Under the pieces are notes generated by a model that worked only from the letters and a program-made list of their open reading frames with translations, was not told the origin of the DNA and ran no database searches. From Halobacterium salinarum DSM 3754 (GTDB taxonomy: Archaea; Halobacteriota; Halobacteria; Halobacteriales; Halobacteriaceae), in NCBI RefSeq assembly GCF_008124605.1, contig NZ_VRYN01000002.1, forward strand, positions 186,001 through 250,000: DNA of 64,000 bases. Reading direction: 5' to 3'. Below are positions 1-64,000 of this stretch, piece by piece; position 1 is the stretch's first letter; every line of letters starts with the position of its first letter. The translations under genes were made by a program, and so were the position numbers.

Positions 1-40
1 CGGGCGCGACCCGGACGCCGGGAGTGTGGCGGCGTGGCGA

Positions 41-1342
41 CTAGTACGGCCAGTCGCCGGTGATCTGCATGCCTTCGGCGAGGCCTGCGTCCGTCAAGCC
101 GGCGGCAACGTCGGCCTCACTGGCGTGCGCGACCGCGAAGCCGTCGTCGGCCAGGCGAGCCGCGAGCGCGGCGAGGAGGATAGCGTGCTCGCGGAACGTC
201 CGGAGTTCGAGTTTGTCGAGCGTGTCGGCGGACGTGTGCCCCCAGCCGCGGCCGCCGGCGGCGTCGCTGGTGGCGTGGTAGCCGGGAACGCCGTGTTTGA
301 CGTACGCCCAGTGGTCGGAGTGGGGGTTGAGGGCTGGGGCGACCGTGATCGGGTGGGCGAACGTGTCGCTGACCGCGTTGGCGGCGTCCCCGAGCGCGTC
401 GAAGCGGTGGGTGTACAGCTTGAGCGTGCGCTCGCGCACCACGCCGTCGAGGTTGAGCACCGCGCGAACGTCGTCGAGGTCGCGCTGGGCGGCGTCGTGG
501 TGTGAGCCGACGAGCCCGACCTCTTCGGCACCGAAACAGACGAAGTGAACACGCGTGTCGAGCGCCGACTCCCGGGCGGCCAGGATGCGTGCGAGCTCGA
601 CGGCCATCGCAGTGCCGGCACCGTTGTCCATCGCCCCGTCCGTGATGTCGTGGGCGTCGACGTGGCTGGTGACCAGTAGCTCGGCGTCGGTGTCCGGGCC
701 GAGTGTCGCGTGGACGTTCTGGCTGGTGGCGTCGTGCGTGTCGGCGTCGACGGTGAGCGTGACGGTGTCGTGCTCGAAGCGCCGGGAGAGCCGGGTTCCC
801 GTCTCCGTGGAGACGCCGACCGCGGGGATCTCGCCGATCGGGTCGTCGCCGGTGCCGACGCTGCCGGTCGCCGGGAGACAGCCCGCGACGTGGTTCATGT
901 ATACGAAGCCGGCGGCACCGGCCGCGACGGCGTGGGCGTATTTCTCTCGGCGGTGGAGGTGGCGGTCGTACCAGTCGGGCACGTCGGCGGCGACCATCAC
1001 GATCGCGCCGTCGAGGTCGGCGTCCTCGAAGTCCCCGGGCAGTCCGTAGCTGAGGTCGACGAACTCGCCGGCGGCGGTCCCGGCGGGACTGCGCGGGAGT
1101 GCGATGGTGTCCGCGGTGGTGTCGGCGGGCGTCTCGATGGCGCTGTCGCCGCGCGTCCACCCCTGGACCGGGAACGTATCGAGCCACGCGTCGTCGGCGT
1201 GCTGTGCGAGCGCGTCCCGGGTTGCGGCGGCGGCCTCGCGTTCGCCGTCGCTGCCCGCCATCCGGGTGGGGGTGTCAACGAGTCGTTGGAGGTGCGTCCA
1301 GCCGGTGGTGCTGGTGAACGTGTCGCCGATCCAGTCGGTCAT
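41..1342 (-). CDS. M28-family metallopeptidase with PA domain
   Basis: A 433-residue predicted zinc aminopeptidase of family M28. A protease-associated (PA) insert spans about residues 90-190, followed by the catalytic domain. Expected metal ligands are visible: His227 (SHVDAHD), Asp239 (MDNGAG), Glu273/Glu274 (FGAEEVG), Asp299 (NLDG) and His369 (GHTSADT). There is no signal peptide and the start is a plain MTDW, so it is probably cytoplasmic, unlike many secreted M28 enzymes. It would trim N-terminal residues from peptides; the substrate cannot be told. The start is the only good ATG before a short gap to the upstream gene. The family call is firm, the specificity unknown. Confidence 0.9.
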   Translation of the reverse strand: MTDWIGDTFTSTTGWTHLQRLVDTPTRMAGSDGEREAAAATRDALAQHADDAWLDTFPVQGWTRGDSAIETPADTTADTIALPRSPAGTAAGEFVDLSYGLPGDFEDADLDGAIVMVAADVPDWYDRHLHRREKYAHAVAAGAAGFVYMNHVAGCLPATGSVGTGDDPIGEIPAVGVSTETGTRLSRRFEHDTVTLTVDADTHDATSQNVHATLGPDTDAELLVTSHVDAHDITDGAMDNGAGTAMAVELARILAARESALDTRVHFVCFGAEEVGLVGSHHDAAQRDLDDVRAVLNLDGVVRERTLKLYTHRFDALGDAANAVSDTFAHPITVAPALNPHSDHWAYVKHGVPGYHATSDAAGGRGWGHTSADTLDKLELRTFREHAILLAALAARLADDGFAVAHASEADVAAGLTDAGLAEGMQITGDWPY

Positions 1343-1392
1343 AGCGGGGCGGACGCGGGGCGTGGGCTAAGAAGTTATGGAAGAACAGCGAG

Positions 1393-1650
1393 CTACAGCT
1401 CGTCTTCGTCTTTGAGGCCGGCGATCACGTCGTCGACGAGGGTGTCGACGGAGTCGTAGGGGAAGTCCGCGCGGCTCGAGAGCTTGGTGGCCAGCTCCAT
1501 CGCCGTCCAGGATTCGCCGCCGGCCTCGAAGGACGTCGAGGGGCCGCTTGGGAGCGCCGGCACGAGCCCCATCTGGTTTTTGACGGGATAGTCGGCGGTT
1601 GCGAACGCGTCGGTGAGTTCCTCGCGGAGTTCGGACTCGACAGTGGACAT
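1393..1650 (-). CDS. MTH865-like small protein
   Basis: An 85-residue protein beginning MSTVESELRE. The pattern of a short helix (ELTDAFATADYPVKNQM), an ALPxG turn, and an alanine/serine-rich segment ending in FPYDSVDTLVDDVI matches the MTH865-like family, a small helical EF-hand-like fold of unknown role found in archaea. The internal ATG was chosen over longer readings because the upstream in-frame extension is low-complexity and overlaps the promoter of the divergent halocyanin gene. Function unknown. Confidence 0.75.
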   Translation of the reverse strand: MSTVESELREELTDAFATADYPVKNQMGLVPALPSGPSTSFEAGGESWTAMELATKLSSRADFPYDSVDTLVDDVIAGLKDEDEL

Positions 1651-1792
1651 GGGAGGGTCGTCGGTACCACCAATGATAAGCGTTCTGGAACGACGGACGT
1701 GCGGACGCGCGTTGTCGGTGGCGGCCTCACGGGGGCGTGTGGCGAACGGACAAACCAAAGTCTTCAGTAGCCGTGATTCCTTAGCCGCACGT

Positions 1793-2341
1793 ATGAACTC
1801 CGAGACCGATGTGGGGGTGTCCCGGCGGAGCGTCCTTCGCGGCGGCGTGGCTGCCGCTGCGGGTGCAGCGGCCACGGGCACGGCGGCGGCAGCCGAAGGC
1901 GAGGGCGGTGACGGCGGCGGGGAGAAAGTCGTGAAAGTCGGCCCCAACGGGAGTAACGTCTTCAAGCCCGCGGAGATGTACGTCAAACCCGGTACGAAAG
2001 TGCGGTTCGTCTGGGAGTCCGGCGGCCACAACGTCCACGCCACGGAGGTGCCGGGCGACGCCGACTGGGGCGTGAGCACGGATATCGCTGGACCGCCGAA
2101 GGAGTACACCCACACGTTCGACGGTCCGACGGGGGAGTACAACTACGTCTGTACGCCACACGCCTCGCTGGGGATGAAAGGCACCATCATCGTGACTGAC
2201 AGCCCGCCGGAGAACAAGGGCTACCAGACGATCGTCCCGGATTCCGCGAAGACGATGGCCGTCGGAGCGATGGGGTCGATGACGTCCGTGCTGGGGTTGG
2301 CGTATTTCTTCATGAAGTACGGCGGCGACTACGGCGAGTAA
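1793..2341 (+). CDS. halocyanin-type blue copper protein, Tat-exported
   Basis: A 182-residue plastocyanin/halocyanin-domain protein. Residues 10-35 form a twin-arginine signal (SRRSVLRGG followed by an Ala-rich stretch). The cupredoxin domain spans about 45-135 with type I copper ligands His79 (GGHNVH), Cys120, His123 and Met128 (YVCTPH...GMKG). A second hydrophobic stretch at about 155-174 (VGAMGSMTSVLGLAYFFM) would anchor the C-terminus in the membrane, with the copper domain outside. It is expected to carry electrons between membrane respiratory complexes. The start is the ATG giving an intact Tat motif; a longer frame exists upstream but runs through the promoter. Confidence 0.88.
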   Translation: MNSETDVGVSRRSVLRGGVAAAAGAAATGTAAAAEGEGGDGGGEKVVKVGPNGSNVFKPAEMYVKPGTKVRFVWESGGHNVHATEVPGDADWGVSTDIAGPPKEYTHTFDGPTGEYNYVCTPHASLGMKGTIIVTDSPPENKGYQTIVPDSAKTMAVGAMGSMTSVLGLAYFFMKYGGDYGE

Positions 2342-2350
2342 CGCCTGCGG

Positions 2351-2842
2351 TCACGTCAGCGTGACGTCCAGCTCGACGGGGCGTGGTTCGCCTTCGAGGT
2401 CCTCGACGACGCGCTCGACGACGCGCTGGCCTTCCTCGGCGATTTTCTCGGTGACGCGGTCGGCCACCCAGTCGAAGGAGACGAACGCCGGCAGGTCGAT
2501 GAGGCCGCGCGCGCTGCCCGGGTCGTAGGTGACGACGAACGAGACGGCTGCGCCGGCGTCGGCGTCGGCGATCAGCCAGTCGCCGGCGGCGTCGAGGCTG
2601 CCCAGGATCTCCCAGCTGATGCGCGCCGGGGGGTCGGTGTCGGTGACCCGGGAGCGAACCGTCTGTGAGAGCTTCCACCAGGCGAACGTGAGGTCGTACT
2701 CGGTGCCGGGGCCGCCGTCGCCGTGTTGTGTGACCGACTCCAGGTACGCCGAGTACTGCGCGTACCCGGGGAAGTCAGCGAGGAACGTGTAGGCTTCGTG
2801 GGGCGGCACGTGGACGGTGGTGGTGACTTCGAGGGTGGCCAC
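2351..2842 (-). CDS. SRPBCC (START-like) family protein
   Basis: A 163-residue protein with the SRPBCC pattern: an N-terminal strand (MATLEVTTTVHVPPHEAYTFL), a helix with FPGYAQYSAYL, alternating beta strands, and a long C-terminal helix (DRVTEKIAEEGQRVVERVVEDLE) that closes the hydrophobic pocket. Such proteins bind lipids or polyketide-like ligands, but no ligand can be assigned. It starts at GTG and lies tail-to-tail with the halocyanin gene, 9 bp apart. The fold is likely; the role is unknown. Confidence 0.75.
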   Translation of the reverse strand: MATLEVTTTVHVPPHEAYTFLADFPGYAQYSAYLESVTQHGDGGPGTEYDLTFAWWKLSQTVRSRVTDTDPPARISWEILGSLDAAGDWLIADADAGAAVSFVVTYDPGSARGLIDLPAFVSFDWVADRVTEKIAEEGQRVVERVVEDLEGEPRPVELDVTLT

Positions 2843-2948
2843 GGATCTACGTGGGCCGCCGGTGGCTTAGTCGTACCGCGGCGTGGCCGGCACCGGCGGG
2901 GCGTGGAGTACAGCGATTTAAGACGCCGGCTCACTGAGTCGAACCCGA

Positions 2949-4127
2949 ATGCTCTCCGGAGTGAACGTCGCGGTGGGTGTGACCGGCAGTATTGCGGCGG
3001 TGAAAGTCGTGGAGTTCGTCCACGAGCTTCGCCGGCGCGGCGCGTGCGTCCGCGCGGTGATGACTGAGAGCGCGCAGGGGATCATCCACCCGTGGGCGGT
3101 GGAGTTCGCTACCGAGAACCCGGTCGTGACGGAGATCACGGGCACGGTTCCGCACGTCGAGCTGTGCGGCCGGGACGGATGGGCGGACGTGTTCGTGGTT
3201 GCACCGGCGACGGCGAACACAGTGGGGAAGATCGCGGCGGCGGTCGACGACTCGCCGGTGACGACGTGTGTGACGACTGCGGTGGGCGCTGACGTGCCGG
3301 TGGTGGTTGTGCCGGCGATGCACGAGCCGATGTACGACCACCCCGGCGTTCGTGACGCGATCGATCGCGTGTCTTCGTGGGGGGTGTCGGTCGTCGATCC
3401 GCGCATCGAGGAGGGGAAAGCGAAGCTCCCCCGTGAGTCCACGATCGTCCACGAGACGGCACGCGCGGCCGGCGAGCAGCCGCTTGCGGGCACGCACGTG
3501 GTCGTGACGTCGGGCGCGACGAGCGAGGCGATCGACCCGGTGCGGGTGTTGACCAACCGGGCGTCCGGGCGGACGGGGCGGGCGGTCGCCGCGGCGTGTT
3601 ACGTCCGCGGCGCGCGGGTCACGCTCGTCCACGACGCGAGCGACGGCGGGGCAGTGCCGTACGCGGACGTGCGTGACGTGTCGTCGGCCGCCGAAATGAC
3701 AGCGGCCACGCTGACGGCCTGTGCGGACGCCGACGCGCTGGTGTCGGCGGCGGCGATCAGCGATTATACCGTCGAGGCGGCCGACGAGAAGCTGCGGTCG
3801 GGCCGCGAGGACGTGGCGCTGTCGTTGGAGCCGACGCGGAAGCTGGTGGGGGCGGTTCGGGACGACAACCCCGACCTCCCGATCGTCGGGTTCAAGGCCG
3901 AAACGCCGGCCGACGACGGGACGGCAGGCGACGACAGCATGGTGGCCGCGGCGCGCTCGCTCCTCCAGCGGGACGGGCTGGCGTTCGTGGTTGCCAACGA
4001 CGCCGGCGTGATGGGCAACGACGAAACCCGCGCACTGTTCGTCACCGCGGACTCCGTCAGCGAGTACGCCGGCCACAAGCGCGGCCTCGGTGCGCGGATC
4101 GCGGAGCGCCTGGCTGTGTTCGCGTAG
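2949..4127 (+). CDS. coaBC: bifunctional CoaBC (phosphopantothenoylcysteine synthase/decarboxylase)
   Basis: A 392-residue two-domain enzyme for two steps of coenzyme A synthesis. The N-terminal flavoprotein CoaC domain (about 1-180) shows GVTGSIAAVK, active-site His69 in PHVEL, VAPATANTVGKIA and PAMHEPMYDHP. The C-terminal CoaB domain (about 187-392) has VVTSGATSEAIDPVRVLTNRASG for nucleotide binding and GFKAET with the conserved lysine. CoaB joins CTP-activated 4'-phosphopantothenate to cysteine; CoaC decarboxylates the product. The length is normal and it appears to be monocistronic. High confidence from both domains and their order. Confidence 0.95.
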   Translation: MLSGVNVAVGVTGSIAAVKVVEFVHELRRRGACVRAVMTESAQGIIHPWAVEFATENPVVTEITGTVPHVELCGRDGWADVFVVAPATANTVGKIAAAVDDSPVTTCVTTAVGADVPVVVVPAMHEPMYDHPGVRDAIDRVSSWGVSVVDPRIEEGKAKLPRESTIVHETARAAGEQPLAGTHVVVTSGATSEAIDPVRVLTNRASGRTGRAVAAACYVRGARVTLVHDASDGGAVPYADVRDVSSAAEMTAATLTACADADALVSAAAISDYTVEAADEKLRSGREDVALSLEPTRKLVGAVRDDNPDLPIVGFKAETPADDGTAGDDSMVAAARSLLQRDGLAFVVANDAGVMGNDETRALFVTADSVSEYAGHKRGLGARIAERLAVFA

Positions 4128-4285
4128 CGCGCGTGTCGGCGGTCCGGTCGGGGAGGTGATAGGACGCCGGGAGAACCGGCGCTCATCCGAGAAACCGAAG
4201 GTATCAACATCGGGTATCACGACCCTTCACACACGACAATGACGACAGTCACGCGGCCGCCTGGCAGTGCGCGGTCCGAACCGCC

Positions 4286-4290
4286 GGAGG
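4286..4290 (+). promoter_or_regulatory. Shine-Dalgarno of mrpE
   Basis: GGAGG (extending to GGAGGTGA) sits 6 nt before ATG 4297 and decides the mrpE start against the adjacent GTG at 4294. Confidence 0.65.
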
Positions 4291-4296
4291 TGAGTG

Positions 4297-5391
4297 ATGG
4301 CGGATAACGACCTGCTGATCCCGGTTGCGGACTCCGAGACGGTCAGGCAGACCGTCTCCCATGCGGCCGACCGCGCGCAGGAACGCGACGGAACGCCGAC
4401 GCTTCATTTCGTCTGCCCGGTCTCCGAGCGGCCGGCGAACGCGGCCGACAGCGCGGCTGCAGCCGAGGCCGAAGCGTTGCTCGATCGGGTGTCGGTGTGG
4501 GCCACCGACGATCTCGGCGACGACGCATCGAGGGTCGCCATCGAGACGAGCCTGGTCGGGCTGGACGTCTATCTGTTCAACCCGGGCGATTACGCCGACG
4601 TCTTCGGCGCATACGCGCGTGAAAACGGGGTCACTGCGGTCGTGCTTGACCCACGGTTCAACCCCCTGGGGATGGCACCGCTACTCCCGCCGTTGGAGCG
4701 CGAGCTGGAGGCCGCCGGGCTGACAACCGAGCTCGCACCCGTCGAGCGCGCGACCCGGCGCGGTCCGATCACGCGATCGGCCGGCCTGGGGCAGTTCGCG
4801 CTGCTGTTCGGCGCGGCGTTCGGGTTCTACCAGCTCATCGCCACCGAGCTCACGACCGTCAACCTCATCACGGGCGCGATCACCGCAACCATCGTCGCGG
4901 GCGTGCTGCGCCGTGTCTCCACGCAGGGGTCGGTGCGCCCGCGCCGGCTGGTCGGTCGCGTCGGCCGCATGCTGGTGTACGCGCCGTACCTGCTGTGGGA
5001 GATCGCGAAAGCGAACGTCGCGATCGCGAAGGTGGTGTTGCATCCCCGGCTCCCGATCGACCCGGCCGTCGTGGAGTTCGACGCCGCGGTGTGGTCGGAG
5101 CTGCCCGCAACGACGCTCGCGAACAGCATCACGCTGACACCCGGGACGCTGACCGTGGACGTGACACAGCGACATTTCACGGTGCACAGCCTCACCGCTG
5201 ACGCCCGCCGCGACCTGCTTGCGGGCGGGCTCGAACGCGCCGTTCGGTTCGTCTTCTACGGGCGGGCGGCGATGCGGTCGGCGACCCCGTCCGAGCGCGG
5301 CGAAACCCCGGACGGGAGCGTCGACAGTGCCGGCATCGACAGCGCACAGTCGGCATCGCGCACCGACACCAACGCGGGTGACTCGGAGTGA
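4297..5391 (+). CDS. mrpE: Mrp antiporter subunit E with Usp-like N-terminal domain
   Basis: First gene of the Mrp operon, 364 residues. The C-terminal half is MrpE (PF01899-type): two membrane segments at about 170-205 (FALLFGAAFGFYQLIA, LITGAITATIVAGVL), then a cytoplasmic part with MLVYAPYLLWEIAKANVAIAKVVL and SITLTPGTLTVDV. The first 150 residues look like a universal-stress-protein fold (LLIPVADSETVRQTVSHAAD...), absent from typical bacterial MrpE of about 160 residues. An ATG at 4297 is preferred over GTG at 4294 because GGAGG at 4286-4290 is then 6 nt away. Its stop overlaps the GTG of mrpF. Confidence 0.88.
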   Translation: MADNDLLIPVADSETVRQTVSHAADRAQERDGTPTLHFVCPVSERPANAADSAAAAEAEALLDRVSVWATDDLGDDASRVAIETSLVGLDVYLFNPGDYADVFGAYARENGVTAVVLDPRFNPLGMAPLLPPLERELEAAGLTTELAPVERATRRGPITRSAGLGQFALLFGAAFGFYQLIATELTTVNLITGAITATIVAGVLRRVSTQGSVRPRRLVGRVGRMLVYAPYLLWEIAKANVAIAKVVLHPRLPIDPAVVEFDAAVWSELPATTLANSITLTPGTLTVDVTQRHFTVHSLTADARRDLLAGGLERAVRFVFYGRAAMRSATPSERGETPDGSVDSAGIDSAQSASRTDTNAGDSE

Positions 5392-5663
5392 CACTGCTGT
5401 CCGAGGTGCTGTTGGCCGGTGCCGGCGCGTTCATCCTGCTGTCGGCGGTCGTGTTGTACCGGGTGCTCGTCGGACCGACGATGCAGGACCGCGTCATCGG
5501 CGTGAACGCCATCGGCACGAACATCGTGGTGATCCTGGCGCTCGTCGGCGCGGCCACGGAGCTGACGGCGGCCCTGGACATCGCCATCGTGTACGCGCTG
5601 TTGAACTTCCTGATGAGCATCGCCATCTCGAAGTTCACGGTCGAACGGGGTGGGGTGCTGTGA
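5388..5663 (+). CDS. mrpF: Mrp antiporter subunit F
   Basis: A 91-residue protein with three predicted membrane helices and the MrpF signature: VLYRVLVGPTMQDRVIGVNAIGTN, then LDIAIVYALLNFLMSIAISKF. It is a small structural subunit of the multi-subunit Na+/H+ antiporter. It starts at GTG 5388, overlapping the stop of mrpE by 4 bases, and its own stop overlaps the start of mrpG, so translational coupling is likely. Length matches the family. Confidence 0.92.
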   Translation: MTLLSEVLLAGAGAFILLSAVVLYRVLVGPTMQDRVIGVNAIGTNIVVILALVGAATELTAALDIAIVYALLNFLMSIAISKFTVERGGVL

Positions 5664-5986
5664 CGCCGACCACGATCGCCGCCGGCGTGTTGCTCGCCGG
5701 TGGCGTCTTCTTCACGTTCGTCGCCGCCGTTGGCCTGCTGCGGCTGCCCGACATCTACACGCGCGCCCACGGCGCGTCGAAAAGCGACACCCTGGGTGCC
5801 GGACTCGCGCTCGCAGCCGTCGCCGTCGCGTTCGGCGGCGGCCTGTCGAGTCTGAAAGCCGGCCTGCTGTTGGTATTCATGTTCATCACGAACCCGACCG
5901 CGGCGCACGCGATCGCGCGCGCCGCCGCCGACCAGGGAATCGACCCGTGGACAGCCGACGACCACGAGGGAGGTGATGGGGAATGA
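5660..5986 (+). CDS. mrpG: Mrp antiporter subunit G
   Basis: A 108-residue, three-helix protein. The MrpG/PhaG signature is clear: GGVFFTFVAAVGLLRLPDIYTRAHGASKSDTLG, followed by GLLLVFMFITNPTAAHAIARAA. The start is GTG at 5660, overlapping the mrpF stop (GTGA). In this frame the open reading extends far upstream through mrpE and mrpF, but those residues are Arg-rich shadow and do not belong to the protein. It acts in the membrane as part of the Mrp complex. Confidence 0.92.
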   Translation: MTPTTIAAGVLLAGGVFFTFVAAVGLLRLPDIYTRAHGASKSDTLGAGLALAAVAVAFGGGLSSLKAGLLLVFMFITNPTAAHAIARAAADQGIDPWTADDHEGGDGE

Positions 5987-6513
5987 ACATCGAACTCCCG
6001 CTGTTGGTGTTCGTGGTCGCAACGGCGCTTGCGACCACCGTGCTCCGTGACGTGCTCGCGTCGATCATCGCGTTCGCGACGTACAGCCTCGGCGTTGCGG
6101 TCGTCTGGGTGGTGTTGCAGGCACCCGACGTCGGGCTGACCGAGGCGGCAGTGGGTGCCGGCGTCACCACCGTGTTGTTCCTGCTGACGATCGCCAAGAC
6201 CGTGCGTCCCGGTGACGAGGCGGTGTTCGAGCGCCTCAACGTGCCCGCGTTCGGTGCCGCCGTGGTGCTCGTCGGGGCGCTGTTGACGACGGTGCACGCG
6301 CTGCCGACGATCGGCGACCCCAGCAACATCGCGGTCACGTCGGAGGTGACGCGGTACTACATCGACCACGCCTACCACGAGGCGGGCGTGAAAAACGTCG
6401 TGACGGCCGTGCTGGCGTCGTACCGTGGGTTCGACACCCTTGGTGAGGCGGTCGTCGTCTACTCGGCGGGCGTCGGACTGCTCGTGGTGTTGCGCCGGGA
6501 GGTGTTCGCATGA
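5983..6513 (+). CDS. MrpA C-terminal piece (DUF4040/MbhD-MbhE-like) as a separate subunit
   Basis: A 176-residue membrane protein equal to the last part of bacterial MrpA. The first half has the DUF4040 (MbhD-like) pattern FATYSLGVAVVWVVLQAPDVGLTEAAVGAG; the second half has the MbhE-like NVVTAVLASYRGFDTLGE pattern. In bacteria this is fused to the large MrpA antiporter domain; here it is free-standing, as in archaeal Mrp and Mbh clusters. Starts and stops overlap both neighbours by 4 bases. It probably forms part of the channel linking MrpA/D-type subunits to the small subunits. Confidence 0.88.
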   Translation: MNIELPLLVFVVATALATTVLRDVLASIIAFATYSLGVAVVWVVLQAPDVGLTEAAVGAGVTTVLFLLTIAKTVRPGDEAVFERLNVPAFGAAVVLVGALLTTVHALPTIGDPSNIAVTSEVTRYYIDHAYHEAGVKNVVTAVLASYRGFDTLGEAVVVYSAGVGLLVVLRREVFA

Positions 6514-6977
6514 GCGACCGCCCCTCGTCGTCGCAGCGCCAGTCGTACATCGAGAGCTCGATCATCATGGGAACGGTCCGGGTGGTGTCGCCGTTCGTGT
6601 TCACCTACGGGCTGTTCGTGATGTTCCACGGCGCGGATTCGGCCGGCGGCGGCTTCCAGGGCGGCGTCATCGTCGCGACGGTGATGTTGATGCTGGGGAT
6701 CGCGTTCGGCATCGACCCGGTCAGGGAGTGGGTCGGGGAGCGGCTGCTCGTGGCGATCGTCGTCGGCGGCGTCACGGCGTTCCTCGCCGTCGCGTCCAGC
6801 ACGGTCCTGTTGGGCGGTGCGTTCCTGGACGTCTCCGTGTTCGGCGGGCACCACGCCAGCAAGTACAGTATCGAGATCATCGAGTTGTTCATCGGCGCGA
6901 TCGTGGCGAGCACCATCACGGGGTTGTTCATCGCCATCGACGCCGGGACGAGCGACGACGGAGGCAACGACAAATGA
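6510..6977 (+). CDS. mrpB: Mrp antiporter subunit B (MnhB domain)
   Basis: A 155-residue protein with four predicted helices. The MnhB signature is present: SSIIMGTVRVVSPFVFTYGLFVMFHGADSAGGGFQGGVI, with the conserved GGGFQGG turn. A hydrophilic N-terminal tail of about 12 residues precedes the first helix. It overlaps the preceding gene (ATGA) and the following mrpC (ATGA). Length and context fit the family well. Confidence 0.93.
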   Translation: MSDRPSSSQRQSYIESSIIMGTVRVVSPFVFTYGLFVMFHGADSAGGGFQGGVIVATVMLMLGIAFGIDPVREWVGERLLVAIVVGGVTAFLAVASSTVLLGGAFLDVSVFGGHHASKYSIEIIELFIGAIVASTITGLFIAIDAGTSDDGGNDK

Positions 6978-7330
6978 TGGAAGCACTCGCGGCGAAAGAC
7001 TACTACATCGCGTCGTTCCTGCTGATCGGGATCGGAACGTACGTCATGATCGCTGCCGGTAATCTCGTGAAGAAGGTCATCGGCATGAACATCTTCCAGA
7101 CGGGCATCTTCCTGTTTTTCATCGCGTCGGCGTACGTCGAGGGCGGCACCCCGCCGCTGTTGACATCCGAGACGCCACACGTCAGCCCGGTGCCCCACGT
7201 GCTCATCCTGACCGCGATCGTCGTCGGGGTGGCGCTGACCGCGGTCGCGCTCGGGATGATCGTGCGCATCTACGACGACTACGGGACGCTCGACGAGCGC
7301 ACGCTCAAGGAGGTGCGCAGCAGTGACTGA
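6974..7330 (+). CDS. mrpC: Mrp antiporter subunit C (NuoK-like)
   Basis: A 118-residue, three-helix homologue of NuoK. It shows YYIASFLLIGIGTYVMIAAGNLVKKVIGMNIFQTGIFLFFI, the conserved helix-2 pattern of MrpC, and DPLPHVLILTAIVV-like PVPHVLILTAIVVGVALTAVALGMIVRIY in helix 3. The start is ATG 6974 (overlapping the mrpB stop) or the next ATG at 6977. Its stop overlaps the GTG of the first D subunit by 8 bases. Confidence 0.93.
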   Translation: MMEALAAKDYYIASFLLIGIGTYVMIAAGNLVKKVIGMNIFQTGIFLFFIASAYVEGGTPPLLTSETPHVSPVPHVLILTAIVVGVALTAVALGMIVRIYDDYGTLDERTLKEVRSSD

Positions 7331-8804
7331 TCTGGTTCCGTTCGTGGTTGCGGTCCCGATCTTCGGGTCGGTGCTGGCGTTCGCGGCCGGGATCGCGCGC
7401 CCGAAGACCGGGTGGCCGGTCGCGGCCGTCGCGTCGCTGGCTCAGGTCGCCGTCGCCGGCGTGCTGGCCGCGGCGACGTTCGGCGCCGGGCCCGCCCGGA
7501 TCGCGTACGTCGTCGGCGGCTTCGAGACGCCGTTCGGGATCGAACTGGTCGTCGACGGGCTGTCGGCGACGGTGCTGGTGTTGGTCGCGGTGGTGTCCCT
7601 GGGTGTGCTGGCGTACGCCCGCCGCGCGGGCCCACGGTCGAACGCGTTCTACGCGATCTACATGCTGCTGGTGGCCGGGCTGTCCGGGATGACCGTCACC
7701 GCGGACCTGTTCAACATGTACGTCTTCCTGGAGATCACGGGGCTGACGGCGTACGCGCTGGTGGCAGCCGGCGAGGACAGCCGGTCGACGGTCGCCGCCC
7801 TGAAATACCTCCTCGTGGGGACGTTCGGCGCGTCGCTGTTCCTGCTGGGGATCGGGTACGCGTACGTCGGCACCGGCACACTGAACATGGCCGACCTGGC
7901 CGCGAAGCTCGCGGATGCTGACCCCGTGCTCGCGCAGGCGGCGTTCGCGCTCATCGTCGTTGGGTTGTTCATCAAGGTGGCCGTGTTCCCGCTGCACACC
8001 TGGCAGCCCGACGCGTACGCGGGCGCACCCGACACCGTGAGCGCGCTCATCTCCGCGCTCGTCTCCACCGTCGCGGCGTACGCGCTGTTGCGCGTGGTGT
8101 ACACCGTGTTCGGCGCTGGGTTCCTCGATTCGACGCCGGTCGCTCGGGCGATCCTGATCGGCGGCGCCGTCGTCAGCATCGTCGCGGGAAGCCTGCTTGC
8201 GGTCTCCCAGTCCGAGATCAAGCGCGTGCTCGCGTACTCCTCGGTGTCGCAGTTCGGCCTCATCCTGGCTGCGATCGCGATCGGGAACGACACCGCGCTG
8301 ACCGGGGCGGCGATCCACCTGGTCGGGCACGCGGTCATGAAAGGCGGGTTGTTCCTCACCGCGGGGGTCGTGGCGACGGAGACGGGCGCGCGAACGATCG
8401 ACGAGTTCGACGGGTTGGCCGACCGCAGCCCGGTTGCTGCGGGCGCGTTCGGCGTGCTCGCGGTGTCGATGGTCGGAGTGCCGCCGACGGTCGGCTTCGC
8501 GGGCAAGTGGTATATCGCGATCGGCGCTGCCGAGGCGGGATCGTGGGCGCTGCTGGCCGTGATCGTGGCGAGCACGCTGCTCACGCTGGCGTACTTCCTG
8601 CGGCTCGTCGAGCGGATGTTCTTCCGGGCGCCCGCGACGGTGCCCGCTGACGGCCGCTCCGACGGCGCCGAGACGCCGGCGTCGTCGTCGACGGGGATGT
8701 ACGCGACCGTCGTCGGCGCGACCGTCTGCGCCGTTGCGCTCGGGTTCGGTGCGTTCGTGTACAGCACACAGATGCAGGCGACACTCACACAGCTTCTGTC
8801 ATGA
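7323..8804 (+). CDS. mrpD: Mrp antiporter subunit D, first copy
   Basis: A 493-residue, about 14-helix antiporter-type subunit related to NuoL/M/N. Ion-path residues are kept: Glu137 in LFNMYVFLEITG and Lys218 in GLFIKVAVFPLHTWQPDA. The conserved amphipathic PLHxWxPDAYAGAPDTVSALIS region identifies it as MrpD rather than MrpA, because it lacks the MrpA C-terminal extension. It starts at GTG 7323 inside the end of mrpC and its stop overlaps the next ATG (ATGA). Confidence 0.92.
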   Translation: MTDLVPFVVAVPIFGSVLAFAAGIARPKTGWPVAAVASLAQVAVAGVLAAATFGAGPARIAYVVGGFETPFGIELVVDGLSATVLVLVAVVSLGVLAYARRAGPRSNAFYAIYMLLVAGLSGMTVTADLFNMYVFLEITGLTAYALVAAGEDSRSTVAALKYLLVGTFGASLFLLGIGYAYVGTGTLNMADLAAKLADADPVLAQAAFALIVVGLFIKVAVFPLHTWQPDAYAGAPDTVSALISALVSTVAAYALLRVVYTVFGAGFLDSTPVARAILIGGAVVSIVAGSLLAVSQSEIKRVLAYSSVSQFGLILAAIAIGNDTALTGAAIHLVGHAVMKGGLFLTAGVVATETGARTIDEFDGLADRSPVAAGAFGVLAVSMVGVPPTVGFAGKWYIAIGAAEAGSWALLAVIVASTLLTLAYFLRLVERMFFRAPATVPADGRSDGAETPASSSTGMYATVVGATVCAVALGFGAFVYSTQMQATLTQLLS

Positions 8805-10420
8805 CAGAAATCACCTCACTCCGGCCGCTGGCCGCGGTGCTCGTGTCGGTGGTTGCCATCGCGCCGATCCTGGCGTCGGGCAGCCGCCCGAACCTCCGGG
8901 AGGGCTGGACGCTGCTGGCGTCCGTGCTCACGCTGGGCCTGGTCGGCAGCATGGTGCCGGGTGCCATCGCGGGCGACGTCTACGTCACCACGCTGTCCAC
9001 GTTCGTCCCGGGCGTCTCGCTGGCGCTGCGGGCGGACGCACTCGGCGTGTTGTTCGCGCTGCTGGCGAGCACGCTGTGGCTGGCGGCGAGCTTCTACAGC
9101 ATCGGCTACATGCGGGGGCTCGGCGAGCACAGCCAGACCCGGTATTTCGCCGCGTTCGCGGGCAGCATCGCGTCCGCGATCGCCGTGGCGTTCGCCGCGA
9201 ACCTCGTGGTGTTGTATCTGGCCTACGAGCTGCTGACCGTCGCGACGTACCCGCTGGTCGTCCATGACGAAACCGACGCCGCGCGGGCGGCCGGTCGGAA
9301 GTACCTCGCGTACACGTTCGGTGGCGGCGTCGCGGTGCTCGCGGGCGTCGTGCTCGTCTACCACGCCACCGGCACCACCGCGTTCGCGCCCGGCGGCATC
9401 GGCGGGCTCGCGACCGCCGACCCGACGCTCGCGCGGGCGGCGTTCGGCCTGCTCATCACCGGGTTCGGGGTGAAGGCGGCGCTCATGCCGCTGCACTCCT
9501 GGCTGCCCGACGCGATGGTTGCGCCCACCCCCGTCTCGGGGCTGTTGCACGCCGTGGCGGTCGTGAAAAGCGGCGTGTTCGGGATCGCGCGCGTGCTCTT
9601 GGACGTCTACGGGATCGACCTCGTTGCCCACCTCAACGTGGGCATGGCGGTCGCGGTCGTCGCGGCGATCACGCTCATCGTGGCGAGCGTCATCGCGCTC
9701 CGCCAGGACAACCTCAAGCGGCGGCTGGCGTTCTCGACGGTGAGCCAGCTGTCGTACATCGTGTTGGGGCTGGCTGTCGGCGCAGCCACCCCGGGGGCCG
9801 ACGCCACCAAGTGGGCGCTCATCGGGGGGCTGTTGCATATCCCCGCACACGCGTTCATGAAGCTCACACTGTTCTTCTGTGCGGGCGCGTTGCACGTCGA
9901 AACCCACACCGACGACATCTCGGACATGGCCGGCATCGGCAAGCGCATGCCGCTGACGATGACGGCGTTCGCGGTCGCCGCCGCGGGGATGGCTGGCATC
10001 CCGTTGGTCGCCGGGTTCGTGAGCAAGTATTTCCTGCTCATCGGCACCGTCACGGGCGGCCACCTCGTGTTCACGGCGGCGCTGTTGGTCTCCGGCGTGC
10101 TCAACATCGCGTACTTCTGGCCGGTCGTCTACACGGCGTTCTTCGAATCCCAGGGTGACAGCGACGAGAAACCCCTGGTCAGTGGGGCGCTCGGCGGCCG
10201 GCTGGGCGGACACACCCGCGCCGACGGCGGCCACGAGGGCGGCGGCTTCGAGCGCCGGGCGGTGTCCGGCGCGGAGGGGTCGTGGTTCCTCATCGGACCG
10301 GTGGTGTTCGCGGCGTTCGGGTCGATCGTGCTGGGCGTGATCCCGGACACCGCGGTGTTCCTGTCCCTCGTGCGGACGGTGGTTGACACCGCGACCGCGA
10401 TGGGGGTGGTGGGTGTATGA
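8801..10420 (+). CDS. Mrp antiporter subunit D-like, second copy
   Basis: A 539-residue antiporter subunit of the NuoL/M/N family, second of three in tandem. It retains Glu143 (VLYLAYELLTVATYPLV) and Lys225 (GFGVKAALMPLHSWLPDAMVAPTPVSGLLHAV), plus DNLKRRLAFSTVSQLSYIVLG, so it is likely competent for ion translocation. A hydrophilic Gly/His/Glu-rich loop at about 445-490 separates the last helices. The coupled start ATG 8801 and stop overlap place it firmly in the operon. It may fill the role of the large MrpA N-terminal domain. Confidence 0.9.
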   Translation: MTEITSLRPLAAVLVSVVAIAPILASGSRPNLREGWTLLASVLTLGLVGSMVPGAIAGDVYVTTLSTFVPGVSLALRADALGVLFALLASTLWLAASFYSIGYMRGLGEHSQTRYFAAFAGSIASAIAVAFAANLVVLYLAYELLTVATYPLVVHDETDAARAAGRKYLAYTFGGGVAVLAGVVLVYHATGTTAFAPGGIGGLATADPTLARAAFGLLITGFGVKAALMPLHSWLPDAMVAPTPVSGLLHAVAVVKSGVFGIARVLLDVYGIDLVAHLNVGMAVAVVAAITLIVASVIALRQDNLKRRLAFSTVSQLSYIVLGLAVGAATPGADATKWALIGGLLHIPAHAFMKLTLFFCAGALHVETHTDDISDMAGIGKRMPLTMTAFAVAAAGMAGIPLVAGFVSKYFLLIGTVTGGHLVFTAALLVSGVLNIAYFWPVVYTAFFESQGDSDEKPLVSGALGGRLGGHTRADGGHEGGGFERRAVSGAEGSWFLIGPVVFAAFGSIVLGVIPDTAVFLSLVRTVVDTATAMGVVGV

Positions 10421-12201
10421 TCGACACCTTCGTGCCGCCGTTCGTGCCGGTGTTGGTGGCCGCGCTGCTGGTGCCGTTTCTGTCGCGGCGAACCGGGCAC
10501 GCGCTGGGCGCGGTGGCGTCGGCCGCCGTGGTGCCGTACGTGTGGCTGGTCGCCACGGGCGCACACCTGCCGGTGAAGCTGTTCGGGTTCCACGCGATCC
10601 TGCTCAACGTCGACCCGTTCTCGACGCTGATGGGGCTGATCTTCGGGCTCATCGGCGCCGCCGGCGTGGTGTACTCGTACGCCAGCGACGCCGAGAACAT
10701 CCAGACCGCGTTCGCGCTGGGGTACGTGGGGACCAGCCTGGGTGCCGTGTTCGCGGGCGACTGGCTCACCCTCATCTTCTTCTGGGAGCTGATGGCCGCC
10801 ACGAGCACGCTGCTGGTCTGGCATTACGGCGGGAAGGCCGTGCGTGCGGGGTTCCGGTACGCGCTCGCCCACGGCATCGGCGGGACGCTGTTGCTCGCCG
10901 CGATCATCTGGCAGTTCGCCGAAACGGGCACGTTCCTGTTCGGGTCGGTGCCGGGCGGCCCCGAGACGGCGGGGCTAGCGGGCAGCATCGCGCCCGTGTT
11001 GGCGGCGCTCGGGATCGGCGTGAACGTCGGGTTCGTGGGGCTGCACGCGTGGCTGCCCGACACCTACCCGCGCCCGCACATCGCCGCCAGCGTGTTCCTG
11101 TGCGTGTTCACCACGAAAACCGGCGTGTACGGGCTGTATCGCGTGTTCCCCGAGCACGGGAACATGGCGGTGGCGTACATGGGTGGCGCGATGGCGGTGT
11201 TCGGCGCGATGATGGCGCTGTTCCAAAACGACATGCGGCGGCTGCTCTCGTATCACATTCAGTCACAGGTCGGGTACATGGTGGCCGGCGTGGGCATCGG
11301 CTCCGCGCTCGCACAGGCCGGCGCGTTCGCGCACGTGTTCAACCACATCCTCTACAAGGGGTTGTTGTTCATGACGGCGGGCGTCATCGTCTACCGGACC
11401 GGTGAGGAGCGCCTCCCGAAGCTCGGCGGGCTCGCCCGCGAGATGCCGATCACGGCCGGGGCGTTCACCGTGGCGGCGCTGTCGATCAGCGGGTTCCCCG
11501 GGTTCAACGGCTTCGTCTCGAAGGGCATCATCATCTCGGCGAGCCACTACATGCACGCGCCGCTGGTCACTGTCGGGGAGTTCACCGGCCTCCAGGTGTT
11601 GTTGTTGCTCGGTGGCGTCGGCACGTTCATGTCGTTCATCAAGTTCGGGTATTACGCGTTCTTCCACGGGAGCTACGACGGCACCGTGAAAGACGCCAAC
11701 CGCGGGCAGGCCGCCGCGATGGTCGCGATCGCGGCGCTGTGCCTGGGGTACGGGCTGTACCCCGAGGGGTTGTTCGGCATCCTCCCGATCGACGTGACCA
11801 CGAACCCGCCGGTCGGCCACGTGTACACGACGTACACGATGTCCCACCTCACGGAGGGCGTGGCGCTTGCCGTCCTGGGCGTGATCGGGTTCGTCCTCGT
11901 GAAGGCACCGCTATCGGGGCTTGGGCGGGTGCCCGACGTCGACGCCGTCTACAACCGCGTGCTGTTCTACGGCACGCGGGCGCTCGTAGTCGGCGTGACC
12001 GAGCTGTACGCGGCCGTGGATCGCGTTGTCGTGGCGGCGGCGTCCGCGACCGCGGGCGTCGTTCGCGCGCCGGACGCGGTGGCCGGGCGGCTGCTCGGTG
12101 ACACGGATTCGCCGGTGTCACTGCGGGCGGACTACAGCACGAGCATCCTGGTGGTGGCTGTGGTTGTGGCCGCGTTCGTCGTGGCGATCACCGCCCTGTA
12201 G
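10417..12201 (+). CDS. Mrp antiporter subunit D-like, third copy, with K-to-N change
   Basis: A 594-residue member of the NuoL/M/N family, last gene of the operon. It keeps the helix-5 glutamate (Glu124, [11 protein letters not shown]) but where the other two copies have lysine before the PLHxWLPDA motif it has Asn203 ([23 protein letters not shown]). It also has a C-terminal extension of about 110 residues ending in one more hydrophobic helix ([20 protein letters not shown]). It is real coding sequence with a coupled ATGA start. Whether it still pumps or has become structural cannot be decided from sequence. Confidence 0.9.
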
Positions 12202-12259
12202 GGCGTACCACGGGCATTCCGTTCCGTCACCTTTTCGTCGGCCCGCGAGTATTTCCTGC

Positions 12260-12826
12260 ATGGATCGGCTCAAGCAGTCCCTGCTCGATGCCCCCATCAT
12301 CGAGAAGGACGGTTACCATTATTTCGTACATCCGATCAGTGACGGCGTCCCGATGCTGGAGCCGGAGTTGCTGCGGGAGATCGTCATTCGCATCATTCGG
12401 AAGGCCGAGCTCGACGAGGTCGACAAGATCGTCACCCCCGCAGCGATGGGGATCCACATCTCCACGGCGGTCTCGTTGATGACCGACATCCCGATCGTGG
12501 TCATTCGGAAGCGCGAGTACGGGCTGCCCGGCGAGGTCGCGCTCAGCCAGGAGACGGGCTACTCGGAGAACGAGATGTACATCAACGACGTTCACGAGGG
12601 CGACCGCGTGCTCGTGCTCGACGACGTGCTGTCGACCGGCGGGACGCTGCGCGCGATCACGGACGCCTTGGAGCAGACCGGCGCGGACGTCGCGGACGTG
12701 CTGGCGGTCATCAAGAAGGCGGGGCCGAACGAGCTCGACGACACGGACATGGACGTGCGGACGCTGATCAACGTCGACGTGGCGGACGGCGAGGTCGTCG
12801 TCGTCGACGACCAGGGCGATCACTGA
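12260..12826 (+). CDS. HGPRTase-like purine phosphoribosyltransferase
   Basis: A 188-residue type I phosphoribosyltransferase. The PRPP loop is clear ([17 protein letters not shown]), preceded by [52 protein letters not shown], the arrangement found in archaeal hypoxanthine/guanine or adenine phosphoribosyltransferases. It would convert a free purine base plus PRPP to the nucleotide in salvage. Base specificity is not readable. ATG 12260 was chosen because the N-terminus then matches the archaeal family ([16 protein letters not shown]); a CTTTTCG run lies in the 58-nt gap after the Mrp operon. Confidence 0.85.
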
Positions 12827-12894
12827 GCCGGGAAGCCGGCGGGGATCGCGGCGGACACGCGGTTTTTCTTCTCGGGTGCCGTACGAAGGGGTAC

Positions 12895-13575
12895 ATGGCA
12901 TCCGCACTGCTGGTCGTGAGCGAGGAGGGATACTGGGGCGAAGAATGCATCGAGCCGTTGACGACGCTCGACGACGCTGGGTTCGACGTGACGGTGGCGA
13001 CGCCGAGTGGCGGGCCGGCCGTGCTCGACGAGCGATCCGTCGACACCGCCGAGGTCGACGCCGACACCGCCGAGTGGGTGCAGGAGGTCCACGAGAACGA
13101 CGAGCGGCTGAACGACCCCGAGCCGCTGGCCGCCCAGACGGCCGCGGAGTACGACACGGTCGTGTTCCCCGGTGGGCACGGCGCAGAGTGGGACGTGAAC
13201 CAGGACGTCGACGCGCGCCGGCTGCTGCGGAACGCGGTCGCCGGCGAGGACGGAACGGCGCTGGTTGTCTGCCACACCATCGGCATCCTGGCGTGGACGC
13301 GCACCGACGACGGTGACTTCCTGGCGGAGGGCCGGTCGATCACCGGCTTCCCCAACGAGTGGGAGGAGGGAATCGTCGACGAGCACGACCGCCTGCCCGA
13401 CGGCCGCAAGCTCCCCTACTGGGTCGAGGACGAGGTCGTGGCTGTGGGCGCAGACTGGGACGCCGAACTCGATTCGGAGACGAGCGTCACGGTCGACGGC
13501 GACCTGGTGACCGCGCGCGGTCCGGGGTCGTCGGCGGCCGCCGCCGACAGGCTGCTCGACGAGCTCGACGTGTAG
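12895..13575 (+). CDS. DJ-1/PfpI (class I amidotransferase-like) protein
   Basis: A 226-residue member of the DJ-1/PfpI/Hsp31 superfamily. The nucleophile elbow VVCHTIG holds the predicted reactive cysteine, with YDTVVFPGGHGAEWDV forming the GGHG oxyanion region and an N-terminal EEGYWGEEC segment carrying the acidic partner. Length and insertion pattern are nearer Hsp31-like proteins (glyoxalase, deglycase or chaperone activities have been reported for the family) than small DJ-1. The actual activity is unknown. Confidence 0.82.
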   Translation: MASALLVVSEEGYWGEECIEPLTTLDDAGFDVTVATPSGGPAVLDERSVDTAEVDADTAEWVQEVHENDERLNDPEPLAAQTAAEYDTVVFPGGHGAEWDVNQDVDARRLLRNAVAGEDGTALVVCHTIGILAWTRTDDGDFLAEGRSITGFPNEWEEGIVDEHDRLPDGRKLPYWVEDEVVAVGADWDAELDSETSVTVDGDLVTARGPGSSAAAADRLLDELDV

Positions 13576-13637
13576 GAAATCTCCCACACGGCGACCGAAT
13601 CAGAACCCTTATCCGTAAAACCGAGTTATGGATTGAT

Positions 13638-13712
13638 AGCGGGATGGGATAGCCAGGAGATTCCGCCGGGCTCATAACCCGGAGATCGGTAGTTCAAATC
13701 TACCTCCCGCTA
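13638..13712 (+). tRNA. initiator tRNA-Met (CAT)
   Basis: A 75-nt cloverleaf. The acceptor stem AGCGGGA (13638-13644) pairs with TCCCGCT (13705-13711), discriminator A at 13712. The anticodon stem CCGGG/CCCGG encloses CTCATAA, anticodon CAT at 13673-13675. The T arm is GGTAGTTCAAATCTACC. The A1-U72 pair and the three consecutive G-C pairs next to the anticodon loop are hallmarks of the archaeal initiator rather than the elongator. CCA is not encoded. An AT-rich CTTATCCGTAAAA about 25-30 nt upstream could be its promoter. Confidence 0.96.
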
Positions 13713-13878
13713 CTCCTCTGGAACTCGACTCCTGAGCCTCGCCACTGTCGCGGGGCCTCCCGAGAGTTCCTGTCCCCTGCTTGTGCAGCGGTGCGTGTTC
13801 TCATTACAGCCGAGCGCAGCGAGCGCCGGCGCGGATCGTGTCGTCGATCGCCGGCAGCGACTGCCCCACGGGGTCCAA

Positions 13879-15435
13879 TCAGCGCCGAACCGCGTCGGCG
13901 ATGGTGTTCCGGTAGCGCGTGGCGAGTTCGCGGACGACGAGTCGGTCGCGGGGGTCGACGCCGAGGACCGAGAGCGCGCCGAGATACGAGGGCAGGCCGA
14001 CGAGAACACCGGCAGCGATTGCCAGCGAGCTGTCCACGAGCAGGGATCGGACGCCGAGCATCGCGGCGGCCATCACGGCACCGGCGGCGAGCGGTCGGAG
14101 GAACGTGGCATCGAACGGCCAGAGGCCTTCGAAGCGCCGGAGGAGCAGGACTTGAAGGGCGTTCTGGACGGCGATGGCCAGCGAGGTGCCGAGCGCCGCG
14201 CCGACGAGCTTGAACTCGACGACGAAGACGTACGTGAGGGCGACGTTGAGCACGGCGAGCAGCCAGTCCAGCGCCATCCGGGCGTACTGGTGGTCGGTCA
14301 TCATGAGCAGCCAGCCGGTCGCGCCCACGGCGCTGCCGACGAACACGCCCGCGAGGTAGACGGCGAGCGGCCCGTATCCGCGGGTGTACGTCGGGCCGAA
14401 CAGCGCGAGCAGGTCGCGGCCGAACACGAGCTCGACGGCGAGGATGGGGACGACGGTGGTGACGATGAGCCGGGTCACCGACGAGTAGACGGCGTTCAGG
14501 GTGTCGATGTCGCCGGCGGCGTGGAGCCGGGAGGCGACCGGGGGGAGCAGTTGGTTGAACGACAGCAGGGGGATCCACGCGATGGAGACGAGCACGAGCA
14601 CGACGTTGTAGACGCCGGCCGCGACGGCCGTGAGGAGCGCGCCCACGAGGAGGATGTCAGCGCGGTTCTGGAACACCTTCCCGAAGCTGCTCATCGCGAC
14701 CGGGGCTGCGTGGTCGTAGAACCGGCGGGCGTCCCGGCGGAGGCCGCGCAGCGTCGGCGTGACGCCGGTGACGCGCGCCGTGAGTGGGAACCCGAGAACG
14801 ACGAGGACGAGCATGCTGGCGGCGTATGCGCCGGCGACACCCACCACGGAGTAGCCGAGCGCGAGCGCCGTGAGCGCGCCCACGAGGCGGACGGCGGGCC
14901 GGAGGAGTTTATTGAACAGGACTTCACCGCGGGCCGAGCCGTCGGCGCGAAAGGTGGCGGCGTACACCATCACGAGGCCGACGAGCACGACGACCACGCC
15001 GAGCAGCCGCATCGCCGCCGGGAACGACGGGTGGTCGACGGTGGCGGCGTTCAGGCGGGGTGCCGCGAGCCAGACGCCCGCCGTGATGAGCAGTCCAACG
15101 CCGGCGGTGGTGACGTACGCGAGGCCGGTCACCCGAGAGCGGCGGCGGGCGTCGGCGGCGGGCAGGTACCGTTGGAGGGTGGGGACGCTGCCGAAGGTGA
15201 CCAGCCGGGACAGCAGCTGTGCGATCCGCCACGCGAGCGCGTAGACGCCGTACGCGACGGGGCCGAGACCGCGGGCGAGCGCGAACTCCACTACAGCGAC
15301 GAGCGCGCGCTGGGCGGAGACGCCGCCGGAGGTGACGACAGCGCCGTGAGAGATCGTCACCAGCGCGTCGCGTTCAGCCTCTGACACAGTCTCGCCGGGG
15401 GCGGTCGCCTCGTGGTCGTCGGTGCTGTCTCCCAT
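13879..15435 (-). CDS. polysaccharide/oligosaccharide flippase (Wzx/MATE-like)
   Basis: A 518-residue polytopic protein with about 12-14 predicted helices and a hydrophilic N-terminal tail of about 28 residues. The start of the membrane domain (HGAVVTSGGVSAQRALVAVVEFALARGLGPVAYGVYALAWR) has the pattern of the polysaccharide-synthesis (RfbX/Wzx) flippase family, which moves lipid-linked sugars across the membrane. It probably serves N-glycosylation or exopolysaccharide. No glycosyltransferase lies nearby; the next gene (divergent) is a DUF2298 membrane protein, a family often predicted to act on lipid-linked sugars. Substrate unknown. Confidence 0.82.
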   Translation of the reverse strand: MGDSTDDHEATAPGETVSEAERDALVTISHGAVVTSGGVSAQRALVAVVEFALARGLGPVAYGVYALAWRIAQLLSRLVTFGSVPTLQRYLPAADARRRSRVTGLAYVTTAGVGLLITAGVWLAAPRLNAATVDHPSFPAAMRLLGVVVVLVGLVMVYAATFRADGSARGEVLFNKLLRPAVRLVGALTALALGYSVVGVAGAYAASMLVLVVLGFPLTARVTGVTPTLRGLRRDARRFYDHAAPVAMSSFGKVFQNRADILLVGALLTAVAAGVYNVVLVLVSIAWIPLLSFNQLLPPVASRLHAAGDIDTLNAVYSSVTRLIVTTVVPILAVELVFGRDLLALFGPTYTRGYGPLAVYLAGVFVGSAVGATGWLLMMTDHQYARMALDWLLAVLNVALTYVFVVEFKLVGAALGTSLAIAVQNALQVLLLRRFEGLWPFDATFLRPLAAGAVMAAAMLGVRSLLVDSSLAIAAGVLVGLPSYLGALSVLGVDPRDRLVVRELATRYRNTIADAVRR

Positions 15436-15547
15436 CGTGCTGTGACGTGCGAGTGCGCGTCGCCAAGTAGCCTATTCGGTCCGCCGGCCGGCGGAGCCGC
15501 GGGCGGAACCCGAAAACGTTTGCCCGATCAACGCCACGCCTCCGCTA

Positions 15548-18070
15548 ATGGAGTTCGGGGTGGTCGCTCGATGGTGGGTGTTCTTCGGGGTGTTGTTGGT
15601 GGCAGGCCTACCCGTGGCGTCGCGCCTGCTCCCGGACGCGCCCGACCGTGGGGCGTCGGTTGCGATGCCGCTGTCCCTGGTGGTGGTGACGCTGGCGACC
15701 CTCTGGGTGGGGCAGGTCGCGTACGGACAGCTGGTCGTCGGCGGGGTGTTCGTGGCGGTTCTCGCGGCAGCCGCGTGGCTGGCGCGCGGTGGCGTCGAGA
15801 TCCCGCGGAAGCCACTGCTGGAAGTGGTCGGCGTGTTCACGGTCGCGTTCGTGTTCCTCATCGTTGTCCGGGCGTGGGCCGACGGGGTTCAGCCGGCCGG
15901 CGGCGAACAGTTCCTGGATTTCGGGCTGTTGCAGGCGCTCGACCGGGCCGGCCAGCTGCCCCCGCGTGACATGTGGTTCGCGGGCGAGCGCGTCGTCTAC
16001 TACTACGGCGGCCAGCTCATGGCGAGCATCGGCGCCCACCTCACGGACACGGCCCCGCGGTTCGCGTACGAGCCCGCGCTCGCCGGCGTTTACGCGATGG
16101 GGTGTACGGCGGCGTACGGGCTTGCGAGCACGATCGCCGCGGGAAACGGCGGCGAGAGCCGGCCGGTGGGTGTGCCGACAGCGATCGGTGGGGCCGGAGT
16201 CGCGCTGGCGGTGGTAGTGCTGGCGACGGGTGTGAACTGGCTGGTCGTCGCGGTCCCGGCGGCCGCCGCTGCGGTCGTCGTCACGCGGCCCAGGCGCGTG
16301 CGAGCGGGCGTGCTCGGGGCGTTCGCGTTCGGGTTCGCGAGCAACCTCGGGCCGGTGATCCGGCTGCTCGCGGCGCGCGTGGACGTTGTCAGGGCGGCGG
16401 TCGTGGCCGCGGGGATCAACGCCGACCGTCGGCCGGCGATCACGCCCGAAGCGTTCGACATGTGGCACGCCAGCCGGTTCATGGAAACCGGGCTCAACGA
16501 GTTCCCGCTGTTCGCGTACCTGAACGGCGACCTCCACGCCCACATGGTGAGCGTGCCCGTGCTGTTCGTCGCCGTGGCGGTCGGGGTGGCGTACTATCGG
16601 ACGCCGGCCCGACAGCGGCGGCGGCGTTGGGCGCTGCTGTGGGGCGGGTTCCCGGTGGCCGGGGCGGCGATTCTGACCGTGAACACGTGGAGCCTGCCGA
16701 CCGTGTTCGGGGTGGCCGCGCTCGCCGTCGCGCTGGCCGATCCCGCGCCCGCCACGCTGCTGCCGACGGGGGTGCAGCGGTGGACGCGTCGGGAGTCGGC
16801 GGTGGGACAGTCGGTGCAGCGCGTTCTGCTGGCGGTGGGCGTCGCGGCCGTCGGTGGGGTGCTCGCCGTGGTGATCGCGTGGCCGTTCGTGCAGAACGTG
16901 TTGTTGGCCGGCGCGAGCAACCAGCACCTGGCCGTGCTGCCGGTGCCGTCGCAGGCGGGCGCGCTGGTGTTCGTGCACGGGCTGTTCCTCGCGGCGTTCG
17001 GCGCGTACTTCGTGTCGCGCGTGGCGACATCGGTGGCCGGCTGGGTGGTCGCGGCGGCGGCTGCGGGCGCTGCGGTGGCTGTGGCGGTGGCCGTTGGACC
17101 GGTCGTCGGTGGCGTGGGCATCACCGCGGTGGTGCTCGTGGGGCCGGTGCTGGGCGCTGCGTGGTGGCTCCGCCGCCGAAACGCCGCCGGGGTCGAGTGC
17201 GTGCTGGTGGCCGCGGGCGCGGGGCTGGTGGTGCTCGTTGAGTACGTCTACTTGGCCGACGCGGCGTCCTACGAGCGGTTCAACACCGTGTTCAAGGTGT
17301 ACGCACAGGTGTGGGCGCTGTGGTCGGTGGCGGGCGGCGTTGCGCTCGCTGGCGTCTCCGAGCGGCGCGCATCCACCGGGGGCCTGGGAGCAGTGTTCGT
17401 GGTGGGGCTGGTGGTGGCGGCGTCGGTCTACGGCGGGCTGGCGGTGACCACGCACGCCGCGAACGCCGACGACGCGTCCCTGGACGCCCTGGAGTACGCC
17501 GGCAACGCTCATCCAGGGGAAGCAGCGGCCGCCAGGTGGCTGGGAGACCGACGCAGGGGAACACGGATCGTCGCGGCGCCAGGCGTCGATCCGTACACGT
17601 GGCAGAACCCGGCGGCGAGTTTGAGCGGGGTGCCGACCGTCGCGGGGTGGGCTCACGCCGCCAACTACCATAGTCAGGCGGCGTGGGAGCAACGCGTCGA
17701 CGACATCGGTGTCGTCTACGAGACGACGGACGCCGCGTCACGGGCGGCGATCCTCGAAAAGTACGACGTGACCTACGTGTGGGTGGGGCCGGTCGAGCGC
17801 GCGCGCTACGAGATCCCTGATCTCAGCGCCGACCCCGGAATCGAACCGGTGCACCGGACACCAGCGGTCACCATCTATCGGGTGACGGACGACGAACTCG
17901 TCGCGCCCCGCAGCGGCCCCATCACGGTCACAACGACGCCACAAGCGGCGACCGCGACGGCACCGGGGGCTCAGACCGCGAGGTCGCCGGCGCGCTTCGT
18001 GACGGTGACGTCTTCGGCGTCGACGGCCGTGACGTCCAGCCAGTGGGGGACGAAGTTGCGTTTCTCGTAG
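15548..18070 (+). CDS. DUF2298 (YYY-motif) membrane protein
   Basis: An 840-residue protein with about 15-18 hydrophobic helices. The family signature WFAGERVVYYYGGQLMASIGAHL (about residues 143-165) and NEFPLFAYLNGDLHAHM mark it as a DUF2298/Chlor_Arch_YYY protein, thought to be a GT-C-like membrane glycosyltransferase, though this is inference. A soluble C-terminal domain follows with NYHSQAAWEQRVDDIGVVY and DVTYVWVGPVERARY. The last 33 codons run across the convergent gene at 17971, giving a 100-bp overlap. It starts 112 bp from the divergent flippase gene, so the two may share a promoter region. Confidence 0.85.
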   Translation: MEFGVVARWWVFFGVLLVAGLPVASRLLPDAPDRGASVAMPLSLVVVTLATLWVGQVAYGQLVVGGVFVAVLAAAAWLARGGVEIPRKPLLEVVGVFTVAFVFLIVVRAWADGVQPAGGEQFLDFGLLQALDRAGQLPPRDMWFAGERVVYYYGGQLMASIGAHLTDTAPRFAYEPALAGVYAMGCTAAYGLASTIAAGNGGESRPVGVPTAIGGAGVALAVVVLATGVNWLVVAVPAAAAAVVVTRPRRVRAGVLGAFAFGFASNLGPVIRLLAARVDVVRAAVVAAGINADRRPAITPEAFDMWHASRFMETGLNEFPLFAYLNGDLHAHMVSVPVLFVAVAVGVAYYRTPARQRRRRWALLWGGFPVAGAAILTVNTWSLPTVFGVAALAVALADPAPATLLPTGVQRWTRRESAVGQSVQRVLLAVGVAAVGGVLAVVIAWPFVQNVLLAGASNQHLAVLPVPSQAGALVFVHGLFLAAFGAYFVSRVATSVAGWVVAAAAAGAAVAVAVAVGPVVGGVGITAVVLVGPVLGAAWWLRRRNAAGVECVLVAAGAGLVVLVEYVYLADAASYERFNTVFKVYAQVWALWSVAGGVALAGVSERRASTGGLGAVFVVGLVVAASVYGGLAVTTHAANADDASLDALEYAGNAHPGEAAAARWLGDRRRGTRIVAAPGVDPYTWQNPAASLSGVPTVAGWAHAANYHSQAAWEQRVDDIGVVYETTDAASRAAILEKYDVTYVWVGPVERARYEIPDLSADPGIEPVHRTPAVTIYRVTDDELVAPRSGPITVTTTPQAATATAPGAQTARSPARFVTVTSSASTAVTSSQWGTKLRFS

Positions 18071-18237
18071 TCCTCAAGCTCGTCTTCGTCGCCGGCGATA
18101 CACCACAGCTGGACCTCGTCGGGGCCGTGCCAGTCGCCGTTCCGGGTGACCTGGAAGAGGTGCTTCTCCTCGCCGTCGACCTCGACGATGCCCTCCCGGC
18201 GGACGTCGGCGTCGCCGTGGATGATGAGCCGCTCCAT
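17971..18237 (-). CDS. HAH_0734-type small haloarchaeal protein
   Basis: An 88-residue acidic protein, MERLIIHGDADVRREGIVEV... with WHGPDEVQLWCIAGDEDE and a C-terminal DVTVTKRAGDLAV. From memory it matches a small family confined to haloarchaea (HAH_0734 family) of unknown function. The start at 18237 gives the conserved N-terminus; an upstream in-frame extension is Arg/Ser-rich and non-coding in character. Its 3' end overlaps the 3' end of the convergent DUF2298 gene by 100 bp. Confidence 0.85.
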   Translation of the reverse strand: MERLIIHGDADVRREGIVEVDGEEKHLFQVTRNGDWHGPDEVQLWCIAGDEDELEDYEKRNFVPHWLDVTAVDAEDVTVTKRAGDLAV

Positions 18238-18262
18238 GCGTTCGGTTTCGGCGTAACGCGGA

Positions 18263-19606
18263 TTAAACGCTTCGAAGCCCCCCTGCGGCGGTGCGTCCGA
18301 ACCAGTACGTGGGGTGGGCGAAGACGACGAGCAGGGGCAGCCACGCGACGAGCACGAGCGTCGGACCGACCACGGCGACGACCGCCGCTGGCGGTGCCAG
18401 AACGGCTGCGAGCCGCTGCCAGCGACTCGCGGGGGCGACGTCGTGGGCCGCGCCGAGGACGACGAACACGCCGAGTTGCGCCACGAGCAGCCCCGAGACG
18501 ACAGCCCTGCGGACGGTCGGCAGCGCGACCGCGGGGTGTGTGAGTGCACCGCCGACGGCGGCGAGCGTGCCGAGCGCGATCGGGGTACCGACCGCCGCTG
18601 CTGTGAGGCCGCGAACCGTTCGGAGCCGCCCGCTGGCTGCGAGTGTCCCGACGGCGGCGGCAGTGAGCGCGGCGAACAGCGCGGCGGCGATGGAGAGCTC
18701 GAAGTACGTAGAGACCACGCCGGACCCGACGAGCGCGACGGCCGCAGCCCCGCCAGCGGCGGCGACGACGGTGCCGGCTTGGGTTGAGCCAGCGGTCGGC
18801 ACGCGCGTGCCGACCGCGCGCGTCGACCACAGCAGCCCGGCGAGCACGGCCAGCGTCGGCGCGAGCACGATGGCTGCGTACCGGAGGAATGCGGGGCCGG
18901 TTTCGGCGACGAGGGCGGCCTGCGTGGCGGCGGTGGCGACGAGGCCGTCGCTGGTAGCGTACGCGATGACTGCGTCGTCGAGCTGGTCGCCGCGCGTCCA
19001 CGTTGTCACGGGTGCGTCGGCGGGACCGTGCGTGACGACGTGGTCGGCGGGCGCGTGCAGCCGGACGGCGTCGGCGTCGACTTCCCAGCCCGTCGGTCTG
19101 CCGTCGGCGACGGCGTCGACGACGACCACGCCGCCCGCCGCGGTGTGGGCGACGCCGGGCGCGTCGTACTCGATGGTGACGGTGTCCCCGCCAGCCGTGA
19201 GAGTGGCGGCTGCCGGGACTGGCGCGATCCCGTCGGTCGCAGTGGGGTCGCTGCCGGCCGCGAGTGCCGCGAGGACGGTGTCGGCGTTGGCGGCGGCCCA
19301 GCGGGCGTCCGCCGAGCCAACGGTCAGATCAACGGACACCTGGGTGGTGGCGTTCGCGGCGACATGGACGTCCATCGTGGACGCCGCGACGGTGATGTTG
19401 TCGCCGCCGGCCGCCGCCGCGGCCTCCTCGAAGCTCGGACCGCACGCACCACAAACGTCCGCTGGCGGTGGTGCCGCCGCGGCCGGTGGGGCAGCGCCGA
19501 GCGAGAACGCCGAGACCACGATGACGACAGCGATGAGACCAATGCGACGCGCGTCGGCACGCTCGGACACGGCGGACAGCGATCGGGACGAGGGGGGCGG
19601 TGACAT
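18263..19606 (-). CDS. exported/membrane protein with CGAC motif, unknown function
   Basis: A 447-residue protein I do not recognise. An N-terminal hydrophobic signal (RIGLIAVVIVVSAFSLGAAPPAAAAPP) is followed by DVCGACGPSFEEAAAAAG, a CxxC-containing start of an extracytoplasmic region of about 230 residues rich in Ala, Thr and Asp. Then come about seven to eight hydrophobic helices to the C-terminus. The start was set at the ATG giving a compact signal (19606), not at the longer in-frame ATG at 19726, which runs through the L44e promoter. It lies 25 bp upstream of and co-directional with the small gene at 17971, so they may form a pair. Confidence 0.75.
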   Translation of the reverse strand: MSPPPSSRSLSAVSERADARRIGLIAVVIVVSAFSLGAAPPAAAAPPPADVCGACGPSFEEAAAAAGGDNITVAASTMDVHVAANATTQVSVDLTVGSADARWAAANADTVLAALAAGSDPTATDGIAPVPAAATLTAGGDTVTIEYDAPGVAHTAAGGVVVVDAVADGRPTGWEVDADAVRLHAPADHVVTHGPADAPVTTWTRGDQLDDAVIAYATSDGLVATAATQAALVAETGPAFLRYAAIVLAPTLAVLAGLLWSTRAVGTRVPTAGSTQAGTVVAAAGGAAAVALVGSGVVSTYFELSIAAALFAALTAAAVGTLAASGRLRTVRGLTAAAVGTPIALGTLAAVGGALTHPAVALPTVRRAVVSGLLVAQLGVFVVLGAAHDVAPASRWQRLAAVLAPPAAVVAVVGPTLVLVAWLPLLVVFAHPTYWFGRTAAGGLRSV

Positions 19607-19707
19607 GTCCGACGTGTCACATCGAACTGTCAAAACGTTTGCTCGGCAACCGCCGCGGGGCGTCCAACTCGAACGACGGTTCTGCTGCCGCCCCCGAACC
19701 AAACGGA

Positions 19708-19715
19708 TTTTAAAC
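19708..19715 (+). promoter_or_regulatory. TATA box of the L44e-S27e-aIF2a operon
   Basis: TTTTAAAC at 19708-19715 stands out from GC-rich surroundings 41 nt before the L44e ATG. A start site about 25-30 nt downstream would leave a leader of roughly 15 nt. Confidence 0.55.
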
Positions 19716-19755
19716 AGCCGAATCATATCGGGGGATAACAGAGCTGATTCCGCCT

Positions 19756-20037
19756 ATGGAGATGCCACGCCGATTCAACAGCTACTGCCCGAACTGTGAC
19801 GAACACCACCAGCTTGAGGCCGAGAAGGTGCGTTCCGGCCGCTCGTCTGGCATGAAATGGGACGCTCGCCGCACGAAGCGCGCCAACGCGTCCATCGGGA
19901 ACCACGGTCGGTTCTCGAAGGTCCCGGTCGGCAACAAGCCGACCAACCGGACGGACCTCAAGTACCGCTGCAGCGAATGCGGCAACGCCCACCTGCGTGA
20001 GGGATGGCGCGCCGGCCGACTGGTGCTCCAGGAGTAG
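19756..20037 (+). CDS. rpl44e: 50S ribosomal protein L44e
   Basis: A 93-residue zinc-ribbon ribosomal protein of the archaeal/eukaryotic L44e (L36a) family. [12 protein letters not shown] opens the ribbon and [10 protein letters not shown] closes it, giving the two CxxC pairs. The middle is basic ([24 protein letters not shown]), as expected for rRNA contact. The start ATG 19756 gives MEMPRRF; the next ATG at 19762 is possible. It opens a translation operon with S27e 4 bp downstream. Confidence 0.97.
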
Positions 20038-20041
20038 ACCA

Positions 20042-20215
20042 ATGTCAGGAGGATTTTACAACGTCGAATGTCCGGATTGTGAGAACGAACAGACCGTCTT
20101 CGGGAAGGCCTCCACGGAGGTCGCCTGTGCCGTCTGCGGGACGACGCTCGCGCGTCCGACCGGCGGCGAGGCCGACCTCCTCGGTGAGGTCATCGAAACC
20201 GTCGAGGCCAGATGA
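20042..20215 (+). CDS. rps27e: 30S ribosomal protein S27e
   Basis: A 57-residue zinc-ribbon protein. [40 protein letters not shown] has the C4 motif (CPDC...CAVC) and the family's GG tail. It belongs to the small ribosomal subunit. ATG 20042 follows the L44e stop by 4 nt, and its own stop overlaps the aIF2-alpha ATG by 4 bases, so the three are surely co-translated. Confidence 0.97.
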
Positions 20216-21015
20216 AATACGAGGGCTGGCCCGACGAGGGCGAACTGGTCGTCGGGAAAGTCGACGACATCGAGGACTTCGGGGTTTTCGTCGACCTCGA
20301 ACAGTACCAGGACAAGCGTGGGCTGGTCCACGTCAGTGAGGTCGCCAGCGGCTGGATCAAGAACGTCCGCGACCACGTCAACGAGGACCAGACCGTCGTC
20401 GCGAAGGTGTTGGGCGTCGACGAGTCCGCCCAGCAGATCGACCTGTCGTTGAAAGACGTCAACGACCACCAGCACTCGGACACGATCCAGGAGTGGAAAA
20501 ACGAACAGAAGGCCGACAAGTGGCTGACCCTGGCGTTCGGCGAGGACATGGCCGACGACCAGTTCCGCCGCATCGCCAACGGCCTGCTGGCGGACTTCGG
20601 GAGCCTCTACGACGGCTTCGAGCAGGCGGCCATCCACGGCCACGAGGCGCTGGCTGACACCGCCCTCGAAGACGACGAGATCGACGCCATCGTCGAGACC
20701 GCCCGCGACAACGTCTCCGTGCCGTACGTCACAGTCACGGGGTACGTCTCGCTGCAGTCGCCGGACGGGGACGGCGTCGACACGATCAAGGACGCGTTAC
20801 AGGCCGCGGAGGGCAACGGCGAGGTGCCCGACGAGGTCGACCTGGACGTGACGTACGTCGGTGCGCCGGAGTACCGGCTGCGCGTGCAGGCACCGAACTA
20901 CAAGACCGCGGAGTCCGCGCTCGAGGCGGCCGGCGACCGCGCCGTCGACTCGGTCACGGCCCACGACGGGAGCGGCGCGTTCCACCGCGAGCGCCAGCTC
21001 GACGACGACGCGTAA
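20212..21015 (+). CDS. eif2a: translation initiation factor aIF2, alpha subunit
   Basis: A 267-residue factor with the three-domain layout of aIF2-alpha: an S1 OB-fold at about 1-85 ([35 protein letters not shown]), a helical middle domain, and an alpha-beta C-terminal domain with [27 protein letters not shown]. It binds aIF2-gamma and helps deliver initiator tRNA to the small subunit. There is a 4-bp overlap with rps27e; the stop abuts nop10 with a 1-bp overlap. Confidence 0.96.
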
Positions 21016-21197
21016 TGAAATCGGATATCCGCGTCTGCGAGGCGTGGCGCAGCCACCACGACGGCCCCGTCTACACGCTGTCGGAGACGTGTCCCGAGTG
21101 TGGCGGTGACGCCGTCAACAGCGCGCCAGCGCCGTTCGACCCGGCGGACCCACACGGCAAGTACCGACGCGCTCTTAAGGAGCGCCGCCGGCTGTAG
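21015..21197 (+). CDS. nop10: H/ACA RNP protein Nop10
   Basis: A 60-residue protein with the archaeal Nop10 zinc ribbon (TLSETCPECGGDA) and C-terminal helix ending HGKYRRALKERRRL. It binds Cbf5 and stabilises the H/ACA guide-RNA complex for pseudouridylation of rRNA. One usual cysteine pair in the first half is reduced to a single Cys8 (RVCEAW), as in many haloarchaeal forms by recollection. Position between aIF2-alpha and PAC2 is the conserved archaeal order. Confidence 0.94.
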   Translation: MKSDIRVCEAWRSHHDGPVYTLSETCPECGGDAVNSAPAPFDPADPHGKYRRALKERRRL

Positions 21198-21201
21198 GGA
21201 T

Positions 21202-21954
21202 ATGGACGAACTCAGCATTGAGTGGGTTGCAGAGCCATCGCTGGACGATCCGGCGCTCGTCGAGGGGCTGCCGGGCGTCGGGCACGTGGGCAAGCTGGTC
21301 GCCGAGCACGTGATCGCGGAAGCGGACAGCGAGCTCGTGTGTCGCGTGCACAGCGAGTACTTCCCGCCACAGGTCACCGTCGGCGACGACAGCGTCGCGG
21401 AGCTGGCGGCGGCGGAGATCCACGCCGTCGAGACGGGCGGCCGGGATCTGCTCGTGGTGACCGGCGACCACCAGGCCCAGGACACCGTGGGCCAGTACCG
21501 CGTGACCGAGGCGTTCCTGGACGCGGCCGCGGAGTTCGACGCGACGGACGTGTTCTCGCTCGGCGGCGTCCCGACCGGCGAACTCGTCGAGGACCACGAC
21601 GTGATCGGCGCGGTCTCCAGTGCGGCGCTGAAAGACGGGCTCGCGGACGCCGGCGTGGAGTTCCGCAGCGAGGAGCCCGCGGGCGGCATCGTGGGATCGA
21701 GCGGGCTGCTGGTCGGCCTCGGCGGGAAGCGTGGGTTCGACGCGGCCTGCTTGATGGGGGAGACGTCGGGCTACCTGGTCGACCCGAAGGCCGCCAAGGC
21801 CGTGTTGGCCGTGCTGGGGGCGCGACTCGACTTCGAGATGGACGAGGAGGCGCTGGACGACCGCGCCGAGGAGATGGAGGAGGTCGTGTCGCGGCTCCAG
21901 GACATGGAGGAGACGCCCAGTCCCGGCGACGAGGACCTGCGGTATATCGGCTGA
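21202..21954 (+). CDS. PAC2-family protein (proteasome-assembly-chaperone-like)
   Basis: A 250-residue PAC2-domain protein: LVEGLPGVGHVGKLVAEHVI at the start, ELLVVTGDHQAQD-type second motif (DLLVVTGDHQAQDTVGQYRVTEAFLDAA), GGVPTGEL, and GIVGSSGLLVGLGGKRGFDAACLMGETSGYLVDPKAAKAVL. The acidic C-terminal tail is probably helical. The family is related to eukaryotic proteasome assembly chaperone 2, but archaeal members are not proven to act on proteasomes. It starts 4 nt after nop10, in the conserved translation operon. A second PAC2 protein lies at 57104. Confidence 0.9.
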   Translation: MDELSIEWVAEPSLDDPALVEGLPGVGHVGKLVAEHVIAEADSELVCRVHSEYFPPQVTVGDDSVAELAAAEIHAVETGGRDLLVVTGDHQAQDTVGQYRVTEAFLDAAAEFDATDVFSLGGVPTGELVEDHDVIGAVSSAALKDGLADAGVEFRSEEPAGGIVGSSGLLVGLGGKRGFDAACLMGETSGYLVDPKAAKAVLAVLGARLDFEMDEEALDDRAEEMEEVVSRLQDMEETPSPGDEDLRYIG

Positions 21955-22016
21955 GCCGCGGCCGGTCGGTCGCGGTGAGCGAACGTTTCTTTTCCACGCA
22001 GCCCCCATGATGACGT

Positions 22017-22616
22017 GTGCCAGGAGCATGGCTCGCGTGGGGGGCTGCGATCACGGGCGGCGTGACAGTGGTTGCGGCCGCGCTGTTCGTCGCCGGACAG
22101 CGGCTGTTCCCCGCGGGGGACAGCCACGGGCCGACAGGGGAGTCCGGGGAGTGGAAGCGCCGCAGGGAGATCCGGGAGTACTTGCACGCGATCGGGGAGC
22201 CGTTCGCCGAAGACCACGTGGTGGCTGGTCGCAGCGTGGCGTTCTACCTGCCACAGCGCGACGTCGCGGTGACCTTCGACGCGGGCGCGTATTTCAGCAT
22301 TCGGAGCGCGGACACGGCGGCGGTGTTGGCCGAGCACGAGCTCCCCGGGTGGGCGATCGGCGGCCGGCTCCCGTTCGAGACGCCGGACGTGAGCGACGTG
22401 TTCGAGGCGGCCAGCGCTGCCGAGAGTGACAGCGACGGGGCGGCGGCGATCGAGGACGCCTTCGAGACGCTGGGCGTTTCACGCGGGGCCAGCGACACCG
22501 AACTGCGGGCCGCGTACCAGGACCGCGTCAAGGACGCGCATCCGGACCACGGCGGTGACAGGGAGGCCTTCGAGCGCGTCCGGGAGGCGTACGCGGTGGC
22601 ACAGCAGGCGCGGTAG
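22017..22616 (+). CDS. membrane-anchored C-terminal J-domain protein
   Basis: A 199-residue protein with one N-terminal hydrophobic segment (about 4-30, LAWGAAITGGVTVVAAALFVAG), a central domain of about 100 residues I do not recognise, and a C-terminal J domain (about 142-199) with EDAFETLGVSRGASDTELRAAY and the HPD triad in DAHPDHGGD. It may recruit DnaK to the membrane. Start GTG 22017 is the only reasonable start keeping the hydrophobic segment. Not related in layout to the canonical DnaJ at the window end. Confidence 0.8.
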   Translation: MPGAWLAWGAAITGGVTVVAAALFVAGQRLFPAGDSHGPTGESGEWKRRREIREYLHAIGEPFAEDHVVAGRSVAFYLPQRDVAVTFDAGAYFSIRSADTAAVLAEHELPGWAIGGRLPFETPDVSDVFEAASAAESDSDGAAAIEDAFETLGVSRGASDTELRAAYQDRVKDAHPDHGGDREAFERVREAYAVAQQAR

Positions 22617-22645
22617 CCGGCTGGTGGCCGCCGCCGCGGATCGCT

Positions 22646-23383
22646 GTGCATAACTCGCCGGGTTGCGACGCATCGGGTGTGTCCCAGACGCCGGCGTGGG
22701 TGGTGTTCGGGCAGCGGGTGGCGTATCTCCCGGCGGCCGACGCGCTCGTGCTGGCAGATCTGCACGTGGGGCGGGGCAGCGCGTCGGACGAGCGGCGGGA
22801 CATCCTGGCCCGGTTGCGGGGCCACCTCGACCGGTTCGAGCCGGCTCGCGTGGTGGTAGCGGGTGATCTATTGCACGCCACTGGGTCGCTGCCGGCGGGG
22901 GTCGCGGAGACGGTTGGTGCAGTCGTCGGCGCGATCGAGGACAGCGCCGCGGGCCTGCGTGTGGTTCGGGGCAACCGGGACGGAATGCTTGCCGCGGTTG
23001 GCGTGTCCGCAACCGACAGCGTGCGGCTCGACGACGGCACGGTCGTGTGCCACGGCCACGAGGAGCCGGCGGCGGATGGGGACCGGTACGTGGTCGGCCA
23101 CCAGCATCCGGCCGTCACGATCAGTGGGGGGCAGCGGCGGCCGTGTTTCCTCTATGGCCCCGGGCAGTACGACAGCGCCGACGTGCTCGTGGTGCCGGCG
23201 TTCACGCGGCTCGCGGCGGGGACGCCGGTCGGAACGCTCGGCGACGGCACCGCCGTGTCGCCGCTGTTGGCGCCGCCGGCGGGCTACCGGCCGATCGTCG
23301 TCAGCAACGGGGAGACGCTGGGGTTTCCCGCGCTCGGGGATCTCGACGGGCTGTTGGTGGGCGCGCGCGGCTACGAGACGTGA
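22646..23383 (+). CDS. calcineurin-like metallophosphoesterase
   Basis: A 245-residue phosphoesterase. The five metal motifs are present: LADLHVGRG (D-x-H), VVVAGDLLH (GD), VVRGNRDG (GNxD in place of GNH), VVCHGHE (H) and VGHQHPAV (GHxH). The layout matches archaeal YfcE/PdeM-like phosphoesterases acting on nucleic acids or cyclic nucleotides. The start is GTG 22646; a second GTG at 22679 would drop 11 weakly conserved residues and may be the true start. It is tail-to-tail with the flavoprotein gene, overlapping by 13 bp. Confidence 0.85.
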   Translation: MHNSPGCDASGVSQTPAWVVFGQRVAYLPAADALVLADLHVGRGSASDERRDILARLRGHLDRFEPARVVVAGDLLHATGSLPAGVAETVGAVVGAIEDSAAGLRVVRGNRDGMLAAVGVSATDSVRLDDGTVVCHGHEEPAADGDRYVVGHQHPAVTISGGQRRPCFLYGPGQYDSADVLVVPAFTRLAAGTPVGTLGDGTAVSPLLAPPAGYRPIVVSNGETLGFPALGDLDGLLVGARGYET

Positions 23384-24636
23384 TCGCTGGCGGCGCGTGC
23401 GGCCGCCCGCCCGCTCTCCATGGCGCCGTTTATCGAGGCGTTGTGCGTGTACGAGCCGGCGACGTACACCGCGCCCGCGGGGGCGGTGGTGTCCGGGAGC
23501 GTGTCGTGGACGCCGGGGGGTTGTGCGAACTGGGAGAACGGCACCCGGTGTGTGTGCAGGACTTCGAACGCACCGAGCGACGCCTCCGGATACCAGTCGG
23601 CGATGGCGTCCCGGGCGGCGGTGGCGAGGGCCGTCGACGAGCGGTCCGGCGTGCCCAGCGTGGTCACTGCGACGAGTTCGCGGTCGTCGGGGGCGTATTC
23701 GGGCGCGACGCCGGACATCGGTGCGACGGTGTTGGGCACGTCATCGGCGGCGTTGAGGTGGATGCGGTCGCTGTCACCGAGCGGGTGGGCGGCCGGGAGC
23801 GCGACGTGTTGGGTGGTACAGCCCTTCCAGTCGGTGGGGATCGCGTCGACGCCCGTGAGCTCGCGTGCGGCGTCGGGGTCCGTGGCGACGACGACGGCGT
23901 CCGCGTCGATCCGTTCGCCGGGCACGTCGACGGCAGCGGGATCGCTGTGGACGGCTTCGACCGGCGTTTCGGGTTCGATGGTGACACCCGCATCGCGGGC
24001 ACGGGCGGCCAGCTGGGCGGAGATCGCGCCCATCCCGGCGGCCGGGAGCACGGTCCGGCCGTCGGCGAGCAGTTTGAACGTGTACTCGAAGACGCGTTTG
24101 GACGTGGACAGCGACCGATCCAGCGTGATGCCCCCGTAGAACGGCCGCACGAACCGGTCGACGTACCGGTCGGAGAACCCGCGGGCGGCGAGATACTGCT
24201 CGATGGTGGCGTCGGCGTCGCTCCAGATGTCCGCGAAGGGTTTGCGGGTCAGCTCCCGCTTCAACAGCAGCGTGCGGAGTTTGTCCATCGTCGATACCTC
24301 CCGGTTCAGCACCGACGGAACGAGTGCGCCCGGATCGCGCAGGGGGTCCCCGAGCACTGCGCGCCGGTCGCCGCGGCAGATGACCGCCCCAGGTGAAAAC
24401 GACCGCAGGTCGAGGGCGTCGAAGTCGAGTTCGCGTTTCGCCGCGGGGTACGACGTGAACAGCACCTGGAAGCCGCGGTCGAAGGTGAAGCCGTCGGCGT
24501 GCGTGGAGCGGACGCGGCCGCCGACCGTGGGGTTGCGCTCGAACAGGGTCACGTCGAGACCGTCCGCCGCGAGGTGTCGCGCCGCCACCAGCCCCGCCAG
24601 CCCGCCGCCCACAACCACTGCCTCTTCGTCGGTCAT
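23371..24636 (-). CDS. FAD-dependent amine-oxidase/phytoene-desaturase-like oxidoreductase
   Basis: A 421-residue flavoprotein. The N-terminal dinucleotide fold is textbook (VVVGGGLAGLVAARHLAADGLDVTLFERNPTVGGRVRS), and the C-terminal FAD motif is VYVAGSYTHNASINGAMESGRAAA. It lies in the NAD(P)-binding Rossmann, amine-oxidase/protoporphyrinogen-oxidase/carotene-desaturase superfamily. The substrate cannot be assigned; carotenoid, haem or quinone chemistry are all possible. ATG 24636 gives the clean start. The gene is divergent from the threonine synthase gene, with 123 bp between them. Confidence 0.85.
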   Translation of the reverse strand: MTDEEAVVVGGGLAGLVAARHLAADGLDVTLFERNPTVGGRVRSTHADGFTFDRGFQVLFTSYPAAKRELDFDALDLRSFSPGAVICRGDRRAVLGDPLRDPGALVPSVLNREVSTMDKLRTLLLKRELTRKPFADIWSDADATIEQYLAARGFSDRYVDRFVRPFYGGITLDRSLSTSKRVFEYTFKLLADGRTVLPAAGMGAISAQLAARARDAGVTIEPETPVEAVHSDPAAVDVPGERIDADAVVVATDPDAARELTGVDAIPTDWKGCTTQHVALPAAHPLGDSDRIHLNAADDVPNTVAPMSGVAPEYAPDDRELVAVTTLGTPDRSSTALATAARDAIADWYPEASLGAFEVLHTHRVPFSQFAQPPGVHDTLPDTTAPAGAVYVAGSYTHNASINGAMESGRAAARAASDHVS

Positions 24637-24759
24637 GGCCGTGTGTTGGGGTGGCGGCGTCATCAACGTGGGTGCTTTCGGGGCGTATGTGCCGCCCCGA
24701 GGACGCCGGCCACGCTGGAAGGGACAGGGCCTTTGTCGGGGCGTTCGAAACACCGCAGC

Positions 24760-25956
24760 ATGGAGACGACGCGAGCCTTCGAGGGGCTGGAGTGCGTGGA
24801 CTGTGGGGAATCGTTCGCGGCCGCGGCGGCGACCCACCGGTGTCCGGAGTGTGGGGGCATCCTCGACCCCGCCTACGACCTGGAGAACCTGGACGTGGAC
24901 GCCGAGACGTTCGGCGCGCGGCGGTTCGACTCGCTGTGGCGGTACGCGGAGTTGCTGCCGTTCACGCGTGGGTCGGCGGTGTCGATGGACGAGGGGGCGA
25001 CGGCGCTGGTTCCGTGTCCGGGGCTGGCCGACGAACTCGGCGTGGGCGAACTCTACATCAAAGACGAGGGGCGCAACCCGACCGGCACGTTCAGGGACCG
25101 CGGGCAGACGGTGGCGATGACGGCGGCGGCCCAGCACGGTGCCAGCGAGGTGGCGTTGGCGTCGACGGGGAACGCCGGACAGTCAGCGGGAGCGTACGCC
25201 GGTCGTGCGGGCCTCGATGCACACGTGTTCCTGCCGTCCCGCTCGGGGTTCACAACCAAGGCGATGGTGAACGTCCACGGCGGCGACATGAACGTCGTGC
25301 AGGGGCGCATCGGCGACGCCAACGCCGCCTTTGAGGACGCCATGGACGAACACGGCGAGGCGTGGTACTCGCTGCAGGCGTTCGCGACGCCGTACCGCCA
25401 CGAGGGCAAAAAGACGCTGCTGTACGAGACCGTCGAGCAACTCGACTGGGAGACGCCCGACCACGTGGTCTATCCGACCGGCGACGGCGGCGGGCTCGTG
25501 GGGATGTGGAAGGCCGCCACGGAGCTCCGCGAGCTCGGCATCACCGCGGACGTGCCGGCGATGTACGCCGCACAGGCCGAGGGGTGTGCGCCGATCGTGC
25601 GGGCGTTCCAGGAGGGCCGCGACGCCCACGAGCCGTGGGACACGCCGGACACCATCTGTGGCGGCATCGAGATCCCGGACCCCGCGGGCAGCCGGCTGGT
25701 GTTGGAGGCACTGCGCGAGAGCAACGGCGGCGCGGTGGCCGCGAGCGACGAGGAGATCCTGGAGGCGGGCACCGCGGTCGCCAGCCGTGCGGGCCCGGAG
25801 ATGGGGGCGACGTGCGCGGCGGCGGCGGCGGGCGCGTGGGAGCTGGCTGACCGGGACGCGTTCGGGGAAGACGACACCGTGGTGGTGGTGAGCACGGGGA
25901 CGGCGAACAAGGCGGCGGACGTGTTGCGGTCGCATCTGATGAGCAAAGGCATCTGA
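24760..25956 (+). CDS. threonine synthase-like PLP-fold protein with Arg at the PLP-lysine position
   Basis: A 398-residue protein of the fold-type II threonine synthase family. An N-terminal zinc ribbon (CVDCGESF...CPECGG) is followed by IKDEGRNPTGTFRDRGQT, the glycine-rich STGNAGQSAGAYAG phosphate loop, and a C-terminal STGTANKAADVLRSH. In active enzymes the motif is PTG(S/T)FKDRG, with lysine forming the PLP Schiff base; here codon 112 is AGG, arginine. If that is not an assembly error, the protein cannot be an ordinary threonine synthase. Otherwise length and domains are complete, with no frameshift. Haloarchaea commonly carry several thrC paralogues, so this may be a repurposed one. Confidence 0.82.
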   Translation: METTRAFEGLECVDCGESFAAAAATHRCPECGGILDPAYDLENLDVDAETFGARRFDSLWRYAELLPFTRGSAVSMDEGATALVPCPGLADELGVGELYIKDEGRNPTGTFRDRGQTVAMTAAAQHGASEVALASTGNAGQSAGAYAGRAGLDAHVFLPSRSGFTTKAMVNVHGGDMNVVQGRIGDANAAFEDAMDEHGEAWYSLQAFATPYRHEGKKTLLYETVEQLDWETPDHVVYPTGDGGGLVGMWKAATELRELGITADVPAMYAAQAEGCAPIVRAFQEGRDAHEPWDTPDTICGGIEIPDPAGSRLVLEALRESNGGAVAASDEEILEAGTAVASRAGPEMGATCAAAAAGAWELADRDAFGEDDTVVVVSTGTANKAADVLRSHLMSKGI

Positions 25957-26067
25957 GCGACCGCGTTGAGAACACGCGTTATTTCGACGGATCGGTTTAA
26001 TTCGTGGTGAATTTTGCGGGCGTTGGTTCTGGAACAATGGGTGCGACAGCGCCGAATACGACGTTCG

Positions 26068-26077
26068 AAATATTAAT
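26068..26077 (+). promoter_or_regulatory. TATA box of the TAXI-TRAP operon
   Basis: AAATATTAAT at 26068-26077 lies 27-36 nt before the ATG at 26104, the spacing expected of a leaderless haloarchaeal transcript. A small inverted repeat AATTC-N5-GAATT lies further upstream at 25999-26013. Confidence 0.55.
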
Positions 26078-26103
26078 ACGATGGAGAACCCACCGGCAAC
26101 TGT

Positions 26104-27060
26104 ATGCCAACTGAGCACACGCGTCGGCGGTTCCTGCAGGCGACTGGGGCAACCAGCATCGCTGCGCTGGCTGGGTGCGCCGGCGGTGACGACGGGGCCG
26201 GGGACGGCACGCGGCTGTCGTGGCACGCGGGCGGCCAGAGTGGCACGTACTACCCGCTGTCGAACGAGTTCAAGACCATCGTCGAGGACAACACGGACTA
26301 CTCGCTGAACGTCCAGACCACGGGCGCAAGCGTGGAGAACGTCGGCAGCCTCGCGAAGGGGAACGCCGACTTCGCGCTCATCCAAAACGACATCGCGTAC
26401 TTCGCGAAGAACGGCACCGGGATCGATGCCTTCCAGGACAGGGCGGTCGACAACCTCGCCGGCGTCGCCACGCTGTACCCGGAGACGATCACGCTGATCA
26501 CGCGTGCGGACACCGGCATCGAGACCGTGGCCGACCTCGACGGCGCGACCATCAACACCGGTGACCTCGGGTCCGGCACGCAGGTCAACGCCCTCCAGAT
26601 CCTGGAGGCCGCCGGCGTGACCGACTACGAGGAGCAGACCGCGTCGTTCGCACAGGCCGCCGAACAGCTCCGGAACGGCGACATCGACGCCGCCTTCGTG
26701 GTCGGCGGCTGGCCCGTGGGTGCCATCGAGGAGTTGGCCAACACCAACGACATCGAGATCGTGCCCATCGAGGGAGAGGCCCGCGACGCCGCCAAGGAGG
26801 CGGCGTCCTGGTTCGCCGACGACACCATCCCGAGCGGGACGTACAGCGGCATCGACCGGTCCATCGAAACCGTCTCCGTGCAGGCGATGATCGCGACCCA
26901 CGACGGCGTCGACGAGGCGACCGTCACGGCGGTCACGAGCGCGATCTTCGAGCACACCGGCGACCTGACCATCAAACCCGACTTCATCGACACGGCGTCG
27001 GCCCAGGACGGGATGTCCATCGACCTCCACCCTGGCGCGGCCGCCTACTTCGAGTCGTAA
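26104..27060 (+). CDS. TAXI-type TRAP transporter substrate-binding lipoprotein
   Basis: A 318-residue secreted binding protein. The N-terminus has a twin-arginine signal and lipobox (TRRRFLQATGATSIAALAGCAGG). The mature part matches the TAXI (NMT1-like) family: GGQSGTYYPLSNEFKTIVED, TTGASVENVGSLAKGNADFALIQNDIAY, LVTRADTGI-like segment and GDLGSGTQVNALQILEAAG. It captures a small acidic substrate, possibly glutamate or another organic acid, for the fused permease at 27606. Spacing to the next gene is 61 bp, one operon. Confidence 0.92.
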   Translation: MPTEHTRRRFLQATGATSIAALAGCAGGDDGAGDGTRLSWHAGGQSGTYYPLSNEFKTIVEDNTDYSLNVQTTGASVENVGSLAKGNADFALIQNDIAYFAKNGTGIDAFQDRAVDNLAGVATLYPETITLITRADTGIETVADLDGATINTGDLGSGTQVNALQILEAAGVTDYEEQTASFAQAAEQLRNGDIDAAFVVGGWPVGAIEELANTNDIEIVPIEGEARDAAKEAASWFADDTIPSGTYSGIDRSIETVSVQAMIATHDGVDEATVTAVTSAIFEHTGDLTIKPDFIDTASAQDGMSIDLHPGAAAYFES

Positions 27061-27121
27061 CGCCGCCTCCACACCCCACACGCGGGTGTTTCACAAGCCA
27101 CATGCGTAGAGAGATCAGTTC

Positions 27122-27613
27122 ATGAACCGCACTCGTATCGTCGTCGTGGCGGCCAGCGTCCTGGCCGTGCTGACAGTGATCGCTGCCGTCGTGCCGGCCG
27201 GAACTGTCCTGGTCGCCGACGACACCGACACCGACCAGCGGTATCTCACGGTGCCCGTCTCCGAGGGCTCGACGGTGGCGCTGGAGTACACACACAGCGT
27301 CGAGCGCTCCCGCGTCTACGAGGCCTACGCCGTTCGCGGCGAGACCCTGGAGATGACGCGCGCGGAGTTCGAGTCGTACGGCTGGGGGTTCCCCAGCGCC
27401 GCGAACGTCACCATCGAGAACGGGACGTTCGTCTACTCGCCGGACCGCACCGCCACCGTGTTGACGGTGTCACCGGGACGCATCGCCGGGCACACGCTGC
27501 ACGTCGACGACCGAAGCTACGACCTCGTCTCGGTGACCGACGCACAATCAGTTGATCTTCATGTTGTCCATCGAACACTCCTTGCGACGATGATCGAGAG
27601 CATCTATGAGTAA
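27122..27613 (+). CDS. DUF1850 protein of the TAXI-TRAP operon
   Basis: A 163-residue protein with an N-terminal hydrophobic signal or anchor (VVVAASVLAVLTVIAAVVPAG) and a beta-rich outer domain: LTVPVSEGSTVALEYTHSVERSRVYEAYAVRGETL, which is the DUF1850 pattern. DUF1850 genes are repeatedly found between TAXI binding proteins and their permeases; its role there is unproven. It overlaps the permease start by 8 bp. Confidence 0.85.
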   Translation: MNRTRIVVVAASVLAVLTVIAAVVPAGTVLVADDTDTDQRYLTVPVSEGSTVALEYTHSVERSRVYEAYAVRGETLEMTRAEFESYGWGFPSAANVTIENGTFVYSPDRTATVLTVSPGRIAGHTLHVDDRSYDLVSVTDAQSVDLHVVHRTLLATMIESIYE

Positions 27614-30320
27614 CGACCACTCGACGACGGACGCGCCGGACGCGGACTCAGTACTGCAAGAGATCGAGCGGAAACGCGACCTCAGCGGGCGGATCGTGCT
27701 GGCGGTCGCCGCGATCGGGATCGCGTTCTCCGTGTTCCAGTTGTGGCTGGCGGCCCGGGGTTCGGTGCTCTCGGTGTCGCTCCCGATCGTGGGGTCGGTC
27801 ACGCTGGCGAAACTCCAATTGCTCCAGATCAACGCCGTGCACGTGGCGTTCGCGCTCGTGTTGACGTTCCTGCTGTATCCGGCGAGCACCGGTGACGGGC
27901 CCGTGGCGCGGCGGTGCAAGCGGCTGTCGGAGGCGGCCACCGCCAGGCTGGGCTCGTCGCACCCGGTGACCCGCGTGATCAACGCTGTCGGCGCGGGCCT
28001 GGCGTGGGCGGTCGTCGACGACGACCTCGACGCCGTGGCCCCGGTCGACATCGCGTTCGCGGCGGTGTCGGCGCTGGCGGCGGTGTACTTCATCACGGAC
28101 TTCGCCGAGATCCGCGAGCTCCGGTATCTGGGCCTGACCGCTGGGCGTCCGCTCCCGACGGTGTGGCTCGGCTACCTCGACGTGATCCGGCCGGTGTTCG
28201 ACGCGCTCAGCCCCGTCCTGAACCCTGCCGGGGCGTTGCTGGGGCCGCTCGGCCACACCTCCTACGCGCTCGTGCTCGGCGCGGTCGGCGTGGTGCTCGT
28301 GCTCGAAGCCACGCGACGAGCGATCAGCCTCTGGCTGATGTGCATCGTCGCCGCGTTCATCGCGTACGCCCGTTTCGGCTACCTCATTCCACAGGACGTG
28401 GCGTACCTGCAGATCATCTCGATCCCGCCGTTCGCGTGGCCGGAGATCATCCAAAACCTCTGGTATAACACCGAGAACGGCGTGTTCGGGATTCCGGTCA
28501 CGGTGTCCGTGCAGTTCATCTACGTGTTCATCCTGTTCGGTGCGTTCCTGGAGATGTCGGGCGCCGGTCAGTGGTTCATCGACCTGGCCTACGGCGCGAC
28601 CGGAACCCGGAAAGGCGGCCCCGCGAAGGCCTCCATCCTGGCGTCCGGGTTCATGGGCACCATCTCGGGGTCGTCGATCGCGAACACGGTGACGACGGGC
28701 GCGTTCACCATCCCGCTGATGAAGCGCTCGGGATACCGCCCGGAGTTCGCGGGCGCGGTCGAGGCGTCGGCGTCCTCGGGCGGCCAGATCCTCCCCCCAG
28801 TCATGGGGGCGGCGGCGTTCCTCATCGTGCAGTACACCGGCACGCCGTTCGCGGACGTGATCGTCGCCGCGACCATCCCCGCACTCGTGTTCTTCTTCGG
28901 CGTGTGGGTGATGGTGCATTTCGAGGCCGGCAAAGAGGACATCGGCGGGCTCGGCACCGATGACCTGGTGTCGCTTCGGTCGCACCTCCGCACCGGCTGG
29001 TTCTACCTCGTCCCGATCGGGTTGTTGTTGTACTACCTGATCGTCGAGCGGCTGTCGGTGGCGCGCTCGGCGTGGTTCACGATCGTCGCGATCGGCGCAC
29101 TGATGGCGCTGGTGGCGGCGTACGGCGACGAAACCCGCGGCCTGCTGGGCGGCGTGCTGACGGTGGTGACCGGTGGCACGCTGCTGGCGGAGTGGCTGGG
29201 GGGCGGCTCACTGGTGGCGGTGCTGACCGGTGGTGGTGCCGGCGCGCAGCCGCTGGGCGGAGCGGTTGCCGCGACGCTGGGTGAACTCGGCTGGCTGGCG
29301 ATCGCGGCGGGCGTGATAACGATGGCGCTGCGGCCGCGGGCGGACGCCAGCCTGCTGGGCTTCGACGACGCCGTCGACGACACCGCGGGCGCGGTCAGCG
29401 CCGCGGTGGGGCGCCCGTCGCTTGCCGGCAACGGGCTGTTCCGGTACGGGGTGTTCACCCTGAAGTCGATGGAGGACGGCGCCCGGACCGCGGTCCCGGT
29501 CGTGATCGCCGTCGCCGCGGCCGGCGTCATCCCGGGCGTCATCAGCATCTCCGGGCTCGGGCCGAACCTGGTGTCGCTGATTCAGGCCGTCGCGGGGGGC
29601 TCGCTGGTGGTCGTGCTCGCGATCACGGCGATCTCCTCGATCATCCTCGGGATGGGGATGCCGACGACGGTCACGTACATCATCCTCTCCGTGTTGCTCG
29701 TGCCGGTGTTGCTGCCGTTCGGGGTGCCGGAGCTCGCCGCGCACCTGTACATCCTGTATTTCGGCGTCATCGCGGACATCACGCCGCCGGTCGCGGTGGC
29801 GGCGTACGCTGCCGCCGGGGTGGCGAAATCGGACCCGTTCGACACCGGCGTCGAGGCGTTCTCGCTGTCGCTGAACAAGGCCATCGTGCCGTTCGCGTTC
29901 GTGGTGACGCCAGGGGTCATGCTGTTGCGGCGCAACGCCGGGTCGCTGCCGCCGGGCGACCAGTACAGCGTCGTCGGCGTGGCTGACCTCCTCGACGTGG
30001 GGTATTCGGTTCCGGAGGTGGTGCTCCCCATTGCGGGTGTCGTTCTGGGTGTCGTGGCGCTGGCTGCGACCGTCATCGGGCACGTGTACACCGACGTTGC
30101 GCGCGCCGAGCGCGTGGCGTACGCGGGCAGCGCGCTGTTTCTGATGGCACCCACGCTCATCGTCACCACGGCCAACGACGTGCTCGGCCTGCTGGGCGTT
30201 GCGGGCGGACAGACGGGTGTCGTGGTGGATCTCGGACTGCGGGCGATCGGGCTCGTGGTGTTCGCGGCGCTGCTCGTGCGGAACCGTCGTGCGAGCACCG
30301 CCGAGGAACCGGCCGCGTAG
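27606..30320 (+). CDS. fused TRAP transporter permease (DctQM, TAXI type)
   Basis: A 904-residue polytopic permease with the small (DctQ-like, about 40-290) and large (DctM-like) TRAP subunits in one chain. Family stretches include FIYVFILFGAFLEMSGAGQWFIDLAYGATG, KGGPAKASILASGFMGTISGSSIANTVTTGAFTIPLMKR and GMGMPTTVTYIILSVLLVPVL. It would use the Na+ gradient to import the substrate delivered by the TAXI protein, sensible in a high-Na+ habitat and linked in energy terms to the Mrp antiporter. An extra loop and helices at about 500-590 lie between conserved blocks. Confidence 0.92.
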   Translation: MSNDHSTTDAPDADSVLQEIERKRDLSGRIVLAVAAIGIAFSVFQLWLAARGSVLSVSLPIVGSVTLAKLQLLQINAVHVAFALVLTFLLYPASTGDGPVARRCKRLSEAATARLGSSHPVTRVINAVGAGLAWAVVDDDLDAVAPVDIAFAAVSALAAVYFITDFAEIRELRYLGLTAGRPLPTVWLGYLDVIRPVFDALSPVLNPAGALLGPLGHTSYALVLGAVGVVLVLEATRRAISLWLMCIVAAFIAYARFGYLIPQDVAYLQIISIPPFAWPEIIQNLWYNTENGVFGIPVTVSVQFIYVFILFGAFLEMSGAGQWFIDLAYGATGTRKGGPAKASILASGFMGTISGSSIANTVTTGAFTIPLMKRSGYRPEFAGAVEASASSGGQILPPVMGAAAFLIVQYTGTPFADVIVAATIPALVFFFGVWVMVHFEAGKEDIGGLGTDDLVSLRSHLRTGWFYLVPIGLLLYYLIVERLSVARSAWFTIVAIGALMALVAAYGDETRGLLGGVLTVVTGGTLLAEWLGGGSLVAVLTGGGAGAQPLGGAVAATLGELGWLAIAAGVITMALRPRADASLLGFDDAVDDTAGAVSAAVGRPSLAGNGLFRYGVFTLKSMEDGARTAVPVVIAVAAAGVIPGVISISGLGPNLVSLIQAVAGGSLVVVLAITAISSIILGMGMPTTVTYIILSVLLVPVLLPFGVPELAAHLYILYFGVIADITPPVAVAAYAAAGVAKSDPFDTGVEAFSLSLNKAIVPFAFVVTPGVMLLRRNAGSLPPGDQYSVVGVADLLDVGYSVPEVVLPIAGVVLGVVALAATVIGHVYTDVARAERVAYAGSALFLMAPTLIVTTANDVLGLLGVAGGQTGVVVDLGLRAIGLVVFAALLVRNRRASTAEEPAA

Positions 30321-30430
30321 CGCTGCCGGGTCTTCCGGTGCCGTGTGGTGGTGCGTTTTTGCCTGCGTGAATGGTTCGTCGCAGTGCCACCGCTCACGAC
30401 AGCCGGGAAAACGAAGGTACCCGCATCGCC

Positions 30431-30455
30431 AAATATATATTTAGATGCATCTAAA
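30431..30455. promoter_or_regulatory. TATA box and 16-bp palindromic operator of the DtxR-GDT1 operon
   Basis: AAATATATATTT (30431-30442) is a strong TATA element. The perfect palindrome TTTAGATGCATCTAAA occupies 30440-30455, between the TATA box and the ATG at 30469. A repressor here would block RNA polymerase loading or start. The half-site is close to DtxR-family half-sites, and the first gene encodes such a regulator, so autoregulation is the natural reading. Confidence 0.7.
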
Positions 30456-30468
30456 CGACGGTGTTGGC

Positions 30469-31146
30469 ATGCTCTCTGACGTAATGGAAGACTACCTCAA
30501 ATCGATCTACAACCTCGAACGCGAACACGAACCGCCGATCGCGACGTCCACCATCGCGGAGTACCTGGACGTCACGCCGCCCACGGTCACCAGCATGGCC
30601 GAGAAGCTCGAATCCCGCGGCCTGATCGAGCGCGAGAAGTACGCGGGCGTCGAGCTCACGCCCGACGGCGAAACCGTCGCCGTGGAAGTGATCCGCCACC
30701 ACCGCCTGCTCGAATCGTTTTTGGCGACCCATCTGGACTACGACTGGGACGAAGTCCACGACGAGGCCGACGCCCTCGAACACCACATCAGCGAGGAGTT
30801 CGAGGACCGACTCGCGGAGAAACTCGGCGACCCGACGGTCGATCCCCACGGCGACCCCATCCCGAACGCCGACCTCGAACCGCCCGAGCACCCCGACACC
30901 GAGGTGCTTGCCGACCACGCCGAAGGCGACGCCCTCGTGGTGGCGCGCGCAAGCGACCGCAACACCGACGAGCTCCGATATCTCGCCGACGCCGGCGTGC
31001 AGCCCGGCACTGAACTCACGGTCACCGAGCACGCGCCCATCGGCCTGTTCGTCGTCGAGATCGACGGCGAAGCCGTCCACCTCCCCGAGCGCGTCGCGGA
31101 AACGCTCGAAGTCAGACCCGCGGCCGACGAGGTGACCGACGCGTGA
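30469..31146 (+). CDS. DtxR/MntR-family metal-dependent regulator
   Basis: A 225-residue regulator in the full three-domain form. The winged helix (about 1-65) is MLSDVMEDYLKSIYNLEREHEPPIATSTIAEYLDVTPPTVTSMAEKLESRGLIEREKYAGVELT; the metal-binding dimer domain has HHRLLESFLATHL, ALEHHISEEFEDRL and the usual DPHGDPIP; the C-terminus (about 150-225) is an SH3-like FeoA domain. It should repress with Fe2+ or Mn2+ bound. ATG 30469 was chosen because an earlier in-frame ATG at 30445 lies inside the operator palindrome. It is coupled (GTGA) to the GDT1-type transporter, which points to manganese. Confidence 0.92.
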   Translation: MLSDVMEDYLKSIYNLEREHEPPIATSTIAEYLDVTPPTVTSMAEKLESRGLIEREKYAGVELTPDGETVAVEVIRHHRLLESFLATHLDYDWDEVHDEADALEHHISEEFEDRLAEKLGDPTVDPHGDPIPNADLEPPEHPDTEVLADHAEGDALVVARASDRNTDELRYLADAGVQPGTELTVTEHAPIGLFVVEIDGEAVHLPERVAETLEVRPAADEVTDA

Positions 31147-31832
31147 GCGCGTTCACGGAAGTCCTGACGCTCGCGTTCGTCACGCAACTCGCAGCGCTCC
31201 CGGGCGAAAAGGTCCAGTTCATCATCGCCAGCCTCAGCACCGAATACGACCCGCGGATCGTCGTCGCAGCGGCCGGCTCCGCGTTCGGCATCTGGACCGT
31301 GATCGAGATCCTCGTCGGGGAGGGGCTCCAACGCCTCATTCCCGGTGTCGTCTTGGACGTGACAACCGCCGCCCTGTTCGCCGTGTTCGGCATTCTGCTG
31401 TTGCGGTCGATGCCCGCACGAACCGGGTCTGACGAACCCATGTCAAGCGACGGCGGGGGCGTCGCGGCCAGCATCGACGACGTGACCCTGTTCGGGTACC
31501 GCCTCACCACGGCGCTCGGCGGCTTCATCCCCATCTTCTCGATGATGTTCGCCGGCGAGTTCGGCGACAAAACACAGCTGGTCACCATCGGACTGGCAAG
31601 CGACTACGGCGCGACGCCCGCGATCTGGCTGGGGGAAATGCTGGCGATCATTCCCGTCAGCATGGTGAACGCGTACTTCTTCGACCGCTTCTCCGGGAAG
31701 TTCGACGCGCGCAAGGCGCACCTCGTGTCCGCAGTGCTGTTTTTCTTCTTCGCAGGGGACACGCTCCTAGAAGTGAGTGTCGGCGTCTCCGTCTGGGAGG
31801 AACTGGTGGCGCTCGCCAGCCAGCTGCTCTGA
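31143..31832 (+). CDS. GDT1/TMEM165 (UPF0016) family divalent cation transporter
   Basis: A 229-residue protein with six predicted helices in two repeats around a Gly/Asp-rich loop. The second repeat has the family motif EFGDKT (residues 139-144). The first is degenerate: LPGEKVQ at 19-25, lacking the leading Glu and the Thr. Family members export Mn2+ or exchange Ca2+/Mn2+ for H+. The GTG start overlaps the regulator's stop by 4 bases, so it is probably a metal exporter controlled by that regulator. Confidence 0.87.
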   Translation: MSAFTEVLTLAFVTQLAALPGEKVQFIIASLSTEYDPRIVVAAAGSAFGIWTVIEILVGEGLQRLIPGVVLDVTTAALFAVFGILLLRSMPARTGSDEPMSSDGGGVAASIDDVTLFGYRLTTALGGFIPIFSMMFAGEFGDKTQLVTIGLASDYGATPAIWLGEMLAIIPVSMVNAYFFDRFSGKFDARKAHLVSAVLFFFFAGDTLLEVSVGVSVWEELVALASQLL

Positions 31833-31855
31833 TCGCTGGCAGCGTCCCGGGACGG

Positions 31856-32539
31856 TTAGTATCCGGTGTCGTTCATCGCCGGCACCTCCGAAGTCAGCCA
31901 GTCGTGGAGCCACCGCACGCGCTTCAAGCGCCTGTGTGCGATCGACGACGCGGCGTCGGACTCCACGCGCTCGGCGGCGTCCTCGCCGCGGTCCAGCACG
32001 CGCTGGATCATCTCCGCGGCGTCGACGTGGGTGCGCGCCTCGTACCCCATCCGGAGCAACATCAGCGCGGCGCCGTTCGCGCCGGCTTTGTCCAGCAGGT
32101 CGGCTTCCACGAGACACCGCGCCTCCAGTGGCAGGTCCATGAGGTCACCCTGATAGGAGTGCCGTGACACCGCCTCCGCGACCTGATCGACGAACGACGG
32201 CGGGAACTGGCCGTGCGTTTCGAGGTATTTGCGCGCGATGCGCGCGCCCTCCTCGGCGTGGGCGTCCTGTTCGGCCTCCAGCTTCGCGATGTCGTGGAAC
32301 AGCGCCGCGACCCGAACCACATCGACGTTCGCGCTCGTCGCCTCGGCGATGCGCTCGGCGATGTCGACGACGTTCATGATGTGGGTGAACCGGTACTCCG
32401 CGGAGTGCCACGGGTACCACCGCATCCGCCCGCCGTCGGTCTCGTTTTCGACGCTGGCCTCCAGGTAATCCCGGACGAACGCGGCCATGTTGTCGAACTG
32501 CGCGTCCGTGACCGGCGACTCCCTTATTTCGACGCCCAC
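31856..32539 (-). CDS. HD-domain metal-dependent phosphohydrolase
   Basis: A 227-residue HD-superfamily enzyme. The metal residues are in FTHIMNVVDIAERIA (H), ALFHDIAKLEAEQDAHAEEGARIA (HD plus H) and EAVSRHSYQGD. The protein probably removes phosphate from nucleotides or acts on cyclic nucleotides; the substrate is unknown. The start is GTG 32539, supported by GGAGGTGA directly upstream (complement of 32543-32550); longer in-frame readings add a non-conserved stretch. Confidence 0.85.
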   Translation of the reverse strand: MGVEIRESPVTDAQFDNMAAFVRDYLEASVENETDGGRMRWYPWHSAEYRFTHIMNVVDIAERIAEATSANVDVVRVAALFHDIAKLEAEQDAHAEEGARIARKYLETHGQFPPSFVDQVAEAVSRHSYQGDLMDLPLEARCLVEADLLDKAGANGAALMLLRMGYEARTHVDAAEMIQRVLDRGEDAAERVESDAASSIAHRRLKRVRWLHDWLTSEVPAMNDTGY

Positions 32540-32730
32540 CGTCTCACCTCCGTTACCAAGCAGTGCATCCGTGTCATTGTTCGGATACAGGTTTGTTCCA
32601 GTCTTAGGCCTTTTGCAGCCCTCCCGGCGGGCGACGTCGACTCGGCGGCCGACCCGCCAGCCACCACGCCACGAGAAGCAGCCCGACCCGTGGCGCGCGA
32701 CGGAACTGTCGCCCACACGGTGGCCGTGGG

Positions 32731-33393
32731 TCAGACGTGCTCCTCGTAGGGCTGCACCACCACGAAGCCGGAGTCAGTGCCCGCGTCGTCGAACTCCATT
32801 TGGAAGCGCTCCCCGGACTCCTGGCCGACCATGTCCGAGAGGCTGGCGTTCACGTCGACGCTCGGCGTGGTGGCGCTCCAGGCGACCGTCGCACTCGGGT
32901 CGGTCGTCACCGGCGGCGCTACCACCAGCGGATCGCCGTGGGTGGTGAGCGCAACACAGCCGGGGCCGCTGATCGCGACGTTCGTGAACCCCCCGGCGAA
33001 CGACCCGGCGAGGCTGTCCATCGTCGTGACCTCGTAGGACAGCTCGGACTCGAACGCGAGTACGTCCTCGCCGTTGACCGTGATCCGGTCGTCGGCGGCC
33101 AACTCGAGGATCTGGACTTTCTTCTGTGCGTCCGCGAGGTAGAGGGTGCCTGTGCCCTCCGCACGCATGATCGGGGTGCCCTCACCGGTTGCGGCCTCCT
33201 TGATGATGCCCGTGAGCCCGCCCTCCGCCGACCGCTTCCCGGTGAACGAGAACTCGCCCGTGTACGCGACCATCGCCCCGGCTTTCGCCATCACGTCGCC
33301 GTCGACATCGATTGCCAGGGTGTAACTGTTCTCGATCGCGAACGGGGCGTCGTCGCTTGCGGTGTCCGCGGCGTTGAATTGGTCGATGTTCAT
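32731..33393 (-). CDS. AIM24 family protein
   Basis: A 220-residue beta-rich protein resembling the AIM24/TIGR00266 family: YTLAIDVDGDVMAKAGAMVAYTGEFSFTGKR near the N-terminus, then GEGTPIMRAEGTGTLYLADAQKKVQILEL and ITVNGEDVLAFESELSYEV, and GLFTVAI-like GGFTNVAISGPGCVALTTHGDPL. These form a double-stranded beta-helix trimer in known members. In yeast the namesake is mitochondrial; the archaeal role is unknown. ATG 33393 gives the conserved start MNIDQFNA. Confidence 0.85.
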   Translation of the reverse strand: MNIDQFNAADTASDDAPFAIENSYTLAIDVDGDVMAKAGAMVAYTGEFSFTGKRSAEGGLTGIIKEAATGEGTPIMRAEGTGTLYLADAQKKVQILELAADDRITVNGEDVLAFESELSYEVTTMDSLAGSFAGGFTNVAISGPGCVALTTHGDPLVVAPPVTTDPSATVAWSATTPSVDVNASLSDMVGQESGERFQMEFDDAGTDSGFVVVQPYEEHV

Positions 33394-33448
33394 AACGAAC
33401 CGAAGCCGAACGGCTTCGTGTGCCAGGTCACCGCCACACCCCATGAAG

Positions 33449-33754
33449 CTACTGCTGGTGTGCAGTGAGTGCAGCCTCACACTCCTGCATCGCCTCGAAG
33501 CGCTCGCTGTCGGGGTCCTCGATCGGGACGGTTTCGACGGTCACCCACCCCGAGTCGTAGGTGAGAGCGGTCACCCAGTCGTCGGTCCCGAGGATCACGT
33601 GCTCGGTGACCACGACCGGGTCGCGGGTGTCGGCCTCGACGGCACGCTGGCGGTCGACGGGGACCACCAGCGAGAACGCGTCGGCGTGGTTCAGGGCCGT
33701 TACTTCCTGTTGGCGCAGCGGCCGGTCGGGAAGCGATTCGAGTGGCTCGCTCAT
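33449..33754 (-). CDS. small haloarchaeal protein, unknown function
   Basis: A 101-residue soluble acidic protein, MSEPLESLPDRPLRQQEVTALNHADAF with a beta-rich middle (FSLVVPVDRQRAVEADTRDPVVVTEHVILGTDDWVTALTYDSGWVTVETVPI) and a helical end. I do not recognise a function; it looks like a haloarchaea-restricted conserved protein. The start was placed at the ATG giving the natural acidic N-terminus. It lies 55 bp upstream of the AIM24 gene on the same strand and could be its operon partner. Confidence 0.7.
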   Translation of the reverse strand: MSEPLESLPDRPLRQQEVTALNHADAFSLVVPVDRQRAVEADTRDPVVVTEHVILGTDDWVTALTYDSGWVTVETVPIEDPDSERFEAMQECEAALTAHQQ

Positions 33755-33833
33755 ACCGGCCGTTCGGAACAGCCACACGTAGGGGTGTCGCTCCCAATAT
33801 ACGTTTTATTCATCCTCTAAAAATGTACACAAA

Positions 33834-33841
33834 GTATATAT
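33834..33841 (+). promoter_or_regulatory. TATA box of the small zinc-finger gene
   Basis: GTATATAT within an AT-rich stretch (33799-33842) lies 27-34 nt before the ATG at 33868, consistent with a leaderless message. Confidence 0.5.
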
Positions 33842-33867
33842 GGAGTACTATCATTGCTCCGAATACG

Positions 33868-34023
33868 ATGCCGGAATGCAAGAACTGCGGCTCGTTCGTA
33901 ACCACGGACTACGCACGCGTGTTCACACCACCAGGCGTCGACAGGCCGCGCGTTTGCCCCGAATGCCCCGACATGGTTCGGGACGGGGCCGACGTTCGGA
34001 AAGCCCGCGCAACACGAACCTGA
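33868..34023 (+). CDS. small zinc-finger protein (DUF7563-like)
   Basis: A 51-residue protein MPECKNCGSFVTTDYARVFTPPG... ending VCPECPDMVRDGADVRKARATRT. Two CxxC pairs (CKNC, CPEC) should bind one zinc ion. Small proteins of this pattern are common in haloarchaea, often near transcription or cell-differentiation genes, and unproven in function. The TATA box spacing supports this start. Confidence 0.78.
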   Translation: MPECKNCGSFVTTDYARVFTPPGVDRPRVCPECPDMVRDGADVRKARATRT

Positions 34024-34127
34024 CAGCCGTCCCGGCGGCCGACACCCCCCATACTGTTTTTGCTGTCGCGATCACTCGCTGAGAAACCAGGCCACCCCCC
34101 GACAGCACTGGACTGCGGATCGGTGAG

Positions 34128-34200
34128 TAGTCCCGGGCGGATTCGAACCGCCGTCGTGGGCTCCAAAGGCCCATATGATTGGCCACTACACCACGGGACT
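34128..34200 (-). tRNA. tRNA-Gln (TTG)
   Basis: On the minus strand, the acceptor AGTCCCG (complement of 34194-34200) pairs with CGGGACT, discriminator A (34128). The anticodon loop is CTTTGGA with anticodon TTG (complement of 34164-34166), stem TGGGC/GCCCA. The T arm is GGCGGTTCGAATCCGCC. CCA is not encoded. No intron. Confidence 0.95.
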
Positions 34201-34265
34201 GCACTCGCGGATAGCGATGCAAGACACAAAGAGATTGCTTTTCGAACCGCACCCCCGCGGGGCGC

Positions 34266-34700
34266 TCAGTCGTCGGCCTCGACGGACGGCTCGGCGAGGA
34301 ACCCACACGCGTCAGCGCCGGCGTCGAAGCAGTCCGGACACTGGGACTTGCGGTCGATGATCATGTCGAGGCGCTCGGCCACCGTCTCATCGATCACCGG
34401 CTCCAGCTGTCGGGCCTCGTCGCGGAACGACTCCACCCCGAGCACGTTCGCCAGGAACCGTTCGAGGATACAGTACGTCTGGAGGGCGTCTCGGGCGCGC
34501 GCCGCGCCGTCCTCGGTCACGGACGCCCCCTTGTACTTCTCGTGTGTCACGAGACCACGGTCTTCGAGTTTCCCCACCATCTCGTTGACGCTCGCCGGAC
34601 TGACGCCGAGGCGGTCGGCGAGCTCCCCGGTCGCGGCGGGGCCGTCGGTTAACTGCTCTACGAGAAAGATCGTCTTCAAGTACTGATCAGCAGTGTTCAT
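34266..34700 (-). CDS. DtxR-family regulator (short form) following a ferritin-like gene
   Basis: A 144-residue regulator: winged helix MNTADQYLKTIFLVEQLTDGPAATGELADRLGVSPASVNEMVGKLEDRGLVTHEKYKGASVTEDG, then the metal/dimer domain (LQTYCILERFLANVLGV, EARQLEPVIDETVAERLDMI). It has no C-terminal FeoA domain. The tail carries a possible metal-binding segment, QCPDCFDAGADACGF. ATG 34700 has GAGGTGA six nt upstream. Haloarchaea have iron-dependent regulators of this type (Idr1, Idr2 in H. salinarum); linkage to a ferritin-like gene suggests iron control. Confidence 0.88.
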   Translation of the reverse strand: MNTADQYLKTIFLVEQLTDGPAATGELADRLGVSPASVNEMVGKLEDRGLVTHEKYKGASVTEDGAARARDALQTYCILERFLANVLGVESFRDEARQLEPVIDETVAERLDMIIDRKSQCPDCFDAGADACGFLAEPSVEADD

Positions 34701-34765
34701 GTCCAATCACCTCGAACGGCGACCACACCGGCCGGCACCGCTGCGCCGACAGTGGCCGTGCTCAT
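34697..34765 (-). CDS. 22-codon frame bridging the ferritin-like and regulator genes
   Basis: An ATG at 34765 overlaps the ferritin-like stop (ATGA) and reads MSTATVGAAVPAGVVAVRGDWT to a TGA that overlaps the regulator ATG (ATGA). It contains the regulator's Shine-Dalgarno sequence. It is too short to judge as a protein; it may exist only to carry ribosomes from one gene to the next. Confidence 0.35.
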   Translation of the reverse strand: MSTATVGAAVPAGVVAVRGDWT

Positions 34766-35268
34766 CTGTGTGCCTCCATCAGCGCAGTGACCGACTCGAC
34801 GCCGTCGGCTTCGGCCGCCCGGATCTCCCGCAGCGTCGCCAACAGCCGGTCCTGATCGACGCCGAACGCCGCCTCGCTGGCCTCGATCGCCGCGATCAGA
34901 TCGTCGTAGAACTTGTACGCGGTTTCCTCGCCGTGCAACTGGTCGTACAGCACGCCGTCGAAGTCGTCCGGCCCGGTCTGCCCGTAGCTCTCCGCAACCA
35001 GCGCTTCGACCTCCCCGAACGGGATGCTGTCGGCGTCAAGCGACTCGATGATGTCCTCCAAGCGCGCGCGGTGATCCGCGGACTCCTCGCTGGCGTCGGA
35101 CAACAGCGCCTCGATGTCGGCGTCCCGGTCGGCCGCCGGCAGCGACTGGTAATGTCGATGCGCGCGGACCTCCACGACCTCTTCGAGCACGACCCCGATC
35201 TGTAGCAGCCGCGCCAGTTGGCGGTCGGAGTCGACGCTCGCAGCGAGCGAGCTCACGGCCGCCGCCAC
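34762..35268 (-). CDS. ferritin-like/rubrerythrin-like domain protein
   Basis: A 168-residue all-helical protein with spaced Glu/His residues suggesting a di-iron four-helix bundle: EEVVEVRAHRHYQSL, EESADHRARLEDII (ExxxH), GEETAYKFYDDLIAAIEASE, and LREIRAAEADGVESVTALMEAH. Not a canonical ferritin or Dps; I infer the fold from helix pattern and the DtxR-type neighbour. GTG 35268 opens the frame, but GAGGTG just before it lies 9 nt upstream of another GTG at 35256, which may be the real start. Confidence 0.7.
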   Translation of the reverse strand: MAAAVSSLAASVDSDRQLARLLQIGVVLEEVVEVRAHRHYQSLPAADRDADIEALLSDASEESADHRARLEDIIESLDADSIPFGEVEALVAESYGQTGPDDFDGVLYDQLHGEETAYKFYDDLIAAIEASEAAFGVDQDRLLATLREIRAAEADGVESVTALMEAHR

Positions 35269-35367
35269 CTCGCGAACGATACGGTGCGCATGGATACAGT
35301 CGACGGCCTCACCGTCCTAAAAGGCGAGGATTCCCCGGCAACGGGGTGTGGGGAACCGCTGCGCGGG

Positions 35368-36582
35368 TCAGTCGAGCCGCTCGGCGATCCGTGTCTCCAG
35401 GTCCTCGCGCAGTTCCTGGACTTCGACCTCTTCGAGTACCGGCACGAAGAACCCCGCAACAAGCATGTCCGTGGCTTGCTGAGCGGTGAGGCCGCGGTCC
35501 TGCATGTAGAACAGGGTCTCCTGGTCGACCTGCCCGACGGTCGCGGAGTGGCTGGCCTCGGTGTCGTGGTTGTTGATGATGAGCTTCGGGGAGGCGTCGG
35601 CCTCGCTCTCGTCGCTCAGCATCAGCGTGTTCTCGCGCTGGTAGCTCGACGTGTCCCAGGCGTCACTGCCGACGTCCTGGACGCCCTCGTAGACGCTGCG
35701 GGCGTCGTCGTCGATGACGCCGCGAGTCACGAGATCCGCGGTGGTGTGCTCGGCACGGTGCCAGACCTTCGCGTCGAGGTCGAAGTGCTGGTCGTCGTGG
35801 CCGAAGAACGCGCCGACGATCTTCGTCTCACTGGCGTCGCCCGCCAGTTCGGTGGAAACACCGGTCTTCGTCAGCCGGCTGCCGATGTTGCCCTCGATCC
35901 AGTTGACCGTGGCGTACGTGTCGGCGTGCCCGCGTTTCAGCGTGTAGTTGTACGTCTGCTCGTCGAAGTCCTGGAGGCTCCCGTACTGCACGTAGGAGTT
36001 CTCTCCGGCGTCGACTTCGACGATCCCCGAGTAGTAGCGCTCGCCGTCGACGTCGTCGCCGGTGTCCTGGCGCTCCAGGATCGTCGCCGTCGCGTTGTCC
36101 TCGGTGATGACCAGCGTGTAGTTGAACAGCGACCGCGAGTTCATCGAGGTGCGGATGGTGACGTCCTCGGCGTCGACGCCCGCGGGCACGTACACCACAG
36201 TCCCGGTCGTGAACAGCGCCGTCGACAGCGCCGTCAGGCGGTTCTGGTGGGGGTCGATGACGCTGCCGAACGCGTCCTCGACGCGGTCGGCGAGGTCGTC
36301 GTCCTGGAGCGCGTCGTGGAACGACTCCACGCGAGCGTTCTCCGCGCCGACCTGGTCTTTGTCCTCGGTCTGGGAGAGCGGATCGACCAGCGCGTCGAAA
36401 TCGAGGTCTTCGAGCGTGGTCCACTTTCGGCCCGGCGTCTCGATGACGCTGGGGAACGCGAGGTCGTCGAGCGCCTCAAGCGCATCGAGGCGCGTTTCGC
36501 GGAGCCACGCGGGCTCGTCGCGCTCGTCGGCGATCCGGCGGACCGTCTCTGCAGAGATATCAGTGTGTAGCTGCGTACTCAT
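35368..36582 (-). CDS. sufD: Fe-S cluster assembly protein SufD
   Basis: A 404-residue SufBD-family protein, third gene of sufCBD. The right-handed beta-helix core is visible in TALFTTGTVVYVPAGVDAEDVTIRTSM, ENSYVQYGSLQDF, SETKIVGAFFGHDDQHFDLDAKVWHRAEHTTADLVTRGVIDDDARSVYEGV, with the C-terminal SHSATVGQVDQETLFYMQDRGLTAQQATDMLVAGFF. Partner of SufB and SufC in the scaffold complex that builds iron-sulfur clusters in the cytoplasm. It starts one base after the sufB stop. Confidence 0.93.
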   Translation of the reverse strand: MSTQLHTDISAETVRRIADERDEPAWLRETRLDALEALDDLAFPSVIETPGRKWTTLEDLDFDALVDPLSQTEDKDQVGAENARVESFHDALQDDDLADRVEDAFGSVIDPHQNRLTALSTALFTTGTVVYVPAGVDAEDVTIRTSMNSRSLFNYTLVITEDNATATILERQDTGDDVDGERYYSGIVEVDAGENSYVQYGSLQDFDEQTYNYTLKRGHADTYATVNWIEGNIGSRLTKTGVSTELAGDASETKIVGAFFGHDDQHFDLDAKVWHRAEHTTADLVTRGVIDDDARSVYEGVQDVGSDAWDTSSYQRENTLMLSDESEADASPKLIINNHDTEASHSATVGQVDQETLFYMQDRGLTAQQATDMLVAGFFVPVLEEVEVQELREDLETRIAERLD

Positions 36583-36583
36583 A

Positions 36584-38008
36584 TTAACCGAGCGAACCCT
36601 CCATCTCCAGCTCGATGAGGCGGTTCAGTTCGACCGCGTACTCAATCGGCAGTTCTTCGGTGATCGGCTCGATGAACCCGGAGACGATCATCTGCTTTGC
36701 GTCGTCGTCGTCGAGACCACGGCTCTGGAGGTAGAAGACGTCCTCGTCGCCGATCTTCCCGACGGTCGCCTCGTGTGCCACGTCGACTTTCGACTCGTTG
36801 ATCTCCATGTACGGCATGGTGTCGCTGGTGGAGTCGTTGTCGAACATCAGCGCGTCACACTCGACGTTGGTCTTCGAGTCCTCGGCGCCGTCGGCGATGT
36901 GAACGAGGCCGCGGTAGTTCGTGCGGCCGCCGTCTTTCGCGATGGACTTCGATTCGATGGTGGAGCTCGTGTCCGGGGCGTTGTGATAGACTTTCGCGCC
37001 GGTGTCGATGTCCTGGCCGTCGCCGGCGAACGCGATCGTGATGTGGTTGTCCGTCGCGCCGCGACCCTTGAGGATCGTCGACGGGTACAGCATCGTGGCC
37101 TTCGACCCCATGCTGCCGGAGACCCACTCCATCGTGCCGTTCCCCTCAACGACCGCGCGCTTGGTGTTGAGGTTGAACGTGTTCTTCGACCAGTTCTGCA
37201 CGGTCGAATACTGCACGTGGGCGTCCTCGCCGACGAACACTTCGACGCCGCCGGAGTGGAGGTTGTGGCTGCCGTACTTGGGCGCCGAGCAGCCCTCGAT
37301 GTAGTGGACTTCCGAGCCCTCCTCGGCGATGATGAGGGTGTGCTCGAACTGGCCCATGCCCTCGGAGTTCATGCGGAAGTACGCCTGCACGGGCATGTTC
37401 ACGGTGACGTCCTCGGGCACGTAGACGAAGCTGCCGCCGGACCACACCGCGCCGTGCAGCGCCGCGAACTTGTTGTCGCTCGGCGGCACGCAGCTCGTCA
37501 TGAAGTGCTCTTTGACCAGCTCGGGGTACTCCTGAACGGCCTCGTCCATGTTGCAGAAGACGACGCCCTTCTCCTCCCAGCGCTCCTGCATGTTCTGGTA
37601 GACGACCTCGGACTCGTACTGGGCGCCCACGCCGGAGAGCGCGTTGCGCTCCGCCTCGGGGATGCCCAGCTGTTCGAAGGTGTCCTGGATCTCGTCGGGG
37701 AGGTCCTCCCACTCGTCGGCGCCCGAGCGCTTGTCGACGTCCGGGCGGATGTACGGGACGATCTCCTCGATGTCGAGCTCGGTGAGGTCCGGCTGGCCGG
37801 GCCAGTCGGTCGGCATCGGCATCTTCGTGTACTGTTCGAGCGCACGGAGGCGGCGGTCGAGCATCCAGTCGGGCTCGTCTTTGTCCTCGGAGATGACGCG
37901 GATCGTCTCCTCGGTCAGGCCCTTCTCGGATTCGAACGCGGAGTTCTCCTCCTTTTTGAACTCGAAGCGCGCCTCGGTGTCAGTGTCTTGTATGTCTTCG
38001 GAACTCAT
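36584..38008 (-). CDS. sufB: Fe-S cluster assembly protein SufB
   Basis: A 474-residue scaffold protein, the normal SufB length. Conserved blocks: DEPDWMLDRRLRALE, GGSFVYVPEDVTVNMPVQAYFRMNSEGMGQFEHTLIIAEEGSEVHYIEGCSAPKYGSHNLHSGGVEVFVGEDAHVQYSTVQNWSKN split over the beta-helix, and VAHEATVGKIGDEDVFYLQSRGLDDDDAKQMIVSGFIEP. The cysteine in YIEGCSAP is a candidate cluster-binding residue. It assembles nascent Fe-S clusters with SufC2D. Between sufC (36 bp gap) and sufD (1 bp gap). Confidence 0.95.
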   Translation of the reverse strand: MSSEDIQDTDTEARFEFKKEENSAFESEKGLTEETIRVISEDKDEPDWMLDRRLRALEQYTKMPMPTDWPGQPDLTELDIEEIVPYIRPDVDKRSGADEWEDLPDEIQDTFEQLGIPEAERNALSGVGAQYESEVVYQNMQERWEEKGVVFCNMDEAVQEYPELVKEHFMTSCVPPSDNKFAALHGAVWSGGSFVYVPEDVTVNMPVQAYFRMNSEGMGQFEHTLIIAEEGSEVHYIEGCSAPKYGSHNLHSGGVEVFVGEDAHVQYSTVQNWSKNTFNLNTKRAVVEGNGTMEWVSGSMGSKATMLYPSTILKGRGATDNHITIAFAGDGQDIDTGAKVYHNAPDTSSTIESKSIAKDGGRTNYRGLVHIADGAEDSKTNVECDALMFDNDSTSDTMPYMEINESKVDVAHEATVGKIGDEDVFYLQSRGLDDDDAKQMIVSGFIEPITEELPIEYAVELNRLIELEMEGSLG

Positions 38009-38044
38009 GTGGTGTGTGTGGTTGCGTTGCGTGTCTGGGCGGCG

Positions 38045-38971
38045 TTACGCGGTCTCGTAGACCTGATCGCGAACCCAGTCGTACCCCTCGTCTTCGAGCT
38101 TCTCGGCGAGCTCGGCGTCACCCTCCATGACGACTTCGCCGTCGAGCATGATGTGGACGCGGTCGGGCTCGACGTAATCGAGGATGCGCTGGTAGTGCGT
38201 GATCTGGAGGATGCCGGTGTCCTGCTCGTCGCGGAGCGCGTTGATGCCCGTCGAAACGTCCTGGAGACGGTCGATGTCGAGCCCGGAGTCGATCTCGTCG
38301 AGCACGGCGATCGAGGGCTCCAGGATGGCGGCCTGGAGGACTTCGTTTTGCTTTTTCTCGCCGCCGGAGAAGCCCGCGTTCAGGTAGCGGTTGGCGAACT
38401 TCTCGTCCATGTCCAGGGTCTCCATTTTCTCCGAGAGGATCTCCTGGAAGTCCGCGACGCCGATCTCGCCGTCGTCGGCCGGCCCCTCCATGGGGGAGGT
38501 CTCGTAGCCGGCGTCCTCGTCATCGTCGGCGGCGTCATCGGCGTCCTCGTCGTCATCCTCGAAGAGGAGTTCCTCGCGCTCGTCGAGCTTCGCGTTGAGC
38601 GCTGTGCGAAGGAAGTTCACGAGGGTGACGCCCTCGATCTCTGCGGGATACTGGAACGCAAGGAAGATACCGAGCGCGGCGCGCTCGTTCGGCTCCAGGC
38701 CGAGCAGATCGAAGGTTCGGTCGTCGGCGGGGAGCTCTTCGGCACCGTCGAAGTCGTCGTCTTCGATGGTGAACAGGACTTCCCCGTCGGTGACGTCGTA
38801 GGCCGGGTGGCCGGCGATGATCTTTGCGGTGGTGGATTTCCCGGAGCCGTTGGGACCCATGAGGGCGTGGATCTCGCCGGACGGGATTTCGAGGTCGACA
38901 CCGTCGAGAATTTTCTCCCCACCGTCCTCTGCGACTTCGGCGTGTACGTCTTTGAGCTCAAGCGTAGCCAT
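38045..38971 (-). CDS. sufC: Fe-S assembly ATPase SufC with acidic insertion
   Basis: A 308-residue ABC-type ATPase, first gene of the suf operon. Walker A is GPNGSGKST (39-47), the signature [10 protein letters not shown] (201-210) and Walker [13 protein letters not shown] (221-232). Typical SufC is about 250 residues; the extra length is a very acidic insertion at about 137-170 (runs of Asp/Glu: [17 protein letters not shown]) before the signature. It drives cluster assembly by SufBD. The start lies 3 bp from the iron-box-like palindrome at 38975. Confidence 0.94.
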
Positions 38972-38974
38972 TGA

Positions 38975-38988
38975 TTAGGTCATCCTAA
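38975..38988. promoter_or_regulatory. iron-box-like palindrome at the sufCBD promoter
   Basis: TTAGGTCATCCTAA (38975-38988): arms TTAGG/CCTAA with a 4-bp spacer, as in DtxR/IdeR-type half-sites. On the minus strand a TATA-like CTATTATGATG (complement of 39004-39014) puts the expected start site at about 38982, so the palindrome overlaps it; sufC begins at 38971. A bound repressor would shut off the operon. Confidence 0.65.
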
Positions 38989-39272
38989 ACGAAGTGGGTC
39001 AGCATCATAATAGTTGCGGAGTTCACCGTAACTGCTTTTGCTAACATAAAATAGAGTTTTTGATTTACTAAAAACGGCGTCGTGCGGCGAGCTGACCGCA
39101 GCGTCGTCTACAGCGTGTCTCGGGAGCCGACACACGCGCCGGGATCGCCTGGCGAGCCCGCCCACATGGGGGGCGGTATCACTGCGGGAGCGGTGTGGGT
39201 TGGCGTACGCTGCTATGCGGCAGGAACCCTGGCGGGAGAAACTGTCAAGGCCCGCGCCCGGGATGAACGCAT
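38989..39272. other. 284-bp gene-free divergent intergenic region
   Basis: Between sufC and the SDR gene. The first 85 bp (to about 39075) are strikingly AT-rich for this genome and hold the sufC promoter plus TAACATAAAAT and TTTACTAAAAA, which could be TATA elements on either strand. The rest (39080-39272) returns to high GC; I see no convincing gene, RNA or repeat in it. It may carry a long leader for the SDR gene or an unidentified small RNA. Confidence 0.5.
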
Positions 39273-40016
39273 ATGGAAACGGCTCCGCTCGACGGCGACG
39301 TCGCCGTCATCACTGGCGCATCGAGTGGCATCGGGGAAGCAACCGCACACGCGCTCGCCGAGAACGGCGCGACGGTCGTGCTCGCCGCGCGCAGCGAAGA
39401 GACGCTCACCGAGATCGCGGACACGATCACGGCAACGTACGACACTGCCGCCCACGCCGTGCCCACCGACGTCACCGACCGGGCGGCCGTCGACGCGCTC
39501 GTCGAGACGGCCGTCGAGGAGTACGGCAGCCTGGATCTCCTCGTCAACAACGCCGGGCTCGCGCGCGGCGACGACGTCGCGGCCCTCACCGACGACGAGT
39601 ACCGTCAGATGATGGCCGTGAACTGCGACGGCATGTTCTACGCCACCCGGGCGGCGCTCCCGCACCTCACCGACGCCGACGGCACCATCGTTTTCCTGGG
39701 TAGTTTCGCGGGGCAGTACCCCCGCCCCAGCAATCCCGTCTACGCCGCGACCAAATGGTGGACGCGCGGGTTCGCCCACAGCGTCGAGGCGCGCTACGGC
39801 GACGACGGCCTGGGTGTCACCGTAGTCAACCCCACGGAGGTGCGAACCCGGTTCAACGACGAAGACGGCACCGCCTTCGAGGAGGCCTACGACGAAGCCG
39901 AGGTGTCCCGGCCGACCGACATCGCCGACGCCATCGCGTTCGCGGCGACCCAGAGTGCGCCCACGGTGGCGAGCGAGATCGACATGTACCGCCAGGACAA
40001 GTTCTCGGAGTTCTAG
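39273..40016 (+). CDS. short-chain dehydrogenase/reductase
   Basis: A 247-residue SDR. Cofactor motif TGASSGIGEATAHAL (about 15-29), LLVNNAGLA (NNAG) and catalytic residues in IVFLGSFAGQYPRPSNPVYAATKWW (Ser, then YxxxK). A VNPTEVRTRFNDE segment follows. The arginine after the first strand (LAARSEE) suggests NADP(H). The substrate is unknown. The gene stands alone, convergent with polB 15 bp away. Confidence 0.9.
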   Translation: METAPLDGDVAVITGASSGIGEATAHALAENGATVVLAARSEETLTEIADTITATYDTAAHAVPTDVTDRAAVDALVETAVEEYGSLDLLVNNAGLARGDDVAALTDDEYRQMMAVNCDGMFYATRAALPHLTDADGTIVFLGSFAGQYPRPSNPVYAATKWWTRGFAHSVEARYGDDGLGVTVVNPTEVRTRFNDEDGTAFEEAYDEAEVSRPTDIADAIAFAATQSAPTVASEIDMYRQDKFSEF

Positions 40017-40031
40017 CTGGGGCCCAGCGGG

Positions 40032-42737
40032 CTACGTGAACTGGCCCAGCCCGGTCTGCGTTTGGCCGGATTTCACCTCGTCCCAGGAGAGATCAAGCGC
40101 CTCGAGGATGCGCTCGATGGGGCCTTTGAGCGTCTTATCGAGCATCTTGTCGTAGTCGACGACGAACGTGTCCGGGATCTGGTCGGCGTACTCGTAACAG
40201 ATCACGTCGGGATCCCGGCGGAACTCGCGGTAGCGGTCGCTCGTGCTCGTGTCGATGCCCTGTTCGTCTTCGACGTGACCCCAGAAGTCCGGATGCACTT
40301 TCGCGAGGTAGAGCCGCTTGGGCTTGGACCCGCGGTCGAAGTTCGTGCCCAACAGCAGGTTGGCGTACTTCGCACCACGCACCTGGGCGGTGTCCGTCTC
40401 GTAGTTGTCCAGTCGTTTGCCGATGCCGCCCGGGATGCCGATGTCGTCCAGATCCGCATCCCCCTCCTGGAACTCCTCGATGACGCCGTGGACGTACTCC
40501 TCGACGGCGTCCACGTCGCCCTCCCGCACCACGAGGTCGATGACCTCCTTCTGGACGCGCTTCGTGATCGGCGCGATGTCCGAGCGCTGGTACTCGAAGC
40601 CCGTGATGTCGACGTCGTCGACGTCCTTGCCCTCCTTCCAGACGATGTGGCCGGCGTAGCGCTTCTTCTTGCCGGCCTGGAAGAACCGCCGGTAGAGCTT
40701 CTCGAACTCGATCTGGAAGCGGTGGTCGTCGGCGTGCAGTTGCTCGCGGGCGAACTCGTCGTAGGCGGCGTTGATGTGGTCCTCGATGTCGAACGACTCC
40801 GCGATGGCCTCCGCTTTCGTCATGTCGTCGCCGAGTTCGAGCATGACGCTGTCGGTGTCGCCGTACGCGACCTCGTAGCCGAACTCCTCGGCGGCCTGCT
40901 CGGTGAAGTCGATGACCTCGCGGTTCGTGGAGGTAACGCCCGCGCTCATCGCGCGGTCGTAGAGCCGGAAGCGGTCCCAGCCGAACACGCCGTAGAGGCT
41001 GTTCATGATGACCTTCACGGCGGCCTGCTGGCGGTCGTAGCGCTCGTAGTCCTCGCTGTCCGGCTCGTGGTCGTCGCGGCGTGCTTTCTTCTCCTCGCGC
41101 TCGGTGAGGAGTTCATCGACCATCTCCCGGATGATGCCGTCGGGTTCCTTCCGGAAGTGGACGCCCGTCGGCGTCCGGTAGGTGTCGCCGTCGAACTCCT
41201 CGGGGTCGACTTTGGTCTCCGGGCTGGCGTTGATGGTCACCATCGACATCGGGTAGAGGCTCTTCAGGTCCAGCACGGAGACGTTCTCCCGAACGCCAGT
41301 GATGGGGTCGAAGACCGCGCCGCCCTCGAACTCCTCGGCGTCCTGTTGGCCTTTCGACGGCAACACGAAGTTCCCGAACGCCTTGTGCAGGACGTACATG
41401 TCCACCGCGTCCCCGGGGGTCGTGGCGTCCTCCAGCTTGCAGCCCACGAGCTTGCGGGCTTCGTCCCAGAACGCCACGATGGACTGCTTGCGGTCGATTT
41501 CCACGCAGAGCTCGACGTCCCGGAGGTTGTACTCCAGGAGGCGCTCGGGGTCGTCCTCCCAGAGGTCGCCGATATCCCCGGGGTAGCGCTCTTTGCCGAC
41601 GCCCAGCTCCTGTTCGCCGACGGCGTCCAGCCGGTAGGAGTCCAGCTCCGAGTATTTCGTGCGCTGGTAGGCGTACAGCAGGTCGAAGACCACCCGTCCT
41701 TTCACGTTCGGGCCGCCCCAGCCGGACGTCCAGACTTCGCTGACGCGGGAGAGGCGGTCGGAGTCGAGGTCGTGGTCGGTTCGTGGGTCGAGTTCGTCCA
41801 GCCGGTCGATGAGGTAGGGGGCGTCGAAGTCGTCGAAGTTCCAGCCCGTGAGCACGTCGGGGTTGGTGTCCTCGATGTACGAGAGGAACGCGTCGTGCAT
41901 GGCTTCCTCGGTGTCGAACACGCGCACGTCGATGTCGGCGTCGTCGGTCAGTGGGTCGTAGCCCGGGACCGCTGTGGGGGCGTCGACCGTCGCGTCCGGG
42001 GCGGCGTACAGCCACGCGACGTATTCGTCGCGGTAGGAGTCGTGGCTGGTCAGACAGACCACGGGCTCCTCGCCGTCCTCGGGGAAGCCGTTGCGGTCGT
42101 TGACTTCGATGTCGAAGGTGTTCACGCGCAGGTCGGCGGCGACCTCACAGGCCGCGATTTCGTCGTGGTGGACGTAGAGCGCGCCGTCGTCGGCGCGCCG
42201 GGCGGGCACCCTGACGCCGTCGGTGATGTCCTTGTCGATGAGCAGGCGGTTCGGGAACAGGATGTCGGCCTCGTAGTGATCGAACGCGTCACGGATGTTC
42301 CCGACGTCGCGGGGCGTCCGGCCGAAGATCTTCGTCAGCGCTTCGCCCCGGATGGATTCGTAGCCGTCCTCGGTGCCGGTGATGACGTCGTCGGTGAGGT
42401 CGTCTTCGGAGAGCGTGGCCGTCGGTGCGTAGAAGTACGGCCGAAAGCCGTGCACGCGGACGTGTTCGGCCTCGTCGTCGGTCGTGCGGCCGAAGACGTG
42501 GAGGACGGGGCGCTCGCGGTCGCCCGAGCCCTCGATCGTGTAATCGACCTGTGTGACCATCAGTTCGACCTCGCCGGTGGCGTCGGGCAGCGCGTCCGCT
42601 TCCGCCGTCAGCACCTCGTTGACGACGGGGTCGGCGTCGCCGGCGACGACCGCGGCTTCTTCCTGGATCGCGTCCTCCCCGGGGTCGTCTGCCCCGTCGC
42701 TCTCGTGCATGAACTCGGAGAGCTCGGTGTTTCCCAT
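40032..42737 (-). CDS. polB: family-B replicative DNA polymerase
   Basis: A 901-residue polymerase. The 3'-5' exonuclease has FDIEVNDRNGFP (about 208) and WNFDDFDAPYLIDRL; the polymerase has motif A DLKSLYPMSM (about 490), motif B KVIMNSLYGVFGW and motif C YGDTDSVM (about 626), with a C-terminal thumb. No intein interrupts these motifs, although haloarchaeal polB genes often carry one. An acidic, disordered N-terminal tail of about 55 residues precedes the fold. Expected to be a main chromosomal replicase with exonuclease proofreading. Confidence 0.96.
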   Translation of the reverse strand: MGNTELSEFMHESDGADDPGEDAIQEEAAVVAGDADPVVNEVLTAEADALPDATGEVELMVTQVDYTIEGSGDRERPVLHVFGRTTDDEAEHVRVHGFRPYFYAPTATLSEDDLTDDVITGTEDGYESIRGEALTKIFGRTPRDVGNIRDAFDHYEADILFPNRLLIDKDITDGVRVPARRADDGALYVHHDEIAACEVAADLRVNTFDIEVNDRNGFPEDGEEPVVCLTSHDSYRDEYVAWLYAAPDATVDAPTAVPGYDPLTDDADIDVRVFDTEEAMHDAFLSYIEDTNPDVLTGWNFDDFDAPYLIDRLDELDPRTDHDLDSDRLSRVSEVWTSGWGGPNVKGRVVFDLLYAYQRTKYSELDSYRLDAVGEQELGVGKERYPGDIGDLWEDDPERLLEYNLRDVELCVEIDRKQSIVAFWDEARKLVGCKLEDATTPGDAVDMYVLHKAFGNFVLPSKGQQDAEEFEGGAVFDPITGVRENVSVLDLKSLYPMSMVTINASPETKVDPEEFDGDTYRTPTGVHFRKEPDGIIREMVDELLTEREEKKARRDDHEPDSEDYERYDRQQAAVKVIMNSLYGVFGWDRFRLYDRAMSAGVTSTNREVIDFTEQAAEEFGYEVAYGDTDSVMLELGDDMTKAEAIAESFDIEDHINAAYDEFAREQLHADDHRFQIEFEKLYRRFFQAGKKKRYAGHIVWKEGKDVDDVDITGFEYQRSDIAPITKRVQKEVIDLVVREGDVDAVEEYVHGVIEEFQEGDADLDDIGIPGGIGKRLDNYETDTAQVRGAKYANLLLGTNFDRGSKPKRLYLAKVHPDFWGHVEDEQGIDTSTSDRYREFRRDPDVICYEYADQIPDTFVVDYDKMLDKTLKGPIERILEALDLSWDEVKSGQTQTGLGQFT

Positions 42738-42850
42738 TGGGTTCGGGTTCGTCCGTCCGGCCTAAAAGCTCGCCCTTCGGAGCGGCAGAATCCGACGGGG
42801 GGAAAACAGTTATCCCATGTGGTCCACTACCACGGACCGAGGTGACAGAG

Positions 42851-43036
42851 ATGACAGACCACGCAGCGGGCGACCGGAATCACCGCAACGACGTCCCACA
42901 GCTGCCCGAGGGCAACGACCCACGCGACAGCGTCGAGGCCTACGATGCCGACGAGGGGGTCGTACTCTACGACGCGGAGAATCCGCTCGCGTGGCTCAAA
43001 GGCACACACGCGGTGTGCCTCGGCGACGCCCTGTAG
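42851..43036 (+). CDS. small haloarchaeal protein (DUF7331-like)
   Basis: A 61-residue acidic soluble protein, MTDHAAGDRNHRNDVPQLPEGNDPRDSVEAYDADEGVVLYDAENPLAWLKGTHAV... The ...EGVVLYDAENPLAWLKG ending is a pattern I recall from a small haloarchaeal family of unknown function. ATG 42851 is preceded by GAGGTGACAGAG. It is divergent from polB (113 bp) and 31 bp before the next gene. Confidence 0.72.
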   Translation: MTDHAAGDRNHRNDVPQLPEGNDPRDSVEAYDADEGVVLYDAENPLAWLKGTHAVCLGDAL

Positions 43037-43067
43037 AACCGATAACGCTTTGCTCGCACCACCCACA

Positions 43068-43358
43068 GTGTGTGGCGTGCTCGACGACGTTCCGTTCGCC
43101 GACGAGGAGTCCGAGGCCGAACAGGACCTCGCCCCCGACATCGAGATCCCGGACGGCTCGGCGGCCGATCCAACCCTCCAGCGGAAGTTCTGGTCGCTGG
43201 TGTTGGTGTTCAACGCGGCAGTGTTGGCGGGCAGCGTCGGGGCGATGATCGCGTGGTTCAACGGCAACTGGGGGACCGGCGGCCCGCTGCTGGCCGCCGC
43301 CGTGATCCTGTCCGTCTACGGCGGATACAAATACCGCGTCTACACACGGAAGGACTAA
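43068..43358 (+). CDS. small membrane protein with acidic N-terminus (DUF7322-like)
   Basis: A 96-residue protein with an acidic tail (VPFADEESEAEQDLAPDIEIPDGS), then two hydrophobic helices (FWSLVLVFNAAVLAGSVGAMIAWF and GPLLAAAVILSVYGGYKYRVY). A GTG at 43068 or GTG 43077 (giving LDDVPF...) could be the start; a GATAACGCTTT element about 27 nt upstream favours a leaderless start at 43068. Function unknown; haloarchaeal in character. Confidence 0.72.
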   Translation: MCGVLDDVPFADEESEAEQDLAPDIEIPDGSAADPTLQRKFWSLVLVFNAAVLAGSVGAMIAWFNGNWGTGGPLLAAAVILSVYGGYKYRVYTRKD

Positions 43359-43383
43359 CGCCGTCGCCCTCCTTCCGTGGGGT

Positions 43384-43812
43384 GTGCAGACGGTTCGAGA
43401 CACCGATGGGCGGCGCTGGATACGCATCGCGGACCACGGCGAGCAGAGCAGGGTACGGGACCCAACGACCGGCGAGGAGACCACGGTGCCCAGCGAGACA
43501 CTCACACCGACGAGTGACGACGCCGTGTTCGAGGCGCTCGCGGACCGCGTTCCGGACGCCGGCCGCCGGGTCGCGAAGGCGTGTCACGCGGACTGGCAGC
43601 TCGGACTGCTGGTGGCGCTGGCTGACGACGGCCCGCGCCCGGTTCGGAAACTACTGGCGGCGGCGGGCGTCTGCGAGAGCGATTTCCTCGGTGCGACCAC
43701 CGAGCTCCGGGCGGCCGGTGTGCTCGCGGAGACGACGGTGGCCGGTCAGCGCGCCTACGAGCTCACGGCGGCCGGCCGCGAGGGGATCGGCGCGCTCCGT
43801 CACGCGGAGTGA
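43384..43812 (+). CDS. winged-helix-like haloarchaeal protein
   Basis: A 142-residue protein. The N-terminal 40 residues are beta-rich (MQTVRDTDGRRWIRIADHGEQSRVRDPTTGEETTVP); the C-terminal part has a helix-turn-helix with ARKLLAAAGVCESDFLGATTELRAAGVLAETTVAGQRAYELTAAGREG, a typical wing followed by a final helix. It probably binds DNA, but no target is visible. GTG 43384 is 26 bp after the previous gene. Its end overlaps the convergent gene at 43800 by 13 bp. Confidence 0.68.
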   Translation: MQTVRDTDGRRWIRIADHGEQSRVRDPTTGEETTVPSETLTPTSDDAVFEALADRVPDAGRRVAKACHADWQLGLLVALADDGPRPVRKLLAAAGVCESDFLGATTELRAAGVLAETTVAGQRAYELTAAGREGIGALRHAE

Positions 43813-44051
43813 CCGCGCCGGCTGTGGTGGTAGCCGGTTGCGGCGAGCACGGAGACGGAGACGGCAGCCGTGCCGACGCCAAACGCCCACAGGAGTGGGG
43901 TTGACGCGGTTATCCCGACAGCACCGAGAACGATCGCAAGCACCGCCAGCACGCCGCCGAGCTGCAGCATTCGGTGCACCGGCGTGTGTCGGCCGTGCTC
44001 ACCTGTCCGCGACTCGGTTTCGTTTGCAGAAGCGTCCGCCGGTTCTGGCAT
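43800..44051 (-). CDS. small two-helix membrane protein, unknown function
   Basis: An 83-residue protein with a hydrophilic N-terminus (MPEPADASANETESRTGEHGRHTPVHR) and two hydrophobic helices (MLQLGGVLAVLAIVLGAVGITA and LLWAFGVGTAAVSVSVLAATGYHHS). Not recognised. ATG 44051 is the only candidate start. Convergent, 13-bp overlap with the winged-helix gene; rad50 lies behind it on the same strand and ends 50 bp upstream of this ATG at 44103. Confidence 0.6.
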   Translation of the reverse strand: MPEPADASANETESRTGEHGRHTPVHRMLQLGGVLAVLAIVLGAVGITASTPLLWAFGVGTAAVSVSVLAATGYHHSRRGHSA

Positions 44052-44102
44052 ATGGACGCCCTGGGCCTGGATCCATTAGAGGGTTCGGGAACCCCTCTGA
44101 TA

Positions 44103-46754
44103 TCATATGTGTTCGGGGGTGGACACACGGGACCGGTTCGACGTGGCGTCTTTCGCGACCCGCACCACGTCGTCAGCGGCCGCCACCAGCTCGTCGTCGT
44201 GGCTCACGACCACGATCTGCTCGACGCCGAGCCGTCGCATCGACTCCACCAGTTCCACGAGCTGCGAGACGTGCCCGGAGTCGAGGAACACAGTCGGTTC
44301 GTCCAGGATCAGCGGCGGGAGGGGGGCGTCGCCCTCGATCCCCTCAGCCAGCAGCCGGTAGACGGCAGTGCGCAGGCTGAGGTTGAACAGCGCGCGCTCG
44401 CCCCCCGAGAGCTGCGCGGGCTCCAGGGGCTCGCCGTCCTTCTGGTAGACGGTGAGCTCGTACTCGCCGGACAGCTCGATGCGGGCGTAGGAGTCGTTCT
44501 GATAGACCAACTCGAAGGTCTCGTTCAAGAGGCGTTCGAGCTTCGAGACGTTCTGTTGGCGCAGCTCCGCCCGCAACTCCCCGTACATCGTCTCGAGCGC
44601 GGTCACCTCGTCGTGGACCGCCTGGAGGTCCTGGTGGCGTGACTGCACGCGCTCGTGCTCCTCGCGCAGCGACTCCAGCTCCGCGATGGCGTTCTCCGCA
44701 GCGCCGATCTTCGCCTGGAGGTCGTCGCGGTCCTCGCGCAGCGCCTGGAGTTTCGGTTCGACCTGTTCGAGGTAGTCCTCGGCGCGGTCCTTGTCGGCGC
44801 GCGCTGTCTCGATGCGGTCCGCATCGAACTCACTGTCCAGCGTGCGCTTGCGCTCGCGCAGCTCCGAGAGGCGGTCCCGGCGCTGCTCGTTCTGGGCGGC
44901 CAGTGCCGCGCGCTTCTCGGCCAGCCGCTGGGCGGCTTCGCGGGCGTCGGCGGCCGCTTCGAGGCGGTCGACGAGATCCGCAAGCGCGTCCAGTCGCTCC
45001 TTGAGGGCGGTCTGGTCGGCGTTCAGCGCCGCCAGCGTCTCGCGCTTCTCGTCGGCCGCATCACGCTTGGCCGCGGCGTCCGCACGGGCGTCCTCGGCCT
45101 CGGCGTCGAGGTCCGCGGCGCGGTCGCGCTTTTCGGCGGCCTGGTCGCGTTTCGCGTCCGCGATGTCGGCCTGCTCGTCGCGGCGCTCGACGGCGCGCTC
45201 GCGTTGTTGTTCGAGGTCGTCGACCCGGTCTTCGGCGGCCACCAGTGATTCGCCGCGGTCGACGCGCTGGGCCACCGCGTCGAGTTCGTCCTCGACGTCC
45301 GCCAACTCGGCGTCGAGCTCGGCGACGCGCTCGCGGTCGTCGGTGACACGCTCGACGTGGGGTGCCCCCTCGACCGGCTGTCCGCATTCGGGGCATTTCC
45401 CCTCGTCGAGCAGCGCCTCAGCCTCGGCGACGCGGTCGGCAGCGGACTGCCGGTCGGCGCGGAGCGTCGCCACCCGCTCGCGCAGTTCGTCGCGTTCGGC
45501 CGTCGCGTCGTCGAGGAACGCCTCGGCGGCCCCGAACGCGACCGGCGCGTCGTCGAAAGCCGCCATCGCCGCCTCGATGTCGGCGTCCAACGCCTCGATG
45601 CGGGCGGCGGCGTCGTCGCGTTTCGCCGCTGCGTCGTCGGCCTCGGCGTCGAGGGCTGCGGCCTCTTCGCGCAGCGTCTCGGCGCGCTCGTCGAGGGTGG
45701 CGGCGTCGTCGGCGGCGCTGTCGGCCTGCTCGGTGAGCCGGGAGACAGCCGGTGCGACCTCGCGCACCCGTTCGGCGACCGCCTCCCGCTGGTCGGCAAC
45801 GGCGTCGCGCTCCGCGCTGGCGTCCTCGGCGTCCGGATCGTCGAGCCCGAGATCGGCCGCGAGCGCCGCTGCCTCGTCGTCGAGATCGCTGGCGCGCTCG
45901 CGGTGGTCGCTGACGCGGTCGGCGAGCGTCTCCCGTTCGCGTTCGGCCTCGGCGACGGCCTCGCGGACGTCGGCGATCGTCTCCTCGACGTCCGCGAGCG
46001 CCGTGCGTGACTCCTCGTAGCGCTCCAGGACGTCCGCGGCGTCGTCGCGGGTCTGCCTGGCCTGCTCGCGTTCGGCCTCGAAATGCTCGATGTCGGCGGT
46101 GACCTCGGCGAGCGCGGTGTTGTGGCTCGCCAGCCGGTCGTGGGGGTCGGCGGCCTCCTTGTCAGCGATCTGGTCGGCGAGCCTGTCGAGTTGCCCCTCG
46201 ACGTTGCTCTTGACGTCCTCGACGCCGAGGCGGGCGTCGCCGGCGCGCTGGCGGTACTCCTCGAGTTTCCCCAACTGGAGGAGCGCGTCGATCATGTCCT
46301 GGCGCGTGCTCGGGGCGGCGTTGATGAGCTTGTTCACCTCGCCCTGGCGGACGTACGCGCAGTTCACGAACGCCTCGGCGTCCATGCGCAACAGCCCCGA
46401 GATGTGGGCTTCGACGTCGGTGACGCCGTCGATCCGGTCGGTCGGAGTCTCCAGCACACAGGCGGCGGTCTGGGCGCGCCCGCCGGACGCACGGATCCGG
46501 CGGTGGACGTGGTAGTCGCCGCCGGCGTGCTCGAAGTGGAGGTCGATCTCGGCCGTCTCCGCGCCGATCGTCACGGCGTCAGCGAGGGTCGTGTCGAGGG
46601 CGGTGGTGCCGTACAGCGCGAAAAAGCAGGCGTCGAGCAGGCTGGACTTGCCGCTGCCGTTCAGCCCGTGGATGACGGTCACGCCGGGGTCCAGGGAGAC
46701 GGCGGCGTCCGCGTAGCATTTGAAGTTCGACAGGGAGAGGCGCGTGAACCTCAT
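44103..46754 (-). CDS. rad50: DNA double-strand break repair ATPase Rad50
   Basis: An 883-residue SMC-like protein. Walker A is GLNGSGKSSLLDACF (about 30), followed by long Ala/Glu/Asp/Arg-rich coiled coils, a zinc hook CPECGQPV near residue 453, a second coiled coil, then signature LSGGERALFNLSLRTA and Walker B PPLILDEPTVFLDSGH. It works with Mre11 in tethering and processing DNA ends. Its ATG overlaps the mre11 stop by 4 bases, so the two are co-translated. Confidence 0.97.
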   Translation of the reverse strand: MRFTRLSLSNFKCYADAAVSLDPGVTVIHGLNGSGKSSLLDACFFALYGTTALDTTLADAVTIGAETAEIDLHFEHAGGDYHVHRRIRASGGRAQTAACVLETPTDRIDGVTDVEAHISGLLRMDAEAFVNCAYVRQGEVNKLINAAPSTRQDMIDALLQLGKLEEYRQRAGDARLGVEDVKSNVEGQLDRLADQIADKEAADPHDRLASHNTALAEVTADIEHFEAEREQARQTRDDAADVLERYEESRTALADVEETIADVREAVAEAERERETLADRVSDHRERASDLDDEAAALAADLGLDDPDAEDASAERDAVADQREAVAERVREVAPAVSRLTEQADSAADDAATLDERAETLREEAAALDAEADDAAAKRDDAAARIEALDADIEAAMAAFDDAPVAFGAAEAFLDDATAERDELRERVATLRADRQSAADRVAEAEALLDEGKCPECGQPVEGAPHVERVTDDRERVAELDAELADVEDELDAVAQRVDRGESLVAAEDRVDDLEQQRERAVERRDEQADIADAKRDQAAEKRDRAADLDAEAEDARADAAAKRDAADEKRETLAALNADQTALKERLDALADLVDRLEAAADAREAAQRLAEKRAALAAQNEQRRDRLSELRERKRTLDSEFDADRIETARADKDRAEDYLEQVEPKLQALREDRDDLQAKIGAAENAIAELESLREEHERVQSRHQDLQAVHDEVTALETMYGELRAELRQQNVSKLERLLNETFELVYQNDSYARIELSGEYELTVYQKDGEPLEPAQLSGGERALFNLSLRTAVYRLLAEGIEGDAPLPPLILDEPTVFLDSGHVSQLVELVESMRRLGVEQIVVVSHDDELVAAADDVVRVAKDATSNRSRVSTPEHI

Positions 46755-47914
46755 TGGAACTCCTCCACGGTGGTGGGCCGGCCGTCGTCGTCCGCCGCGT
46801 CGGCGTCGTCGTCCAGCACGGCCTCTGCGCGCTGTATCACGCGCTCTCGGACGGCTGCGTCGGCCAGCGTGTCGTCACGCACGATCCGGTCGACATCGCG
46901 AGCCGGCTCGTCCAGCCCCAGATCGCGGACGCGCTGCTCGACGGCGTCGTCGGGGTCGGCGAACGACACGTCCACGTCGGGGGCGTCGTCGCCGGTGTCG
47001 AACTCCCGGCGGTCGTTGACGCGCGTGAGGAGTGCGCCACGATCGTCGCCGAAGCGCTCGATCTCGGCGGGCGTGACCGTGTCGCCGTCGCCCGTGATCG
47101 TGACGACCACGACGGCGTCGTCGAGGGCGCGCTCGCGCAGCCGCTCCTGGATGAACGCCGTGCCGTCCGTGGGGCCGAGGTCGGCGTCCACGAACACGAA
47201 CTCGCGGGTGTTGAGCGACTTCCGAGAGATGGCAACGTCGGTGGTGGCGTCGCTGCTGAACGAGACGATGTTGTAGCCCCGGGGGTCGCGTTCGCTGGCG
47301 CTGGCGCGCTCCGTGGAGCCACAGTACGTCACCCACGTGTCCCCGAGTTGCGCGGTGTCCGGGGTGTGGTTGTCGCCCAGCAGGACGGCGTCGAACTCCA
47401 CCGTGGCGTCGGCCAGCACCGCGTCCAGGTCCCAGTTGGCGTACGGGAACGGCGTGAACAGACCGTGGGAGACGAGCGCGGCGTGGTCGGCGTCGTGGTC
47501 GGCGACGGTGTAGTCGTGGTCGTCGCGCTTGGACTGGGGGACGTAGTCGAGGCCGTAGAAGGCGGTATCCGCGACCACGCGTGGCGAGTCGTCGAGGCGC
47601 TCGGCGAGGCCGAGTGTCTCGAAGAGATCCAGCCACTGGGCGTCGCGGGTGCCTTCGTGGTTTCCGACGACAGCGAGAAACGGGATGTCGGCGTCCTGGA
47701 GCGGGCGCAGCAGGGCGATCGTGTCCAGGATGTCCCGGAGCCCGGGCTGGCGGTCGTGGTAGAGGTCGCCGGCGTGCACCACGGCGTCGACGCCCTCGTC
47801 GATGGCGTCCGTAATGACGGCGTCGAAGGCGTCGAGGAAGTCCTGTCGCCGCTGGGGGGCGTGGTACTGTTGGTATCCGAGGTGGGTGTCCCCCGTGTGG
47901 ATGACGCGAGCCAT
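46751..47914 (-). CDS. mre11: DNA double-strand break repair nuclease Mre11
   Basis: A 387-residue phosphoesterase-fold nuclease. Metal motifs: HTGDTHLGYQ, VVHAGDLYHDRQP, VVGNHEGTRD, LVSHGLFT and LLGDNHTPDT. It resects and nicks DNA at breaks, with Rad50 bound through the C-terminal helices (ERVIQRAEAVL region). The start MARVIHTGD leaves the first motif at the usual position. Divergent from no gene; a short MarR-like gene lies 57 bp upstream on the same strand and could be read with it. Confidence 0.97.
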   Translation of the reverse strand: MARVIHTGDTHLGYQQYHAPQRRQDFLDAFDAVITDAIDEGVDAVVHAGDLYHDRQPGLRDILDTIALLRPLQDADIPFLAVVGNHEGTRDAQWLDLFETLGLAERLDDSPRVVADTAFYGLDYVPQSKRDDHDYTVADHDADHAALVSHGLFTPFPYANWDLDAVLADATVEFDAVLLGDNHTPDTAQLGDTWVTYCGSTERASASERDPRGYNIVSFSSDATTDVAISRKSLNTREFVFVDADLGPTDGTAFIQERLRERALDDAVVVVTITGDGDTVTPAEIERFGDDRGALLTRVNDRREFDTGDDAPDVDVSFADPDDAVEQRVRDLGLDEPARDVDRIVRDDTLADAAVRERVIQRAEAVLDDDADAADDDGRPTTVEEFQ

Positions 47915-47971
47915 ACACCTGGCGTGGGGTGGCGGGGCGGAGAAAGCTTCGGTGCGTGTGTGGCGGCGGTG

Positions 47972-48202
47972 TCAGGTCAAGGTGTAGAGGCGTTTGCGGG
48001 CGTCGGTGAACGAGAACCGCGAGGAGACGATGTCGTGATCTTCGAGGCGCGTGAGCGCGTATCTGACGGTGCGGTCCGGGAGCAGCGTCTTCTCTGCGAG
48101 CTCCCGCTGTGAGAGGGTGTCGTTGTATTCGAGGACCTTGGCGACGAGCTTCGCGCTCGGCGGGAGGGATTCGAGTGCGTCCGCCGTCTCGGTAGCGCTC
48201 AT
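47972..48202 (-). CDS. small winged-helix (MarR-like) regulator
   Basis: A 76-residue one-domain DNA-binding protein: ESLPPSAKLVAKVLEYNDTLSQRELAEKTLLPDRTVRYALTRLEDHDIVSSRFSFTDARKRLYTLT. Helix-turn-helix (LSQRELAEKTLLPDRTVRYALTRLE) then a wing. Small proteins of this size are common in haloarchaea. ATG 48202 is used; a GTG two codons earlier is possible. AT-rich sequence at 48216-48247 would be its promoter. Just upstream of mre11-rad50, so it might control them, which is only inference. Confidence 0.82.
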   Translation of the reverse strand: MSATETADALESLPPSAKLVAKVLEYNDTLSQRELAEKTLLPDRTVRYALTRLEDHDIVSSRFSFTDARKRLYTLT

Positions 48203-48408
48203 ACCCACCAGTATCGAATGCGCTGTATTAATTCTTTTGCTATATTTGATGCGCTACGGTAATTCAGCGGCGGGATGGCTGCGTCGGTCACGGGGAATGG
48301 ATTCACCCCCAACGACCGGCTGTGACTGTCTCGCGCGTGCGGTTTCGAACCCCCACACAGGTTGGGTCACCCGAAGCCTCTTATGAACTAACACCCTACT
48401 CAGTGGTG

Positions 48409-49629
48409 ATGACCGATACCGTCGAGGACGTGGAGCTCCCCTACGACGACAGCGCCTCACAACAGGACAAACTGGAGGCGCTAGAGGAGCAACTCTCTAC
48501 CCTCGAAGAGGAGAACGAGGAGATGCGAGACCGGCTGCTTGATGCCAACGCAGAGAACAACAAATACCAGCAGAAGCTCGAACGCCTCTCACACGAGAAC
48601 AAGAAGCTCAAGCAGTCGCCGCTGTTCATCGCGACTGTCCAGGAGCTCACCGACGAGGGGGCCGTGATCAAACAGCACGGCAACAACCAGGAAGCGCTCA
48701 CTGAGGTCACGGACGAGCTGCGTGCCACCCTCGAACCGGGCTCGCGGGTCGCGGTCAACAACTCGCTGTCCGTCGTCCGCCAACTGGACGACGAGGCAGA
48801 CGTGCGGGCTCGTGTCATGGAAGTCGATGACTCCCCCGACGTGGGCTACGAGGACATCGGCGGCCTCGACGACCAGCTCCGGGAAGTCCGGGAGACAGTC
48901 GAGCTTCCGATGAAAGACCCCGGCCTGTTCGAGACCGTGGGCATCAACCCGCCGAGCGGCGTGTTGTTGCACGGGCCGCCCGGCACGGGCAAGACGCTGA
49001 TGGCGAAGGCCGTCGCCAGCCAGACGGACGCCAGCTTCATCAAGATGGCCGGCAGCGAGCTCGTGCACAAGTTCATCGGCGAGGGCGCGAAGCTCGTGCG
49101 CGATCTCTTCCAGGTCGCCCGCGACCACGAGCCCGCCGTCGTGTTCATCGACGAGATCGACGCCATCGCCTCGAAGCGCACGGACTCGAAGACCAGCGGG
49201 GACGCCGAGGTCCAGCGCACGATGATGCAGTTGCTCTCGGAGATGGACGGCTTCGACGAGCGCGGCGACATCCGCATCATCGCCGCCACCAACCGCTTCG
49301 ACATGCTCGACCGCGCGATCCTGCGGCCCGGCCGCTTCGACCGCCTCATCGAGGTCCCCCACCCGAACGTGGGCGGCCGCGAGAAGATCTTCCGCATCCA
49401 CACGCGGGCGATGAACGTCGCCGACAGCGTCGACTTCGGCGAGCTCGCCGCCGACACCGGGGATCTCTCCGGTGCGGACGTGAAAGCGATCTGTACGGAA
49501 GCCGGGATGTTCGCCATCCGCGACGACCGCACGGAGGTCCGGATGCAGGACTTCCAGTCGGCACGCGAGAAACTCGATCAGGACTCCGAGCCCGCCGCCG
49601 CCACGGACGTCTCCCGGACGTTCGCGTAG
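48409..49629 (+). CDS. pan: proteasome-activating nucleotidase PAN
   Basis: A 406-residue AAA+ unfoldase that feeds proteins into the 20S proteasome. N-terminal coiled coil (about 17-68), OB domain (about 72-135), AAA+ core with Walker A GPPGTGKT (189-196), Walker B VVFIDEIDAIAS and sensor/arginine-finger segments (TNRFDMLDRAILRPGRFDR). The C-terminus is SRTFA: phenylalanine where a classical HbYX tail has tyrosine. ATG 48409 (GTG 48406 is also in frame). A TCTTATGAAC element 24-30 nt upstream suggests a near-leaderless mRNA. Confidence 0.96.
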   Translation: MTDTVEDVELPYDDSASQQDKLEALEEQLSTLEEENEEMRDRLLDANAENNKYQQKLERLSHENKKLKQSPLFIATVQELTDEGAVIKQHGNNQEALTEVTDELRATLEPGSRVAVNNSLSVVRQLDDEADVRARVMEVDDSPDVGYEDIGGLDDQLREVRETVELPMKDPGLFETVGINPPSGVLLHGPPGTGKTLMAKAVASQTDASFIKMAGSELVHKFIGEGAKLVRDLFQVARDHEPAVVFIDEIDAIASKRTDSKTSGDAEVQRTMMQLLSEMDGFDERGDIRIIAATNRFDMLDRAILRPGRFDRLIEVPHPNVGGREKIFRIHTRAMNVADSVDFGELAADTGDLSGADVKAICTEAGMFAIRDDRTEVRMQDFQSAREKLDQDSEPAAATDVSRTFA

Positions 49630-49672
49630 TCGGCCGGCGATTCGGGGGCCGTTTTTCAGCGATCCCGGCGCG

Positions 49673-49810
49673 TTACAGCGCTGTGAACGCCAGGTACGGC
49701 ACGCCGAACAGCACTGCCGTCATCACCACCAGAACAAGCGCGTAGCTGACAGCCGTCCCGAGCGCTGTCCGCCACGCGTCGTGATCGAACGCATCGAGCG
49801 CGTCGCTCAT
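49673..49810 (-). CDS. 45-residue single-helix membrane protein
   Basis: A short gene readable on the minus strand: MSDALDAFDHDAWRTALGTAVSYALVLVVMTAVLFGVPYLAFTAL. A short acidic head is followed by one transmembrane helix and a VPYLAF end. Codon choice follows the genome's bias, and tiny membrane proteins of this shape recur in haloarchaeal genomes. It sits convergent to pan. Function unknown. Confidence 0.65.
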   Translation of the reverse strand: MSDALDAFDHDAWRTALGTAVSYALVLVVMTAVLFGVPYLAFTAL

Positions 49811-49859
49811 ACCGACACGTCGCGGTGCCACGTCCTAAGCGTTGTCATCACCGCGCCGG

Positions 49860-50057
49860 TCAGTCGAGGATGTCACCGATCCGGCGCGGCTCACCGGACA
49901 GCGTCGGGTTCGGTTCGACGAGCTTGAGCAGGTCGTGGTCGGTGACGTCGTGGTAGTCGGACTGCGTGGCGTCCTCGATGAGGGGTTTCTCCAGGCGGAA
50001 CTCGGTGCCCTCGTACACCACGTCGACGCCGTCGTCTGCAACGGAGAGGGAGGTCAT
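49860..50057 (-). CDS. small haloarchaeal protein (DUF5800-like)
   Basis: A 65-residue soluble protein: MTSLSVADDGVDVVYEGTEFRLEKPLIEDATQSDYHDVTDHDLLKLVEPNPTLSGEPRRIGDILD. The pattern GVDVVYEGTEFRLEK...VTDHDLLKLVE..P.LSGEPRRI is one I recall from a conserved small haloarchaeal family of unknown function (DUF5800-like). Starts at ATG 50057, divergent from the bactofilin-like gene. Confidence 0.78.
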   Translation of the reverse strand: MTSLSVADDGVDVVYEGTEFRLEKPLIEDATQSDYHDVTDHDLLKLVEPNPTLSGEPRRIGDILD

Positions 50058-50125
50058 GACTGATGGTACGTGTGCAGAGACTAAACCCCGTCGTCTGACG
50101 GTCGTCCGACGGTCTCGCGGGGTTT

Positions 50126-50998
50126 ATGCCGATGCGACGACTGGACTGCGGTGTGCTCGGCCCGACCCCGATCGACCAGTTACACATCCCGGACGGCACC
50201 ACGGTCAAGGAGCACGACGTGGTCGCCGACAGTGACGTGCTGATCGGGGCGCAGTCGCAGCTCCGGCTCGGGGTGCGGGGCCACAACGTCGTTGCAGGCG
50301 AACGGGTGTCCGTCGACGGCGACATCGAGGCGGCGGGCGACTGCCGGCTGGACATGTGGTGTGAGGTCACCGGCAACGTGCTCGTTGAAGGCGACGCCTA
50401 CGTGGGTGAACGCACCCACATCACGGAGCGGCTGGTCGTCGGTGGCGACCTCGACATCGGCGACGACGTCGACATCGAGGAGGGGTTCGAGGCGTCGGGC
50501 TGGATCGTCATCCGGAACCCGATGCCCACCCTCACGTTCTTCGTCATGTACCTCACGCACCTCCTCCGGCTCGGCGAGGCGGAGGACGCCCAGGAACTCG
50601 TCGAGGAGCTGGCGGCCGACAGCGACCGCGGCCCCCTCACGATCCCACAGTCGGCCAGCGTCTCCGACGACGCCTGGCGTGTCTCCACGCCGGCGACCAT
50701 CGGGGACGACTGCCGGCTGCACGGCAACATCCGGGCGACCGAGATCGACGTCGGGCGCGGGAACAACGTCTTCGGGAGCCTGCGCGCCCAGAACGACGTG
50801 ACGGTTGGCGCGGGCACGAAGATCCACGGCGACGTGACCACCCGGAACGGGAGCGTCCACGTCCAGGGGGACGCGGTCGTCCTCGGCGACGTCTCCGGCC
50901 ACGACGTCACCATCGACGAGGCGGCGGACGTCGACGGCGTCATCCGCGCTCGCGGCGAGATGCGGGTTGGAAGTGTTGCCGACCGGGACGCCGAGTGA
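50126..50998 (+). CDS. bactofilin-like polymer-forming protein
   Basis: A 290-residue protein made of two beta-solenoid halves: residues about 15-125 (repeats such as HDVVADSDVLIGAQSQLRLGVRGHNVVAGERVSVDGDIEA) and 185-285 (IGDDCRLHGNIRATEIDVGRGNNVFGSLRAQNDVTVGAGTKIHGDV...), matching polymer-forming cytoskeletal (bactofilin) proteins. The two are separated by a helical, partly hydrophobic segment (MPTLTFFVMYLTHLLRLGEAEDAQELVEELAAD). Haloarchaeal bactofilin relatives (halofilins) shape cells; this may be one, but orthology is not shown. Confidence 0.8.
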   Translation: MPMRRLDCGVLGPTPIDQLHIPDGTTVKEHDVVADSDVLIGAQSQLRLGVRGHNVVAGERVSVDGDIEAAGDCRLDMWCEVTGNVLVEGDAYVGERTHITERLVVGGDLDIGDDVDIEEGFEASGWIVIRNPMPTLTFFVMYLTHLLRLGEAEDAQELVEELAADSDRGPLTIPQSASVSDDAWRVSTPATIGDDCRLHGNIRATEIDVGRGNNVFGSLRAQNDVTVGAGTKIHGDVTTRNGSVHVQGDAVVLGDVSGHDVTIDEAADVDGVIRARGEMRVGSVADRDAE

Positions 50999-51045
50999 CG
51001 CGCCCGGACCATCAGGTTTCTTGATTGATCCGCGACCATCCAGCA

Positions 51046-51330
51046 GTGATACCCTCCCCCGACGATGACGGTGCGACGGACCAGTCGTTGAACGGTGACC
51101 ACGGGCCGCCGTGGCTGGGCGTCCGCCTGCTCCCCTCGGCGGTGCTCGCGTGGCTCGGCGTACTCGCGTTGCTCACCGGAGTTCACGGCGTCTGGTGGAT
51201 GCTCGGCGAGCCGACCCCCGCATACGCCGGGTACGGCGTTCCGAGTCTGCTGTGGGACAGCGCGCTCGTGTTCGTCGGCGTCTACTTCCTCACTGTGGCC
51301 GTCGGGAGCGCTGCCGCCCGGCTGGATTAG
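51046..51330 (+). CDS. small two-helix membrane protein, unknown function
   Basis: A 94-residue protein: hydrophilic start (IPSPDDDGATDQSLNGDHGPPWLG), then LLPSAVLAWLGVLALLTGVHGVWWML, a GEPTPAYAGYGVPSLLWD loop and a second helix SALVFVGVYFLTVAVGSAAA. GTG 51046 is taken as start; TTG 51025 is in frame but unlikely. Not recognised. Tail-to-tail with the CBS protein, 4-bp overlap. Confidence 0.62.
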   Translation: MIPSPDDDGATDQSLNGDHGPPWLGVRLLPSAVLAWLGVLALLTGVHGVWWMLGEPTPAYAGYGVPSLLWDSALVFVGVYFLTVAVGSAAARLD

Positions 51331-52427
51331 GACTGTGACTTCTCGGCCGCCTCGTCGTAGGGGTCTTCGACCTCGCCGGTGATCGCTTCCAGCACGTCCG
51401 TAATCGTGACCATGCCAACGACGCCGCCCGTGTCGGCGTCGGTGACGAACGCGAGTTCCTGGCGTTCGGCCTGGAAGCGGTCGATGGCGTCGCTGACGGA
51501 CATGTCGGCGTCGAAGACCAGCGGCGGGTGCGCGACGTCTTCGAGGGCGAGCGTGCCGTCCCGGAGGTCGTCGAGGTCCCGGAAGGCCTCGGGGAGGTAA
51601 ACGACACCCCGAAAGTCATCCATCGATTCGCCGACCAGCGGGTACCGGACGTGGGGGCTGTCGGCCATCCGGTCGAGGTTCGTCTCCAGGTCGTCGGTCG
51701 TGGAGACGGCGACGACCTCGTCGACCGGAACGGCTTCGTCGCCGACGGGGATGCGGTCGATGTCGAGCGCGCCGATGACTTCCTCGCGGCGCTCGTCGGG
51801 AACCCCCGTTCCACTGAGCAGGTCGCCCATCCGGCTCCGGAGGTCGGAGCGGCCGTCGATGGGGTCCTCGGCGCCTTCTTCGGTCCACGAGCGCGTCATC
51901 TCGACGCCCACGAGAGAGAGAATCGCCTTGGCGATGCGGTCACCGGCGCGAATGATGGGCGACATGGTCCGCGTCCACCAGTAGTGGAGTGGGGCACAGT
52001 AGTGCGCGACCGTCTTCGCGCGCTCGACGCCGAGGTAAGTGGGTGCCTGCTCGGCGAGCACGAGGTGGGCGACGTTCATGACGGCGAGGGCCACCAGCAC
52101 GGAGAGCGTCGCGATGGACCCCGCGCCGAAGCCCACGAACTCGAAAACGGGTGTGAACAACACTGCGAGCGCGGGCTCGGCGACGACGCCCAGCCCGACC
52201 GAGCAGACGGTGATGCCGAGCTGGCAGCCTGTCAGGTAGATTTCGAGGCGGTCGGTCATCTCCCACGCCCGGCGGAGCCCTGCCGTCTCCTGGAACGCCG
52301 ACTCGTCGAACTGTCGGACGCGAGTGAGCGCGAACTCGGTCGCGACGAAGAAGCCGTTGCCGGCGAGGAGGGCGATGCCGCCGAAGATGCGTAGCGCGGT
52401 CACCGGCGTGATTTCGCCAGCAGACAT
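51327..52427 (-). CDS. DUF21 (CNNM/CorC-type) transporter-like protein with CBS pair
   Basis: A 366-residue protein. The N-terminal DUF21 membrane domain (about 5-180, three to four helices) has the conserved GNGFFVATEFALTRVR and LGVVAEPALAVLF; a CBS pair follows (about 235-350), with YPLVGESMDDFRGVVYLPEAF and LAFVTDADTGGVVGMVTITDVLEAITGEVEDPYDE. Relatives (CorC, HlyC, CNNM) are linked to Mg2+ or Co2+ movement and nucleotide sensing by CBS. ATG 52427 fits the family start. Confidence 0.9.
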   Translation of the reverse strand: MSAGEITPVTALRIFGGIALLAGNGFFVATEFALTRVRQFDESAFQETAGLRRAWEMTDRLEIYLTGCQLGITVCSVGLGVVAEPALAVLFTPVFEFVGFGAGSIATLSVLVALAVMNVAHLVLAEQAPTYLGVERAKTVAHYCAPLHYWWTRTMSPIIRAGDRIAKAILSLVGVEMTRSWTEEGAEDPIDGRSDLRSRMGDLLSGTGVPDERREEVIGALDIDRIPVGDEAVPVDEVVAVSTTDDLETNLDRMADSPHVRYPLVGESMDDFRGVVYLPEAFRDLDDLRDGTLALEDVAHPPLVFDADMSVSDAIDRFQAERQELAFVTDADTGGVVGMVTITDVLEAITGEVEDPYDEAAEKSQS

Positions 52428-52537
52428 ATCGACAGCATGACGAACGCCGTGCAAAGACGTGTCGGATTCGATACAGTGGACGGACGGCGGGACCCCAACC
52501 GAAAAACGCTTTCCGACGCTGGAGCAACGGTGATGGT

Positions 52538-53719
52538 ATGCTCTCTATCGCGCTTGCCGGGAAGCCGAACGCCGGCAAGTCGACGTTCTACACGGCGGCG
52601 ACGCGGTCGGAGGTGGACGTGGCGAACTACCCGTTCACCACCATCGACGCGAACCGGGGCGTGACCCACGTGCGGACGGCGTGTCCGTGCCTGACCCGCG
52701 AGGAGCGCTGCGGCCACGAACACTGCCACGACGGGAAGCGCTACGTGCCGGTGGAGCTGCTGGACGTGGCGGGGTTGGTGCCGGGCGCCCACGAGGGCCG
52801 TGGGCTCGGCAACCAGTTCCTCGACGAGCTGTCGAACGCCGACGTCATCGTGAACGTCGTCGACGCCTCGGGCGCGACGAACGAGGAGGGCGAGCCGGTC
52901 GAGATCGGGGACCACGACCCAGTCGAGGACATCGACTTCGTCGAAGAGGAGATGGATCTGTGGCTCGCGGGCATCGTCGAGGACAACTGGGAGAGCGTCG
53001 AGCGGGCGTCCCGGTCGCCGGGGTTCGACATCGAGACGGCCATCACGGAGATGATGACCGGCTTCGGCGCGAGCGAGTACCAGGTCGCGGCGGTCCTTCG
53101 GGAGTTCGACTATCCCGATGACCCCATCCAGTGGAGCGGCGAGGACCGCGAGGCGCTGGCCCGCGGTGTCCGCGAGCGCACGAAGCCCATCGTCGTCGTC
53201 GCGAACAAAGTCGACGTGGCACCCGAAGAGAACGTCCAACGGCTGCTCGACCTCGACAAGCCCGTGATTCCCGCGACGGCGCAGGGCGAACTCGCGGTGC
53301 GGCGCGGTGCCGACGCGGGCTTCCTGGACTACGACCCCGGCGACGAGGACTTCGACATCACGGGCGACGTGGGCGACGACCAGCGGGAAGCCCTCGAAGC
53401 CCTCCGGGAGACGATGCAGGAGTACGGCGGCACGGGCATGCAGCGTGCGCTCGATTACGCCGTCTACGACCTGCTGGAGATGGTGACAGCGTTCCCCGTC
53501 CAGGACCAGTCGAAGTGGACCGACGCCACGGGCACCGTCCTCCCCGACGCCGTCCTGCTTGACGCGGGGTCGACGCCCGTTGACTTGGCGTACGCCGTGC
53601 ACTCGGACATCGGCGACGGCTACCTGCACGCCGTCAACGCGAAGACCAACCGGGAGATCGGCGAGGACGACGAGCTCGGCGAGGGTGACGTGGTGAAGAT
53701 CGTCTCCACGGCGAACTAA
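52538..53719 (+). CDS. ychF: YchF/Ola1-type ribosome-associated NTPase
   Basis: A 393-residue OBG-family P-loop NTPase. G1 GKPNAGKST, G2 region YPFTTIDANRG, G3 LLDVAGLVPGAHEGRGLG, NKxD-like VVANKVD, a helical insert, and a C-terminal TGS domain (GTVLPDAVLLDAGSTPVDLAYAVHSDIGDGYLHAVNAKTNREIG). A cysteine/histidine cluster at about 49-67 (CPCLTREERCGHEHCH) occurs in archaeal members and may bind metal. The protein binds ribosomes; members of the family favour ATP over GTP. Confidence 0.94.
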   Translation: MLSIALAGKPNAGKSTFYTAATRSEVDVANYPFTTIDANRGVTHVRTACPCLTREERCGHEHCHDGKRYVPVELLDVAGLVPGAHEGRGLGNQFLDELSNADVIVNVVDASGATNEEGEPVEIGDHDPVEDIDFVEEEMDLWLAGIVEDNWESVERASRSPGFDIETAITEMMTGFGASEYQVAAVLREFDYPDDPIQWSGEDREALARGVRERTKPIVVVANKVDVAPEENVQRLLDLDKPVIPATAQGELAVRRGADAGFLDYDPGDEDFDITGDVGDDQREALEALRETMQEYGGTGMQRALDYAVYDLLEMVTAFPVQDQSKWTDATGTVLPDAVLLDAGSTPVDLAYAVHSDIGDGYLHAVNAKTNREIGEDDELGEGDVVKIVSTAN

Positions 53720-54504
53720 GCCGTGTCCGGGTGGCGCGCGATGAGCACGCCGCGATCGCCGGTCACGGTGAGAGTGCCGTCGACGAAGCGCGCCCGGAAC
53801 GCCCGTTCGAGCGCGGGCCCGGCTTCCGGGTCGAAACCCGGCAGCGAGAGCACGTACGCGACCAGCGGCTCGGGGGCGTCGACCACGAGGGGGGCGTCGA
53901 GACGACGCCGCTCGACGGCGGCGAAGCGGTCGCGGAGCTGCGCCGCGCCGTTCTGAAGCGTGAACGGGCGCTCATCCGGCACGTCGCCGTGGTCGCGGGC
54001 GACAGCCCAGAGTTCGGTGAGCGCGTCGTCGCCGCTGGTCGCGGCGTGCAGTTCACCCGTCGGGGTCAGTACGCGGGCGATCTCGGCGAGCGCCTGCCGG
54101 CGGTCGGCGTCGCCGAGGTGCGCGAGCACGTGGTGGGCGGTGACGGCGTCGAACGTGTCCGCGGGATACGGGATGTCGCGGGCGTCCACGACGTCGAAGG
54201 TGAACTCGTGTGGGGCGTCCGCGAGCGCGTCCATCGCGTCAGCCGTCACGCCCTGGAACGCGTCGGTGACGGTGACGTCCCAGCCGTCGGGGACGCGGTC
54301 GGCGTTCGCGCCCCAGAACGCGCCGTGGCCGGCGCCGAGCGAGAGCACCGCGGCGTCGGGGCCGAGATCGAGGTGGTCGAACAGCCACTCGTAGTGGGAT
54401 CGCTCGCCGGTACCGAAGCGGGCGTCGAGCGCGCGTCGGGCGGCGAGCAGTCCGCCGTCGGCGTACTGCGCGGCGACCACGTCGTCGGCCTGCCAGTCGG
54501 TCAT
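53716..54504 (-). CDS. class I SAM-dependent methyltransferase
   Basis: A 262-residue Rossmann-type methyltransferase. Motif I is VLSLGAGHGAFWGA, then an acidic end of strand 2 (VTVTDAFQ), and FDAVTAHHVLAHLGDADRRQALAEIARVLTPTGELHAAT. The substrate is not readable (small molecule or protein). Tail-to-tail with ychF, overlapping by 4 bp; aspC follows behind on the same strand. Confidence 0.85.
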   Translation of the reverse strand: MTDWQADDVVAAQYADGGLLAARRALDARFGTGERSHYEWLFDHLDLGPDAAVLSLGAGHGAFWGANADRVPDGWDVTVTDAFQGVTADAMDALADAPHEFTFDVVDARDIPYPADTFDAVTAHHVLAHLGDADRRQALAEIARVLTPTGELHAATSGDDALTELWAVARDHGDVPDERPFTLQNGAAQLRDRFAAVERRRLDAPLVVDAPEPLVAYVLSLPGFDPEAGPALERAFRARFVDGTLTVTGDRGVLIARHPDTA

Positions 54505-54568
54505 GGTGGTGGCGAGGAAGCGCGGTGCCTTCAGGCCGGCGGTGTAGGGGGGCGGCGGCGTGAGCGGG

Positions 54569-55690
54569 TTACTGGACGGCAGCCGTCGCCGCGCGCATCA
54601 CGTCGATGGCGTCCCGCAGCGTCGCCATGTCCGTGGCGTACGAGATGCGGGCGGTGCCCGCGCCGTGGTCGCCGAACGCCGACCCGGGGACGACGACGAC
54701 GCCGCGGTCGACGACCTCGTCGATCCAGCCGTCGGGCACCGTCGGCATCGCGTAGAACGCGCCCCCGGGAGTCGGGACGTCGAGACCCATGGCTTCGAGG
54801 CCGTCCAGCAGGACGTCCCGGCGCGCCTCGAAGGCCGCCACCATCTCGTCGACGACGCCTTGGGGGCCCGAGAGCGCGGCTTCGGCGGCGTACTGGGCGG
54901 GGGCGCTGGCACACGCCTGGACGTACTGGTGGACGCGAAGCATGCGCTCGGCGCGGCGCTCGCTGGCGGCGACCCAGCCCAGCCGCCAGCCGGTCATCGA
55001 GTACGTCTTCGAGCAGGCGTTCACCACGACGACGTTGTCGGTGTCGGCGAACTCCATCGGGGAGCGGTGTTCGCCCTCGAAGACGATGTGTTCGTAGACC
55101 TCGTCGCTGATGCAGAGCACGTCGTGTTCGTCGGCGATGCGCGCGAACGCGCGCATGTCGGCGGGCGACTGCACGGCACCGGTGGGGTTTGCCGGCGAGT
55201 TCACGACGAACGCGGCCGTGTCGTCGGTGATGTGGTCCTCGACGGTCTCGGGGGCCAGCGTGAGGTCGTCGCGCAGCGGCAATCCCACGGGGTTGCCGCC
55301 GGCCATGCGTGTGAGCGCGTCGTAGGAGACGAACCCGGGGTCTGGGAACAGCACCTCGTCCCCGGGGTCGACGTGGGCTTCCATGGCGAGGTGCAGCGCC
55401 TCGCTGCCGCCGGCCGTCGCGATGACGCCCGCCGGCGCGACGTCGACGCCCTGGTCGCGGGCGTGCTTCTCGACGATGGCGTCGACCAGCGCCGCCGTCC
55501 CGCGGTTGGAGGTGTAGCCGTCGGCCGCGCCGGATTCGATGGCGTCGACCGCGGCCTGCCGGGCGTGGTCGGGCGTGGGGAAGTCGGGCTGGCCGAGGCC
55601 GAGGTTGATGGCGTCCTCGCCGGCCGCCTCGAACACCGCCCGGATGCCGCTGATCGAGACCTGGGCCACGCGGTCGGAGAACTCCGTCAT
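54569..55690 (-). CDS. PLP-dependent class I/II aminotransferase
   Basis: A 373-residue fold-type I aminotransferase. PLP lysine lies in VNACSKTYSMTGWRLGW; other conserved residues: NLGLGQPDFPTPDHAR, GYTSNRGTAALVDAI, VNSPANPTGAV, ISDEVYEHIVF, PGSAFG and RISYAT. Close to archaeal aspartate/aromatic aminotransferases, but the amino donor is not certain. ATG 55690 is used; the longer frame runs through the intergenic palindrome. Confidence 0.92.
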   Translation of the reverse strand: MTEFSDRVAQVSISGIRAVFEAAGEDAINLGLGQPDFPTPDHARQAAVDAIESGAADGYTSNRGTAALVDAIVEKHARDQGVDVAPAGVIATAGGSEALHLAMEAHVDPGDEVLFPDPGFVSYDALTRMAGGNPVGLPLRDDLTLAPETVEDHITDDTAAFVVNSPANPTGAVQSPADMRAFARIADEHDVLCISDEVYEHIVFEGEHRSPMEFADTDNVVVVNACSKTYSMTGWRLGWVAASERRAERMLRVHQYVQACASAPAQYAAEAALSGPQGVVDEMVAAFEARRDVLLDGLEAMGLDVPTPGGAFYAMPTVPDGWIDEVVDRGVVVVPGSAFGDHGAGTARISYATDMATLRDAIDVMRAATAAVQ

Positions 55691-55736
55691 ACCACAGACG
55701 GGGGCGCGGTCCCTGATAACTGTTGGCGACCGACCG

Positions 55737-55762
55737 CCCGGGCGGTGCAAGCACTGCCCGGG
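55737..55762. repeat. 26-bp near-perfect inverted repeat in a divergent promoter region
   Basis: Arms CCCGGGCGGTGC (55737-55748) and GCACTGCCCGGG (55751-55762), spacer AA, one mismatch. Lies 47 bp from the aminotransferase start and 162 bp before the MFS start. Could be an operator for one or both genes. Confidence 0.6.
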
Positions 55763-55923
55763 AATGTCGAAAATAATAGCGGAGAATAGCGCTCCCAACA
55801 AAACAGTAACCTACCCGTTCGTAGGCTTCTCAGAGCGTATGCGACACGTATGCCATGGTACCGCGAGCACACATGTATAATCTTTCCGGGAGCTTATTGG
55901 GGCCGAGTCCGTCCCCACATGGG

Positions 55924-57093
55924 ATGGGTTTTCGAGACTTTCATCCGGCCGTTCTTGCGACCGCGCTTGCAACGTTCATCGCCTTTCTCGGCATCGGTGT
56001 TGTCGACCCGATTCTGCCAAGTATCGCGAAGGAGCTGGGCGCCGACCACTTCATGGTGATGTTCCTGTTCACGAGCTATCTGCTGGTGACCGGGCTCGCG
56101 AACCTCGTGGCGGGCACGCTGGCCACGCGCATCGGCAGCAAGAACACGATGCTCGTCGGCATCGGGATCGTCGCCGTGTTCGCCGGCGGCTGTGCGCTCG
56201 TCTCCTCGGTGGAGTCGATGGCCGTGCTGCGTGGCTTCTGGGGGCTGGGCAACGCCCTGTTCACCACCACCGCGCTCGCCATCATCGTGGGCGTCTCAGC
56301 CGGGAACAGCGGCCGCGCGATCACCCTGTACGAGGCCGCCCTCGGCTTCGGGATCGCCTGTGGGCCGCTCCTGGGCGGGTTCCTGGGCGCGCAGTCCTGG
56401 CGGCTCCCGTTCGCCGGGACGAGCGTCCTGATGCTGCTCGGGTTCGTCTTCGTCGCCACCACCGTCACGGAACCGGACACGGAGGGCCGCGAGGGCGTGC
56501 GCGCGCTCATCGGGACGTTCCGTCACACCGGCGTGCGAACGAACGCGATCGTCGGCATGCTCTACACCTACGGGTTTTTCACCGTGCTGGCGTACACGCC
56601 GCTGGTGCTTGAGGGGTTCACAACGATGCAGATCGGGCTGGTGTTCTTCGCGTGGGGACTGCTCGTGATCGTGGGGTCCGCGGTCCTCGCGCCGCGGCTG
56701 AACGCGCGGTTCGGAACGCCGGAAGTGGCTAGCGCGGCGCTGACCGCCTTCGCGGCGCTGCTGTGCCTGATGTGGCTGGTCAGTTCCCCGATGGTGTTGG
56801 CCGGGCTCGTGGTCACCGCCGGCCTCGCGTGTGGGCTCCTGAACGCGAACCTGTCGACGCTCGCAATGGGGATCTCCACGCACAGCCGGCCGTCCGCCTC
56901 GGGCGCGTACAACAGCCTGCGGTTCACCGGCGGCGCGTTCGCGCCGATCGTCGCGGGCTACATCGGCGGGAACTACGGAGCGGCGCTGCCGTTCCTGCTG
57001 GGCGCGGCCGTCATCACGCTGGGCCTCATCGTGTTGCTGGCGCGGTTCAGCGCGTTCACGTTCGCCACGCCGGACGCCGTCGGCGATCACTGA
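55924..57093 (+). CDS. MFS transporter
   Basis: A 389-residue, 12-helix major facilitator carrier. Helix 1 FLGIGVVDPILPSIAKEL and the loop GTLATRIGSKNTMLVG (MFS motif A-like) identify the superfamily, and SVESMAVLRGFWGLGNALF/ITLYEAALGFGIACGPLLGGFLG mark the drug/metabolite type of antiporter. The substrate is unknown. The start is the ATG beginning MGFRDFHP; an in-frame ATG at 55873 would add 17 residues and cannot be excluded. Confidence 0.88.
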   Translation: MGFRDFHPAVLATALATFIAFLGIGVVDPILPSIAKELGADHFMVMFLFTSYLLVTGLANLVAGTLATRIGSKNTMLVGIGIVAVFAGGCALVSSVESMAVLRGFWGLGNALFTTTALAIIVGVSAGNSGRAITLYEAALGFGIACGPLLGGFLGAQSWRLPFAGTSVLMLLGFVFVATTVTEPDTEGREGVRALIGTFRHTGVRTNAIVGMLYTYGFFTVLAYTPLVLEGFTTMQIGLVFFAWGLLVIVGSAVLAPRLNARFGTPEVASAALTAFAALLCLMWLVSSPMVLAGLVVTAGLACGLLNANLSTLAMGISTHSRPSASGAYNSLRFTGGAFAPIVAGYIGGNYGAALPFLLGAAVITLGLIVLLARFSAFTFATPDAVGDH

Positions 57094-57103
57094 CTGCCCC
57101 GGG

Positions 57104-57850
57104 CTACTGGAACATCCGCAGGGGTTTGGCCTGCGTCGATTCGTGTTCGTCGGCGTGCTGCATCTGTTCGGCGAGCTGTTCTTTCTGCGAGCGAATGTCC
57201 GCGGCGCGGTCGACGAGATCGTCGGTCGGCACGCTGACCTCCACGAGCGGTTCGATGGCGTGATCGATGAGGCGGCGTGCGCCCGCCGGGTCGGGAAACT
57301 GCGGATCCGATTCGACCACGAGGGCGGCGGCGTCCAGTTGGCGCTGGGTGGCGGCGGTCATGAGCGCGCCGGTCGGCCCGCCGATGACGCCGCGCTCGGG
57401 CGGCGTTCCGATGTCCAACGCTGCGATGCGCTCCGGGAGCGCCCCGGACCCGATCCCGAACACGGTGGGGAGGTCGCCGAGCTCGTGGTCGTCGCTGGGC
57501 AGCCCGCTGAGGTAGACGGGCGTGACGTCGTGGTGGTCGATCCAGCCGGTGACGCAGTCCGCGAACTCGGTGCCGTTGTTGCGGGAGATCGGAACGTCGC
57601 CCTGGAGCGCCAACAGCCCCCGGGACTCGTCGGCGTAGATCCGCACCGGCGGGGTGGCCGCGTGGCTGTCCTCGGTGTAGACGGTGACCTGGGGGATCGC
57701 CGCACAGGACACGCTTCCGACGCAGGACATATCGAAGACGTCGATGATGTGGTCGGTGGCGATCTTCCCGACGAGCCCGACGCCGGGCAACCCCTCGATG
57801 AGAACGGGGTCCTCGATGTCGAACGCCGTGTGCGTGGTTACGCTTCCCAT
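57104..57850 (-). CDS. PAC2-family protein, second copy
   Basis: A 248-residue PAC2-domain protein. VLIEGLPGVGLVGKIATDHIIDVFDM, GLLALQGDVPIS, DLPTVFGIGSGALPERIAAL and GVIGGPTGALMTAATQRQLDAAALVVESDPQFPDPAGARRLIDHAIEPL give the family pattern. The C-terminal part is a long charged helix (VDRAADIRSQKEQLAEQMQHADEHE). Different in length and C-terminus from the 21202 copy. Function unproven; distant relation to proteasome assembly chaperones. Confidence 0.88.
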   Translation of the reverse strand: MGSVTTHTAFDIEDPVLIEGLPGVGLVGKIATDHIIDVFDMSCVGSVSCAAIPQVTVYTEDSHAATPPVRIYADESRGLLALQGDVPISRNNGTEFADCVTGWIDHHDVTPVYLSGLPSDDHELGDLPTVFGIGSGALPERIAALDIGTPPERGVIGGPTGALMTAATQRQLDAAALVVESDPQFPDPAGARRLIDHAIEPLVEVSVPTDDLVDRAADIRSQKEQLAEQMQHADEHESTQAKPLRMFQ

Positions 57851-57945
57851 GGGCGTGCGGTTCGCGGGAGGGACTCATAAACCCGGGGGCGGCGACCGCC
57901 ACGCGAGCGCAAGCCACAAGCCGGCGTCACGCCTACCCGCGAGCA

Positions 57946-58857
57946 ATGGACGCGCTGTCGCGGTACGAGCCGATCATCGACGACTTCGAGGGGTTCCTGG
58001 CGGCGTGCGAGCGCCCGCTGCCGACGACCGTTCGCGTGAACCCGCTGGCAGTGACCCCCGACCGCGCCGTCGAAGCGCTGGCTGCCGAGGGGGTGGCAGT
58101 GGACCGCCGGGAGTGGCACCCGGGCGTGCTGGAGGTGGACACGAACAAGCCGGGGAACACGTGGCCGTACGTCCACGGCTGGGTGCACGGCCAGGAGGAG
58201 GTGTCCTGCGTGCCGCCTCGCGTGCTCGACCCCGAGCCCGGCGACGTGGTGTGGGACGCGTGTGCGGCCCCCGGGGGGAAGACCGCACAGATCGCCGCCG
58301 AGATCGACGACGACGGCCTGGTGGTGGCCAACGACGACAACCTCGGGCGGTTGTCGGCGCTGCGCGGGAACTGCGACCGCCTGGGCGTGACGTCGGCGGC
58401 GGTGACGAACACGGACGCGCGGCGCGCGACCCTCGATGCGTTCCCCGACGTGGCGGCGGTCGACGCGGCGCTGGTGGACGCGCCCTGCAGCTGTGAGGGC
58501 ACGATCCGGAAGAACGCCGACGCGCTGGACGGCGCGGGGGCGTCCGCGAGCCGGAGTCTCGGCCGGCTGCAGGCGGACATCCTGGCGCGCGCCGTCGCGC
58601 TCACGCGGCCCGGCGGTACCGTGGTGTACTCGACGTGCACGTTCGCCCCCGAGGAGAACGAGGCTGTGGTGGACGAGGTGCTTGGCCGCACCGACAGCCG
58701 CCTGGTCGAGTTCGACGTGGGGCTGGCGTCGGCGCCGGGTCTGACCGAGTGGGGCGACGCGTCGTACGACGACAGCCTGGCGCGCGCGCAGCGATACTAC
58801 CCCCATCACAACGACACCGGCGGGTTCTTCGCCGCGAAGCTGGAGGTGACGGCATGA
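57946..58857 (+). CDS. NOL1/NOP2/Sun (RsmB-type) RNA cytosine methyltransferase
   Basis: A 303-residue m5C methyltransferase. SAM site DACAAPGGKTAQIA, catalytic DAPCSCEGTIRKN and STCTF with the second cysteine, and PHHNDTGGFFAAKL near the end. It would methylate a cytosine in rRNA or tRNA. It lacks an RNA-binding PUA-type C-terminal domain; the next gene, overlapping by 4 bases, may supply one. ATG 57946 is well placed. Confidence 0.92.
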   Translation: MDALSRYEPIIDDFEGFLAACERPLPTTVRVNPLAVTPDRAVEALAAEGVAVDRREWHPGVLEVDTNKPGNTWPYVHGWVHGQEEVSCVPPRVLDPEPGDVVWDACAAPGGKTAQIAAEIDDDGLVVANDDNLGRLSALRGNCDRLGVTSAAVTNTDARRATLDAFPDVAAVDAALVDAPCSCEGTIRKNADALDGAGASASRSLGRLQADILARAVALTRPGGTVVYSTCTFAPEENEAVVDEVLGRTDSRLVEFDVGLASAPGLTEWGDASYDDSLARAQRYYPHHNDTGGFFAAKLEVTA

Positions 58858-59360
58858 CCGACAACGACAGCCAGACGTTCGGCCGGCTGCCCGCAACGGA
58901 CGCCGAGCGCAGCGTGGCGGGCCGCCCCACTCGGGCGGCGGTCGTGGACTGGTGGACCGACCGCTTCGGGGTGCCGCGGACGATCTTCGAGTCGTACACG
59001 CTCTGGGAGAAAGGCGCGGGGAAGGTGTGGGCGCTGCCGTTCGATCCGGGGGCACCCGTGCCCGTGGAGGCGCTCGGGTTGACCGTCCTCCGGACGCGCC
59101 AAGAGCACTGGAAGCCGACGACGATCGCCGCCCAGCGGTTCGGCCGCGAGGCGACGCGCAACGTGTTGCGGCTGGACGAGCGCGATCAGGCCGCCGCGTT
59201 CCTCGCCGGCGAGGAGCAGGAGATCGCGTGGGACGGCGACTGGGGGTACGTGATCGCCGCCCACGAGCTCACCGGCCGCCTGGAGCCCATCGGCGTCGGG
59301 CTGTACACGTACGGCACGCTGCAGTCGATGGTGCCGAAGGGGCGGCGCCGCGAGTTCTGA
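58854..59360 (+). CDS. RNA-methyltransferase companion protein (DUF7122/PUA-like)
   Basis: A 168-residue protein translationally coupled (ATGA) to the Nop2/Sun-type methyltransferase. The sequence resembles the C-terminal part of RsmF-type enzymes (WALPFDPGAPVPVEALGLTVLRTRQEHWKPTTIAAQRFG, then LDERDQAAAFLAGEEQEI and GDWGYVIAAHEL), suggesting a PUA-like RNA-binding module as a separate polypeptide. This is my inference from gene order and pattern; no activity is shown. Confidence 0.75.
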   Translation: MTDNDSQTFGRLPATDAERSVAGRPTRAAVVDWWTDRFGVPRTIFESYTLWEKGAGKVWALPFDPGAPVPVEALGLTVLRTRQEHWKPTTIAAQRFGREATRNVLRLDERDQAAAFLAGEEQEIAWDGDWGYVIAAHELTGRLEPIGVGLYTYGTLQSMVPKGRRREF

Positions 59361-59412
59361 GTGCCCCGGCGGATGGCAGAAGGTTCTTGCAGTGCGCGTG
59401 GCATCACCGGGT

Positions 59413-59796
59413 ATGGATCGGCGGACGCTGCTGGGGCGGGCGGTCGCTGGACTCACAGCGTGTGTGTCCCTGTCGGTGGGTGCGGGGTGTCTCGGGGACG
59501 GCCAGGAGGAGTCGGTGTTGGCTGTGACCGGGCGGAGCTTCGAGCGCGGCGAGAACGACACGCTGGTGTATCGGGTGACAGTGTCGAACCCCAGCGACCG
59601 GTCGGGGAACGGGCAGCTGTACGTGAACACGGAGTTGAACGGGGCCGAACGGACGCGAACGACCGGCGTCTCGGTGCCGGCGCACGCCACGACGACCGTC
59701 GCGTTCGCGTACAACGTGACCTACGGGGAGCTCTCGGAGTCGGTGTCGCCGTCGGTTGACCTCCGGGAAGGCGAGCCCACCGAGACCGACGCGTGA
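59413..59796 (+). CDS. small Tat-type lipoprotein, unknown function
   Basis: A 127-residue protein with a twin-arginine start (MDRRTLLGRAVAGLTACVSLSVGAGCLGD) and lipobox-like AGC at about residue 27. The mature part is a beta-sandwich-like domain (LAVTGRSFERGENDTLVYRVTVSNPSDRSGNGQLYVNTELNG, VSVPAHATTTVAFAYNVTYGELSE), acidic at the end. Typical haloarchaeal surface lipoprotein; no function inferred. Confidence 0.75.
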   Translation: MDRRTLLGRAVAGLTACVSLSVGAGCLGDGQEESVLAVTGRSFERGENDTLVYRVTVSNPSDRSGNGQLYVNTELNGAERTRTTGVSVPAHATTTVAFAYNVTYGELSESVSPSVDLREGEPTETDA

Positions 59797-59871
59797 TACA
59801 GCGCCCGCCCAGGGGCGGCCGTGCTGACGCATCCCGAAATCCGTAAACCGGCGGGGCTCCCTCTGAGGGGT

Positions 59872-60525
59872 ATGAGCGATCACGCCGAGCACGCCGCCGA
59901 TGCGGCGGACACGGACGCCCCGGAGGGAGACGACGCGGGCGGCGACGACGGCGAACAGGCGGGCGACGACGGCACCAGCGCGCTCAGCGAGCGCGTGCGG
60001 GCGCTGGACGCCGACAACGCCGACGCGCTCGCCGACGACGTTGCGGCGTTGGAGGCGCGCGTGGAGACGCTGACCGACGAGTTGGCCGACGCCGAGGACG
60101 AGGTCGCGGACCTCACGGAGCGCGTGCAGACGAAGCAGGCGGACTTTAAGAACTACAAGGAGCGCGCGAAGCGCAAGCAGGAGGAGATCCGGGAGCGCGC
60201 CACCGAGGACCTCGTGGAGCGGCTGCTTGACGTTCGTGACAACCTCGACCGGGCGCTCGATCAGGAGGAGTCCGAGAGCGACGAGGACGGCATCCGCGAG
60301 GGTGTGGAGCTGACCCGCGACGAGTTCGACCGCGTGCTGGAGACCGAGGGCGTGACCGAGATCCGGCCGGAGCCCGGCGACAGCGTGGACGCGGCCCGCC
60401 ACGAGGTGATGATGCGGGTGGACAGCGACCAGCCGGCGGGCACCATCGTGGACGTGTACCGGCCGGGGTACGAGATGTCCGGGCGGGTTGTGCGCGCCGC
60501 CCAGGTCACGGTCAGCGAGGAGTAA
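59872..60525 (+). CDS. grpE: nucleotide exchange factor GrpE
   Basis: A 217-residue GrpE. A long acidic disordered head (about 1-60) precedes coiled-coil DVAALEARVETLTDELADAEDEVADLTERVQTKQADFKNYKER and the beta-wing domain (GVELTRDEFDRVLETEGVTEI, DVYRPGYEMSGRVVRAAQVTV). It releases ADP from DnaK. The start ATG 59872 gives MSDHAEH. Followed by an alpha/beta hydrolase, then dnaK and dnaJ. Confidence 0.94.
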   Translation: MSDHAEHAADAADTDAPEGDDAGGDDGEQAGDDGTSALSERVRALDADNADALADDVAALEARVETLTDELADAEDEVADLTERVQTKQADFKNYKERAKRKQEEIRERATEDLVERLLDVRDNLDRALDQEESESDEDGIREGVELTRDEFDRVLETEGVTEIRPEPGDSVDAARHEVMMRVDSDQPAGTIVDVYRPGYEMSGRVVRAAQVTVSEE

Positions 60526-60564
60526 GCGGACACTGTTTTGCGGCCCGGGCTCGTGGCGGAACGC

Positions 60565-61260
60565 ATGGAGATCTCCGTGCACGGCGACGGCGACGACCGG
60601 GAGCCGGTGTTGGTCGTGTTGGGGTGGGGCAACCACCCCGGTCAGGCGAACGTTGCGTGGTTGATCGACGGGCTCGTGGCCGCTGGCTGGGAGGTGCATG
60701 CGGCGACGCTCCCGACCAACGCGTCGTCGTTCGAGCGCGCGTACATGCGGCCGTTGGCGTCGTACGTGGCGGACCGGACGTTCGACGCGGTGGTGGCCCA
60801 CAGCCTGGGCGGGCTGGTGACCGCGACCCTCGACTGGGACGTGCGTCGGGTGTATCTCAGCCCGTGGTGGGGCGTCCGGGAGGGCGTGCAGTCGGCGGTG
60901 TTCCGGGCGCTGGCGGCGCTACCGATGAGCCGCCCGTTGGTGCCGGCCGCCGGGTCGGTCGGCGACATCAGCGAGCCGACGCCCCGGGAGACGACCCGGT
61001 TATCCCCGACGTTCGTCCGGGAGGTGCGGCGCGCGCAGGCGTCGCTGCCGGCGTTCAGGCCGGACAGCACCGTGTTCTGCTCGCTGACGGATGCCATCGT
61101 GTCCGTGGCCGCGATCGGCGAGCGGACCCCGGCGGCGAACCTCCGGGTGTACGACGGCGGCCACGAGTTCTTCTCCTCGACCGGGCGGGCGGCCGTGCTC
61201 GATGACGTGATCGCGGCGCTGCGCGGTGGCCCCGCGGCGGTGGCCGGGGCATCCACATAA
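60565..61260 (+). CDS. alpha/beta hydrolase (RBBP9-like) between grpE and dnaK
   Basis: A 231-residue predicted serine hydrolase. Nucleophile motif AHSLGG, an Asp in SLTDAIVS and His in GGHEFFSS give a triad. The sequence resembles RBBP9/YdeN-type hydrolases (AGWEVHAATLPTNASSFERAYMRPL). It is 40 bp downstream of grpE on the same strand and 156 bp from dnaK, so probably independent of the chaperone role. Substrate unknown. Confidence 0.82.
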   Translation: MEISVHGDGDDREPVLVVLGWGNHPGQANVAWLIDGLVAAGWEVHAATLPTNASSFERAYMRPLASYVADRTFDAVVAHSLGGLVTATLDWDVRRVYLSPWWGVREGVQSAVFRALAALPMSRPLVPAAGSVGDISEPTPRETTRLSPTFVREVRRAQASLPAFRPDSTVFCSLTDAIVSVAAIGERTPAANLRVYDGGHEFFSSTGRAAVLDDVIAALRGGPAAVAGAST

Positions 61261-61383
61261 TGGTGCCGTGGTGGCCGCCGGGTGGGCGGGCGCGAAACCG
61301 ACCCCCGGGATCGCGGTCGGGAGCCAAAACCAGGCAACAGCGACGGGATGGCCTGTTCTCGGCGTCGGTCGCACTAGCAAGGC

Positions 61384-61388
61384 TTAAA
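61384..61388 (+). promoter_or_regulatory. TATA element of dnaK
   Basis: TTAAA (in GGCTTAAACAG) lies 28-33 nt before the dnaK ATG at 61417, the spacing of a near-leaderless haloarchaeal promoter. Confidence 0.5.
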
Positions 61389-61416
61389 CAGAAAACGCTC
61401 CGTACTGTCGGGTAAC

Positions 61417-63306
61417 ATGGCGAGCGAGAAGATTCTGGGAGTCGACCTCGGCACCACGAACAGCGCGTTCGCTGTGATGGAAGGCAGCGACCCCGAAATC
61501 ATCACGAACGAAGAAGGCGACCGCACCACGCCGTCGATCGTCGCCCACGACGACGGCGAGTTGCTGGTCGGCAAACCCGCGAAAAACCAGGCGGTACAGA
61601 ATCCCGATCAGACCATCGCGTCGATCAAGCGCCACATGGGCGAGGAGGACTACACGGTTGCCCTCGGCGACGACGAGTACACGCCCGAGGAGATCTCGGC
61701 GCGCATCCTCCAGAAGATCAAACGCGACGCCGAGGAGTATCTCGGCCAGGACGTCGAGAAAGCCGTCATCACGGTGCCGGCGTACTTCAACGACCGCCAG
61801 CGCCAGGCGACCAAGGACGCCGGCGAGATCGCGGGCTTCGACGTCGAGCGCATCGTCAACGAGCCGACGGCCGCGTCGATGGCGTACGGCCTCGACGAGG
61901 ACCGCGACCAGACCGTGTTGGTCTACGACCTCGGTGGCGGGACGTTCGACGTGTCGATCCTGGACCTGGGCGGCGGCGTCTACGAGGTCGCAGCCACGAA
62001 CGGGGACAACGACCTCGGTGGCGACGACTGGGACCACGCCATCATCGACCACCTCGCGGACAACTTCGAGAACGAGCACGGGATCGACCTGCGGGAGGAC
62101 CGCCAGGCGCTCCAGCGACTCACGGAGGCCGCCGAGGAAGCCAAAATCGAGCTGTCGAGCCGGAAGGAGACGACGGTCAACCTGCCGTTCGTCACGGCGA
62201 CCGACTCCGGGCCGGTACACCTCGAACAGGACATCACGCGTGCGACCTTCGAGAGCATCACCGAGGACCTCATCGAGCGCACGGTCGGCCCGACGGAGCA
62301 GGCCCTCGAAGACGCCGGCCTCTCGAAAAGCGACATCGACGACGTGATCCTCGTCGGCGGGTCCACGAGAATGCCACAGGTCCAGGCGCAGGTCGAGGAC
62401 CTCGTCGGCCAGGAGCCGAAGAAGAACGTCAACCCCGACGAGGCGGTGGCGCTCGGCGCGGCCGTCCAGGGTGGCGTGCTCTCCGGGGAGGTCGACGACA
62501 TCGTGTTGGTGGACGTGACGCCGCTGAGCCTCGGCATCGAGGTCAAAGGCGGGCTCTTCGAGCGGCTCATCGAGAAGAACACCGCGATCCCGACGACCGC
62601 GTCGAAGGTGTTCACGACGGCCGCCGACAACCAGACCAGCGTCCAGATTCGAGTGTTCCAGGGCGAGCGCGAGATCGCCAGCGAGAACGAGCTGCTGGGG
62701 GACTTCCATCTCACGGGCATCCCGCCGGCGCCCGCGGGTACGCCACAGATCGAGGTCACCTTCGAGATCGACGCCGACGGCATCGTCAACGTCGAAGCCG
62801 AAGACCAGGGGTCGGGCAACGCCGAGTCCATCACCATCGAGGGTGGGGCCGGGCTCAGCGACGAGCAGATCGACGAGATGCAGGAGGACGCCGAGGCGCA
62901 CGCCGAGGAGGACGAGCAGCGCCGCCGCCGCATCGAGGCGCGCAACGAGGCCGAAACGGCGATCCAGCGCGCCGAGAGCCTCCTCGAGGAGAACGAGGAG
63001 CTCGTCGACGAGGACCTCGAAGCGGACGTGAACGACGCCATCGACGACGTCCAGGCGGTGCTCGACGAGGACGAGCCGGAGATCGACGCCCTCGAAACGG
63101 CCACCGAGGAGCTCAGTGACACCCTCCAGGAGATCGGCAAGCAGGCCTACCAGCAACAGCAGGACGCCCAGGCCGGCGCGGCCGGCGGCGCTGGCGGCAT
63201 GGGTGGCATGGGCGGCATGGCCGACGGCCCCGGCGGGGCGGCCGACGCCGACGGCGACGACGAGGAGTACGTCGACGCGGACTTCGAGGACGTCGACGAG
63301 GAGTAA
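61417..63306 (+). CDS. dnaK: molecular chaperone DnaK (Hsp70)
   Basis: A 629-residue Hsp70. N-terminal ATPase with [16 protein letters not shown] and LGGDDWD; SBD with [24 protein letters not shown] and [19 protein letters not shown]; a helical lid and a Gly/Met/Ala-rich tail ending in acidic residues ([14 protein letters not shown]). Part of the KJE folding system with the GrpE gene 0.9 kb upstream and dnaJ downstream. Length normal for archaea that acquired it. Confidence 0.97.
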
Positions 63307-63381
63307 CGCCACGGGCACAGTGCCCGCCGCGGTTGTAAGCGGTCACTTCAAGTGTCTCAACTGGGTACATGTCGGTAACGG

Positions 63382-64000
63382 ATGAGTGAGGACTTCTACG
63401 ACGTCCTGGGTGTGAGCCGGGACGCGACCGAGGACGAGATCATGCAGGCGTACCGGGACCAGGTTTCGGAGTACCATCCCGACGTCAGCGACGACCCGGA
63501 CGCCGAGGAGAAGTTCAAGAAGATTCAGAAAGCCAAGGACGTCCTCACCGACGAGGAGACACGCCAGCAGTACGACCAGCTCGGCCACGAGCGCTTCGAG
63601 GAGGCCGAGAAGCGCGGCGCAACCGGGAACGGTGGCGGCGGCGCTGGCGGGATGGGCGGTGCGGGTGGCCCGTTCGGTGGCGGCATGGGTGGTGGTGCCG
63701 GCGGTGGTATGGGCGACATCTTCGAGCAGTTCTTCGGCGGCGCTGGCGGTGGCGGCGGTCGCGGGCGGTCCGGCCCGGAGCAGGGCCGCGACCTCCGGAC
63801 GGACCTCACGGTCACGCTGTCGGAAGCCTACCGGGGGGTGTCCAAGCAGGTGACCGTGCGGCGGCCCGAGAGCTGTGCGGACTGTGGGGGAAGCGGCTAC
63901 CCGGAGGACGCCGACGTGCGCACGTGCCCGCAGTGTGACGGGCAGGGCGTCGTGACGCAGGTGCGCCAGACGCCGCTGGGCCGCGTCCAGCAGCGCCAGG
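63382..64000 (+). CDS. dnaJ: molecular chaperone DnaJ (partial, cut by the window end)
   Basis: The first 206 codons of DnaJ. J domain (1-68) with EDFYDVLGVSRDATEDEIMQAY and HPD in YHPDVSD; a Gly/Met/Phe-rich linker (about 80-120); then the start of the zinc-binding region with CADCGGSGY and CPQCDGQG. The end lies outside the window. It recruits DnaK to substrates and follows dnaK by 75 bp. Confidence 0.96.
   Translation, partial: MSEDFYDVLGVSRDATEDEIMQAYRDQVSEYHPDVSDDPDAEEKFKKIQKAKDVLTDEETRQQYDQLGHERFEEAEKRGATGNGGGGAGGMGGAGGPFGGGMGGGAGGGMGDIFEQFFGGAGGGGGRGRSGPEQGRDLRTDLTVTLSEAYRGVSKQVTVRRPESCADCGGSGYPEDADVRTCPQCDGQGVVTQVRQTPLGRVQQRQ

Follow-up and report, generated by a model that had tools for sequence, protein, structure and literature searches.

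A haloarchaeal threonine synthase-like protein family in which the Schiff-base lysine was lost at least twice

An arginine at the Schiff-base position of a threonine synthase-like protein

The window, the whole 64,000-nucleotide stretch of Halobacterium DNA that was analysed, contains a ThrC2-like gene whose translation product (METTRAF...SHLMSKGI) runs for 398 residues with no internal stop (Table 1). The product matched PF00291, the PALP fold-type II superfamily, across the whole domain (residues 74-380; 218 bits against a cut-off of 35), and scored 354 bits against a cut-off of 303 with the NCBIfam 'threonine synthase' equivalog NF006050 (PRK08197). In ThrS, the lysine of the NPTGSFKDRG motif forms a Schiff base with PLP. 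When the window protein was aligned by HMMER to the solved threonine synthases 2zsj, 1uim and 6cgq, Arg112 stood opposite this lysine, which is Lys61 when counted along the Thermus 1uim row; the translation of the AGG codon and the alignment together uphold the replacement claimed by the first-pass annotation.

With threonine synthase (ThrC; Thermus 1uim, Aquifex 2zsj, Mycobacterium 2d1f) the window protein shares the PALP fold, the zinc ribbon, the NPTGxFxDRG region and an alignment over its full length, but it lacks two features of the working enzyme: the Schiff-base lysine of PTG(S/T)FKDRG, and the PLP-phosphate loop, which reads GDGGG instead of GNAGN (GGGVG or GGGTG in proteins of PRK08197 type; GGGVG in its lysine-bearing, or K-type, relatives). 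It also carries two haloarchaeal signatures that ThrC lacks. The zinc ribbon is intact, as the first-pass annotation had stated; its further statement that all other family motifs are intact does not hold, given the changes in the phosphate loop (G242D, V244G), T207A, G309A/A310G/P312R and N378S. An AlphaFold model, based on an alignment of six rows, was of low quality (pLDDT 63); a Foldseek search with it ranked threonine synthases first, with TM-scores near 0.5 and an rmsd near 10 Å, values which make the model useless for pocket geometry.

Table 1. Features of the ThrC2-like gene and its surroundings, in window coordinates
Feature	Coordinates	Strand	Remarks
Divergent flavin amine-oxidoreductase gene	23371..24636	-	Conserved upstream neighbour of K-type and lysine-less orthologues
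ThrC2-like gene	24760..25956	+	PALP fold-II protein, 398 aa, stop included in coordinates; above NF006050 'threonine synthase' cut-off
N-terminal zinc ribbon	24793..24852	+	Intact; C12, C15, C28, C31 (CxxC...CxxC)
NPTGTFRDRG motif (residues 106-115)	25075..25104	+	
Arg112	25093..25095	+	Codon AGG; Schiff-base lysine position (Thermus ThrS Lys61)
A136T	25165..25167	+	T also in about half of lysine-less orthologues
Family signature PSRSGFTTKAMVNVHGG	25234..25284	+	In K-type and lysine-less proteins, absent from other ThrC-like proteins
T207A	25378..25380	+	Aligns with Thermus ThrS Asn154; A in 10/41 lysine-less
M220L	25417..25419	+	L in 16/41 lysine-less
PLP-phosphate loop PTGDGGGL (residues 239-246)	25474..25497	+	K-type consensus PTGGGVGL, hence G242D, V244G
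DPAGSR (residues 307-312)	25678..25695	+	K-type DPGASP; G309A, A310G are majority states of the lysine-less clade
N378S	25891..25893	+	Private change; column kept even in the lysine-less clade
C-terminal family signature DVLRSHLMSKGI	25918..25953	+	
TAXI-type TRAP transporter genes (NMT1_3, DUF1850, DctM)	26104..30320	+	Between the window gene and the regulator
DtxR/SirR-type regulator and GDT1 cation antiporter	30445..31832	+	Conserved downstream neighbours of both types

The genome is a 2.36-Mb draft of 40 contigs with 99.2% completeness; its close relatives are Halobacterium, and the analysis covered this one assembly of the species. Seven PALP proteins are encoded. One is a canonical ThrC (ThrC1), with a zinc ribbon, NPTGSFKDRG, a GNAGN loop and a TIGR00260 score of 285 bits against a cut-off of 167, and another is a second lysine-bearing ThrC-like protein with the motif CPSGSYKDRG; the cell thus need not rely on the window gene to make threonine. 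The first-pass annotation had raised a regulatory or sensing role beside a true ThrC elsewhere in the genome, and such a role is possible, given a real Lys-to-Arg change in a gene that is not decaying and these lysine-bearing proteins elsewhere.

K-type and lysine-less genes were found at one locus, in which a divergent flavin amine-oxidoreductase gene, the ThrC-like gene, a DtxR-type regulator, a GDT1 antiporter and a LysE translocator recur; this comparison relied on a composition-based gene caller and clustering, and the caller missed or misjoined some genes. Clustering of context over all six-frame ORFs was dropped, as antisense ORFs were mixed in. The TAXI-TRAP cluster is inserted before the regulator in some Halobacterium, inverted in some other genomes of the genus and absent in others. 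The SirR-type regulator, GDT1 and LysE instead suggest transport of metals or amino acids, possibly with no relation to the role of the ThrC-like protein. Since in Haloferax volcanii SirR is HVO_0819 (PMC11349517) and HVO_0817 is an amine-oxidoreductase related to the Halobacterium crtI3 product (PMC4300041), synteny predicts HVO_0818 to be the ThrC2 orthologue of that species; HVO_0818 was not named in any open-access paper searched. In the same species, an insertion in thrC3 (HVO_2969) causes auxotrophy (PMC4300041).

Lysine-less orthologues across the haloarchaea

The congeneric genomes (12/12) each contain an orthologue of the window gene, 76-85% identical to it, in which this codon is AAG (Lys); Halobacterium sp. 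TGN-42-S1 offers one example of a K-type protein. The degenerate pattern NPTG[ST]F-Arg-x-RG matched this genome alone among 391 haloarchaea. The first-pass annotation implied an isolated oddity, which is not supported: lysine-less orthologues are widespread in haloarchaea. A broad alignment revealed an orthologue from the same family (G348) with Ala112 and with changes at columns also altered in the window gene, and a pattern that left residue 111 free and took all codons at 112 except the A-initial ones, which thus go uncounted, matched 175/391 genomes and 43/86 genera, against one match for a reversed control pattern. The resulting lysine-less share of about 45% is an estimate, because a few matches are plainly other genes (e.g. 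NPTGWRQDRG). Ala, Leu, Val, Asp, His, Tyr and Glu occupy the lysine column (NPTGTVLDRG, NPTGTFLDRG, NPTGTVADRG, NPTGTIDDRG, NPTGTYVDRG, NPTGTVYDRG, NPTGTFHDRG, NPTGTFEDRG and others), and the phosphate loop of these relatives carries mostly E/T/H. In one such orthologue (L208 of genome G375, positions 1-2001; NPTGTFEDRG) the glutamate has the charge opposite to lysine; the same genome has a second match to the non-lysine pattern.

In genera g9 (five genomes) and g36 (two genomes) an additional, closer ThrC2-type gene lies elsewhere, and the copies read have the lysine. No second ThrC2-type copy was found in the sampled genomes of g10, g12, g13, g23, g39 and g44, in which a more distant ThrC1-type relative is present. 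In several families most orthologues are K-type, and PLP chemistry is therefore clearly important to many lineages. With NF006050, the G348 orthologue (Ala112) scored 344 bits, above the cut-off of 303, and more divergent lysine-less proteins fell below it (284, 264); the model does not require the lysine and therefore gives lysine-less proteins the name threonine synthase. Searches of an open-access library turned up no account of ThrC proteins without the lysine.

We define the haloarchaeal ThrC2-like family by two signatures and by the locus beside the amine-oxidoreductase and SirR/GDT1 genes, and the window protein belongs to it. PSRxxFxxKAMxNVHGG was present in 43/49 K-type proteins (including the window protein) and 28/41 lysine-less proteins, and the C-terminal DVLRSHLM in 39/49 (again including the window protein) and 32/41, respectively; each was found in 0/38 other ThrC-like proteins. 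Common to K-type, lysine-less and window proteins are also K101, D102, NPTG, DRG, R161, F164, K167, M169, H173, Q272, C276, P278, D297, T298, D330, D387, R390 and L393. The zinc ribbon is gone or altered in several lysine-less proteins (9/41 fail CxxC...CxxC, at least two of them by spacing alone). From the retained signatures, and from the C-terminal motif outlasting the zinc ribbon in several lysine-less proteins, we infer that selection holds something other than the PLP site.

Several further observations were made in the course of these searches. Some lysine-less orthologues (L156, L157, L160, L163, L164 and L128) are without the N-terminal zinc-ribbon cysteines and still have the C-terminal LRSHLM. 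L107 and L109 (G013, G018) encode another ThrC-like paralogue, whose motif is NPTGCLKDRATS and whose loop is GDGCTIAG. PSGSFKDRG-type ThrC-like matches in L121 (G046) and L122 (G348) each lie in a stretch with one in-frame stop (TAG and TGA, respectively), possibly reflecting pseudogenes, sequencing errors or end effects. Plasmid homologues were rejected as lysine-less family members, being a different, lysine-bearing paralogue; this plasmid-borne haloarchaeal protein (L174-L177; NPTNTFKDRG) is annotated threonine synthase, in places adjoins sugar-acid catabolism or IclR genes, and possibly has another activity.

Parallel changes in the pocket, selection and alternative explanations

Of the columns with 97% or higher conservation among 48 K-type proteins, 20 are abandoned in 41 lysine-less proteins and 144 are not. 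The window protein departs from the K-type consensus at nine of the 20 abandoned columns (112, 136, 207, 220, 242, 244, 309, 310 and 312) and at one of the 144 others (378), a difference with a Fisher p of 8e-9, or still 6e-8 when column 112 was left out. The next-best K-type protein gave p = 0.007 (95% threshold), and none comes close to the window protein. Five of the changes (A136T, T207A, M220L, G309A and A310G) reach states common in lysine-less proteins. At columns 242 and 244, G and V are invariant or nearly so among K-types; alignment to Thermus ThrS places both in the PLP-phosphate loop and, judged from homologous structures, they and column 207 would line the cofactor site.

In trees without the trait columns, and also in one with all columns, the window gene (G000) fell inside Halobacterium with G006 and G003 at a support of 99; because it is nested there, its lysine loss is independent. 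The other lysine-less proteins formed one clade in two trees and were paraphyletic, with low support (34-69), under a bacterial root with all abandoned columns dropped. At least two losses are safe. Different trees imply different numbers of ancient losses, with low support at the base when the trait columns are dropped, and there may have been more than two losses in all.

A codon model (GY94-type, F3x4, with neighbouring genes as controls and HD, FADox and PAC2 excluded because they were cut out of frame) gave the window branch an omega of 0.047, against 0.048 for the remaining branches (p = 0.95). These values are approximate because synonymous sites approach saturation on the long branch leading to G000. 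As omega on this branch equals the background, the gene is not decaying, in agreement with the first-pass annotation. For the canonical ThrC1 of the same genome, omega was 0.079 on the window branch and 0.048 elsewhere. In five genomes, omega was 0.033 for the lysine-less copies and 0.021 for the lysine-bearing ThrC2 copies that accompany them, and no stop codons interrupted the lysine-less genes that were read. The window protein thus combines lost catalytic residues with retained purifying selection, as a maintained pseudoenzyme would, within the precision that synonymous saturation allows. At columns invariant in the congeners, G000 has 27 differences against 0-7 private changes in the congeners; relaxed selection was rejected as a reading of this count, since most neighbouring genes also give G000 a long branch and the omega of the window gene is normal.

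These values bear on the best-surviving alternative, that the window gene is a recent loss-of-function allele of a dispensable enzyme, an early pseudogene whose frame is still open. Such an allele would explain the loss of both catalytic lysine and phosphate loop in a genome with redundant ThrC-like proteins, and N378S strikes a column kept even in lysine-less relatives; however, omega matches the background and ThrC1 is not more constrained, the conserved changes are concentrated in pocket columns, the family signatures are intact and long-lived lysine-less orthologues exist elsewhere. We consider a pseudogene unlikely.

Next in standing is a protein that remains a PLP enzyme of altered or slow chemistry, with Arg112 binding PLP non-covalently or with K101 or K167 forming the aldimine. 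Both lysines are 100% conserved in the K-type and lysine-less sets and NPTG and DRG still flank the altered position, but K101 is a general PALP residue that is present alongside the normal lysine, and the A/L/V/D/E/Y/H column and mostly E/T/H loop of the lysine-less relatives are hard to fit with phosphate binding. The acidic residues of the phosphate loop would likewise argue against PLP binding, and retained PLP catalysis also seems improbable to us.

The AGG codon differs from AAG by a single A-to-G change in a draft of 40 contigs; a sequencing or assembly error is nevertheless very unlikely because eight further deeply conserved columns changed along with Arg112, by the same route as in an independent clade, and a chance base error cannot account for this parallel pattern. 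Gene conversion or transfer of the pocket from a lysine-less homologue, to which the shared A136T, M220L, G309A and A310G might be ascribed, can be dismissed almost entirely: local DNA identity gave no sign of it, G000 being closest to G006/G003 in every 40-codon window and never clearly nearer the lysine-less G348/G099 genes than G006 is, and the tree places it within Halobacterium.

A probable PLP-independent function for the ThrC2 family

We think it likely that the ThrC2 family has a selected, PLP-independent function, and that an ancestral lysine and phosphate loop were lost in an old clade and, independently, in the window lineage, through the same pocket columns. Behind this reading stand the two losses of the lysine, the loss of the loop, the conserved locus, purifying selection and the parallel substitutions. 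The family would be haloarchaea-wide, with a selected function that needs no PLP catalysis; its ancestor would have borne the Schiff-base lysine, one old, large clade would have shed lysine and PLP-phosphate loop, and the Halobacterium lineage of the window would have done so a second time, with replacements at the same columns. PLP chemistry in the lysine-less proteins would then be absent or negligible, and the retained role may, most tentatively, be non-catalytic binding.

As to that role, we judge it most likely that the protein would join a lysine-bearing fold-II enzyme as a heteromeric or allosteric partner; next comes sensing of an amino acid or phospho-amino acid through the old pocket. 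The partner is slightly favoured by analogy with catalytically dead paralogues that activate a living partner, as in trypanosomatid deoxyhypusine synthase (PMC3663545) and the AdoMetDC prozyme (PMC5201418). ThrC2 has in common with these systems a lost catalytic residue, an ORF under selection and a living paralogue in the cell; it differs in that orthologues at a single locus underwent the loss, at least twice, and in that its partner is a hypothetical one. A further comparison comes from another fold. The LCB1/SPTLC1 subunit of serine palmitoyltransferase is, like ThrC2, a PLP-fold protein that was retained after losing its lysine, but it is of fold type I and a known obligate heterodimer. 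The fuller statement, in which the main function of ThrC2 is PLP-independent, the cofactor site was repeatedly shed along one path while a conserved surface was held, and the protein is a regulator or sensor, we hold with about even confidence. The window gene probably has a second job.

Because the lysine is lost in about 45% of the sampled relatives under strong selection, the database label threonine synthase is probably wrong; a large set of 'threonine synthases' of Halobacteria are very probably not threonine synthases, and the window gene is probably among them. Such mislabelling affects pathway reconstructions, and annotation pipelines will overlook the lysine loss, as the Ala112 orthologue that passes the NF006050 cut-off illustrates. 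The predicted member in Haloferax volcanii lies in a genetically tractable species. If the proposed history is true, the family would be a natural replicate experiment, in which one PLP enzyme was twice deprived of its cofactor site at a single locus, each time with matching substitutions and under selection, and the two parallel losses would allow residues serving catalysis to be sorted from those serving a hidden function.
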